NCBI RefSeq assembly: GCF_007120195.1
Contig: NZ_SKOG01000066.1
Span: 1 to 33,610, forward strand
Direction of reading: 5' to 3'
Length of the DNA stretch: 33,610 nucleotides
Source: Aquisalimonas sp.
GTDB lineage: Bacteria > Pseudomonadota > Gammaproteobacteria > Nitrococcales > Aquisalimonadaceae
Below are positions 1 to 33,610 of the stretch, piece by piece. Below the pieces are notes generated by a model. That model ran no database searches, was not told the DNA's origin, and saw nothing but the letters and a program-made list of their open reading frames with translations. How positions within the stretch are numbered: the first letter of the stretch is position 1; each line of letters opens with the position of its first letter. The position numbers and the translations under genes were made by a program.

Positions 1-34
1 AGCGGTTTCTGCGGCCTTCAGGCGAGGTGCAACG

Positions 35-520
35 ATGAAACTCACCGGTTCCTGCCATTGTGGGGTGGTACGCTTCACCTGCGAGTCCAAGGCCCCCTAC
101 CCGTTCATGCACTGCTATTGCAGCATTTGCCGCAAAACCGCCGGAGGTGGCGGGCATGCCGTCAATCTGCATGCCGACGCCGAGAGCCTCCGTGTGGAGG
201 GGGAAGAGCACATCACGATCTACAGGGCCTTTATCGATCATCCTGAAAGACAGGAGCGCAGCCAGGGTGAACGGCGCTTTTGCAGCCAGTGCGGCAGCGC
301 CCTGTGGGTCTGGGATCCGGGCTGGCCCGAGCTTATCCACCCTTTTGCCTCGGCCATCGACACGCCTCTGAACCCCGCGCCAGACGGCTACCACATCATG
401 TTGGACTCGAAACCGGCCTGGGTGCCGGTGCCCGAGGGTCCGCACGAGCGGCATTTTCCCGGCTATCCGGACGTGTCACTGATGGACTGGCATCGACAGC
501 GGGGGCTGGCCGAGGAGTAA
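35..520 (+). CDS. GFA (glutathione-dependent formaldehyde-activating enzyme/CENP-V) family protein
   Basis: ORF with GSCHCGxVRF, CxCSICRK and FCSQCGSALW Cys motifs typical of the GFA family. Confidence 0.9.
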   Translation: MKLTGSCHCGVVRFTCESKAPYPFMHCYCSICRKTAGGGGHAVNLHADAESLRVEGEEHITIYRAFIDHPERQERSQGERRFCSQCGSALWVWDPGWPELIHPFASAIDTPLNPAPDGYHIMLDSKPAWVPVPEGPHERHFPGYPDVSLMDWHRQRGLAEE

Positions 521-706
521 CCAATAAGACATCCCTTCAGCCGGGGAAGTAGCAAGTTCCATCACAACCGTCAGAACACCCGTGAAACGGTTGGCGACGT
601 CCCGCCCGCGCCCGGAACGGGCTGCAGTCCAAGGCAGGACCGAACCACCAACGTCCGGCCAATGACCAGCGGGGCAGCTCCAGTGTTCGAATCGAATTAC
701 CGCCGT

Positions 707-970
707 TCACGTGGACGATAACCGCGTTTCCGCGCGTGTGCCGCTGTCGAACAGATGCAATGACCAGCCTTGCTGCTCATCGTGGCACAGGATGTAGATG
801 CAACCATCATCGGCGCGCACTTTGAAATAACGCTGCTCGGGGGACAACCAGCGATCCAGGATCTCATGGACCTCGAACCAGCGTCTGCCTAGCCGAAATC
901 GGCGGGGGTGCTCGTCGTTGCGGTAACCCGAGTAGGCTTCAACGGTGATCGCCAACGCAGCCATGGGCAT
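707..970 (-). CDS. conserved hypothetical protein (small, ITVEAYSGYRNDEHPRRFRLG...YFKVRADDG)
   Basis: Intact 87 aa ORF with protein-like composition; resembles widely seen small hypothetical proteins. Confidence 0.6.
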   Translation of the reverse strand: MPMAALAITVEAYSGYRNDEHPRRFRLGRRWFEVHEILDRWLSPEQRYFKVRADDGCIYILCHDEQQGWSLHLFDSGTRAETRLSST

Positions 971-1304
971 TCCCTCCTCCGGCGTACAGGGCGCCAGGCT
1001 GGCGGTGTCGTTGCCGGTGACTCGGCGGTATTGATTCTCCTCCTTCTAAAGATAGGCAACATGAACCCGTTTCTCATGCGCTGAAACGACGACAGTGCAG
1101 CCGCCCGCGCCATTACACGGCTTCGGTTTGCTCCCGCGGCCCGGCGCGCTGTGGCCTCTAGCAGTCGAAACGCCAGTTCCCCAGCGGCCCTGCACACACC
1201 CGGACGCGAGGGTTGTCTTGCAATAGACTTGACGGTCACAGCAATGCGATGCATCCCTGCTCTTGCATCAGCGGATGGTTGGGGAGTCGACTCGGCAGCC
1301 TTCC

Positions 1305-2054
1305 TCAACCTGAATGGCAACCGGCGTTGGCGGAGTCCGTTTCGTCGTACTCGTCGTGGCGCCGCACCCAGTCCATAATCTCCTTCTCGTTGCGACCCTT
1401 CGGCGTAATATCAAGGTAGACGAACGCGCCGATCACTTCCTCGTTACCACGTGCGTAGCACGAGTACGTGTGGAACACGATGCCGTCGTCGTCTTTGTAA
1501 AAGACGCTCAGGCCAGGCAGTTCGTCGATCTGGTACCTGCTGTCCTCGATGAACTGGTAGTTGTAGTAGAACCTCCCGGCCGCCAGCTCCCGCGGCGAGA
1601 CGGAGACGTTGAAGTCGAAGTTGAAATCGCTGCCATAGGAAGACACCCAGCGGGCCGTCCAACCCATGCGCTTCCTGTACGATTCAAGCTTCTCGAGCGG
1701 TGCCCGCGAGACGCGCACGTAGGCCACGTCGTGGTTCTCGAGGTGCACGATCGCACCTTCGGCATGATCGGCTTCCAGGGAGCAACTCGGGCAACCTGCC
1801 TCCCACTCCGGGCCAAACATGAAGTGATGGACAATGAGCTGGCTTCGCCCTCGGAACAGATCAGCCAGCGTTCTCTCACCCTCCGGCGTGTCGAAGACAT
1901 ACGTCTTCTCCACTTTTACCCAGGGCAGTGCCCGCCGTTCGGCGGCAACGATGTCGCGCATGCGCGTGAGCGCCTTCTCGTTCCTGAGGTGCGCCTTGCG
2001 TGCGGCAATCCACTCCTCGCGCGAAACGATCCGGGGACGGTCAGTCGGGTTCAT
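1305..2054 (-). CDS. DUF899 family (thioredoxin-like) protein
   Basis: Intact 249 aa ORF; LIVHHFMFGPEWEAGCPSCSLEAD and WVSSYGSDFNFDFNVS match the DUF899 pattern. Confidence 0.88.
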   Translation of the reverse strand: MNPTDRPRIVSREEWIAARKAHLRNEKALTRMRDIVAAERRALPWVKVEKTYVFDTPEGERTLADLFRGRSQLIVHHFMFGPEWEAGCPSCSLEADHAEGAIVHLENHDVAYVRVSRAPLEKLESYRKRMGWTARWVSSYGSDFNFDFNVSVSPRELAAGRFYYNYQFIEDSRYQIDELPGLSVFYKDDDGIVFHTYSCYARGNEEVIGAFVYLDITPKGRNEKEIMDWVRRHDEYDETDSANAGCHSG

Positions 2055-2349
2055 GATGCACCTCCCTCGATGCGGTGCTATGGCCTTCGACAGTTAGTCG
2101 TCGGGTGGGCGCTGAATTCGACACTTCGGGAGCCCCCAACCGGGTGAGGAAGGTGAGTAAGCGCGTCCATCGGCGTACGTCTTGCGAACCACACCTTCTG
2201 GTGGCCAACCAGGTCTTCGATGAAACGGCGATCAAACCAACCGCGCCAAAGGCGACCAACAACATCCAAGTCTCGCAACCCCCTCGCTCCACTATCCCAA
2301 ACCTTCGCCCCCAAGGCACGCGGGCCTTGATTCAGCCAACCACCTTAAA

Positions 2350-2555
2350 CACTGTTACCCGCGGCAGGCGCTGGCGCTGTTCACCGCCGACGAGACCAAA
2401 CATGGCCTGGGGCACCTATGAGGAGAAGTTCGAGGCCTACGTCGCAACGGTGCGGGGGCTGCTGGAGCTCGAGCGGGACCGGGAGCGGCGGTCGAAGTAC
2501 ATCGACTTCGTCGACATCTACGGGGGGATGACCGACGTCGTGCGCCTTCGGCACG
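2350..2555 (+). pseudogene. frameshifted remnant, possibly Rpn/PD-(D/E)XK transposase-like C-terminal region
   Basis: YPRQALALFTADETK in one frame continues as TYEEKFEAYVATVRGLLELERDRERRSKYIDFVDIYGGMTD in another; no complete ORF. Confidence 0.35.
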
Positions 2556-2830
2556 GTGTGTTTGACGGTGCATTACGCTGGCGCTAATGCCACCCTACGC
2601 GGTCCGATCAGGGTCGTTGGCATGCGCGCTGCGTGCCGGAGCCCCGCAGGTTGGCAGTGTCCTCGACCGAGCCTGCGGTCCGGCATACCCTCTGACCTAT
2701 CGCCCCGTGAGACAATGAAAGCGCGCTCGCCCGCGCCATCTCGACGGCCCTCGATTTGCCCCGCGGATCCGGGGCCAGGGCGGACAGCCGTGCGATGAAC
2801 TCCCGCGGCTCGAGGTCCACAGGCGTGGTG
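2541..2830. repeat. degenerate repeat R1 (direct copy of 24904-25440)
   Basis: tgcgccttcggc..gtttgacggtgcattacgctggcgctaatgccaccctacgcg..gggtcgttggcatgcgcgc and cccgtgagacaatga..gcgctcgcc..gcggacagccgtgcgat..caggcgtggtg are shared with R2. Confidence 0.85.
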
Positions 2831-2853
2831 CGATCAATGTAGGACGCTGTCAA
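2608..2853 (-). pseudogene. IS91-family transposase C-terminal-like fragment
   Basis: IDRTTPVDLEPREFIARLSALAPDPR resembles the IS91-family DGTTHVVFEPLDFIARLAALVP motif; heavily truncated. Confidence 0.6.
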
Positions 2854-2883
2854 TGAGTTCGCCGTTACGAGCGTCCCGTCTCT

Positions 2884-3183
2884 GTGCCCTCCGATCCCGT
2901 TGAGGGCTTCTCGTTAAAAGCGTTGCGCCAGTGGGCCGAGCGGGCTCTGACTCCCGGCCCCCAGGTGACCACCGACGGGGTGCTCGGCTTCGAGGCCCTC
3001 GGCCAGCTCGGGCATACCCACCGCGTCGTGCTGGCACCCCGCGGCAAGGCGGGCTACCGAGATCCCGCCGTTTCGCTGGCTCAACACCGTGCTCGGCAAC
3101 GTGAAGACGGCGCTCAGTGGTACCTACCATACGTTTAGCTTCCGCAAGTACGCCGCTCGCTACGGAGTCTCCCGGATATACTA
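2884..3183 (+). pseudogene. IS1595/ISXO2-like transposase remnant with frameshift
   Basis: FSLKALRQWAERALTPGPQVTTDGVLGFEALGQLGHTHRVVLA in one frame, then IPPFRWLNTVLGNVKTALSGTYHTFSFRKYAARYG in another, matching the end of ISXO2-like transposases. Confidence 0.75.
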
Positions 3184-3285
3184 GCTCCTGGATGTACTAC
3201 ACTGTTCGAGGTACATGTACTAGGCCGTTCGGGGTATATGCAGGCACACACTTAGATAATCCCCACATCACCATACCGATCAGAG

Positions 3286-4857
3286 ATGGACTCGAGGGGA
3301 TGGAGGATGGCCTTGATCGACGAGACGAACGCTTGGCCAGCTCCCATGGAGGGGTCTCACGATACCGCACTCCTCCAAGCACTCATGGATGACTCCGGTC
3401 TGCTGGTAATCGTCGTGGATCGGAATAGCCGAATTCAGCACTTCAATGGCGAATGCCAGCGCGTGACGGGGTTCACGGCCAACGAGGTTATTGGTGAGCC
3501 TGTCGAGACAGTCCTCAGCAACCCCGAGGCGCCATCTGGCACTCCGACCAATCCGCCTTCCGGTGACTCCACCGAAGAACACCCCGGGCTCTTGCTCACA
3601 CGCTCCGGCGCGGGGCGGCCCGTGTGTTGGCGCTACAAGGCATTGCGGGATGAAGCCGGGAGTAGTCACCGCAGTGTGATTATGGGGACATGTATTGACA
3701 CGGGCGTGCAGCCGGCCGCGGAGGAAGGTGCGTTTCGCGATCACCAGATTGCCCAGACCACCATCGACAACGCCCTCGACGGCATCATCACCGTCGACGA
3801 CGCGGGAGTCATTCGCTCAGCGAACCCGGCCGCAGAACAAATATTCGGGTACCAGGCTCCGGAAATGTACGGCCACAATATCAGCATGCTCATGCCGGAG
3901 CCCCATGTTAGCCATCATGATGACTACATCCGTCGCTACCTGGAGACCGGTGAACGCCGGATCATTGGCATCGGCCGTGAGCTCACCGGACGCCATCGCG
4001 ATGGCAGCCTGATCGAGCTGCACCTGGCTATAGCGGAAGGCTTTGCTCATGGGCAACGATACTTTGTCGGCTTCACCCATGACATTGGGCCCCGCAAGCG
4101 GGCGGAACGAGAAGCCCGCCAGCACCTTGCTCAGTTGGCGCGAACCACCCGCATCTATGCCATGGATGCACTGGCCTCGAGTCTTGCCCATGAAATTCGT
4201 CAACCACTCACCGCTGTCTATACGACGGCGCAGGCCTGCCTTATCCTTCTCGACACCGATCAGCAGGAACCGGCTACGCTCAAAGAGTCCCTACGGCAGA
4301 TTACCCGACAAGCGCGCCGCGCCAGCGAAATAACCGACCAACTGCATCATTTCGTGCAGCAAGGGGAAACAAACGAACTGGCCGAACACGACTGCCTGGC
4401 ACTGATAGACGACGTGCTGCTACTGCTGGCGCACAAACTCCACGAGGCGGGCGTATGGCCGGAACGGCATTATAATAACCTCAGCCAATGTGGAACAAAG
4501 ATTAACCGTGTCCTGATCGAGCAGGTAGTGTTCAATCTGATCGACAATGCCATCGATGCCATGCGGGAGACGGCCCCCCCACGGGTGGTTACCGCCGCAG
4601 CCTGTCTCAGTGCTTGCGGCTCATGGTGCGAGATCGAGATCCTGGATACAGGGCCAGGGATTCCCGAAGAACACCTGAGCAAACTGTTCACCCCGTATTT
4701 CACCACCAAGCCCCATGGGACAGGGCAAGGTCTTGCGCTGAGCAAGTCCATCGTCGAGAAACACGGCGGTCAACTGAGCGCACGGAATCCGCCTGCGGGT
4801 GGTGCAGCATTTCGCTTGACTCTGCCACTTGACCAAAAGTGCAGGGGCCATGCGTAA
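3286..4857 (+). CDS. fixL: FixL-like heme-PAS sensor histidine kinase (start may be 3307)
   Basis: FixL PAS signature MPEPHVSHHDDYIRRYLETGERRIIGIGRELTGRHRDGS; H-box SSLAHEIRQPLTAVYT; ATPase motifs FNLIDNAIDAM, DTGPGIPEEHLSKLFTPYFTTK. Confidence 0.88.
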   Translation: MDSRGWRMALIDETNAWPAPMEGSHDTALLQALMDDSGLLVIVVDRNSRIQHFNGECQRVTGFTANEVIGEPVETVLSNPEAPSGTPTNPPSGDSTEEHPGLLLTRSGAGRPVCWRYKALRDEAGSSHRSVIMGTCIDTGVQPAAEEGAFRDHQIAQTTIDNALDGIITVDDAGVIRSANPAAEQIFGYQAPEMYGHNISMLMPEPHVSHHDDYIRRYLETGERRIIGIGRELTGRHRDGSLIELHLAIAEGFAHGQRYFVGFTHDIGPRKRAEREARQHLAQLARTTRIYAMDALASSLAHEIRQPLTAVYTTAQACLILLDTDQQEPATLKESLRQITRQARRASEITDQLHHFVQQGETNELAEHDCLALIDDVLLLLAHKLHEAGVWPERHYNNLSQCGTKINRVLIEQVVFNLIDNAIDAMRETAPPRVVTAAACLSACGSWCEIEILDTGPGIPEEHLSKLFTPYFTTKPHGTGQGLALSKSIVEKHGGQLSARNPPAGGAAFRLTLPLDQKCRGHA

Positions 4858-4981
4858 CTCTATACCGTCTGTATTCATTGTCGATGATGATGTGGCCATT
4901 CCGGAAAGCTTGTCCCTTATCTCTCGGCGCCGGAGTTCATTTACCTCGCGGACATACTCAACCGATAGCCACGTAACGTGA
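4850..4981 (+). pseudogene. truncated FixJ-like response regulator (N-terminus only)
   Basis: MRNSIPSVFIVDDDVAIPESLSLISRR... overlaps the fixL stop by 8 nt, matches the N-terminus of the FixJ at 10511-11134, then ends after 43 aa. Confidence 0.8.
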
Positions 4982-5059
4982 CGCCGATCACGGACAGGCC
5001 ACCCCGAGCCGGCGGATAATTTATGAGCTGGTCAAAGCCTGAGGGTAGGAGCGGCTCAT

Positions 5060-5437
5060 ATGGCGAATCCCGTCGTTTACGTTGTCGAGGACGATGAGGC
5101 CGTACGCAATGCTTTGGCGCTATTGATCTGCTCTCAGGGCTGGGAGGTTCGGGTCTTCGATTCCGCCTCCGCATTCCTTGAAGCGGGGCTGCCTCCGAAA
5201 GAATCTCTCCCATGCCTGCTCCTGGATCTGGACCTTGGCGACATGAACGGCGCCGAGTTGCAGGAATACCTTCAGGCCCAAGAGCACAACCTCCCGACCA
5301 TCGTCGTAACCGCGAAGCCCGATCACTCACTTGCCCGGCGAGCCAGCGACGCGGGCGCCAGAGCCGTGGTGAGCAAACCGTTCGAGGCGACCGATCTGAT
5401 TCGGGAAATCGAGCAGGCTCTACGACCGGCGTCGTGA
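5060..5437 (+). CDS. stand-alone response-regulator receiver domain protein
   Basis: YVVEDDEAVRNALALLI, LLLDLDLGDMNG (phosphoacceptor Asp), VVSKPFEA; no output domain. Confidence 0.88.
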   Translation: MANPVVYVVEDDEAVRNALALLICSQGWEVRVFDSASAFLEAGLPPKESLPCLLLDLDLGDMNGAELQEYLQAQEHNLPTIVVTAKPDHSLARRASDAGARAVVSKPFEATDLIREIEQALRPAS

Positions 5438-5448
5438 GGCCAGCACGG

Positions 5449-6081
5449 TTACTGATCGCTCGACTCCGCGAGGATGGACACCACCTGGTCATCGGTGACC
5501 TGATCGAATTGACGGAAGAACTGGCCCACGGCCTGGAACGTCTGCGGTGTCAGCGGGCAGACCACCTCGTCGGCCTCGGCGCGCAGCCGCTCGCAGGCGT
5601 CCGGCGGCGCCACGCCCACGGCGGCGATTAAACGCGCGGGGCCCTGGGCACGAACGGCTCTCAGTGCGGCAAGCATGGTCGAGCCCGTGGCGATACCATC
5701 ATCCACCACGATGACAATGCGACCGCCGGGATCGATGGCCTCGCGTACCGGGGTATATCTCTGGCGGCGCTCGCGAATGGTCTGCAGCTGCTTTTTCGCC
5801 TCGTGGCGCAGATAGTCTTCGTCGATGCCCATCCGGCGGGCGTGATCGGCCACGTGCACGCTCCCGTCCTCGCTGACCGCCCCTACCGCAAACTCCGGGT
5901 TCCCCGGGGCGCCCAGCTTGTGCGCCAGGACCACGTCCAGCTCGCCGTCCAGTGCCCGGGCGATATACGCCGCCATGGGTGCGGCGCCCCGCGGAATGGC
6001 CAGCACCAGCGGATTCTGCCCCTGATACGCTGCCAGTTCCCGCGCCAGGCTTTCGGCAGCCTCTTCCCGGTCCTTGTACAT
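5449..6081 (-). CDS. phosphoribosyltransferase family protein
   Basis: MYKDREEAAESLARELA.. and PRPP-binding motif IVIVVDDGIATGSTMLAALRAVR; start trimmed to internal Met. Confidence 0.88.
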   Translation of the reverse strand: MYKDREEAAESLARELAAYQGQNPLVLAIPRGAAPMAAYIARALDGELDVVLAHKLGAPGNPEFAVGAVSEDGSVHVADHARRMGIDEDYLRHEAKKQLQTIRERRQRYTPVREAIDPGGRIVIVVDDGIATGSTMLAALRAVRAQGPARLIAAVGVAPPDACERLRAEADEVVCPLTPQTFQAVGQFFRQFDQVTDDQVVSILAESSDQ

Positions 6082-6227
6082 CTCGAAGCCCTCCTCAACA
6101 GCCAGTACTCCACCCGCGAGGCGGTCCCGCAATGCCCTTCGCGGCGTCACTCCATTCAAGCGCCACTGCAGCCACGGTCAACCCATCACGCAGTTGCCAA
6201 GATAGCAAGCGTGCTGGCACCTGTGTT

Positions 6228-6241
6228 TTGATCGAAATCAT
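6228..6241. promoter_or_regulatory. putative FNR/FixK box
   Basis: TTGATCGAAATCAT, 9/10 match to TTGATNNNNATCAA, 28 bp before the nrdJ ATG. Confidence 0.45.
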
Positions 6242-6268
6242 CGAAGCGAGCGACAAACGAGTGCCGCG

Positions 6269-8116
6269 ATGGCTACAAGCGATTGGTTGGAAACCGACAT
6301 CGCCCGCCACATTTGGGCGACCAAGTACCGGTATCAACCTCATGGGCAAGCTGGCGAAGCGGGCATCGAAGCCAGCTGGCGCCGCATTGCCGAGGCGTTA
6401 TCGGCCCCAGAGGCCGACGCCAGCCACTGGTGCACCCGGTTTCAGAAAGCTCTCAAGGGGTTTCGGTTTCTACCGGGTGGGCGCATCCAGGCTGGCGCCG
6501 GAACCGACCGCGACGTAACCCTGTTCAACTGCTTCGTCATGGGTGTCGTCGAGGACGACATGGCGTGCATCTTCAACCACCTCAAGGAAGCGGCCCTGAC
6601 CATGCAGCGCGGCGGCGGGATCGGTTGTGATTTCTCCACCCTGCGCCCTGCGGGAACGGTTGCCCACGGCAGCGGCACGATTGCCTCGGGGCCCGTGTCG
6701 TTCATGCGGATCTGGGACAGCATGTGCGCCACGATCCTGTCCACCGGGGCGCGGCGTGGAGCGATGATGGCAACGCTGCGCTGTGATCACCCGGACATCG
6801 AAACATTCATCGACACCAAGAGCCAAGCTGGGGAGCTGACACGCTTCAACGTCTCCGTGCAGGTGACGGACGCATTCATGGAGGCGGTGGAGAACAACGC
6901 TGACTGGGCCCTGGTATTCCCTGAAGAGGCACTGGACGGCCCGGCTGAGGGAACATGCGTATACCGGCAGTGGACCGGGCAACAACAGCCGGTACCCTGC
7001 CGCATCCTCCGCTGGGTTCCCGCTCGTGAGCTCTGGGAGCGCATCATGCGCGCCACTTACAACTACGCGGAACCCGGCGTGCTCTTCGTTGACAGGGTGA
7101 ACCACTGGAACAATCTCGGCGATCGCGAGCACATCACGGCGACCAACCCCTGTGGTGAAATCCCGCTACCGCCCTATGGCGCCTGTGATCTGGGCTCGAT
7201 CAATCTGACCTGCTTCGTGCGGGCGCCTTTCACCAAGCATGCACGGCTGGATTGGCAAGGACTGGAGGCCATAACCGCCACGGCAACCAGAATGCTGGAC
7301 AACGTGATCGACGTGTCCCGATTCCCGCTCCCCCAACAGGCCGAGCGCGTCCGGGGCGACCGGCGCATCGGCCTCGGGATCACCGGTCTGGGCGATGCCC
7401 TCATCATGCTGGGCCTGCATTACGCCAGCGACGACGCCAGGGCTACCGCGGCCAAGGTGATGCGAACGATCTGCCTGAGCGCCTATGGCACCTCCGTCGA
7501 TCTCGCTCGCACCAAGGGCGCCTTCCTCCAGTTCCACGCGCCGGCCTACCTGGCGCGTCCCTTTGTGCAGGGCCTGCCTGACGATATCCGCGACGGTATC
7601 GCCCGCCATGGCATGCGCAACAGTCATCTCATTGCCATCGCGCCCAGCGGCACCATCAGCCTGCTGGCCGGTAACATCTCCAGCGGCATAGAGCCGGTCT
7701 ACCAGTTCCGACAACAGCGCTGGGTGCTGGACGCCGAGGCGCGCCGCCAGAGCTTCGAACTGACTGACTATGCCTACCGCCTCTGGCGCCAGAGGCATCC
7801 TGACGCCATGCTGCCGGCATATTTCGTGGACGCACTGCAGGTGGAGCCAGAGGCTCATCTCGCCATGGAGGCGGCGCTGCAACCCTGGGTGGACAACGCC
7901 ATATCCAAGACCATCAACGTGCCCCAAGCGTATTCCTTCGAAGCCTTTCGCGATCTCTACAAACGGGCCTATGCGCTGGGCCTGAAGGGCTGTACAACCT
8001 ATCGTGTCAACGCGGTGAGGGGTGCGGTACTGACGCCGTCGGGCGAAGCGTCAGGCGGGGACAGCGACCCGCAGCCCGAGCCACATTGCTGCAACGTCGA
8101 GCGTGAAGCGGATTAA
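6269..8116 (+). CDS. nrdJ: adenosylcobalamin-dependent (class II) ribonucleoside-diphosphate reductase
   Basis: 615 aa; MQRGGGIGCDFSTLRP, NPCGEIPLPPYGACDLGSINLTCF, GIEPVYQF, LKGCTTYR motifs of NrdJ. Confidence 0.92.
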   Translation: MATSDWLETDIARHIWATKYRYQPHGQAGEAGIEASWRRIAEALSAPEADASHWCTRFQKALKGFRFLPGGRIQAGAGTDRDVTLFNCFVMGVVEDDMACIFNHLKEAALTMQRGGGIGCDFSTLRPAGTVAHGSGTIASGPVSFMRIWDSMCATILSTGARRGAMMATLRCDHPDIETFIDTKSQAGELTRFNVSVQVTDAFMEAVENNADWALVFPEEALDGPAEGTCVYRQWTGQQQPVPCRILRWVPARELWERIMRATYNYAEPGVLFVDRVNHWNNLGDREHITATNPCGEIPLPPYGACDLGSINLTCFVRAPFTKHARLDWQGLEAITATATRMLDNVIDVSRFPLPQQAERVRGDRRIGLGITGLGDALIMLGLHYASDDARATAAKVMRTICLSAYGTSVDLARTKGAFLQFHAPAYLARPFVQGLPDDIRDGIARHGMRNSHLIAIAPSGTISLLAGNISSGIEPVYQFRQQRWVLDAEARRQSFELTDYAYRLWRQRHPDAMLPAYFVDALQVEPEAHLAMEAALQPWVDNAISKTINVPQAYSFEAFRDLYKRAYALGLKGCTTYRVNAVRGAVLTPSGEASGGDSDPQPEPHCCNVEREAD

Positions 8117-8277
8117 CCACCAACTGGAGTCCAGTCATGACAGCAGGCCACGAGAAGACGTCATTATTAGTGCGACCGGGAGGCCGCGCTGAACGGCGAT
8201 CTGACGGTGCCCGATGGGGCCAGTGGATTTGCAGGTCCATCCTGCGCCGCGGGAGGAAACCATATTGCAGAGCATGC

Positions 8278-8751
8278 TTACGCGAAGCCCGGCGGATTCC
8301 ACTCGTCCATCATCCGGCGGCGCGCGGCCTCCAGGCGCTCAGACATGAGGCCGGAGAACTTCTTCAGCACCGCATAACCGAACGCCGGATCTTCCTCGCA
8401 ATGCGACAGGACGGCGGCGCCGTCGAATTCCAGGATTTCCGTATTCGTTTCGGCACGGGCCTGGAACGTCCATTCGTATGGCGGGATGAGCCACGACCAG
8501 CCCACGACCTGTCCCTGGCCCAAGCGCTGAATTTCCAGTGAGGGGCCTGAAATCGCTGGGATCTCGATGAGGATCTCACCGCTTAGCACGAGGTAAAACG
8601 CGTCCGCCCCGTCACCTTGACGGAACAACACATTACCTTTCGGGACCAATTGCGTCGTAGCGCAACCGCTTAGGTACTGGATCACCGTTTCATCGAGATC
8701 CGAGAAAAATGAGTGCTGCTGTAGCTGCGCGGTAATGTCGGGGTTCGTCAT
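8278..8751 (-). CDS. stand-alone cyclic nucleotide-binding (cNMP) domain protein, no HTH
   Basis: GNVLFRQGDGADAFYLVLSGEILIE, VVGWSWLIPPYEW; 157 aa; same family as 15663-16133. Confidence 0.85.
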   Translation of the reverse strand: MTNPDITAQLQQHSFFSDLDETVIQYLSGCATTQLVPKGNVLFRQGDGADAFYLVLSGEILIEIPAISGPSLEIQRLGQGQVVGWSWLIPPYEWTFQARAETNTEILEFDGAAVLSHCEEDPAFGYAVLKKFSGLMSERLEAARRRMMDEWNPPGFA

Positions 8752-8787
8752 GGCATGGCTCCTGATTCTACGTGCGTTCTTTCCCGG

Positions 8788-8928
8788 TCAAAGCTCGGCC
8801 CAGTCCACGCAGGCAAGGAGCCGGGAGCGTTGATGCTGGGGTTCATTGCGGGCGATCTCCTCCAGGCAGGCCTCGCACATACCAAAGCGTTGTATCCACT
8901 TGAAGTCGCTCGTCTCCGGCTGCTGCAT
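8788..8928 (-). CDS. small hypothetical protein (46 aa)
   Basis: MQQPETSDFKWIQRFGMCEACLEEIARNEPQHQRSRLLACVDWAEL; lies 36 bp upstream of the CNB gene, same strand; contains CxxC. Confidence 0.35.
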   Translation of the reverse strand: MQQPETSDFKWIQRFGMCEACLEEIARNEPQHQRSRLLACVDWAEL

Positions 8929-8991
8929 CGTCCATCATGGGCGCAGTCCTGCCACAGCGCATTGGTTCCGGGCGCAAGTATCGGTCATGAA

Positions 8992-10146
8992 CTAACTGAC
9001 CCGCCGGTAGCCGCCCACGAGGCCGCGCTTGGACAGCACCAGCTGCCAGAGCTGCACCTGCCGGGCGCGGAACATACCAGCGCAGCTTAGCAGGTAGTAG
9101 CGCCACATGCGGTAGAAGCGGTCGCCGTAGCGGTCCCGGAAGCGCGGCCAGGCGGCCTCGAAGTTCCGGTGCCAAGCCATGAGTGTGTGGTCGTAATCAG
9201 CGCCGAAGTTGTGGAGGTCCTCGATCACGGCCAGATCCTCCGCGGCATCGCTAATCTGCACCAACGCCGGGAGGTCCCCGTTTCGGAAGATGTACTTGTC
9301 GAGCCAGGGGTCTGGTGCGGCGACGCGCTTGTTCTTGCCGATGGTGTGCAGCATGCATAGCCCATCATCACTGAGGCAGCGATGGACGGTTTCCATGAAC
9401 GTGCGGTGATTCTTCCGCCCCACGTGCTCCAAGATGCCGATACCAACGACGCGGTCGAAGGTCTCGTCTAACTCGCGGTAGTCCTGGAACCGAAACTCCA
9501 CGGGCAGTCCCTGGCAGCGCTCGCTGCCCAGCCGCACCTGCTCTTGGGAGATGGTCAGCCCCACGCACTCCACCCCGTAGTGCTCGGCGGCGTATTCCAT
9601 AAAGCTGCCCCAGCCGCAACCGATGTCGAGCACGCGCATGCCCGACTGCAGGGCGAGCTTGCGGCAGATCAAGTCCAGCTTTGCCCCCTGGGCGTCGTCC
9701 AAATTGTCGGCGTTGCGCCAGTAGCCGCTAGTGTAGGTCATGCGCCGGTCCAGCATGGCCTCGTAGAAGTCGTTGCCCAGGTCGTAGTGGGCCTCCCCCA
9801 CCTGCCGGGCGCGGCGAAGGCTCTGGAGGTTGAGCAGTCGCGCGCGCAGGGAGTGGAAAATCAGCCGCAGCGGTTGGAACTGTTCCTGGATCCCGGACCG
9901 CAGCAGGCGGTAGAAGAACTCGTCCAGCTGTTCAACATCCCAGTCGCCGTCCATGTACGCTTCACCCAGCCCGAGGTTGCCGTAGGCCAGGGCGCGCTCG
10001 GGGGCGTTGTCGGCGTGGAGCTGGATGTCCCAGGGGCGGTCACCGTTGACGCGGATGTCCGCCCGTTCCAGCAGGTCTTGCATGAGAGGGTCCAGGCCAC
10101 TGCCGTGACGTTGTGGGCGCAGCCGTGTACTGGTGTTGACTGCCAT
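8992..10146 (-). CDS. cfa: cyclopropane-fatty-acyl-phospholipid synthase
   Basis: AHYDLGNDFYEAMLDRRMTYTSGYW, VLDIGCGWGSFMEYAAEHYGVECVGLTIS, HTIGKNK; start set at MAVNTSTRLRPQ. Confidence 0.93.
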   Translation of the reverse strand: MAVNTSTRLRPQRHGSGLDPLMQDLLERADIRVNGDRPWDIQLHADNAPERALAYGNLGLGEAYMDGDWDVEQLDEFFYRLLRSGIQEQFQPLRLIFHSLRARLLNLQSLRRARQVGEAHYDLGNDFYEAMLDRRMTYTSGYWRNADNLDDAQGAKLDLICRKLALQSGMRVLDIGCGWGSFMEYAAEHYGVECVGLTISQEQVRLGSERCQGLPVEFRFQDYRELDETFDRVVGIGILEHVGRKNHRTFMETVHRCLSDDGLCMLHTIGKNKRVAAPDPWLDKYIFRNGDLPALVQISDAAEDLAVIEDLHNFGADYDHTLMAWHRNFEAAWPRFRDRYGDRFYRMWRYYLLSCAGMFRARQVQLWQLVLSKRGLVGGYRRVS

Positions 10147-10170
10147 GGCAACCTCCAATGTATGAGGCTT

Positions 10171-10208
10171 TGGTATTTGCCCACCGCCGTGGTATTTGCC
10201 CACCGCCG
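10171..10208. repeat. perfect 19-bp tandem repeat x2 upstream of cfa
   Basis: tggtatttgcccaccgccg repeated twice back to back. Confidence 0.95.
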
Positions 10209-10258
10209 TGTTACTGGAGGTGTATTAACGGGCATAGTGTCGCGCCTGGGTTTTACTG

Positions 10259-10330
10259 TCATGCGTTTCCGTAGGCAATGCGCCGCAAATTTGCCCGGTC
10301 AACAACCACGATGTGCTTACCTTTGGCTTG
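10259..10330 (-). pseudogene. remnant of Fnr/FixK-like regulator (C-terminal ~22 codons)
   Basis: Minus strand reads AKGKHIVVVDRANLRRIAYGNA*, matching ...NENHIVVLDPADLRRIANGNA* of the intact copy; the shared upstream sequence gaaatgaggggatccccgta follows. Confidence 0.85.
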
Positions 10331-10510
10331 CACAGTATCGTGGTGAAGAGACACCTAGAAATGAGGGGATCCCCGTAATAGCGGGATCGACAGCGCGCTT
10401 CGTACGGCTTCGTCGTCATCGACAACAATCGGATTCGCCACCTTCTCCAGCCCCCTGTCCTCGGCTGTCCAAAGCGTGGACGGAGCCTTCGGACGCGTCA
10501 GTGAAGGCGG

Positions 10511-11134
10511 TCATGTCTTGCGTATCGATGATTCCCCGAGGAGCCGGTCCCAGCAGCGGACGAGTTCTGCCGCGGAGCGCAGGCCCAGCTTCCGCATGGC
10601 ACGACCGCGATGGACTTCCACCGTGCGCTCGCTGATCCCGAGTTCCAGGCCGATCACCATGTTCGTCTTCCCGGCGGCGGCGAATCTGGCCACCTCGAGT
10701 TCTCGTGCGCTCAGCGCGGGAAGACCACGCCGGAATGCCTTGTCCCGCTCGTCGCTCGAGAGCTGCTGTTCATGCCGCTTGATGGCGTCCCACACGCACT
10801 TGACGAGCTCATTCGTTTCGAAGCCCGGTTTTTGCAGGAAATCCGTCGCCCCCCGCTGGACCGCCCGTACCGCCGTTGGTACGTCGGCTTTTCCGGTAAG
10901 GAAAATGACGGGAACCCACCAGCCTTGCGCCTGCATTCGTTCCTGGACCTCGATGCCGTCCATCCCCGGCATTTTCAGGTCCAGCAGGACGCACGCAGGC
11001 TCCTCTGGTGCTTCCGTCGCCAGAAACGCCCTGCCGTCGGCAAAGGTACGGGGGTGCAGCCCGGCCAACCGGAAAAGCAGGGACAGGCTCTCCCGAATGC
11101 TGGCATCATCGTCGACGATGAATACGGTCGGCAT
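10511..11134 (-). CDS. fixJ: FixJ-like response regulator (receiver + LuxR-type HTH)
   Basis: MPTVFIVDDDASIRESLSLLFRLAG, LLDLKMPGMDGIEV, PALSARELEVARFAAAGKTNMVIGLELGISERTVEVHRGRAMRKLG. Confidence 0.9.
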   Translation of the reverse strand: MPTVFIVDDDASIRESLSLLFRLAGLHPRTFADGRAFLATEAPEEPACVLLDLKMPGMDGIEVQERMQAQGWWVPVIFLTGKADVPTAVRAVQRGATDFLQKPGFETNELVKCVWDAIKRHEQQLSSDERDKAFRRGLPALSARELEVARFAAAGKTNMVIGLELGISERTVEVHRGRAMRKLGLRSAAELVRCWDRLLGESSIRKT

Positions 11135-11194
11135 TTCCCAGCCCAGACCACTCATCACGCAGTTGCGGCAGAATGAACCGGAATGCGGCACCCC

Positions 11195-11545
11195 CTACCG
11201 GGACGCTGCTCCGCTGCAATTTTGTCTATCGTGCCTCTCGACAATGGCGCGGCACAACGGCAGGCGCTGGCCCATTCCGGAGAATCTGGTGGTGAAATAC
11301 GGGGTAAAGAGGGAGTCGGCCTGCCCTTCGGGACGCCCCGGGCCGGCATCCAGAACCGCGATCTCGCACCACGAACGAGTGACGTAGGCGCACGTCACCA
11401 CCGTACAACACACGCTGTCCTTCCACCTACTTCATGGCGCCGAGGGCGTTGTCGATCAGGTTGTATATCGTCTGCTCGATCTGCGCCCGATTGACCCGGA
11501 TACGACACTCGCGGTCCGCATAGCGGCGCTCCACGGTCACGCCGG
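11195..11545 (-). pseudogene. truncated, frameshifted FixL-like kinase (ATPase region only)
   Basis: AGVTVERRYADRECRIRVNRAQIEQTIYNLIDNALGAMK* then SWCEIAVLDAGPGRPEGQADSLFTPYFTTRFSGMGQRL; aligns with the ATPase region of fixL at 3286-4857. Confidence 0.85.
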
Positions 11546-11797
11546 CTTATCCGATGAGGATATGGTTCGAGAGGCAGCGCTCTTTAGTATATACGAATCA
11601 AGCTAACATACGCCTTGAAGGCGTCACAGACAAGAGGGGACGCATAAAGGCAAGCAGACGTTCCGCTGGGTTACGGGTCATGCGGGGTGAGCCTGGAAAG
11701 TGCGACCCAGAGGAGTATCCGGAGAAATCGATGGGGGTCGTTCAGGAAATAGACGCAGCCCGCCATGTCGATAGCAGGCCGCTACGCTTCAATCGAT

Positions 11798-12301
11798 TCA
11801 CTTTACCTCGACGCGCCGGCGATGGGATTCCTTGCGCTTCGGTAGCGTGAGCTCAAGAATACCGTCGCTGAACTTCGCCGAGGCACTGTCGGCATCCACC
11901 GCTCCTGGGAGTGCCACGGTTCGCGTGAAGGAGCCCTGGGCGATTTCCCGGCGATAATAGTCGCTATCCTCGTCCTCGCTTTCACGCCGGCTCTGCCCCT
12001 TGACGGTGACCGTGTGCTCGTTCACGGAAACATCAAGATCCTTGCGTTCGATGCCCGGCAGCTCGGCACGCACCAGGATTTCCTTTTCACGGTCAACGAC
12101 ATCGACTTTTGGTGGCCGCGACGGGGCACTTGCCAGCACCGCGTCCCACAGCGGGAACTCCGCCAGCATCGAGCGCCGCGGCCCCCCGAAGAATCGATCG
12201 AAGAGTTGTTCGACGTCCTCCAAAGGGTTCATGCCACGTGCCGTGGACACCGGTTTACGCGCCTCCGGGCTCGGGGTGGATTTCTGCGGGGTGTTGGCCA
12301 T
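11798..12301 (-). CDS. Hsp20/alpha-crystallin small heat-shock protein
   Basis: PKVDVVDREKEILVRAELPGIERKDLDVSVNEHTVTVKGQSR...FTRTVALPGAVDADSASAKFSDGILELTLPK. Confidence 0.93.
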   Translation of the reverse strand: MANTPQKSTPSPEARKPVSTARGMNPLEDVEQLFDRFFGGPRRSMLAEFPLWDAVLASAPSRPPKVDVVDREKEILVRAELPGIERKDLDVSVNEHTVTVKGQSRRESEDEDSDYYRREIAQGSFTRTVALPGAVDADSASAKFSDGILELTLPKRKESHRRRVEVK

Positions 12302-12420
12302 GGAAAAAGCCTCCGTCTCGGGGAGTCAGGGTCAGCTAAGCAGTGAAGAAGGCGATGCCCCGCCGACCGTCAAGGGCAATCGCCACGACATCAGCCTATA
12401 CCCGGCATCCCGCCATGGCG

Positions 12421-12434
12421 TTGATACTTGTCAA
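12421..12434. promoter_or_regulatory. putative FNR/FixK box
   Basis: TTGATACTTGTCAA (reverse complement TTGACAAGTATCAA), 9/10 match, 120 bp upstream of the hsp20 start. Confidence 0.45.
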
Positions 12435-12444
12435 CTGACGCCGG

Positions 12445-12639
12445 ATTTCCGGGGACCCAGCCCCAGGTTGCCGTGGCCAAGGCGCGCTCGGGGACGTCGC
12501 CGGCGTGGAGCTGGATGTCCCAGGGACGGTCACCGTTGACGCGGATGTCCGCCCGTTCCAGCAGATCCTGCATGAGACGGTCCAGGCCACTGCCCGTGCG
12601 GCTTGGGTGCGCAGACGGATCATGGCGTTGGCCGACATG
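12445..12639 (-). pseudogene. cfa 5' remnant (N-terminal ~65 codons, frameshifted)
   Basis: MQDLLERADIRVNGDRPWDIQLHAGDVPERALA matches the cfa N-terminus; near-identical DNA to 9973-10150 including gacatggcaacctcca at the start codon. Confidence 0.88.
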
Positions 12640-12683
12640 GCAACCTCCACCACGGTGCAGTGCAACCTGATCCAGCGTTTCCG

Positions 12684-13379
12684 TTACGCGTTGCCGTTGG
12701 CAATGCGTCGCAGATCGGCCGGATCGAGAACCACAATATGGTTCTCATTCATTTTCAGGATGTGCTTTTTGCGCAGACTGCCGAAAGCACGAGACAGGGT
12801 CTCCGCAGCAATACCCAGATAGTGCGCCAGATCCCGGCGTCCGAACGGCAGCAGAAACTCCTGCTCCTTGCATCCGCGTTGGGCCTGCTGGTCACCGTAG
12901 TGAACGAGAAAACGGGCGAGCCTGGCCTGCGCTGACCCACGGTTCATCTCCAGAACCTGCGCGGACAGCGACAGCTCGCGATAGAATCCCATCAAAATCG
13001 TCTCGGTAATGCCAAGCATCCCAGGCCCCCCTTCAACCGGCCCCTGCTCCGTCATTTTCCAGACTTTCGCCGTATCGACGGCGACGATCGAAGACACCGC
13101 TCCGCGTCGAGCCAACCCCTCGAAACCAAGCACGTCACCGGTAGAATACAACCTCATCACCCGTTCGAAACCGTCCTCATCGGTGTTGTACCCCTTGAGG
13201 GCACCCGTGATGACCATGTAAGGCCCCGCGATGCTATCTCCGGCGTGGTAGAGATGCTCGCCCTTGGCCAGAACGCGGCCGGTGTACCCCGTTTGCGTGC
13301 CAGCCGTCCCGCGGGAGCGAATCGGCGAAGAAAGCGGGAGGGGTGTGTTGATCGGGATGACGTGTCCGTGCATCTGCAT
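12684..13379 (-). CDS. Crp/Fnr-family regulator, FixK-like (no N-terminal Fe-S cysteines)
   Basis: cNMP fold ..GEHLYHAGDSIAGPYMVITGALK..; HTH FGRRDLAHYLGIAAETLSRAFGSLRKK with ExxSR recognition motif; start MQMHGHVIPIN preceded by aggagag. Confidence 0.9.
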   Translation of the reverse strand: MQMHGHVIPINTPLPLSSPIRSRGTAGTQTGYTGRVLAKGEHLYHAGDSIAGPYMVITGALKGYNTDEDGFERVMRLYSTGDVLGFEGLARRGAVSSIVAVDTAKVWKMTEQGPVEGGPGMLGITETILMGFYRELSLSAQVLEMNRGSAQARLARFLVHYGDQQAQRGCKEQEFLLPFGRRDLAHYLGIAAETLSRAFGSLRKKHILKMNENHIVVLDPADLRRIANGNA

Positions 13380-13515
13380 TCTCTCCTGTTGGCCCATGGA
13401 CTCACGGCGAGACCAATGTCCGTTCACTGCCGGTAAGTGTAGTGGCGGAGAGATGCCTCGAAATGAGGGGATCCCCGTACTGGGATGGACGCAGGACAGG
13501 CAAACGGGGCCACGA

Positions 13516-13983
13516 TTAGCGGATGCGGTATCGATGCAATCCGGCATCGACGTCATCAATGAAAATTCTTGCCCTGGCTGTCGGGGGCTCGGTGACGTAG
13601 ATCACCCCCACGAACAGCGCCGTGGCCAGAACCAGGCTCCAGATCCCCACCGGCGCGCCCAGGGGGAGAAAAACAACCACGGCAGGGTCAGGGGCCGACA
13701 CCGGGGCCGCCAGAACGAAACCGAGGGCCACCAGGCTCGTGACGAGCATGATCGCCACCTGCAGAACGTCCGTCCACAGGACTGAGCGCAGCCGTTATAC
13801 CCGCTGTCCCCGAAGTACGTAGTCGATGGCGGTAATCGCCGCAATGGCGAATAGCCTTTAGAAAAGGAACGGACCCAGTAACGCGTCAACTCCCCGGAGC
13901 AGCGCGTACGGCACCACAAAGGCCGCAACCACCAGTACCGCCAACACGACCAGTCCGTGGATGCTACGCCCGGTGTCATTCAT
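13516..13983 (-). pseudogene. small multi-TM membrane protein gene with two in-frame TAA stops
   Basis: Single frame reads MNDTGRSIHGLVVLAVLVVAAFVVPYALLRGVDALLGPFLF*RLFAIAAITAIDYVLRGQRV*RLRSVLWTDVLQVAIMLVTSLVALGFVLAAPVSAPDPAVVVFLPLGAPVG... Confidence 0.65.
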
Positions 13984-14147
13984 GGACACGCGACCTCCTT
14001 GCTGTCGCGGCAGTGCTTATCGCACGACAGTAACCGGACATCGAACGCCATCGGGGATTCGACCATTGACTCCCCCTCACGGGTATCGAGGCCCATCGCA
14101 CGGTGAATCAGGCCGCCCGCTCATAGGGCCGCTGACCCTCTCCTTGC

Positions 14148-14161
14148 TTGATCCTGGTCAA
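14148..14161. promoter_or_regulatory. putative FNR/FixK box upstream of hydrogenase operon
   Basis: TTGATCCTGGTCAA, 9/10 match to TTGATNNNNATCAA; centre about 40 bp before a TSS predicted from TACGAT (14183-14188). Confidence 0.5.
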
Positions 14162-14227
14162 CTCTGCCCCTTACAGGCCAGTTACGATGGACTATAAGTC
14201 TGATTGGGATCATGTTGAGGGGCCGCT

Positions 14228-14584
14228 ATGCGGCAATGTCTGCGTTTGTTGTCGGCCGGCGCTTTGCTCGCGCCAGCATCCTTGCTTGCCCATGAGGCGC
14301 ACAGCCGGCTCGCGAACTGGCTACCACTTCCATTACCTCACGCCAGATTGCTGCCGGGCCTGCTCCTGCTCTTGGCCGTGTTGCTGCTCGCCATTGTCGG
14401 ACTGGTTGGCTTTGTGCTCCAGCGCATCCGCCACCGTGCTCAAGCAGACGAGGGGCACCGGTCGCAGCGCATACAAATTGGATCAGCACGGGCCCGCCTG
14501 ACTGGCCCCCATTCAGCCGCCGGAGAGCAACCCCCATGTCCACGCCGGCCATTCTCGACCGCAAGGATTTCGATAGCCTGCTAG
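14228..14584 (+). CDS. small exported/membrane protein, promoter-proximal in hydrogenase operon
   Basis: Signal-peptide-like MRQCLRLLSAGALLAPASLLAHEAHS followed by a TM segment; overlaps the next gene by 49 nt. Confidence 0.5.
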   Translation: MRQCLRLLSAGALLAPASLLAHEAHSRLANWLPLPLPHARLLPGLLLLLAVLLLAIVGLVGFVLQRIRHRAQADEGHRSQRIQIGSARARLTGPHSAAGEQPPCPRRPFSTARISIAC

Positions 14585-15663
14585 GTGCCCTGCGCGACCG
14601 GGGCCATGAGGTCATCGGGCCACGGGTGCGTGACGGTGCGATTGTTTATGACACCGTGGACACGGCCGCCGATCTCCCCGAGGGCTGGACGGATGAGCAC
14701 GAAGGCGGGCATTACCGCCTCAAGCCACGTACGGACAAGGCCCTGTTTGGTTATGTGGTCGGCCCCACCTCATGGAAGAAATTCCTCTTTCCACCGCAAC
14801 AGACAGTGTTCCGTGCCACCCGCGTGGATGGCCAGTTGCGGTTCGAGCCAGGCGTGGTCGATGACCACCCTCGGGCCTTTCTGGGCGTGCGTAGTTGTGA
14901 ACTGCACGCGCTGGCCATCCAGGACAAGGTCTTCATGGCCGGCCCCTATGCCGACACCACCTACCAGCAGCGACGGGAGTCTGTGTTCATTATTGCGGTG
15001 AACTGTGTCGAGGCGGGGGCAACCTGCTTCTGCGTGTCCATGGACACCGGGCCGGCGGTCGGGGCCGGCCATGATCTGGCGCTGACCGAAGTCATCAATG
15101 CCCGCGAGCACTATTTCCTGGTCGAGGCCGGCAGTAATCGCGGCGCGGAACTGCTGGCGGCCGTACCGCACCGGGGCGCCACTGAGCAAGAAATCAACGC
15201 CGCCCGGGGGGGCGTGGCGCAGGCGGCCGAGAGCATGGGCCGCAAGCTGGAGACCGAGGACATCCGGGCTCTGTTGCTGGGCAATCTTGATCACCCGCAC
15301 TGGGACGAGGTTGCCGACCGCTGCCTGAGCTGCGCCAACTGCACCCTGGTCTGTCCGACCTGTTTTTGTTCCAGCGTCGAGGACTCCACCTCACTGGATG
15401 GCGGCGAGGCGGAGCATACCCGGCACTGGGATTCCTGTTTCAATCAGGATTTCTCCTACATCGCCGGCGGCAGTGTGCGCGCCTCCACGGCCTCGCGCTA
15501 TCGCCAATGGCTGACCCACAAGCTGGCGACCTGGTATGACCAGTTCGACAGCTCGGGCTGTGTCGGCTGCGGGAGTTGCATCACCTGGTGCCCGGTGGGT
15601 ATCGACATTACCGCCGAGGTGGCGGCAATTCGCGCCAGTGATCAACGCCGGGGGGACCGCTGA
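14536..15663 (+). CDS. group 3b-type [NiFe]-hydrogenase beta subunit (4Fe-4S dicluster, HydB/HyhB-like)
   Basis: [16 protein letters not shown] and [18 protein letters not shown] ferredoxin motifs; operon context. Confidence 0.9.
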
Positions 15664-16133
15664 TGGACATGCTTGCCGCGATCAAGGCCGAACCGTTCTT
15701 CGAGGGCATCCCAGAAAAGGAGTTGGCGCTGCTCGCTGACTGTGGCGAAGCCGGGACGTTTCCGACCGGCGCCTGGCTGCTGCGCCAGCATGCACCCGCC
15801 AAGCACTTCTACCTGCTCACCGGCGGTTTGGTGGAGTTGAAGGCCTTTGTCCCCCAGCGCGGGGTGGTCACCCTGGAGACGCTCGGCGTGCATGAACCGC
15901 TGGGTTGGTCCTGGCTGGTGCCGCCCTACCAGTGGCATTACGACGCCCGCACCCTGGAGCCGACCACGGCGCTGGTGTTTGATGCCGTTCGTCTGCGCCA
16001 TGAGATGGAGGCGGATCACGAATTTGGCTTCCAGCTCCAGCGTCGGGTGATCGATATCATGGCCCAGCGCCTGCAGGCCATTCGGATGCAGAGCCTGGAT
16101 GTCTACGGTCTGCCTGGAGGGGCCTTTCTGTGA
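15663..16133 (+). CDS. stand-alone cyclic nucleotide-binding domain protein in hydrogenase operon
   Basis: WLLRQHAPAKHFYLLTGGLVELKAF, GWSWLVPPYQW; no HTH; overlaps beta stop (TGATG) and gamma start. Confidence 0.85.
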   Translation: MDMLAAIKAEPFFEGIPEKELALLADCGEAGTFPTGAWLLRQHAPAKHFYLLTGGLVELKAFVPQRGVVTLETLGVHEPLGWSWLVPPYQWHYDARTLEPTTALVFDAVRLRHEMEADHEFGFQLQRRVIDIMAQRLQAIRMQSLDVYGLPGGAFL

Positions 16134-16978
16134 GCGCGCCGGCCAGCCAACCACTTGATCCCATGATCCCGCGCCAGTTCCGGATTGAGGAGGCCTTTGC
16201 CGAGGTCGGCTCCGGAGAGGTCTACAGCTGGCGCCTGAGCCCATTGGACGGCGAGCCGCTGCGCTTTGCCCCGGGGCAGTTCAATATGCTCTACCAGTTC
16301 GGCATCGGCGAGGTGCCGATCTCGATCAGCGGTGATGCGGAGGCGGCTGGCCTGGTGCACACCCTGCGCGCCGTGGGCGGCGTCACCAAAGCCATGCAGA
16401 AGCTTGAGGCGGGCGAGGTCATCGGCGTGCGCGGCCCCTTCGGCACGGCCTGGCCGGTGGCCGAGGCCGAGGGCCAGGACCTGGTACTGGTCGCCGGCGG
16501 CATCGGCTTGGCGCCGCTGCGCCCGGCCGTGTACTGCGCCCTTCGCCACCGTGACCGCTTCAACCGGGTGTTTCTGCTCTACGGCACCCGGCAGCCGGAG
16601 GACATCCTGTTCCGCGAGGAGCTTGAGCACTGGCGCGCCCAGCTCGATCTGGATGTCTACGTGACTGTCGATCGCGGCGGCCCCGGCTGGCACGGCAACG
16701 TCGGCGTGGTGACCAAGCTGATCGCCCGTGGCGGTTTTGATCCGGCCAACACAGTGGCCATGGCCTGCGGGCCGGAGGTCATGATGCGCTTTGCGGTAAT
16801 GGCCCTGCAGAAGCACGGCGTGGCCGCCGAGCGGATTTACGTCTCGATGGAGCGCAACATGAAATGCGCTATCGGCTACTGCGGTCATTGCCAGTACGGG
16901 CCGCACTTTATCTGCAAGGACGGGCCGGTGTTCCGCTTCGACACCCTGCAGCCGATCTTCGATGTGAGGGAGCTATGA
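16130..16978 (+). CDS. hydrogenase gamma subunit (FAD/NAD(P)-binding, HydG/HyhG-like)
   Basis: [58 protein letters not shown]. Confidence 0.92.
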
Positions 16979-17757
16979 ATACACCCGTGCAGCGCCCCAA
17001 ACTGGCGGTGTGGAAATTCGCCTCCTGTGACGGCTGCCAGCTCAGCCTGCTGGACTGCGAGGATGAGTTGCTGGCCGTGGCCGATGCCGTGGAGATCGCC
17101 TACTTCCCCGAGGCCACGCGGCGCGAGGTCGCCGGGCCGTATGACATCTCGCTGGTGGAAGGCTCGGTGACCACGCCGCGCGATGCCCGCCGCATCCGCC
17201 AGGTCCGCCAATCCTCGCGCACCCTGATCACCATCGGTGCCTGTGCCACCGCCGGGGGCATTCAGGCGCTGCGCAACTTCCGCGACGTCGAGGGTTTCAT
17301 CAACACGGTGTATGCCCATCCGGAATACATCGACACCCTGGCCACCTCCACCCCCATCGATGAACACGTGCCGGTGGATTTTGAGCTGCGCGGCTGCCCG
17401 ATCAACAAACACCAGTTGCTGGAAGTGATCAGCGCCTATGTGGCCGGGCGCCAGCCGAACGTGCCCACCTACAGCGTCTGCGAGGAATGCAAACGCGGGG
17501 GCAATGTCTGCGTCATGGTCGCCCATGGCACCCCCTGCCTCGGCCCGGTCACCCAGGCCGGCTGCGGCGCGCTGTGCCCGGCCTACAATCGCGGCTGTTA
17601 CGGCTGCTTCGGCCCCAAGGAAACCCCCAACACCGCCGCCCTGTCCGGCCAACTCGGCGCCCTCGGGATGGGCCGAGAGGAGCTGGTGCGCTTCTATCGC
17701 AATTTCAACGCCCATGCCGAACCCTTCCGGCAGGAGAGCGAGCGCCATGACAAGTAA
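16975..17757 (+). CDS. [NiFe]-hydrogenase small (delta) subunit
   Basis: [59 protein letters not shown]. Confidence 0.93.
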
Positions 17758-19036
17758 GACCATCAAGGTTGACTACATCGCCCGCGTCGAGGGCGAGGGT
17801 GCGCTCTATATCAAACTCGACAAGAACCGGGTCGAGGAGCTGCAACTGCGCATCTTCGAGCCGCCGCGCTTTTTCGAGGCCTTTCTCGAAGGCCGCGATT
17901 TTCGCGAGGCACCGGATATCACCGCGCGCATCTGCGGCATCTGCCCGGTGGCCTACCTGATGAGTGCCTGTCATGCCATGGAATGGATCACCGGCGATCA
18001 CCCGGACGGTGCCATCCGCGAACTGCGCCGGCTGCTCTACTGCGGCGAGTGGATCGAAAGCCATGTGCTGCACATTTACATGCTGCACGCCCCCGACTTC
18101 CTTGGTTACCCCGATGCCATTACCCTGGCCAAGGACCACCCGGAACTGGTCAAACGCGCGCTGCGGCTGAAGAAAATCGGCAATCAGTTGATGACCGTAC
18201 TGGGTGGCCGTGAGATCCACCCCATCAACATCAAGGTCGGCGGTTTCTACAAGGCCCCCACCCGGGCCCGGCTCGAGGCCCTGGTGCCGGACCTGGAATG
18301 GGCGCTGGAAGCGGCCAAGGAGACCGTGCGCGTGGTCGCCGGGCTGCCGTTTCCGGACTTCGAGCAGGACTATGACTTCATGGCTCTGCACCACCCGGAC
18401 GAGTACCCCTTCAACGAAGGCCGGCTGGTCTCCAGCGCCGGCCTGGATCTGGGCATCGAGGACTACGACAACACCCTGATCGAGGAGCATGTCGCCCACT
18501 CCACCTCGCTGCACAGCAACACCCCCGGCGGCTCCCCGGTGCACCTGGGGCCGCTGGCCCGTTACGCACTCAACCGCGACCGGCTCCACCCCGGCGCGCG
18601 CCAGGCCGCCGATGCCGTCGGCCTGGGCGAGGTGGTCAGCAATCCGTTCAAGAGCATCATCGTGCGCGCGGTGGAGGTGGTCTACGCGGTGGAAGAGGCG
18701 CTGCGCATCATCCGCGCTTACAATCCGCCGGCGGAACCCGCGTTGGCGGTCACACCCCGGGCCGGCACCGGCTATGGCGCCACCGAGGCGCCACGGGGCA
18801 TCTGCTACCACCGCTACACCATCAATGCCGAGGGCATCATTGAAAACGCCAAGATCGTCGCCCCGACCAGCGTCAATCAGAGCATGATCGAAAGTGATCT
18901 GCGCGAGTATGTGCAGCCGCGCATGGACCTGCCGGAGGATCAGTTGCGTTATGAGTGCGAGCAGGCGATCCGCAATTACGACCCCTGCATCTCCTGCTCC
19001 TGCCATTTCCTGGATCTGACCGTCGAGCGCACATGA
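17747..19036 (+). CDS. [NiFe]-hydrogenase large (alpha) subunit
   Basis: [26 protein letters not shown] (L1 motif), C-terminal [18 protein letters not shown]; start trimmed to [18 protein letters not shown]. Confidence 0.95.
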
Positions 19037-19500
19037 ACCGGTTGCTGATCGGCATTGGCAATCGCTTCCGCAGCGACGACGGGGTCGGCCCGGTGATCGC
19101 CGAACGCCTAGAGGCACTGGCGCTGCCGGCCACGCGGGTCTGCATTGCCAGCGGCGAGGGCGCGGCGCTGATGGATCTGTGGCGCGAGGCCGAGGCGGTA
19201 TACCTGTTCGACGCGGTGTCCTCCGGCAAGGCGGCCGGCACCGTGCATCGTCTGGATGCCGCCAGCCAGACCATCCCGCAGGAGTTTTTCCATTACTCCA
19301 CCCACGCCTTCAGCCTGGCCGAGGCGGTGGAATTGGCCCGGGCGCTGGACGAGCTGCCGCCCAGACTCATCATTTACGGCATCGAAGGCGGCAGCTTTCG
19401 GGCCGGCCGGGAACTGAGCCCGCCGGTGGCAGCGGCGGTGGACGAGGTGGTCGAGCGGGTCAGCGCAGAACTCGGGGCAACGGCCCCGGATGCTGGCTGA
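19033..19500 (+). CDS. hydrogenase maturation protease
   Basis: [55 protein letters not shown]. Confidence 0.92.
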
Positions 19501-19527
19501 GACACCAGGCAAATACAGGAGCACGGC

Positions 19528-19806
19528 ATGCATGAATTCTCCCTGATGGCGGATCTGCTGCGTAAGATCGAAAAGGTCGCCCGCGACAACGACGCCAGCC
19601 GGGTGCGCAGCGTGGATGTCTGGCTGGGCGCCTTCTCGCACATCTCCGCCCAGCACTTCCGCGAGCATTTCATCGAGGGCACACAGGGTACCGTGGCCGA
19701 GGGCGCGGAACTCCATGTAGAGACCTCGGACGACACCAGCGACCCGAACGCGCAGGACATCCTGCTCAAGGCCATCGAGGTGGATGAGACCGAGTCAGCG
19801 CAATGA
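19528..19806 (+). CDS. hypA: HypA-like nickel metallochaperone lacking zinc-finger cysteines
   Basis: MHEFSLMADLLRKIEKVARDNDASRV..VWLGAFSHISAQHFREHF..GTVAEGAELHVE..DILLKAIEV; 92 aa, no CxxC pairs. Confidence 0.85.
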   Translation: MHEFSLMADLLRKIEKVARDNDASRVRSVDVWLGAFSHISAQHFREHFIEGTQGTVAEGAELHVETSDDTSDPNAQDILLKAIEVDETESAQ

Positions 19807-22091
19807 GTCAGCTGGGGGCCGCTGGCGAGCTGGAGGTCCGCTGGCGCTTCCGCCTCACCGGCGCTGTGCAGGGGGTCGGTTTCCGGCCCTTTGTCTATCG
19901 CCTGGCACAGACCCTGGGTCTGGCCGGCTGGGTCTCCAATACAGCACAGGGTCTGGTGGTTGAACTGGAAGGCCCGCAAGCCGCGATTGCCGCCTTCCGC
20001 AGCCGTCTGCTTAGCGAGGCGCCAGCCGTTGCCCGAATCGATGCGGTAAGTATCGAAGCCATCCAGCCGCAGGGGACCACCGGTTTTGTTATCCGCCAGA
20101 GCGCTGAGGGCGGTCCGCGCTCGGTCAGTGTGCTGCCTGATCTGGCCACATGCCCCGGCTGCCTGGCCGACATCCGTGACCCAGCGAACCGCCGCCACCG
20201 CTACCCCTTTACCAATTGCACCCACTGCGGCCCCCGTCTGAGCATCATTCGCGCCCTGCCCTATGACCGCGCCGCCACTACCATGCAGGGGTTCACGCTG
20301 TGCTCGGCCTGCCGCGCGGAATACGAGGACCCGGCCGACCGCCGCTTTCACGCCCAGCCCAATGCCTGCCCGGAGTGCGGGCCCCAGCTTGCGCTGTGGG
20401 ATGCGCGGGGCCGGGAGCTGGCACGCAGCGAGGCCGCGCTGGGCGAGGCGGTAGCGCGTCTGTGCGCCGGCGAGATTCTGGCGGTAAAGGGCCTGGGCGG
20501 CTTCCACCTGCTGGCCGACGCCTGCAATGAAGACGCGGTCGCGGCGCTGCGCCAGCGCAAGCACCGCCCCGCCAAGCCCCTGGCCGTGATGTACCCGGAT
20601 CTTGAGCAACTGGAGCGGGACTGCCGGGTCAGCCCGGCGGCCAAAGCGCTGCTGGGCTCACCCGCCGCGCCGGTGGTCCTATTACCGCGCCGGCCGGAGG
20701 CGGGGCTGGCGGTCGGCATCGCCCCGGGCAATCCTCGGGTGGGGGCCATGCTGCCGTATACGCCGCTGCACTATCTGCTGCTCGGCGATTTCGGCCGGCC
20801 GGTGGTCTCGACCAGCGGCAACCTCGCCGATGAGCCGATCTGCATTGATGAACACGAGGCCCTGGACCGGCTGCGAGGCATTGCCGATGCCTTTCTCGTC
20901 CACAACCGCCCGATCGCCCGGCAGGTGGACGACTCCGTGGTCCAATTGATCGGCGAGCGGCCCATGCCCCTGCGCGTGGCCCGTGGTTACGCGCCGGTCA
21001 GCCTGCCGCTGGGGCAACCACCACCGGCCGTGCTCGCCACCGGTGGCCATCTGAAAAACACCCTGGCCGTGACCAGCGGCGAGAACCTGATCGTCAGCCA
21101 GCACCTCGGGGATCTGGAAACACCAGAGGCCTGCGCCGCATTCGAGCGCATGGCGGACAGCCTGGAGGCGCTCTACGACGCGCGCCCGTGCCTGATCGCC
21201 TGCGACCACCACCCGGACTATTTCACCAGCCGCTATGCCCGTGACAGCGGCCGGCCGGTCCATCCCGTGCAGCATCACCACGCCCACATCGCTGCGGTCA
21301 TGCTGGAGCATGGCCTGCGCGGTCCGTTGCTCGGCATGGCCTGGGATGGCGCCGGACTGGGAGAGGACGCCACCGTCTGGGGCGGGGAATTCCTGCGCTG
21401 CGAGGGCGCAGACTGCCAACGGGTGGCGCATCTTCTGCCATTCCCCCTGCCCGGCGGCGACGCCGCCGCCCGCGAAGCCCGGCGCAGCGCCGCCGGCCTG
21501 CTGTTCACACTGGCCGGCAGTGACTGGGCACAGGCAAGCAATCCCGCCGTGGCCGCGTTTACCGCCCGCGAGCGGGAACTGCTCAGCCAAATGCTCAGGC
21601 GCGATGTGCAGACACCGCTGACCACCAGCATGGGTCGTCTGTTCGATGGCCTGGCGGCCGTGCTGGGCCTGCATACCGGCCCCGGCTACGAGGGGCAGGC
21701 CGCCATGGCGCTGCAGTTCGCCTCCGAACAGGGCGGCGATTCCACGCCCTATCCGCTGACCATCACGGCCCTGGAAGACGGGGCGCTGGGCGTGGACTGG
21801 CGGCCCATGCTGCGCGCCGTGCTGGCGGATCAGGCTGCCGGGATTGCAGCCGCCGACATCGCCCGGCGCTGTCATGCAACACTGGTGGAATCGGTCATAC
21901 TGGTGGCGCAGCGTCTTGGTCTGCACCAGTGGGTGCTGGCGGGAGGCTGTTTTCAGAATCAATTGTTGGTGGAGATGCTCCAGGTCAAGGCCGGGGAGGC
22001 CGGGGCCATGGTGTACTGGCCGCAACGATTACCACCCAACGACGGGGCACTGGCCGCGGGCCAGGCCGCTGTCGTGCTGGCGCGACATTGA
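19803..22091 (+). CDS. hypF: carbamoyltransferase HypF
   Basis: Acylphosphatase domain, paired zinc fingers CPGCLAD..CTHCGP / CSACRAEY..CPECGP, YrdC and Kae1-like domains. Confidence 0.96.
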   Translation: MSQLGAAGELEVRWRFRLTGAVQGVGFRPFVYRLAQTLGLAGWVSNTAQGLVVELEGPQAAIAAFRSRLLSEAPAVARIDAVSIEAIQPQGTTGFVIRQSAEGGPRSVSVLPDLATCPGCLADIRDPANRRHRYPFTNCTHCGPRLSIIRALPYDRAATTMQGFTLCSACRAEYEDPADRRFHAQPNACPECGPQLALWDARGRELARSEAALGEAVARLCAGEILAVKGLGGFHLLADACNEDAVAALRQRKHRPAKPLAVMYPDLEQLERDCRVSPAAKALLGSPAAPVVLLPRRPEAGLAVGIAPGNPRVGAMLPYTPLHYLLLGDFGRPVVSTSGNLADEPICIDEHEALDRLRGIADAFLVHNRPIARQVDDSVVQLIGERPMPLRVARGYAPVSLPLGQPPPAVLATGGHLKNTLAVTSGENLIVSQHLGDLETPEACAAFERMADSLEALYDARPCLIACDHHPDYFTSRYARDSGRPVHPVQHHHAHIAAVMLEHGLRGPLLGMAWDGAGLGEDATVWGGEFLRCEGADCQRVAHLLPFPLPGGDAAAREARRSAAGLLFTLAGSDWAQASNPAVAAFTARERELLSQMLRRDVQTPLTTSMGRLFDGLAAVLGLHTGPGYEGQAAMALQFASEQGGDSTPYPLTITALEDGALGVDWRPMLRAVLADQAAGIAAADIARRCHATLVESVILVAQRLGLHQWVLAGGCFQNQLLVEMLQVKAGEAGAMVYWPQRLPPNDGALAAGQAAVVLARH

Positions 22092-22103
22092 GCAGGATTC
22101 CTT

Positions 22104-22360
22104 ATGTGCTTGGCAATACCCGGCAAATTGATCGCAATCGGTGAGCAGGAGCCGCTGTTTCGCACCGGCGAGGTGGACTTTGCCGGCAACCGGCGCGAGG
22201 TGTCGCTGGCCTGCGTGCCGGACGCGCAGGTGGGTGACTATGTGCTAGTCCACGTCGGCCTGGCGATTAGCACCATCGACCCGGACGAGGCGCAGCGCGT
22301 GTTCGATTATCTCCGGGAGATGGGGGAGCTGGAGGAACTGGGCGAAGCGGGGCCGCAGCC

Positions 22361-22364
<4 letters not shown>
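22104..22364 (+). CDS. hypC: HypC/HybG/HupF chaperone
   Basis: [12 protein letters not shown].. [19 protein letters not shown]. Confidence 0.96.
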
Positions 22365-23472
<1,108 letters not shown>

Positions 23473-23476
<4 letters not shown>

Positions 23477-24528
23477 GCGATACATCGGCCAACAACCTTC
23501 CCGTCTGCCCCCTGCCGCTGGACGACCACCCCTGCGTGCTACTCGCCCATGGCGGCGGCGGTCGGCTTATGCACCGCCTGCTAGATGAACTGATCCTGCC
23601 TGCACTCGGCGCCGAATCGGCGGGTGCGCATGATGCCGCCGTACTGGAAGCCACAGAGGGCAGGCTGGCGTTCACCACCGACTCCTTCGTGGTCAATCCG
23701 CTGTTCTTTCCCGGTGGCAACATCGGCCATCTGGCGGTACACGGCACGGTCAATGACCTGGCCATGAGCGGCGCCATCGCCAAGCAACTCAGCGTCGGCC
23801 TGATCCTGGAGGAAGGCCTGCCGCTGGCGGATTTATGGCGCATCCTGTGCAGCATGCGCGAGGCGGGCGCGGCCGCCGGCATCCGCTTCGTGACCGGGGA
23901 CACCAAGGTGGTCGATCGCGGCAAGGGCGACGGGCTGTTCGTCAACACCTCCGGGCTCGGCGTAATCGCCGACGGCGTTGATATCCGGCCGGGCCGGGTC
24001 CAGCCGGGTGATACCGTCATCGTCAGTGGCGACCTGGGCCGCCACGGCATGGCCATCATGGCCAGCCGCGAACGGCTAAGCTTCGAGACCCCGATCCGCA
24101 GTGACAGCGCGGATCTCGGCACCGCCGTGCAGACACTGCTGCGCGCCGGGATCGACGTCCACTGCCTGCGCGACCTCACCCGCGGAGGCCTGGCCAGCGC
24201 CTTGCACGAGATCGCAGTGGCCACCCGTGTGGGCATCCGTATCGAGCAGGCACGCCTGCCGGTGGCCGAAACCGTTGCCGGCGCCTGCGAGATGCTCGGC
24301 CTGGACCCCCTGTATGTTGCCTGCGAGGGCCGTTTCGTCACCTTCGTGCCAGCCGCGCAGTCCGATCAGGCCCTGGATGTGTTACATGGCCATGCAGTGG
24401 CCGAACAGGCCACGCGGATCGGTGAAGTCATCGACACCCCCCGGCCACCGGTAACCATGACCAGCAGCATTGGCGCCCGCCGGGTCATCGACATGCTCAG
24501 CGGCGAACAGCTGCCGCGCATCTGCTGA
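23473..24528 (+). CDS. hypE: hydrogenase expression/formation protein HypE
   Basis: [37 protein letters not shown]-terminal PRIC. Confidence 0.96.
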
Positions 24529-24903
24529 TCAAGGCGCCTGAAATGCTCCAGGTCGACCAGGTTCTACTGCCAGGGTGTCCCAGTGTTGTTCGTTTCGCCC
24601 ACACCAATGGTCTGCTCGCTCCCGAACTGCCAGAGGGCCAAGTCTTTACCACCAATGGCGGCCATAACTGGTAGGGCTGGTTCCCGCCCTGGCGCATGAT
24701 GCCCAACTCCCGGGCGCCCGCGCCTGGTTGCGCTCGCCTGTTGACGTTTCGTTCATGTTTGCGATCTTATTCATAATGTCGGCGTCTTTGCCGGCATGAA
24801 CATAAACGCCGGGGACGACCGTTCTCGCCGACCTTTCCCGGATCTTCTCTCCACTCTCGTCGCTCTCGACACCGTATCTTGGTCGGTGCCTACACTATAG
24901 TGG

Positions 24904-25440
24904 TGCGCCTTCGGCGCGGTTTGTTTGACGGTGCATTACGCTGGCGCTAATGCCACCCTACGCGCTGGGATCAGGGTCGTTGGCATGCGCGCGCTACGTG
25001 CCGGAGTCCCGCAGGTCGACAGTGGCCTCGACCGCACCCTGCGGTCCGGCAAACCTTCTGACTTAGATGATCGGCAGCTGTCGTTCCAGGCCCCCGCCAG
25101 GACTTCGCGGCGGCGAGACGGCGGGCACCCCGTCGCCGGCGACCACGGTGAATTTTGGGGCATCGCTGTGGTGCTTGCCGTCGAAGCGCGTCCCAATCTC
25201 GAAGGTGTCGACGAAGGCCATGCCATCGCTAAAATGCTTGTGCATGAAAGGTTTTGTCGTTGACGCGCTTGATCTCGCTGTCGAGTATAGTCGATGGAAA
25301 CCCGCTTCTCGTCCCGTGAGACAATGACACTGCGCTCGCCGGCGCCATCGGACTGCCTTCGATTTGACCTGCGGATCCGGGCCCAGGGCGGACAGCCGTG
25401 CGATAAAATCCAGCGGTTCGAAGATCACAGGCGTGGTGCC
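24904..25440. repeat. degenerate repeat R2 (direct copy of 2541-2830, with ~247 bp extra at 25065-25311)
   Basis: Shares both halves with R1; includes imperfect palindrome ggtgcattacgctggcgctaatgccacc (24930-24957). Confidence 0.85.
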
Positions 25441-25480
25441 ATTGCGTTCGTCGGTCTGGCCTGACGGGACCCAGGCAACT
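25063..25480 (-). pseudogene. IS91-family transposase-like C-terminal fragment joined to frameshifted unknown coding debris
   Basis: ERNGTTPVIFEPLDFIARLSALGPDP; then GAGERSVIVSRDEKRVSIDY / LDSEIKRVNDKTFHAQAF / SDGMAFVDTFEIGTRFDGKHHSDAPKFTVVAGDGVP in successive frames. Confidence 0.6.
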
Positions 25481-25563
25481 TGCAGCGATACGTAGTGTTC
25501 CCAATGGGAGTGCTCGCCGGTGGCGATTACGCTGTCTGACCCGCCCGTTGTGGTCGAGAGGTT

Positions 25564-26730
25564 ATGATGGCCAATGCGCGATCCAGCAAGACCGGGCACA
25601 CGCCCCACGAACGCGTGGCGTTGTTACTCCAGGGCGGCGGTGCATTGGGGAGCTATCATCACGGCGTCTATGAGGCGCTCGCGGCAACCGGGTACATAGT
25701 GGACTGGTTCGCCGGCACCAGTATCGGTGGTATCCAGGCCGCCATCCTCGCCGGCAATCCGCCGGAGCGACGCCTCGAACGCCTGGAGACATTCTGGCGA
25801 CGTATTACCTGGCCACAGCTCTTGCCGGCACCACCGCCGGCCCACCCGGCCCGCAAGCTCATTAACATCGCCAGTGCCATGGGCACGATGATGTGGGGGC
25901 AACCCGGGTTTTTCCAGCCGGATTGGCTGGGCCCATTACCGGGGCCATGGAAAGTCAGAGGACAGGTCCACTACTACAGTCTTGCCCCTCTGGAGCGGAC
26001 ACTCACCGAGCTGATCGACTTCGATTACCTTAATCGATCCGATGTGCGGTTGAGTCTTGGCGCGGCGGAGGTCGAGAGCGGGCGGCATGTGTATTTTGAT
26101 TCCAGCCATCAGACCATCGATCTGCGCCACGTTCTCGCCACTGGCGCTTTGCCGCCCGCTTTTCCCGCGATCGAGATTGACGGAGCGCACTACTGGGACG
26201 GTGGCCTACTGTCGAATACGCCCTTGAGCGTCGTTCTCGAGGACAATCCGCGCCGGAGTACGCTTTGTTTCATGGTGGATCTCTTTGATCCGAGGGGGTC
26301 GCCGCCAATGGATCTGGATCAGCTCGAAGATCGCCGCAAGGACATCATCTACGCAAGCCGTGCGCATACAGAGATCGAGAACCACAGCCGCATGCACGAT
26401 CTTCGCCACGCCGTCAGTGTGTTGTTCGAGCACCTGCCGGAAGCCGAGCGTAACAAACCGGAAGTCGCCGCCCTGGAGGCCCTTGGCTGTACCACGACAG
26501 TCAACGTGGTGCACTTCGTCTACCCGGGGCAGGCCTATCGCTCGTCGGCGAAGGATTTCACCTTTCTGCCACAAACGCTGGCGGATCATCGCCGCCGGGG
26601 CTATGAGGACGCGACCACGGCGCTTCGCGATCCCCGGTGGGAGGAGCCCTTGCCTGCCCACCTGGGCGCGGTCCATTACGAGGTCAATGAGATGGCTCGA
26701 GAGTCGGTTGACCAGGAGCCTGGCGAGTGA
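25564..26730 (+). CDS. patatin-like phospholipase family protein
   Basis: ALLLQGGGALGSYHHGVYEAL, GTSIGG nucleophile elbow, YWDGGLLSNTPL. Confidence 0.93.
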   Translation: MMANARSSKTGHTPHERVALLLQGGGALGSYHHGVYEALAATGYIVDWFAGTSIGGIQAAILAGNPPERRLERLETFWRRITWPQLLPAPPPAHPARKLINIASAMGTMMWGQPGFFQPDWLGPLPGPWKVRGQVHYYSLAPLERTLTELIDFDYLNRSDVRLSLGAAEVESGRHVYFDSSHQTIDLRHVLATGALPPAFPAIEIDGAHYWDGGLLSNTPLSVVLEDNPRRSTLCFMVDLFDPRGSPPMDLDQLEDRRKDIIYASRAHTEIENHSRMHDLRHAVSVLFEHLPEAERNKPEVAALEALGCTTTVNVVHFVYPGQAYRSSAKDFTFLPQTLADHRRRGYEDATTALRDPRWEEPLPAHLGAVHYEVNEMARESVDQEPGE

Positions 26731-28088
26731 ACGAAGCCTCTCTCCAGGGTTTAGGTCGGCCCGCCGATCAACAGGGGCGCGGGCACCATCGGAAGGGCGT
26801 AAAGGCGACGAAAACATGCCCATCGGACACGGATACGGCGAATCCCCAGGCGGGTTCGGCACCCGGCCGAGGCCTCTGCGCAGTGGGACTGATGTTGCTG
26901 GTGACCGGGTGTACGCTCGACGACGCCAACTTTTCGCAGTATCCGGGTTTCGATGCCTACCTGAGCGCCTTTCCACCCGCCGACGAGCCCGCGAGCGAAC
27001 GCGAGCGGCACCTGCTGAAGGCCTTTCGCCCGCGTTTTTACGTGGCGGCAGACGAGACCGGCCCGATTTCCTTCTACGACGACTACATCGCCGAGGGTCG
27101 CTTGTATGACGCTGCTGGGGAACTCGTCGCCACCGACGTCGACCGCGCACTGCTCAATGAATACCGGGACGATCCGCAGGCGTTGTTTGTGCACGAACCT
27201 GTCTCCGAAGGCGGTACGCCGGTCGTTGCGGCGCGGGCCAGCACGAGCGTGCTGCGATTGCCGGGCATGGAGGCACCGGAGGCGGCCGTATTCCTGCACT
27301 ACCACTTGGTCTTTCGGCACTCCGGAATTGCGGCCGGCATTACCGGCTGGCAGCGCGCCGCCCTCGATCTCATCGGGGACGCGGACGACTGGCATCAACT
27401 CGACCATTACGCGGCTGTAACGCTGGCACTCGTGCCGGAGCCGGGCGTTGCGGTTGATAAGGCGGGCCCGGAGGAGTTGATTCCTTTCGCAGCGACCATG
27501 CAGCAACACAACTACATGCGTGCCTACGCGCTCGTGGGCGGCACGGTTGGGGGTGATCATCCCGGGCGCATGGTTATGGACGCGAACCATCGCATCGCCG
27601 TGGATGTGGCCGAGGCATCCCATGCGCTGTTCCCGCACGCCCGGGAGCGTCGCCGCCACCGCGCCGTGCGCTTCCTGGACGCCGATAGCGCGCAGTATCT
27701 GGTCAGCGGTCACTCCCGACCACTGATCTCCGGTGACGATGTCACCGATCCTGCCCGCGAGGTGGACTACGCGTTGCAATTCCTGCCCCCCAGCGATGCC
27801 TTCTACACGTTCCAGGGGTGGCTGGGCGAACGTCGCCGTCTGCCCGGCCGGGATTCCCCGCCAGGCGCGCTGTACAACACATTGCCGCCACTGCAGCCGG
27901 AACGCGTCCAGATGTCGGTGTTTTTCTGGTTCGAAGGCGCGGCGGATTATCCGCGGGATCTCGCCGGGCTCGAGCTGCACACCTGGCGTCCACCCCGGGA
28001 GGAGTCGCTGGCGCCGTTCCAGCACAGACTGGTCCGCGCCCTGCCTTGCCGCGACGATTGGACACTGCCGTGCGCCCGCGACTTGTGA
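26727..28088 (+). CDS. hypothetical protein, probable lipoprotein (true start likely internal, near 26892)
   Basis: Long ORF, lipobox-like LMLLVTGC then TLDDANFSQYPGFDAYL; GTGA overlap with patatin gene. Confidence 0.65.
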   Translation: MNEASLQGLGRPADQQGRGHHRKGVKATKTCPSDTDTANPQAGSAPGRGLCAVGLMLLVTGCTLDDANFSQYPGFDAYLSAFPPADEPASERERHLLKAFRPRFYVAADETGPISFYDDYIAEGRLYDAAGELVATDVDRALLNEYRDDPQALFVHEPVSEGGTPVVAARASTSVLRLPGMEAPEAAVFLHYHLVFRHSGIAAGITGWQRAALDLIGDADDWHQLDHYAAVTLALVPEPGVAVDKAGPEELIPFAATMQQHNYMRAYALVGGTVGGDHPGRMVMDANHRIAVDVAEASHALFPHARERRRHRAVRFLDADSAQYLVSGHSRPLISGDDVTDPAREVDYALQFLPPSDAFYTFQGWLGERRRLPGRDSPPGALYNTLPPLQPERVQMSVFFWFEGAADYPRDLAGLELHTWRPPREESLAPFQHRLVRALPCRDDWTLPCARDL

Positions 28089-28280
28089 CCGCAGCCATCA
28101 CTCGGCTCCGATCGCTGTGCCACGAGATTCGGCGGGCCACGCGCTCGCATCAAGACGACAGCACCGGTGCGGGCGCCCTTGTGGCGCACGCCCGCGTAAG
28201 TTGATCCGACGCATAACGATGGCGCGGGAGACGATGCCCAGCGCCTGGCCCATGATCACCGTGCGGCTGGCGGCTTGTTG

Positions 28281-28598
28281 TTATTGTGCCGAGCTGCGGC
28301 GGCGATATAACGCCCCGGCCACTCCCAGCAAGCCGACCCCAAGCACACCGTAGCTGCCGGGTTCGGGCACCCCCACTACCTCCTCGACAGTTGCGTTGGC
28401 GAACGTGGTGGACCCGATGGTTATCGAAGTCATCGAGGTTAAGGTGGCTGTCAGTGCCGTGATCAAATAGCCGTGATCAAATAATTCAAAATTACTGATG
28501 ATGAGTGATGAAAATGCCTTGGCTTTACCCTGGGCATGAGCGGCGCCGGCTGCACCGAGCCCGAGTGCCGCAGTAGCGACTGCTGTCGGTTGGATTGT
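28281..28598 (-). pseudogene. PEP-CTERM-type protein without recognisable start codon
   Basis: Open frame TIQPTAVATAALGLGAAGAAHAQGKAKAFSSLIISNFELFDHGYLITALTATL...VGVPEPGSYGVLGVGLLGVAGALYRRRSSAQ*; no ATG/GTG/TTG found upstream in frame before a stop. Confidence 0.6.
28456..28483. repeat. 14-bp perfect tandem duplication
   Basis: gccgtgatcaaata x2, inside the PEP-CTERM reading frame. Confidence 0.9.
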
Positions 28599-28748
28599 CG
28601 CTATCGACGGTCTCCGAGCACGTGACCATACTCATGGAGGCGGGGTGCTTGCTGCGGTGTCGGACCGCAGGCGTGAGCCCATGATCCTGGAACCCTATTG
28701 GTGACTCGGCAAGCGACGGATTACACTGATACAAGCCCGAGTCTGGAA

Positions 28749-29108
28749 ATGATTATGTTGACCGATACTGATCTTTCAACCTTCCGGGAGCGCCTGGAGC
28801 AGCGTCTGGCCGCGCTTGCCGAGAACGCCGATCTGCGACGCTCCAGCACCGAGACCGTGGAACTTGACCAAACCCGGACCGGACGCCTGTCGCGCATGGA
28901 TGCGTTGCAGGGACAAGCCATGGCCAAGGCGACTGAGGCGCGCGCCCATGAGCAGATTCTTCGCGTTCGTGCTGCCTTGCGGCGAATGGATGAGGGCACC
29001 TACGGGGATTGCGCGCGCTGTGAGGAACCCATAGCCCGCGGGCGGCTGGAGGCTGATCCTGCGACGCTGATTTGCATTGCCTGTGCCGAGCAATCGGAGC
29101 GGGGTTAG
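28749..29108 (+). CDS. DksA/TraR-family C4 zinc-finger protein
   Basis: AALRRMDEGTYGDCARCEEPIARGRLEADPATLICIACAEQSE. Confidence 0.9.
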   Translation: MIMLTDTDLSTFRERLEQRLAALAENADLRRSSTETVELDQTRTGRLSRMDALQGQAMAKATEARAHEQILRVRAALRRMDEGTYGDCARCEEPIARGRLEADPATLICIACAEQSERG

Positions 29109-29147
29109 CTCTTGCGGCGTGGTTGAGGTTGTGGGTAAGGGTGGGTC

Positions 29148-29612
29148 TCAGAAGTAGCCCACCAGTCGCCCCAGCAATAGTACGCCGAGCCACAGGACGA
29201 TTGATGCGACCGCACCCCGGCGAACCGGTGGCGGGATTCGGCCCGGCGTTGATCCGAGTCTCCGGGAGACCCAGATTGCGTTGAGGCCGGCGACCACGAT
29301 TAGCCCAAGCTTACCCAGGAACAGGGTCGATTCGACATACTCGGTCGCCCGCGTGGCGAACAGCAACAAGCCCGTCATCAGCGCCAGGACAAACCCGGCA
29401 CCGGCTGTACGTGACAGCACCCGCCAGAGGGGTTCGATCGCGATGGACCGCCAAAGCCCAGCCAGCCGCAGATCAAGCGGCACGATGCTGCCCACGAGCA
29501 GCGCCACGCCAAGCACATGCGCCGCATTGACGATCGGGTAGGCCAGCACGGAGTTCCGCAGCGCGACGATCGGCGCCCAGGCTTCAACACTAACCAGCGC
29601 CTCGGCGATCAA
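29148..29612 (-). CDS. multi-TM membrane protein (DUF6644-like)
   Basis: 154 aa with several hydrophobic segments: YPIVNAAHVLGVALLVGSIVPLDLRLAG, LFLGKLGLIVVAGLNA. Confidence 0.7.
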   Translation of the reverse strand: MIAEALVSVEAWAPIVALRNSVLAYPIVNAAHVLGVALLVGSIVPLDLRLAGLWRSIAIEPLWRVLSRTAGAGFVLALMTGLLLFATRATEYVESTLFLGKLGLIVVAGLNAIWVSRRLGSTPGRIPPPVRRGAVASIVLWLGVLLLGRLVGYF

Positions 29613-30001
29613 TCGGAGTCCGGAACCCGGTCCGGGTACAGGTCGTGATGCCCCTCGCGGGTTGTCACCCGGACCGCTTTCAGCAGCTGCTCCCCTTCGC
29701 GGTTGGAGACGTGCCCCAAGGCCTTGATTTCGTTGCCGAACTCCAGGAGTTCGGCCGTCAATCCGCTGCGTTCGTTGCGCCAGGGCTGGCCGACTTCCAC
29801 CGTCCAGGTTTCACCGCCGACATCAATATCGACCTCACCGTGGGGATTACCCAGCCTCACGTCGACAATCTCACCGGTCAGCTCGGTGATCTCGTCGCTG
29901 GCCCAGCCCCAGCCGTGATGCCCGGAGGCCAGTGGCACCAGGCCGATGCACAGCAAGAGGGCAACGATCAAACGCATGTGCGCGGGATTCCGAGGGCTCA
30001 T
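29609..30001 (-). CDS. exported DUF6152-like protein
   Basis: Signal peptide ..LIVALLLCIGLVPLASGHHGWGWASDEITELTGEIVDVRLGNPHGEVDIDV; ATGA-type overlap with next gene. Confidence 0.75.
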   Translation of the reverse strand: MSPRNPAHMRLIVALLLCIGLVPLASGHHGWGWASDEITELTGEIVDVRLGNPHGEVDIDVGGETWTVEVGQPWRNERSGLTAELLEFGNEIKALGHVSNREGEQLLKAVRVTTREGHHDLYPDRVPDSD

Positions 30002-30218
30002 TGCACGACTCCTCCAAATGCCGGGCGCGCCTGAGCGAGCACGGCGGCGTGTTTGTTCCCACCTGTTCTGACTTGATAACACAATGCCGGCCCGGCTGTC
30101 GCTCCGCGGGTTGGGGGTGACAAGGCGCATGACCGACACCGGATACCGCGGCATCACGATTGGCAGTGCGCCAGGCACGGCTTCTGTTTCCCTGCGGCGC
30201 TCGCTATAGTCCCTACGC

Positions 30219-30707
30219 ATGACTGCCATAACTGTGCTGCTGTGGATCCTCGCCACCCTCCTCACGGGTGCCGGCCTGGCGGGGTTGGTGCTACCCGCGC
30301 TGCCCGGCCCGCTACTGCTGTTCGCTGGACTGTGGGTGGCCGCATTGGCCGAGAGCTTCGTCCATGTCGGCGCCACAACCCTAATCATCCTCGGTGTCAT
30401 GGCTGCATTGGCGTCGCTGGCGGACTTTGTGGCGGGTGCATTCGGCGCCCGTCGCTACGGCGCCTCGGCCCGCGCGGTGACGGGCGCGACCCTGGGGGCG
30501 GTCGTGGGCATCTTTTTCGGCCTGCCCGGCCTGCTGCTCGGGCCTTTTATCGGTGCGCTGGTGGGGGAGCTTTCAATGCACAGCGGGCTCGCCGCTGCGG
30601 GGCGTGCCGGCTGGGGCGCGACGGTGGGGCTTGCGCTCGGCACGGCAGCCAAGCTCGCATTCGGCATCGCCATGGTGGGGCTTTTCCTCGTCGTGCGGTT
30701 CTTCTGA
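30219..30707 (+). CDS. DUF456 family membrane protein
   Basis: GLAGLVLPALPGPLLLFAGLWVAALAE..DFVAGAFGARRYGASARAVTGATLGAVVGIFFGLPGLLLGPFIGALVGEL. Confidence 0.88.
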   Translation: MTAITVLLWILATLLTGAGLAGLVLPALPGPLLLFAGLWVAALAESFVHVGATTLIILGVMAALASLADFVAGAFGARRYGASARAVTGATLGAVVGIFFGLPGLLLGPFIGALVGELSMHSGLAAAGRAGWGATVGLALGTAAKLAFGIAMVGLFLVVRFF

Positions 30708-30977
30708 GAGGCTTTGGTGCGCCAGCGGCGGCCACCCTCACCTGCCCGGACTGCGTATGCCGGAATCCGAATGACAGCTGGGGCCGTTGCCGCCAAGAAG
30801 GGAAGACGACGGCTGCGGACAGGTAGTTTAACTCATCGAGCAGGCACGTAGAGGGATCAAGGCCGCCGACCTTCGAGGTCTCGATGAGGCTGCGGTGCCG
30901 CGATCCGTTAACTGGTCGTGTCGCCGCGCCGGCAGCCGCCCCTCCGGTTTTGACCCTGCAGTGGGTGTCCGCGCCGA

Positions 30978-31505
30978 TCACTGACCTGCCGGGAAGGCAT
31001 CGGGATCAGCCGCTGGATCGGTGAATACCAGCTGGTGGGCAATACCCATATGCTCACGCTGGAGGGTCATCAGTATCAACGCATCCGGGGTATTCCAACC
31101 CGCGACCAGGACCAGTTTGCCGCCGGCGAGCGCCATGCCCTCCATACCCTGCTGCTCCCGGAGGGCATCACTGCGCCATTCGCGTACATCCAGCTCGGGC
31201 TCGTCATGGGCATCGACAAGCGTGCGACGCAGCCGCTCGAAGTCCCTCATGTAGTCGGCGGGGCTGGCATGACCGGCGCTATTGAAATACCGCACCTGGC
31301 GCAATCCGTCGTCGTCGAAACGGCGAATAACCGTCACCGGCACCCCGGCGTACTCCCCGTGGTGGATGAGCCGCCCCGGGGACTCGATCACCAGTGTGCC
31401 CGATGCCGCGCTGCGAACAACCTCCTGATCGTCACCCCAGTCGTGCGCCGACAGCGCCATACCGGGCAACAGCAGAACGGGCAGCAAGAGGGCTTTCCAG
31501 GACAC
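30978..31505 (-). CDS. exported hypothetical protein
   Basis: Signal peptide MSWKALLLPVLLLPGMALSA; 175 aa intact ORF. Confidence 0.7.
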   Translation of the reverse strand: MSWKALLLPVLLLPGMALSAHDWGDDQEVVRSAASGTLVIESPGRLIHHGEYAGVPVTVIRRFDDDGLRQVRYFNSAGHASPADYMRDFERLRRTLVDAHDEPELDVREWRSDALREQQGMEGMALAGGKLVLVAGWNTPDALILMTLQREHMGIAHQLVFTDPAADPDAFPAGQ

Positions 31506-31509
31506 GGCG

Positions 31510-31749
31510 TTACCCCGCAGTAATGTGTTCCGGGGCCAGGTTGGCTGGCTCCACAGCCGCCAGCGGTCCGAATTGCATCGCCTGGTCGATACAGCGCTCG
31601 GTTTCCGGGCGATTGAAGTGCAGGCTGCACACGGTCGACGATACCATGGCGCCTTCGGCGTAACGCAACAGCGCTTTTTTAAAAGCCAGCACGCGCGGCG
31701 CGGGGACCTCGGTCGAGGGACCGGACCGCAGTGTCACGCTCGCCCCCAC
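31510..31749 (-). CDS. small hypothetical protein
   Basis: 79 aa ORF on same strand between exported protein and RND gene; composition only. Confidence 0.35.
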   Translation of the reverse strand: MGASVTLRSGPSTEVPAPRVLAFKKALLRYAEGAMVSSTVCSLHFNRPETERCIDQAMQFGPLAAVEPANLAPEHITAG

Positions 31750-31796
31750 CGCCGGCTACTTGCAGGGTGGGAATCACCGACAGAGCCGCGGGCTGT

Positions 31797-33610
31797 CTAC
31801 TCGGGCTGTTCATCCCGGCTACGGCGGCGGTCCAACGCCGCCAGCATGACTGGGGTAAACAGGAGTGTCAGTGGCGTGGCGAACAGCAATCCCCCGGCAA
31901 TGGCTGTGGCGAGCTGCACCCAGTAGTCCGTGGATGGCGCGCCCACGTGGAAGTCGCGGCCGACGAAGTCCACCGTCAGCGCCAGTACCATGGGCATAAG
32001 CCCCAGGATGGTGGTCACCGCGGTCACCACCACCGGGCGCATCCGCTGGGCGGCGGCGCGTAGGGCGGCCTCCCGCGGCGCCAGATTGCGGGCGAGCTGC
32101 TCGTTGTAGGCGTCGATGAGCACGATGTTGTTATTCACCACGATGCCGGCCAATGCCAACACACCGATGCCGCTCATGACCATGCCGAAGGGCTCACCAC
32201 GGATCAGCAGCCCCATCAGCACCCCGGCGGTGGAGAACACAATGGCCGAGAGCACCAGCAGCGCCTGGGAGAAGCGGTTGAATTGCGTGACCATCATGAG
32301 CAGCATCAGGAACAGCGACAGCGCAAAGGCCACGAGCAGGAACTGCGCCGCCTCGGCCTGTTCCTCCGCCTCGCCGCGGAAGCGCACATCCACCGACTCG
32401 TCGAGATCCGCCTGCTCCAACGCCGACTGCAGGCGCCCCACCTGTTCGTCCACCAGACGCCCGGGGGCGGCGTCCGCCTCGATGATGTGGGCGCGGCTGC
32501 CGTCGCGCCGCTTGATCAGCCCGGTGGAGGGCACGGGCACCAATTCGGCAAAATTGGCCAGTGGCACCAGGCCGGCTTCCGTGGGCAGACGCAGGTTGGC
32601 GAGCTGCTGGAGGTGGCGCTGCTCCGGCGGTAGCCGCAGGCGGATGTCCACCTCATCGTCGGTGAAGTCCGGGCGGTAGGTGCCGAGGATCATGCCCTCG
32701 GTGAGCAGCTGCATCCCCTGACCGATCAGCGGCACGTCCACACCGTACCGAGCCGCCTGCTCGCGGTCGAAACGGATCTCCAGCTCCACGCCGGGCAGTG
32801 GCAGATCATCCTCGATGTCCACGAACCCGCCCAACCGCTGCATGTGCGCACGGATGGTGTGGATGGTCTCGCGAATGCGCTCGGCGCTGGCGCCGCTGGC
32901 CTCGATGACGATGGGCCGTCCCTCCCCGGGACCGCGGTCCTGGGCGCGCACCTGCAGCTCCAGCCCCGGCAGATCCGCGAGCCGTTCGCGGATGTCGCCC
33001 AGCACCTCGCTGGCCGGCGGACGCACACGCCAGGGGCTGAGCTCCAGCTGCACCACGCCGATGACATCCTCGGCGTAGTTGCCCTGCAGCCGCGCCAGCT
33101 GCGTGCCGATGGTGCGCCCGTAGACGTGCTCGACCTCCGGCGCGCCGTAAAGACGCTTCTCCACTTGGCGCACCAGCCGGTCCGCCTCCCATACGGAGAG
33201 ATCACCGCGCGCCTGCACCTGCACCTGGGCGAACTCCGGTTCGATGTCCGGGAAGAAGTCCACGCCCCGGCCCTCGGCGATGTACAGCGTGTAGGCAAAG
33301 GCCATCAGCGCCAGCGTACCGGCCAGGGTCCAGCCGGGCCGCTCGACAAGGGTGCGCAGCACGCGCACGTAAGCGGCGGTGACGCCCTGGAGTTCATCGT
33401 AGCGGCCCTCCTGGGCGGCGCGCACACGCCGCCCCTGCTCCGAGTTGACCGCACGGCGCGGCCCCATCACAGCCCCCATAGCAGGGATAAACACCAGCGC
33501 CATGGCCAGCGAGGCGATCAGCGTGATGATCACGGTGGCCGGCAGGTAGACCATGAACTCACCGATCATCCCCGGCCAGAAGAGCATGGGCACAAATACG
33601 GCGAGGGTGG
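31797..33610 (-). CDS. RND-family efflux transporter (AcrB-like), 5' end beyond window
   Basis: VNNNIVLIDAYNEQL, FPDIEPEFAQVQVQARGDLS, GMVMSGIGVLALAGIVVNNN; frame stays open to the window edge. Confidence 0.92.
   Translation of the reverse strand, partial: TLAVFVPMLFWPGMIGEFMVYLPATVIITLIASLAMALVFIPAMGAVMGPRRAVNSEQGRRVRAAQEGRYDELQGVTAAYVRVLRTLVERPGWTLAGTLALMAFAYTLYIAEGRGVDFFPDIEPEFAQVQVQARGDLSVWEADRLVRQVEKRLYGAPEVEHVYGRTIGTQLARLQGNYAEDVIGVVQLELSPWRVRPPASEVLGDIRERLADLPGLELQVRAQDRGPGEGRPIVIEASGASAERIRETIHTIRAHMQRLGGFVDIEDDLPLPGVELEIRFDREQAARYGVDVPLIGQGMQLLTEGMILGTYRPDFTDDEVDIRLRLPPEQRHLQQLANLRLPTEAGLVPLANFAELVPVPSTGLIKRRDGSRAHIIEADAAPGRLVDEQVGRLQSALEQADLDESVDVRFRGEAEEQAEAAQFLLVAFALSLFLMLLMMVTQFNRFSQALLVLSAIVFSTAGVLMGLLIRGEPFGMVMSGIGVLALAGIVVNNNIVLIDAYNEQLARNLAPREAALRAAAQRMRPVVVTAVTTILGLMPMVLALTVDFVGRDFHVGAPSTDYWVQLATAIAGGLLFATPLTLLFTPVMLAALDRRRSRDEQPE

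Follow-up and report, generated by a model that had tools for sequence, protein, structure and literature searches.

A salt-loving bacterium carries one oxygen-sensing gene block twice, with both copies broken

Closest described systems

The nearest known model for the locus described here is tandem duplication-random loss (TDRL), known from animal mitochondrial gene order, where for instance the trnI-trnQ-trnM cluster is found with a trnM remnant (PMC4860592). As in mitochondria, a contiguous block would have been doubled head to tail, complementary losses would have given a new gene order, and pseudogene remnants lie where they are predicted. Unlike the mitochondrial cases, the block is a five-gene, protein-coding regulatory one on a bacterial chromosome, the scars of all five genes are still readable and an inversion seems to have followed. 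The retention by each copy of what the other lost also recalls reciprocal gene loss after duplication in polyploid yeasts (Scannell et al. 2006, as cited in PMC11105162), although there it occurred between species after genome duplication and here at one bacterial locus. The genes themselves resemble the FixL-FixJ-FixK cascade of Bradyrhizobium japonicum and Sinorhizobium meliloti, with a heme-PAS FixL, a FixJ response regulator, a Crp/Fnr-type FixK without Fe-S cysteines and a FixJ-type palindrome upstream of fixK. In contrast to rhizobia, the host belongs to the halophilic Gammaproteobacteria, the window contains no nitrogen-fixation genes, an additional stand-alone receiver gene lies between fixJ and fixK, and the operator reads TA[AC]GGGGATCCCCTYA instead of the rhizobial TAAGTAATTTCCCTTA.

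Bacterial tandem duplications mostly collapse back through recombination and rarely leave a trace of how they lead to a new gene order. When this locus is compared with its relatives, one can follow the ancestral order, both copies in their decayed state, the order that resulted and a candidate side effect on regulation, which makes it an unusually legible record of bacterial gene order being reshuffled by duplication and loss.

Five genes, each with one intact copy and one scar

The window is the whole 33,610-nt contig NZ_SKOG01000066.1 (positions 1-33,610, forward strand) of Aquisalimonas sp. (GCF_007120195.1; genome of 4.05 Mb). Scars were searched for by blastn, tblastn and local alignment against shuffled sequence, local-alignment scores being judged against 200 dinucleotide shuffles. 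The genes fixL, fixJ, the receiver gene (RR), fixK and cfa were each found once intact and once as a scar (5/5). In copy X, fixJ and cfa are intact and fixL, RR and fixK are scars, while in copy Y fixL, RR and fixK are intact and fixJ and cfa are scars. All five scars align with their intact partners above the shuffles and at collinear positions. An earlier note on this DNA had described an intact cfa, a regulator remnant, a flank, an intact regulator and a cfa scar, all of which we recovered in their places. The comparison it proposed, of 8.9-10.5 kb with 12.4-13.6 kb, showed the cfa 5' part, the regulator 3' end and the flank to be collinear, and collinearity extends through the five-gene block. 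No similarity was detected outside the block, whether before fixL, past cfa, around hsp20 or in the gap between RR and the operator.

The intact fixL (copy Y, left piece; 3286-4857, plus strand) is predicted to encode a heme-PAS oxygen-sensor histidine kinase, according to its heme-type PAS and kinase domains and its H-box AHEIRQPL. In alignment with the B. japonicum FixL structures 1dp6/8js5 the PAS domain retains the HD-YI motif, and the match to NCBIfam sens_FixL_Rhizob (1.6e-87) falls below the curated cut-off. Its scar in copy X (11167-11549, minus strand) is a broken remnant of the ATPase third, scoring 71 against a shuffle maximum of 30 in 11167-11374; it is longer than the first blastn match, and tblastn with the FixL of genome G004 covers 11186-11543 (E 5e-27) in two frames with internal stops. 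The intact fixJ (copy X; 10511-11134, minus strand) encodes a receiver and a LuxR-type HTH domain (PF00072 and PF00196), with 62% amino acid identity to the G004 fixJ and an NCBIfam FixJ match (2.1e-51) that is below the curated cut-off. Only its first ∼22 codons remain in copy Y (4862-4927, plus strand), with 56 nt at 79% identity to the fixJ start (score 52, shuffle maximum 27; tblastn 68% amino acid identity, E 6e-5). RR, which sits between fixJ and fixK in relatives too, is intact in copy Y (5060-5437, plus strand; PF00072, 1.8e-21). The earlier inventory of scars was right for cfa and the regulator but missed that of RR (copy X; 10385-10441, minus strand), which lies between fixJ and the operator flank and comprises the first ∼19 codons; this short scar scores 45 against a shuffle maximum of 32 and gives the tblastn match VANPIV--VDDDEAVRSALSI (E 0.001).

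The regulator is intact in copy Y (right piece; 12684-13379, minus strand) and was assigned from PF13545, PF00027 and its block position in relatives. Its scar in copy X (10262-10318, minus strand) reads KHIVVVDRANLRRIAYGNA followed by the stop, that is the last ∼18 codons, and matches the 3'-terminal 56 nt of its intact counterpart (10263-10318 against 12688-12743, 77% nucleotide identity; score 47, shuffle maximum 24). The intact protein has a single cysteine, C170, and lacks the N-terminal Fe-S cysteine cluster, so we consider it FixK-like and discard the former name ‘fnr’, which denotes a 4Fe-4S oxygen sensor. As a query against genome contigs the regulator alone returned no relatives, which an alignment query did recover, and the plasmid records searched gave only distant Crp/Fnr matches (∼30% identity). 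Finally, the intact cfa (copy X; 8992-10146, minus strand; 384 codons) matches NF008686, cyclopropane fatty acyl phospholipid synthase, above the cut-off (4.9e-178). The scar in copy Y (right piece; 12455-12641, minus strand) keeps the first ∼62 codons with a frameshift near its end; it is 85-87% identical to the intact gene over ∼187 nt, and the aligned 5' parts (9964-10157 and 12455-12649) share 87% (blastn E 9e-64; score 259, shuffle maximum 31).

Arrangement and origin of the two copies

A contiguous fixL-fixJ-RR-fixK block, cfa excluded, is present on one strand in at least seven relatives, namely G013, G005, G009, G011, Halospina denitrificans and one MAG each of Natronospira and Halomonas. 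The search of relatives suggested in the earlier note thus revealed a contiguous ancestral block, and not independently formed remnants. In no relative seen does cfa adjoin fixK, so its inclusion in the block would be specific to this lineage.

We estimate at about three in four the probability that tandem fixL-fixJ-RR-fixK-cfa copies suffered deletions and that an inversion of ∼8 kb split copy Y. The block would have come to exist twice, head to tail, and deletions would have taken each redundant gene from one copy or the other, with scars remaining at the borders of the kept neighbours. The inversion (about 5438-13490) would then have cut copy Y between the RR stop and the fixK operator and put its left half on the plus strand, with all else on the minus strand. 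As they stand, fixK-cfa' and fixL'-fixJ-RR'-fixK'-cfa (primes denoting scars) are in direct orientation, whereas fixL-fixJ'-RR joins them only once the inversion is undone, which yields a head-to-tail tandem in which every piece is used once and without overlap. We infer the inversion from gene order, which would place the left breakpoint at 5438-5449, between the RR stop and a convergent phosphoribosyltransferase gene, and the right one at 13480-13510, with the fixK operator on one side and a decayed transporter-like fragment on the other. With the inversion undone, the RR stop comes to lie a few tens of nucleotides from the fixK operator (∼20 nt in G005, G009 and G011) and nrdJ is turned to the same orientation as downstream of the G013 block. 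The proposal that a larger redox-response block was duplicated and then lost genes is therefore supported, but its ‘reciprocal’ loss need not mean selection. If five redundant genes are lost at random from two copies, 30 of 32 outcomes are mosaics, so that selection for a partition of the genes is not needed and the mosaic is no sign of subfunctionalisation.

Regarding the origin of the second copy, identity comparisons favor its appearance within the lineage for most elements, as the two window copies of fixJ, RR, fixK and the core of fixL are nearer to each other than to any relative, and for cfa there is tree support, the scar being sister to the intact gene. The intact window cfa has 90% amino acid identity to that of genome G001. 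Over the first 143 residues the window protein is nearer that of G001 (89% identity) than that of this genome's own syntenic cfa on contig C92 (74%), which suggests that the cfa part was imported. When the scars of copy X were concatenated, the resulting tree did not group them with their intact window counterparts with support. Scars and intact copies are only ∼60-87% identical, with mismatches gathered at third codon positions (56/197, against 55/396 elsewhere; P 3e-5), indicating that, for a part of the period after divergence, both encoded protein. This divergence, the third-position excess and the affinity to G001 would also fit a related fixLJ-RR-fixK-cfa block from another Aquisalimonas-like species that was inserted next to the resident one (a single crossover, for instance, likewise yields a direct tandem), with mosaic loss afterwards. 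Genome G002 points in the same direction, since one of its contigs combines an additional, decayed fixK, complete with an operator of its own, with the cNMP-binding gene that lies downstream of the block in the window. However, the core genes are closest within the window, the two cfa copies are sisters and no donor or mobile element was found at the joints, and we regard such a xenologous origin as the less likely one, though a serious competitor.

We consider still less probable that the duplication pre-dates the radiation of the genus. G004 and a related contig have the order fixK-phaB-phasin-fixL-fixJ-RR, the exact circular permutation expected if the outer genes of the tandem were lost, and this order could be another product of the same TDRL; besides, the copy X fixL scar (380 nt) is 62.4% identical to the G004 fixL and 59.5% to that of the window. 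Nevertheless, a simple translocation of fixK would explain the G004 order as well, tree support is negligible (10/36), and the fixK scar and the window fixK are 75% identical to each other but 54% and 63% identical to G004, with the promoters behaving likewise. That the pieces are unrelated fragments of independent origin, an assembly artefact or a chimera of two strains might be suspected in a 292-contig draft in which the window is one entire contig, but five collinear scars, each adjoining the correct neighbor, are not expected by chance, and two strains merged in assembly would leave a pair of near-identical intact copies instead of remnants at 60-87% identity; we find this explanation very improbable. 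In tblastx comparisons of the G002 and G004 contigs with the window, most matches were linked low-score noise, and only the leading ones were used.

The fixK operator and the predicted surviving cascade

A FixJ-type operator, TACGGGGATCCCCTCA, precedes the intact fixK (copy Y; 13464-13479, minus strand), and the same sequence is found in copy X (10362-10377, minus strand), now upstream of cfa. Both are followed 22 nt past the box by a -10-like hexamer, TACACT in copy Y (13436-13441, minus strand) and GATACT in the retained fixK promoter of copy X (10334-10339, minus strand). All relatives checked keep the operator ahead of fixK, its center lying at -41.5/-42.5 in the intact cases, and it was found in 7/7 family genomes with this fixK and in 0/7 others, with no matches for a reversed control. 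The flank GAAATGAGGGGATCCCCGTA is indeed shared between 10358-10377 and 13460-13479, as reported earlier, and its 13-mer core GGGGATCCCCGTA occurs at just these two sites in the whole genome; yet this conservation indicates that it is the regulator's promoter operator and not an incidental spacer. Between 10334-10391 and 13436-13490 identity is 79% (score 57, shuffle maximum 25), with 20/20 identical positions in the operator and the next 4 nt and 26/38 in the remaining aligned flank. The operator has 11 of 16 bases in common with the S. meliloti FixJ site TAAGTAATTTCCCTTA (PMC4999443), and FixJ is probably its ligand. A brief literature search found no published FixJ operator in halophilic Gammaproteobacteria, for which the sequence described here is a likely one.

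Perfect conservation of the copy X operator, which now reads into cfa, suggests promoter capture: the FixJ-type operator and promoter would have survived the deletion of fixK, and cfa may be transcribed from them. It is a tentative possibility, which we hold with some doubt, that cfa came under a FixJ-activated promoter when fixK was deleted, random loss after the block duplication thereby placing a membrane-lipid gene among the first-tier genes that respond to oxygen, and that selection keeps the operator of copy X.

The surviving set, although mixed from X and Y, should still form one working cascade, in which the heme sensor FixL (Y) would phosphorylate FixJ (X), FixJ, acting at the -41.5 operator, would activate fixK (Y), and FixK would in turn switch on the nearby hypoxia genes for hydrogenase, hsp20 and nrdJ. 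These putative targets are preceded by FNR/FixK-type boxes, all on the plus strand: one with a single mismatch ∼27 nt ahead of nrdJ (6228-6241), TTGATACTTGTCAA upstream of hsp20 (12421-12434) and TTGATCCTGGTCAA upstream of a sulfhydrogenase-type hydrogenase operon (14148-14161). Two of the genome's ∼20 exact boxes fall in the window, where 0.17 were expected (P ∼0.012), while against the window's own shuffles the count is not significant (reached in 18 of 100). The hsp20 gene lies between the two copies (11798-12301, minus strand; PF00011, 1.4e-21). As an hsp20 follows fixK in G005 and G011, membership of this gene in the ancestral block was considered; it was rejected since those proteins are just 34-37% identical to that of the window, to which the Hsp20 encoded in the stress operon of G004 is 46% identical.

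Reciprocal decay of a block present twice

The genes fixL, fixJ, RR (a stand-alone receiver gene), fixK (the Crp/Fnr regulator called fnr in the earlier note) and cfa are each present in the window as one intact copy and one scar. Intact fixL (3286-4857), a fixJ scar of 22 codons (4862-4927) and RR (5060-5437) lie on the plus strand. On the minus strand, in right-to-left order, intact fixK (13379-12684) is followed by the scar of cfa (12641-12455), hsp20 (12301-11798), a broken remnant of fixL (11549-11167), intact fixJ (11134-10511), a previously overlooked RR scar (10441-10385), a flank common to both places (10391-10334 in copy X, which retains fixJ and cfa), the scar of fixK (10318-10262) and intact cfa (10146-8992). 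Copy Y retains fixL, RR and fixK. Comparison of the window with itself gave three collinear matches: the cfa 5' end (9964-10157 and 12455-12649, 87%), the regulator 3' end (10263-10318 and 12688-12743, 77%) and the flank (10334-10391 and 13436-13490, 79%), with local-alignment scores of 259, 47 and 57, where 200 shuffles reached at most 31, 24 and 25. The fixL, fixJ and RR scars scored 71, 52 and 45 against their intact counterparts (shuffle maxima 30, 27 and 32). The matches agree with the coordinates proposed earlier for a reciprocally decayed cfa/regulator pair, whose quoted remnant peptide KHIVVVDRANLRRIAYGNA is present, and the suggestion that this pair and the fixLJ case belong to one larger block proved right. 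In the leader that separates cfa from the fixK scar there is a short tandem repeat at 10180-10216 (two copies of TTTGCCCACCGCCGTGGTA).

Gene order in relatives and a putative inversion

According to tblastn searches of relatives' contigs with the window proteins, fixL-fixJ-RR-fixK are contiguous on one strand in four MAGs labelled Ectothiorhodospiraceae (G013, G005, G009 and G011), and the same order is found in a Natronospira MAG, Halospina denitrificans and a Halomonas MAG. The named relatives within the genus are Aquisalimonas MAGs, one of which (G004) has the permuted order fixK-phaB-phasin-fixL-fixJ-RR (phaB and phasin assigned by eye) across two contigs overlapping by exactly 121 nt. An Aquisalimonas-like locus of this permuted type (fixK, then fixL-fixJ-RR), with an apparent phaB remnant between the two parts, is located on SKQO01000140.1; this contig was placed in the MAG of a Halobacteriales archaeon, most likely by misbinning. 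In G001, G003, G004 and contig C92 of this genome cfa adjoins a crotonase gene and is not adjacent to fixK; the C92 copy (2733-3164), at this genus-conserved place, is truncated by the contig end. In G003 a fixK-like gene in fragmentary form adjoins a distant member of the cfa family (C1, about 1878465-1878795; 8465-8795 of locus L085).

From gene order alone we infer that an original tandem would have been split by one inversion, with one end immediately past the RR stop (5437) and the other close upstream of the fixK operator (about 13490). Undoing it would give the direct tandem fixL-fixJ'-RR-operator-fixK-cfa'-hsp20-fixL'-fixJ-RR'-operator-fixK'-cfa (primes mark scars), with no more than a few tens of nt left between the RR stop and the operator; G005, G009 and G011 have about 20 nt here, and G013 has more. 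Furthermore, nrdJ would then point against the block, matching G013. Broken transporter-like reading frames on the minus strand (about 13510-13999) end immediately upstream of the fixK operator, which is what a rearrangement joint would produce. Direct repeats at 2537-2834 and 24900-25442 (85-94% identity, the second with an insertion of ~240 nt) bracket the region holding fixLJ, nrdJ and the hydrogenase; they appear to be what remains of a decayed element, and their conceptual translation gave no Pfam match.

Origin and age of the two copies

Scar and intact genes differ at 56 of 197 third codon positions and at 55 of 396 first and second positions (P 3e-5), and both copies were therefore coding during part of their divergence. 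The block may have been duplicated within the lineage, or a related block may have been imported instead. In the tree the two window cfa copies group as sisters to the exclusion of G001 (93% support), and the concatenated fixL-RR-fixK scars form a trichotomy with the window genes and G004. The window cfa is nearer to that of G001 than to the syntenic cfa that this genome has on C92, and so import is possible for the cfa part of the block at least; the window cfa is not a recent copy of the C92 gene. Whichever the source of the second block, the mosaic outcome carries no signal of selection, as five independent random losses yield a mosaic in 30 of 32 cases. We read the locus as a bacterial case of tandem duplication followed by random loss in which every scar can still be read, a known process in a new form and not a new kind of system.

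The fixK promoter and its candidate regulators

The common flank contains a 16-bp palindrome, TACGGGGATCCCCTCA, and this or TAAGGGGATCCCCTTA lies upstream of fixK in all relatives inspected. The pattern TAMGGGGATCCCC is present in 7 of 14 family genomes, the seven in which fixK of this type was found, and absent from the other seven, among which G012 has fixL-fixJ-RR on a short contig so that the remainder may just be missing from the assembly; the reversed pattern, as a control, gave zero matches in the 14 genomes. In all intact cases the palindrome is centred at -41.5 or -42.5 relative to a -10-like hexamer, the usual position for an activator overlapping the -35 region, and the flank is predicted to be a promoter. 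As the palindrome has the same length as the S. meliloti FixJ site TAAGTAATTTCCCTTA (PMC4999443) and is identical to it at 11 of 16 positions, FixJ is its likely ligand, and the locus thus also supplies a plausible FixJ operator candidate.

Copy X keeps an intact operator at the intact spacing to the -10; from the operator into the flank it matches copy Y at all of 20 nt, against 26 of 38 in the remaining aligned flank (chance 0.0005 to 0.005 given that background). With fixK lost, cfa follows this promoter at a distance of about 190 nt, and the interval between the two showed no terminator-like site on that strand. Promoter capture by cfa is possible and would be the simplest reading.

FixL has PAS and kinase domains, and the second of its PAS domains can be aligned with heme-PAS structures of B. 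japonicum FixL, keeping the HD-YI stretch, whose aligned histidine we take to be the heme ligand. FixJ combines a receiver domain with a LuxR-type HTH domain. In the regulator, Crp/Fnr domains occur with a single cysteine, which rules out an Fe-S FNR and makes it FixK-like. FixK/FNR-type boxes (TTGATNNNNRTCAA) precede hsp20 (12421) and the hydrogenase operon (14148), and one with a single mismatch precedes nrdJ (6228). Since there are only about 20 exact sites genome-wide (1 for a control), the two in the window exceed the 0.17 expected from the genome total, although the window count alone is within the shuffle range.

G002 has an additional, decayed fixK that comes with an operator of its own and is adjoined by LonB-like and UspA-like genes (contig C312); the same contig carries a cNMP-binding gene homologous to window 8278-8751. 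In G004 an apparent stress operon likewise has a fixK-type operator upstream, at -41.5 (C22, about 7497); the first gene of this operon, tentatively a LonB-like protease by comparison with G002, is followed by a UspA-like gene, hsp20 and groEL.
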